DNA of 7,280 nt from Candidatus Latescibacterota bacterium (GCA_018667995.1 JABIQT010000935.1:1-7280); one strand, 5' to 3'. Positions 1-7,280 are shown, numbered from the stretch's first letter. A program made the numbers and translations. Notes: a model not told the origin generated them from the letters alone.

Positions 1-331
1 GCTTCAGTTCGTTCAACGATAGATTGATTGCGATCCGCGTAATATAGGTGCCCACACTGGCTGTCGCCTTGAAACCCGCCAGGCCCTTGAAAAATCGGAT
101 AAACGTCTCTTGACCGACGTCGTCCGCTTCAGGGCATCGTCCCAACATGCCGACGACGGTGGCAGCCACCCGTGGTTCGTATATCTCTACCAGAGACTGA
201 AACGCTCTGTGATCGCCCATCAGGGTCGCTGAGATCAGTTCGGAATCTTTCACAATATCGTCTCGAATACCGGGCGCGTTTGTTGGTGAACATGTGAGTC
301 TCTGTTCGATTAGACATTTAAAGTAGGTCAT
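1..331 (-). CDS. ECF-type RNA polymerase sigma factor, N-terminal part (cut by window edge)
   Basis: This is the start of a sigma-70 family factor of the extracytoplasmic-function type, which would direct RNA polymerase to a specific set of promoters. I translated the minus strand from the ATG at 331-329: 110 codons run to the window edge without a stop. Residues about 40-110 look like sigma region 2: GDHRAFQSLVEIYEPRV (region 2.1), then PEADDVGQETFIRFFKGL (region 2.2, the core-binding DxxQ-type motif) and ATASVGTYITRIAINLSLNE (region 2.3/2.4; most family members have a tryptophan near the position of the V/Y). Region 4 would lie outside the window. An in-frame TGA lies upstream of the start, and a weak AGGGA sits 4 bases before the ATG. 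The first 38 residues precede the conserved domain, so Met38 is an alternative start. The gene is divergent from the ABC/efflux operon, so it may regulate it; that is inference. The family call is firm, the regulon is not. Confidence 0.85.
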   Translation of the reverse strand, partial: MTYFKCLIEQRLTCSPTNAPGIRDDIVKDSELISATLMGDHRAFQSLVEIYEPRVAATVVGMLGRCPEADDVGQETFIRFFKGLAGFKATASVGTYITRIAINLSLNELK

Positions 332-335
332 ATAT

Positions 336-340
336 TCCCT
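336..340 (-). promoter_or_regulatory. Weak Shine-Dalgarno of the sigma-factor gene
   Basis: On the minus strand AGGGA lies 4 bases before the ATG at 331. It is a short match, but it is the only purine-rich site near a start codon in this frame and so supports the chosen start. Confidence 0.4.
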
Positions 341-372
341 GTTACGTATATTTTTTGTCAAGGTACTCGTTC

Positions 373-411
373 CCTGATACGGCAGATCGTGAAATAGCTC
401 TGTATATCAGG
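373..411. repeat. Interrupted dyad in the divergent intergenic region
   Basis: CCTGATA (373-379) is matched by its exact reverse complement TATCAGG (405-411). Inside these, CAGA (383-386) is matched by TCTG (399-402), leaving a 12-base centre. The outer arms are about 32 bases apart centre to centre, roughly three helical turns. As DNA it could be a two-site operator; as RNA it could fold into a stem with a small internal loop. It lies between two divergent genes, where a regulator site is expected. There is no T-run, so a terminator is unlikely. Function is not shown by the sequence. Confidence 0.4.
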
Positions 412-458
412 CACCTGGATTTCCATTATGTAGGTCAACTGTAATCCCTCGGTTTCGC

Positions 459-487
459 TGAAACATTTGTTACATGCATCGGTCTAA
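459..487 (+). promoter_or_regulatory. Candidate ECF-type promoter for the ABC/efflux operon
   Basis: TGAAAC (459-464) is followed after exactly 16 bases by GGTCTAA (481-487). ECF sigma factors commonly use a -35 containing GAAC or GAAAC and a -10 resembling CGTC or GTCTAA at this spacing. The GAAAC also forms one arm of a small palindrome, GTTTC-gct-GAAAC (452-464). A start site 6-7 bases after the -10 would fall at about 493-494, on the ATG of the ATPase gene, giving a leaderless transcript. This fits the absence of a Shine-Dalgarno there. The motif is short and could be chance. Confidence 0.35.
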
Positions 488-493
488 TGACTC

Positions 494-1363
494 ATGACAA
501 TTGCGATCAGAAATCTCTGGAAGACATACGGTGGCTCGTTTCACGCGCTGCAAGACGTGTCACTGGATATCGGACAGGGCATGTTTGGGCTGCTTGGGCC
601 AAATGGCGCTGGTAAGAGCACGCTCATGAAGATTCTTTCCACTCTTGAGACCCCATCTCGCGGTGAAGTCCTGATCGATGACTGTGATATCAACTCGAAA
701 CGTAAAGAACTCCGAAGTACGCTCGGATATCTTCCGCAGTTCTTCGGTGTCTATGCGCAACTAACCGGCACCGAGTTTCTCAGATACGTAGGTGAATTGA
801 ACGGTGTGCCACGCAAGAATCTGCGCACGGTAGTCGACGAGACGCTTCAACGGGTGGCCCTTCAGAATGTAGGCGACCGAAAGGTCAAGACTTATTCAGG
901 TGGCATGGTCCGACGATTGGGTATCGCACAGGCCCTAATAGGCAACCCAGAGCTGCTTATCGTCGACGAGCCAACCGTAGGGCTCGATCCAGCCGAGCGG
1001 ATACGTTTTCGAAACCTGCTGGCGGATATCAGCCGTGATAAGATAATCATTCTGAGTACCCACATTGTTGGCGATATTTCGAGTACCTGTGAGGATCTCG
1101 CATTACTATCCCGCGGACAAGTCGTGTTTCGAGGTAGACCTGCTGATCTTGTGGCCAAGACGGACCACCATGTTTGGACGGCCGAGTGCTCCGATGATGA
1201 GTATCTGACACTGGCCGCAGAGATGCAGGTGATATCCAGCGTTGCTCGAGAGGGTGGCCGAATAGTCCGGGTTGTCGGTGATCCTGTGAACGGCATCAAA
1301 ATGTCTCCCGAGTCTCCAAACCTGGAAGACGCTTACATGTATCTTACCAGGGAAGACCAATAG
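494..1363 (+). CDS. ABC transporter ATP-binding protein (ABC-2 / CcmA-like class)
   Basis: This 289-residue cytoplasmic ATPase would energise the permease encoded next to it. All nucleotide-binding motifs are intact: A-loop Tyr12, Walker A GPNGAGKST (35-43), Q-loop Gln82 in GYLPQ, signature YSGGM (134-138), Walker B LLIVDEP (154-160) with catalytic Glu159, D-loop GLDP (163-166) and H-loop His190 in STH. The signature is YSGGM instead of LSGGQ, which is common in ATPases paired with ABC-2 permeases. Residues about 220-289 form the variable C-terminal part of this class. The start is well fixed, because an in-frame TGA lies at 488-490, immediately before the CTC that precedes the ATG. I see no Shine-Dalgarno. 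One ATPase and one permease in the operon suggest a homodimer of each. The substrate cannot be read from the sequence. Confidence 0.95.
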   Translation: MTIAIRNLWKTYGGSFHALQDVSLDIGQGMFGLLGPNGAGKSTLMKILSTLETPSRGEVLIDDCDINSKRKELRSTLGYLPQFFGVYAQLTGTEFLRYVGELNGVPRKNLRTVVDETLQRVALQNVGDRKVKTYSGGMVRRLGIAQALIGNPELLIVDEPTVGLDPAERIRFRNLLADISRDKIIILSTHIVGDISSTCEDLALLSRGQVVFRGRPADLVAKTDHHVWTAECSDDEYLTLAAEMQVISSVAREGGRIVRVVGDPVNGIKMSPESPNLEDAYMYLTREDQ

Positions 1364-1365
1364 CC

Positions 1366-1476
1366 ATGTTCTCACTGAACCGGTTCGACAACGCCATGGT
1401 ACAGATTGAGCAGCGTCCACTAGAGTCGGTATGTCAGCAGATGCCCGGCATCCCCGAGCCGAAATCATACCTATGA
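1366..1476 (+). other. Small open frame bridging ATPase and permease (possible coupling ORF)
   Basis: An ATG two bases after the ATPase stop opens a 36-codon frame (MFSLNRFDNAMVQIEQRP at its start, ending EPKSYL). Its TGA (1474-1476) overlaps the ATG at 1473 as ATGA. AGGGA at 1349-1353 lies 12 bases upstream, rather far for a Shine-Dalgarno. The peptide resembles no family I know and has no membrane segment. It may be a real small protein, a translated spacer that passes ribosomes from the ATPase gene to the permease start (which has no Shine-Dalgarno), or chance. A short open frame of this length is not rare by chance. Confidence 0.25.
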
Positions 1477-4400
1477 TTCAATCCCTGAAATACATACGGA
1501 CGATTGCAGCAGCAGAGAGATCTATTCTGTTCCGGACACCGAAGGTCTGGGTCTTAGGAAGTATAGGTGGGTTCTTTACGTTCATGCTCCTGCTGGCCAC
1601 AACCATTGCAAGCATCTTTGACAACAGTCCCGAGGGCGAATTCATGCTTGAAGGGACCGATGCATGGATTGCACTCTACCTGTTCAGCTATGCGCAGGCT
1701 ATTATTATCATATTTGTGGCGGCAGATTTCAGAAAGGCTGAGACACAGGCACATCTGGACCAGGTCATGCTGTCCCGTCCGATGACAACCGCCAACTGGG
1801 TCCTGGGAAAATACATGGGAATCGTCAGTGGTCTGTTGATGATAAACCTCTTCTTTCTCGGGCTTTCAGCCATAGGTCGGCTGGTAAAAATGTACGTCCT
1901 GGATGTAAACTTCAACATGATGCCGGCCGCCCAGTATTTCATGATCGCAACTGTTCCCTCCATTCTCTTCATGACTGCTCTGGTTTTCTTTCTAATCAGC
2001 CTTGTTCGGGTTCAAGCGGTAGCTATTCTCATTCCTCTGGCATATGTGGCAGGTATACTCTTCTATGTCCGCGACGAATATGAGGGCTTGTTCGACTATG
2101 CCTGTTTCGCAATCCCGCTGTTCAACAGTGATCTGATCGGATTCGGAGAAATCGAATCAGTCCTGTGGCAGCGCGCATTTTATCTTCTGCTTTCAGCCGC
2201 CCTTGTCTGCGGTACCATTCTCCTCTATCCACGGCTCCATCAGTCCGCGTTCTCCAGGCGCATCACCGGGACAACGGGCATACTGACCTTCAGCGGGGCG
2301 GTAGTTGTAGTCTCATCAATCTGGACTCAGTATGCCTCCCAACAGGACGTGCGGAATGAGATGCGGGCTCATCATGTCGAGAGAGCGGCTGCCGTACTTC
2401 CGTCGGTAACCCACTATGATTTGGATATAAGCCTTGATTCAGAATCAAACCCGCTAGCTATAGAGGCGCAGTTAACGGTACATAACCCGCATTCCTCTCC
2501 CATCGACACTCTGCTGTTCTCCTTGAACAGCGGCCTAACTGTAACAAATGCTATATGGGCGGGACGCGCAGTTCCCTTGATTCATGACAGCCATCTGATA
2601 CGTCTGGCACTGCCAACCCCCCTCGGCGTGGGTAAGACCGATTCTCTGAAACTGTCCTATACCGGCGACATTGATGGACAATACTTCACCTTGGAAAGAT
2701 TGGATGAAGCAGAAGGTCTGATCCCGAAATCCGGCGACGGTCCCTGGACAAAGGACAACATATCAGCATGGGCAGATGAGCGAATCGCCGTTCTTCCTGC
2801 CCAGAGTGGATGGTATCCGGTACCCGGCGTCGCGTCGGGCTATGCCTATGACAGTCCAAAGCCAGCTAACTTCTCGACGGCGACTATCCGAGTTGAAACG
2901 CCGAGCGATGTATATGCTATCGCGCAGGGGGCTCGGGTTTCTGAATCATCCGAAGGTGGGCGACGAACAACCCATTTTAACGCTGAAACCCCGGTGCCGG
3001 CCCTCTCCTTGAACGCTGGCCCCTATGAGAGACTAAGTCGCAAATTCTCTCAAACAGAGGTGGAGCTATACTTCTATTCTGGGCATCTAATGGGGTACGA
3101 GGCATTTGACGATGTTGCGGACACCTGTTACCAAGCTGTAGAAAGGCTGTTTGAACTATTCGAACAAGCAGCAGGGACACCCTATCCCTATCCAAAACTG
3201 TCCTTCGTAGAGGTCCCGCTTCAGATGCAGGTCTACACGACCCTCCACGGCGTGGACAACGTACTCCTGCAGCCGGGTGTCGTTATGATCGAGGAGCTTC
3301 GGTTAGCAGGCAAGAGGTTGGACAAGAGAATCGAATCTTCGATCAGGAATGCCCAACGAAGAGGTCGGGACGATACGGAATGGCGAATAAAGAGGGACGT
3401 ATTCGTAAGAACCGTACTCGATGTGCTGATACCGGACCGTGCCCAACTCGATGGCAGTCTGTTGACGCCCCTGCGCAATTACTACCATTTCCGCGTGGAC
3501 ATTGCCAGCCCGCTTCTCCGTAGAGCGCTGGAACTTCAACTCCACGAAGAAGCCGAACGACTCACGTACGACACGTTCTTTCCCGACCGATTCAACCAGC
3601 GACTTAGTTCCAATGAGCGCATGCGACTCAACAATCAGGAATGGTCAGTACGGCGCAGATACGGGATTGAGGTGGATACGGTACTGGCAACATTAGAGAT
3701 GACACCTTTAAAGGAACTCAGGCCCGAGGGCGATGGCAAAAAGTACCGGGCGGTTTTGGATTTCAAGGGTGCTCCTGTACTCGACATGCTAGAAGATTGG
3801 GCAGACGAAGGCGCCTACAAGAAGGCTCTGCGTTCTCTACTCACGGATCACCTGTACCAACGTGTTACGCTGGATGGATTTCTCGATATGGTGCAGACAT
3901 TCAGTGAGGCTGATGTGGAATCTTTCGCGGACCAATGGTTTAACAAGGCGACGTTCCCAGGCTATCAAATCACCCGCCCGGAGGTAGAAAAGTGGGATAC
4001 CGGAGAAATGCAGGTGGCCTACCGTACCCGATTCAATGTCAGAAATGGTGAATCGGGCGACGGCTTCGTCCGGGTGGTCATGAAGACTCGCAGAGACAAG
4101 GTGCGCCGCTCTCTCTCACTACGAAGCTATGAGGAGAAGGAAGTCCACATGGTAACGTCCGAAGTGCCTGAAAACGTTCAAATCGTGCCATTCTTTGCAC
4201 GAAACCGTGGCAACATCATGCGTCCGGTGACCATGGCCTCGGGCCTTCGCAAAGGCGCACCTCGAGATACTTCATTCACGGTGGAATCCACAATGGATTC
4301 GCTCGTCTTTATCCTTGATGACCGTGACGAGGGCTTCTTCATGCCCAGCATTGCTGAGGCGAAATACCTGCGACCGGAAGCACAGATGAATAGTTGGAAA

Positions 4401-4751
4401 TATCTGACGCGGGCAGAAGCATATGGTCGATACATCTTCGGATACAGGTACCGCTGGCAAAGCGACGGCGACTTCCCGGTTCGATGGGAAACGAATGTTC
4501 CGCGCTCTGGAGACTATGAGTTAAGTCTCCATATGCCGCCACGGCTGGCACTGCAACGACGATTCTTCATCAACGTGGATGCGGCGGACGGTCCGCACGA
4601 AGTTATGATTCAGCCACAGGGCACCAAGAGTGAATGGTGGCCCATGGGAAAGTTTACTTTTGACAAAGACAAAAAAGCCGTTATCGAACTGTCAGACGCT
4701 GGAAAGGGATATATCATCGCTGACGCTCTCAGATGGACGTACATAAAATGA
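1473..4751 (+). CDS. ABC-2 permease fused to a degenerate M1-peptidase-like region and golvesin-like C-terminus
   Basis: This is a 1092-residue inner-membrane protein. Residues 1-285 are an ABC-2 type permease with about seven hydrophobic segments (near 26-47, 66-84, 111-134, 155-178, 181-199, 234-252, 268-284). Seven helices with the N-terminus inside would place the rest in the periplasm. Residues about 312-530 resemble the beta-rich N-terminal domain of M1 aminopeptidases (THYDLDISLDSE, later WYPVPG and a VYAIAQG strand). LHGVDNVLLQP (591-601) lies where M1 enzymes carry their GxMEN-like loop. Residues about 764-831 resemble the M1 C-terminal part (FKGAPVLDML, DGFLDMV, WFNKATFPGY). No HEXXH zinc motif occurs anywhere, so peptidase activity is unlikely. 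Residues about 960-1092 resemble a golvesin C-terminal domain (GDYELSLHMP, SEWWPMGKFTF, GYIIADALRW). ABC permease/M1 fusions are known in Bacteroidota. I prefer the start at 1473 because its N-terminus is typical of ABC-2 permeases; 1431 (14 residues longer) is the alternative. The stop overlaps a downstream ATG as ATGA. Confidence 0.85.
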   Translation: MIQSLKYIRTIAAAERSILFRTPKVWVLGSIGGFFTFMLLLATTIASIFDNSPEGEFMLEGTDAWIALYLFSYAQAIIIIFVAADFRKAETQAHLDQVMLSRPMTTANWVLGKYMGIVSGLLMINLFFLGLSAIGRLVKMYVLDVNFNMMPAAQYFMIATVPSILFMTALVFFLISLVRVQAVAILIPLAYVAGILFYVRDEYEGLFDYACFAIPLFNSDLIGFGEIESVLWQRAFYLLLSAALVCGTILLYPRLHQSAFSRRITGTTGILTFSGAVVVVSSIWTQYASQQDVRNEMRAHHVERAAAVLPSVTHYDLDISLDSESNPLAIEAQLTVHNPHSSPIDTLLFSLNSGLTVTNAIWAGRAVPLIHDSHLIRLALPTPLGVGKTDSLKLSYTGDIDGQYFTLERLDEAEGLIPKSGDGPWTKDNISAWADERIAVLPAQSGWYPVPGVASGYAYDSPKPANFSTATIRVETPSDVYAIAQGARVSESSEGGRRTTHFNAETPVPALSLNAGPYERLSRKFSQTEVELYFYSGHLMGYEAFDDVADTCYQAVERLFELFEQAAGTPYPYPKLSFVEVPLQMQVYTTLHGVDNVLLQPGVVMIEELRLAGKRLDKRIESSIRNAQRRGRDDTEWRIKRDVFVRTVLDVLIPDRAQLDGSLLTPLRNYYHFRVDIASPLLRRALELQLHEEAERLTYDTFFPDRFNQRLSSNERMRLNNQEWSVRRRYGIEVDTVLATLEMTPLKELRPEGDGKKYRAVLDFKGAPVLDMLEDWADEGAYKKALRSLLTDHLYQRVTLDGFLDMVQTFSEADVESFADQWFNKATFPGYQITRPEVEKWDTGEMQVAYRTRFNVRNGESGDGFVRVVMKTRRDKVRRSLSLRSYEEKEVHMVTSEVPENVQIVPFFARNRGNIMRPVTMASGLRKGAPRDTSFTVESTMDSLVFILDDRDEGFFMPSIAEAKYLRPEAQMNSWKYLTRAEAYGRYIFGYRYRWQSDGDFPVRWETNVPRSGDYELSLHMPPRLALQRRFFINVDAADGPHEVMIQPQGTKSEWWPMGKFTFDKDKKAVIELSDAGKGYIIADALRWTYIK

Positions 4752-4797
4752 GAAACAACTATTTGATGCCACGCGACCGGAAAAAAAGGTCATTTAC

Positions 4798-4808
4798 AAG
4801 GGGAGGGG
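4798..4808 (+). promoter_or_regulatory. Strong Shine-Dalgarno that sets the TolC-like start
   Basis: AAGGGGAGGGG ends 2 bases before the ATG at 4811, with its GGAGG core at 4802-4806, four bases upstream. It is the strongest ribosome-binding site in the window and favours 4811 over the upstream in-frame ATGs at 4733, 4748 and 4766. Confidence 0.6.
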
Positions 4809-4810
4809 CC

Positions 4811-6316
4811 ATGATTGGGCGGGTCATCCGAAACATCTGTTTGATATCGGGCCTACTGGCAATTACAGCTCCGGTCAGAGGTCAAGCGCCTGCCGTTCTT
4901 ACACTGGAACAGAGTATAAAGGTGGCTCTTGGTCAGAGCTACGATGTCAAGAGGTTGGAACAATCTCTCATTAGCTCACGCATGAATCTACGGTCGGCCG
5001 AGGCCGGCTTCAAGAGCAACGGCGAACTACAGCTCTCCAGTCTGCCCAATTTTCAACAGAATGAGCGACGTACGGCGCTACCGGGCGGAACATTTATTTT
5101 TGAGCGACAACAGTTCATGGACCTGCAGACAGATGTCCTGGCCAACCAGCCCGTTGGCCGTACTGATGGTGTAATCTCACTTGTGGGATCGTTACAGAGA
5201 TTTCAGCAATTTGACGTACTTAATCAGGCCACCAACACCACTTCCGACCCATCTCAATACGGTACTCAGGTTCGTGTCCAATTCCGGCAACCACTTTTTA
5301 CATACAATAGGCTCAAGCTGGGCCTTCGCAGAGCTGAATTGAATCTTCAAACCACGCTTCAAACCTATTCTCGAAACCAGCTCGATATTGTATTCAACGT
5401 CTCCAGCCGTTTTTATGATCTGTTTCGCTCCCAGCAACAGCTGATGCTGGATGAACTACAGGTAAGCCAGGCTGAAGAAGCATTCCGAATCGCCCGCCTC
5501 AAAGCTGATGCAGGACTGCTCGCCGAGGTAGAAGTACTCCGTCTGGACATCGATCTTGCCAATGCCAGAAATACGGCAGCCAACAGCGAAGCCACCCTGA
5601 GGCAGAACGAAGATACCTTCAAACTCCAGATCGGGATAGCAATCGAAACGCCTATCGAGGTTACCACCGACCTGGCCTACCGGGAGGTCAGTGTCCCCCT
5701 GGAGAGGGCTGTCGACGAGGCACTCACACGTCGTACGGAACTACGGACTGATGATATCACCATTCAGCTCAGCCAACTTAGCATCACGGAGACGGACGCC
5801 CAACGCGAAGTATCGGGTGAGCTTTTCGTAAGCTATGGTTTATTCAGCAGGCGTGACCGGTTACTAGACGCATTCAATCAGTTTAATAACGATCGCCGTG
5901 TCCAGTTCTCGGTCAACGTTCCGCTGTGGGATTGGTCCCAGAATCGATATGCGGTTCAAGCTGCGCAGGCCACATTGGAGAATGACCGCCTGGCAAGAGA
6001 GAATCGTGTGAACACTATTAAGCAGGAAATCCGGGCGACCGTTCGTAGCTTTGAGTCGGCACAGCAACGGGTCGAGATCACAAGACGCAGCGAGGAGCTG
6101 GCGGAACAGAGCTACCGAATTAGTTTCCTGCGATTTGAGAATGGTGAGGTCAGTACACAGGATCTGGCTCTGGAGCAAAATCGACTAGCCCAGGCACGCA
6201 GGAATTCACTGGATGCGATCATCGATTACAAACAGTCACTGGCGGATCTCCGACGCAAAACACTCTGGGATTTTGAGAAAGACGAACCGGTACCTGTTGA
6301 CGTCGAGCAGAGATAG
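4811..6316 (+). CDS. TolC-type outer-membrane efflux protein
   Basis: This is the outer-membrane channel of a tripartite export system. From ATG 4811 the protein has 501 residues, a normal length for the family. Residues 1-26 look like a Sec signal peptide (basic MIGRVIR, hydrophobic core to about residue 20, likely cleavage near VRGQA). The mature part starts with the usual LTLEQSIKVAL helix. The family's two-fold repeat is visible. Each half has a beta-strand pair ending in PLF (RQPLFTYNRLKLGL, 159-172) or PLW (NVPLWDWSQNRYAV, 369-382), followed by long helices with coiled-coil character (173-275 and 383-480). The last helix ends with IIDYKQSLADLRRKT, similar to the DY-x-L-A-L end typical of OEP domains. 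There are no cysteines beyond the signal. Upstream in-frame ATGs exist, including 4748, which overlaps the permease stop as ATGA, but the strong Shine-Dalgarno and the clean signal peptide support 4811. The substrate is unknown. Confidence 0.9.
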   Translation: MIGRVIRNICLISGLLAITAPVRGQAPAVLTLEQSIKVALGQSYDVKRLEQSLISSRMNLRSAEAGFKSNGELQLSSLPNFQQNERRTALPGGTFIFERQQFMDLQTDVLANQPVGRTDGVISLVGSLQRFQQFDVLNQATNTTSDPSQYGTQVRVQFRQPLFTYNRLKLGLRRAELNLQTTLQTYSRNQLDIVFNVSSRFYDLFRSQQQLMLDELQVSQAEEAFRIARLKADAGLLAEVEVLRLDIDLANARNTAANSEATLRQNEDTFKLQIGIAIETPIEVTTDLAYREVSVPLERAVDEALTRRTELRTDDITIQLSQLSITETDAQREVSGELFVSYGLFSRRDRLLDAFNQFNNDRRVQFSVNVPLWDWSQNRYAVQAAQATLENDRLARENRVNTIKQEIRATVRSFESAQQRVEITRRSEELAEQSYRISFLRFENGEVSTQDLALEQNRLAQARRNSLDAIIDYKQSLADLRRKTLWDFEKDEPVPVDVEQR

Positions 6317-6330
6317 GTCCGATAGTACCA

Positions 6331-6395
6331 GGCGGCAAACGGACGAAAGTGCAGCGGAACACCACTCGTGAGACCGCACTGCTCTTTGGTCCGCC
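6331..6395 (+). repeat. Imperfect hairpin between the TolC-like and adaptor genes
   Basis: In the 111-base gap, two arms (6331-6357 and 6374-6395) are imperfect reverse complements. The paired blocks are GGCGG with CCGCC, GGAC with GTCC (these two pairings compete), AAAG with CTTT, AGTGC with GCACT, and CGG with CCG, closing on a roughly 16-base loop. No T-run follows, so it is not a standard terminator. It could be an RNA-stability or processing element that sets the ratio of channel to adaptor, or a weak attenuator. The rest of the gap shows nothing else. Confidence 0.4.
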
Positions 6396-6414
6396 CACAG
6401 CCCACATAACATTG

Positions 6415-6420
6415 AAAAGG
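6415..6420 (+). promoter_or_regulatory. Shine-Dalgarno of the adaptor gene
   Basis: AAAAGG ends 7 bases before the ATG at 6428. It is a moderate match at normal spacing and supports this start over the in-frame ATG at 6440. Confidence 0.5.
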
Positions 6421-6427
6421 CATATTA

Positions 6428-7280
6428 ATGATACGCTATATGAGATTACTCACTCCCCTCCTCGCCCTGGTGTTTTTTCACTGTGGCGACAACAATGACG
6501 AATCGACTGCGGAGCTGAACATCCCGGTCAACGTGGAGGTGGTGGTGCGGAGTGACATCGCGGATTATATCTCCACGACCGGTACCGTACACGCCCAACA
6601 AGAGGAGCGTGTGACCACAGAGGTCGACGGTTTAATTCGGTATTCCGTAGGTCTTAACGTGGGAGAATCGGTCAGCAAGGGTCAGCTCCTTGCCGAGATC
6701 GAAAATCCCGAGTATCTCCTGGACGTGCGGGTAGAGTCCCAGAAGATGGCCATGGACAATGCCCAGCGAGAACTTGGAAAGCAGGAGGCGCTATTTGAAG
6801 AGGGCGGTGTCACAGAGAAGGAATTGGAGACGGCGAGACGGTCTGCGCTCGATGCAAGACTCAATTACGAGTCCGCCCTGCTGAGAGCCGAAAAGATTCA
6901 GGTTAAGTCCCCCATTTCTGGAATCGTAACGGGACTCAATACCGGGGCAAACGGAACACGAATCACGATGGGGTTCCAGATCTGCACCATCCAGAACTAT
7001 GGTATCGTTGAAATTGCCGTCAAACTACCCAATACGGACCTGGGGCAAGTTCGTAACCGGCAGCAGGTCCTGATCAGCAATTATGCACTACCCGATGAAG
7101 TCTTCCCCGGTGAGATACACACGATCGGTCCGGCCATTGATCCTCAGACCCGTACCTTCGCGGTCACGATTCGCGTCATCAACAGGAACCTTCGACTCCG
7201 GCCGGGGATGTTTGTGAAGGTGGATATCATTCGTGAACAGCACCCACAAGTCATCGTTATCTCCAAAGAGGCACTTCAAA
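6428..7280 (+). CDS. Periplasmic adaptor (membrane-fusion) lipoprotein, RND efflux type; C-terminus beyond window
   Basis: This adaptor would link an inner-membrane pump to the TolC-like channel encoded upstream. 284 codons are present and the frame is open at the edge. Residues 1-18 are a short signal peptide ending at Cys19, probably lipidated, although the residues before it (FFH) are unusual for a lipobox. The domain order is typical of RND adaptors: a strand with GTVHAQQEERV (52-61); first lipoyl half with VGLNVGESVSKGQLLAEIENPEY (74-96); a short helical hairpin (about 97-155); second lipoyl half KSPISGIVTGL (160-170); a beta-barrel (about 190-240) with PNTDLGQV; then PAIDPQTRTFAVTIRV and LRLRPGMFVKVDI (255-267), a hallmark of the family. 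The membrane-proximal domain is starting at the edge (VIVISKEAL). Lipid-anchored adaptors of this type are most often followed by an RND pump gene. HlyD- or MacA-type partnership with the ABC permease is the alternative. Confidence 0.9.
   Translation, partial: MIRYMRLLTPLLALVFFHCGDNNDESTAELNIPVNVEVVVRSDIADYISTTGTVHAQQEERVTTEVDGLIRYSVGLNVGESVSKGQLLAEIENPEYLLDVRVESQKMAMDNAQRELGKQEALFEEGGVTEKELETARRSALDARLNYESALLRAEKIQVKSPISGIVTGLNTGANGTRITMGFQICTIQNYGIVEIAVKLPNTDLGQVRNRQQVLISNYALPDEVFPGEIHTIGPAIDPQTRTFAVTIRVINRNLRLRPGMFVKVDIIREQHPQVIVISKEALQ

Follow-up and report, generated by a model that had tools for sequence, protein, structure and literature searches.

The locus described here raises the question of what role a bacterial protein may have that joins a membrane domain, a peptidase-like region and a further C-terminal domain in one chain, and whose gene is followed by genes of an efflux pump. 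The window, which is the whole 7,280-nucleotide stretch of DNA that was analysed, comes from Candidatus Latescibacterota bacterium (GCA_018667995.1, JABIQT010000935.1:1-7280). It is the entire contig C601, which stops inside its last gene; the gene order was also followed in related genomes.

Architecture of the fusion protein

A preliminary description of this DNA had proposed a three-part protein of 1092 residues, in which a seven-segment permease carries about 800 periplasmic residues with an M1-like region and a separate golvesin-like beta domain at the C-terminus. Pfam, an AlphaFold2 (AF2) model and a structure search (M1 fold, Z 24.7) agree on this architecture, with the parts located as follows.

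1473-4751, + strand: fusion of ABC-2 permease, pseudo-M1 region and Golvesin_C domain (open reading frame of 1092 residues)
1473-2372, + strand: ABC-2 type membrane domain, residues 1-300, plus the seventh segment leading to the periplasm (AF2 helices, Pfam matches in the family, HH match)
2373-4292, + strand: M1-fold periplasmic region, residues 301-940, with domain I, degenerate domain II and beta-sandwich domain III (structure search)
3207-3218, + strand: VEVP, residues 579-582, at the position of the M1 GAMEN loop (conservation; alignment to active M1)
3309-3722, + strand: stretch in place of the HEXXH zinc helix, residues 613-750, without HEXXH in any relative
4293-4748, + strand: Golvesin_C domain, residues 941-1092, of which 973-1088 is the Pfam part (Pfam; profile match to 6f2p)

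Another in-frame ATG lies 5' of position 1473, at 1431, but the alignments with homologues begin at the ATG at 1473. The AF2 model, built with 54 sequences, had a mean pLDDT of 84.6 and a pTM of 0.80; an earlier model based on 6 sequences (pLDDT 53.9) was set aside. Residues 1-303 form a helical membrane part with helices at 23-49, 62-93, 106-143, 150-177, 181-199, 228-251 and 259-303, after which comes a large beta/alpha part. The model fits seven membrane segments with the C-terminal stretch of about 790 residues in the periplasm, close to what had been described.

Assignment of the membrane part to the ABC-2 type draws on the family as well as on the window protein, whose own Pfam score is sub-threshold (12.9 bits). 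Among the 14 family members scanned, some match ABC2_membrane_2/_3 at 4e-5 and 8e-6, and an HH comparison (E 6e-17) aligned this part with the second of the two ABC-2 halves in active permease/M1 fusions. Together with the AF2 helices, these matches identify an ABC-2 membrane domain of about six segments. The Pfam matches of the family are to ABC-2 models and none is to FtsX/MacB models; the list from the structure search is filled by the M1 domain. Conservation along the chain is comparatively high in the ABC-2 and Golvesin parts. The protein is not the product of an assembly error or a chance joining of two genes, since similar length and identical domain order recur in more than 100 genomes.

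A predicted pseudopeptidase in the periplasm

The M1-like region has an M1 fold and not an unrelated one. Residues 301-826 of the AF2 model superpose on two-domain M1 peptidases, with the best Z of 24.7 for 6koy (397 residues, 3.4 Å). Larger M1 chains extend the match to residues 300-991 (about 990) with Z up to 24.1, and the structure search (VIA-align list) speaks to residues 300-989 of the fusion. In Pfam, Peptidase_M1 is matched above cut-off by residues 758-822 of the window protein (31.8 bits), which correspond to the end of the Pfam model, and by all 14 members scanned at E ≤ 0.1. The M1 domain of active permease/M1 fusions matches this part of the fusion at E 1e-16 (HH match).

The catalytic signatures of M1 peptidases are missing from the sequences compared. 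HEXXH was found in none of 14 aligned members and in none of 77 ORFs from further loci, some of them partial or duplicated, and the GXMEN exopeptidase motif was likewise found in none of the 14. Residues 613-750, which take the place of the zinc helix, belong to the less conserved portions of the chain. Because HEXXH is lacking in every member examined, the M1 part is predicted to be a catalytically dead pseudopeptidase across the family. Within the former catalytic domain, E580, P582, E608 and K765 are invariant in the family, and therefore a pocket may be kept.

The Golvesin-type domain

The C-terminal beta domain was recognized by Golvesin_C (PF25275) over residues 973-1088 with 52.0 bits, above the curated cut-off of 31.6, and the same model matched 14 of the 14 members scanned (E ≤ 0.1). 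The profile of the fusion family also matched the C-terminal module of the Paenibacillus xanthan lyase PXL (6f2p) at E 2.5e-12, which points to homology between the two domains, even though PXL is a secreted lyase and the fusion a predicted transporter subunit. PXL is reported to have an unclassified terminal xanthan-binding module (review, PMC10881899). We infer that this is the module matched at the C-terminus of 6f2p. By analogy, the Golvesin-type domain of the fusion is probably glycan-binding, which suggests a glycan-bearing substrate.

A seven-gene operon around the fusion

The window contains three further genes on the strand of the fusion.

494-1363, + strand: ABC ATPase (NBD1), operon gene 1 (Pfam ABC_tran, 105.6 bits)
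4733-6316, + strand: TolC-family outer membrane channel, the conserved next gene (Pfam OEP, 132 bits)
6428-7279, + strand: RND-type periplasmic adaptor (HlyD/MFP), cut by the contig end (NCBIfam RND_mfp, 138.5 bits, above cut-off)

The true start of the TolC gene probably lies downstream, near 4811, and the adaptor is probably a lipoprotein. At 2-361 on the - strand, a partial sigma-70-like sigma factor gene, probably of the ECF type, diverges from the operon (Sigma70_r2, 41.6 bits). Scans for promoters and terminators gave no clear excess over shuffled sequences, and a viral contig scan, which reaches close relatives only, found nothing.

When up to 20 kb around the fusion genes was examined in other genomes, a conserved order became apparent on a single strand: ATPase, fusion, TolC, adaptor, a first RND permease (RND1), a second RND permease with an ABC ATPase on the same chain (RND2::ABC), and a small membrane protein. 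All seven genes are present in 24 loci. RND permease, adaptor and TolC genes thus occur together in the operons of relatives; in the window, the end of the contig limits this set to TolC and adaptor. The NBD1 gene sits 5' of the fusion in nearly all loci, and its Walker A, signature, Walker B and H-loop motifs are intact across 42 loci, as in the cognate ATPase of an ABC-2 exporter. The window's own genome has the second half of the operon on contigs other than C601, and linkage of the two halves would follow by analogy with relatives.

The product of the last gene is a membrane protein of about 245 residues (for example L164:15387-16115, alignment A4) with the strongly conserved motif IFYPxxFGIQxDxDxRMLEILFGIPxYRYKVWLxR. 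It had no significant Pfam or NCBIfam match and resembles ABC-2 domains weakly (hhalign P 6e-4 to 7e-3, probability 6-29%). Among 395 Bacteroidota genomes, it occurs in exactly the same 6 as the fusion; in the window's own genome, whose assembly is incomplete, no copy was found.

Other arrangements of the fusion gene occur as well. Genome G097 has three orphan copies (L038, L039 and L047) without neighbouring ATPase, TolC or RND genes. Loci from Aminicenantes (L190, L191 and L071) have tandem fusion genes beside one ATPase, or the order fusion-ATPase-fusion, and a fusion heterodimer is possible in that lineage. On contig C190 of G102 (L072), two fusion genes of about 925 residues each face opposite ways, one at either end and each truncated by the contig end; this is possibly an assembly palindrome or two loci.

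An RND permease joined to an ABC ATPase

RND2 is a single chain of about 1580 residues with an AcrB-like permease and a C-terminal ABC ATPase, NBD2 (Pfam ACR_tran and ABC_tran). Copies were found in the window's own genome (L077, on contig C610), at L068:13733-18469, and as 29 long copies in other loci. In a relative of the window genome (G001, L224) the chimera is followed by the small membrane protein. RND2 keeps a TM4 aspartate (GMLLDNSVVVLEN), so that proton coupling is possible in this subunit, but NBD2 sits on the same chain. The motifs of NBD2 are intact, as in NBD1.

The two ATPases differ in the spacing of their N-terminal motifs. In the 15 of 29 loci in which the A-loop strand motif of NBD2 could be located, it stands 198-242 residues before Walker A, against 32-35 in NBD1. 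This long spacing is due to an insert of about 180 residues that has two to four hydrophobic segments and separates the first strand from Walker A. NBD1 of the operon is the closest ABC ATPase of NBD2 outside the chimera in all four genomes searched; in G000 the match was 7.7e-63, and the next ATPase followed at 6e-42. A tree with a single, unusable outgroup placed NBD1 in one group (90/84) apart from NBD2; it separates the two ATPases and does not give a rooted sister status. Separate RND2 and ATPase reading frames in G097 (L225) were considered as an ancestral state and set aside, as the frames overlap in a draft assembly and are possibly the result of a frameshift.

No paper on an RND-ABC chimera or an ABC-2/M1 fusion was found in the open-access literature, and a term search returned neither from the parts covered of a large review of tripartite systems.

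Distribution

Full-length relatives of the fusion occur in at least four phyla: Latescibacterota, Bacteroidota, Aminicenantes and one further small phylum, that of G097, a genome with four fusion copies. A relative from the window's own order (L008) is 59% identical to the window protein. Of 140 genomes surveyed from the Prolixibacter family, 127 have the fusion, and so do 6 of 395 Bacteroidota genomes sampled evenly across the phylum. Counts were 10 of 142 for the Aminicenantes class and 5 of 6 for the phylum of G097. The fusion is rare overall and nearly fixed in one family, and it is probably old. Cultured Bacteroidota with the fusion include Prolixibacter and Maribellus.

Comparison with known systems

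The statement in the preliminary description that permease/M1 fusions exist in Bacteroidota was borne out by five loci (L236-L240). Their proteins, of 1195-1265 residues with about 12 segments, resemble the window fusion in having ABC-2 and M1 parts in one chain and an adjoining ABC ATPase, and are homologous to it in both parts, i.e., in the second ABC-2 half and the M1 domain. Whereas they have two ABC-2 halves, an intact HEXXH and no Golvesin domain, the window fusion has one ABC-2 half, no HEXXH and a Golvesin domain. The adjoining ATPase is related to NBD1 (about 315 bits), and within the 10-12 kb read around these loci there were no TolC or RND profile matches. Because of the single ABC-2 half, the loss of HEXXH, the extra domain and the homology to active fusions, the window-type protein appears to be a distinct inactive branch of the permease/M1 fusions with an added domain.

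The remainder of the operon resembles MdtABC and AcrAB-TolC, in which RND permeases, an MFP adaptor and a TolC-family channel are encoded in one operon, and MdtBC likewise has two different RND subunits. Unlike these pumps, the operon has an RND subunit with a C-terminal ABC ATPase as well as an ABC-2 transporter. It shares with MacAB-TolC and other ABC tripartite exporters an ATPase-driven inner-membrane unit, a large periplasmic domain, an adaptor and TolC, and differs from MacAB-TolC by its ABC-2 membrane domain, its pseudo-M1/Golvesin periplasmic region and the additional RND pump. In HlyB, a type 1 exporter, an inactive C39-like domain recruits the substrate. Like the M1 fusions, PCAT and HlyB are ABC exporters joined to a peptidase domain, and some branches are active and others inactive, but that domain has the C39 fold and lies on the cytoplasmic side, whereas the fusion has an M1 fold on the periplasmic side. 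PMC8277102 describes the peptidase-containing ABC transporters as a class.

A possible combined ABC/RND export system

We propose that the fusion serves as membrane subunit of an ABC-2 exporter, has a dead-M1/Golvesin periplasmic part, and works within a combined ABC/RND system for envelope export, which the seven-gene operon encodes; we give this reading a probability of about 0.5. It is favoured because of the architecture, the dead active site, the homology to the active permease/M1 fusions, the operon order, the co-occurrence of genes, the RND2::ABC chimera, the closeness of NBD2 to NBD1, the intact motifs of both ATPases, the link through the Golvesin domain and the retention in one family. 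Complex formation, substrate and direction of transport are what we infer from these features. NBD1 and NBD2 would power the ABC-2 membrane domain, which perhaps pairs with the small membrane protein, and through ATP turnover a substrate that is amphiphilic or bears glycan would be extracted or flipped. In the periplasm, the pseudo-M1/Golvesin part may receive or recruit this substrate, the dead peptidase acting as a recruiting domain comparable to that of HlyB but on the periplasmic side, and the conduit of RND1/RND2, adaptor and TolC, covalently tied to NBD2, would expel it. Counting against the combined system, the orphan copies in G097 and the tandems in Aminicenantes indicate that the fusion can exist outside the exact seven-gene set; the weak ABC-2 resemblance of the small protein, its lack of a significant Pfam or NCBIfam match, the location of half of the operon on other contigs in the window's own genome, and the failure to find the small protein in that incomplete assembly also weigh against it. 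More tentatively, and with odds somewhat on the negative side, all parts could form one machine, in which the ABC-2 exporter with its pseudo-peptidase/glycan-binding domain is joined to a heteromeric RND pump, and ATP and proton motive force are coupled via an RND subunit in which a membrane-spanning insertion splits the ABC ATPase. This would be a new class of envelope transporter.

Several other explanations were weighed. The ABC-2 part might transport nothing, ATP hydrolysis instead moving the pseudo-M1/Golvesin domain so that the adaptor-TolC duct or the RND pump is opened or loaded, by mechanotransmission as in MacB. The very large periplasmic domain on the seventh segment, the tripartite pump genes in the same operon and the fact that no small-molecule site was identified speak for such a role. 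The ABC-2 type, however, is a membrane fold different from that of MacB and LolCE, its relatives are exporters, and the membrane domain is among the best conserved parts of the protein. Given this difference in fold and the presence of an RND pump and adaptor in the system already, we regard mechanotransmission as an unlikely rival. Slightly less probable still is a role in envelope lipid or glycolipid handling, with a lipid, lipoprotein or glycolipid being placed in the outer membrane or on the surface rather than outside the cell. That one family retains the fusion in 127 of 140 genomes would suit such a housekeeping function, as would the match of the Golvesin-type domain to a glycan-binding module, but TolC channels are normally exit ducts and the operon has no lipid-bridge protein.

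It is also conceivable, although we consider it a little more doubtful again, that the transcription unit holds two functionally separate systems, one a small ABC transporter and the other an RND-TolC drug pump, with regulation alone in common. RND-adaptor-TolC sets function alone elsewhere, and orphan fusion genes exist; set against this, RND2 and NBD2 form a single polypeptide, the last gene co-occurs exactly with the fusion, and the closest relative of NBD2 is NBD1. A still active, membrane-bound M1 aminopeptidase for the processing of exported peptides, to which the M1 fold and the HEXXH of related Bacteroidota fusions could point, was rejected as highly improbable, since HEXXH is lost in all members examined and the catalytic region is replaced by poorly conserved sequence.

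The preliminary description had viewed the C-terminal domain and the following efflux genes as belonging to no characterised system known to it. No family-level NCBIfam match was found for the fusion; the efflux genes are not incidental but belong to the conserved seven-gene operon. The fusion is a candidate new variant of the permease/M1 fusions, and the operon a candidate new class of hybrid exporter. The fusion also adds a case of an ABC-transporter peptidase domain that would have lost catalysis, here with an M1 fold and on the periplasmic side. RND pumps are powered by the proton gradient and ABC pumps by ATP, and the two are treated as separate classes of tripartite exporters. If an RND pump fused to an ABC ATPase indeed pairs with an ABC-2 permease, the operon would offer a natural way to test whether one conduit can run on both energy sources. 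Because almost all genomes of a Bacteroidota family that has cultured members retain it, the system is genetically testable.
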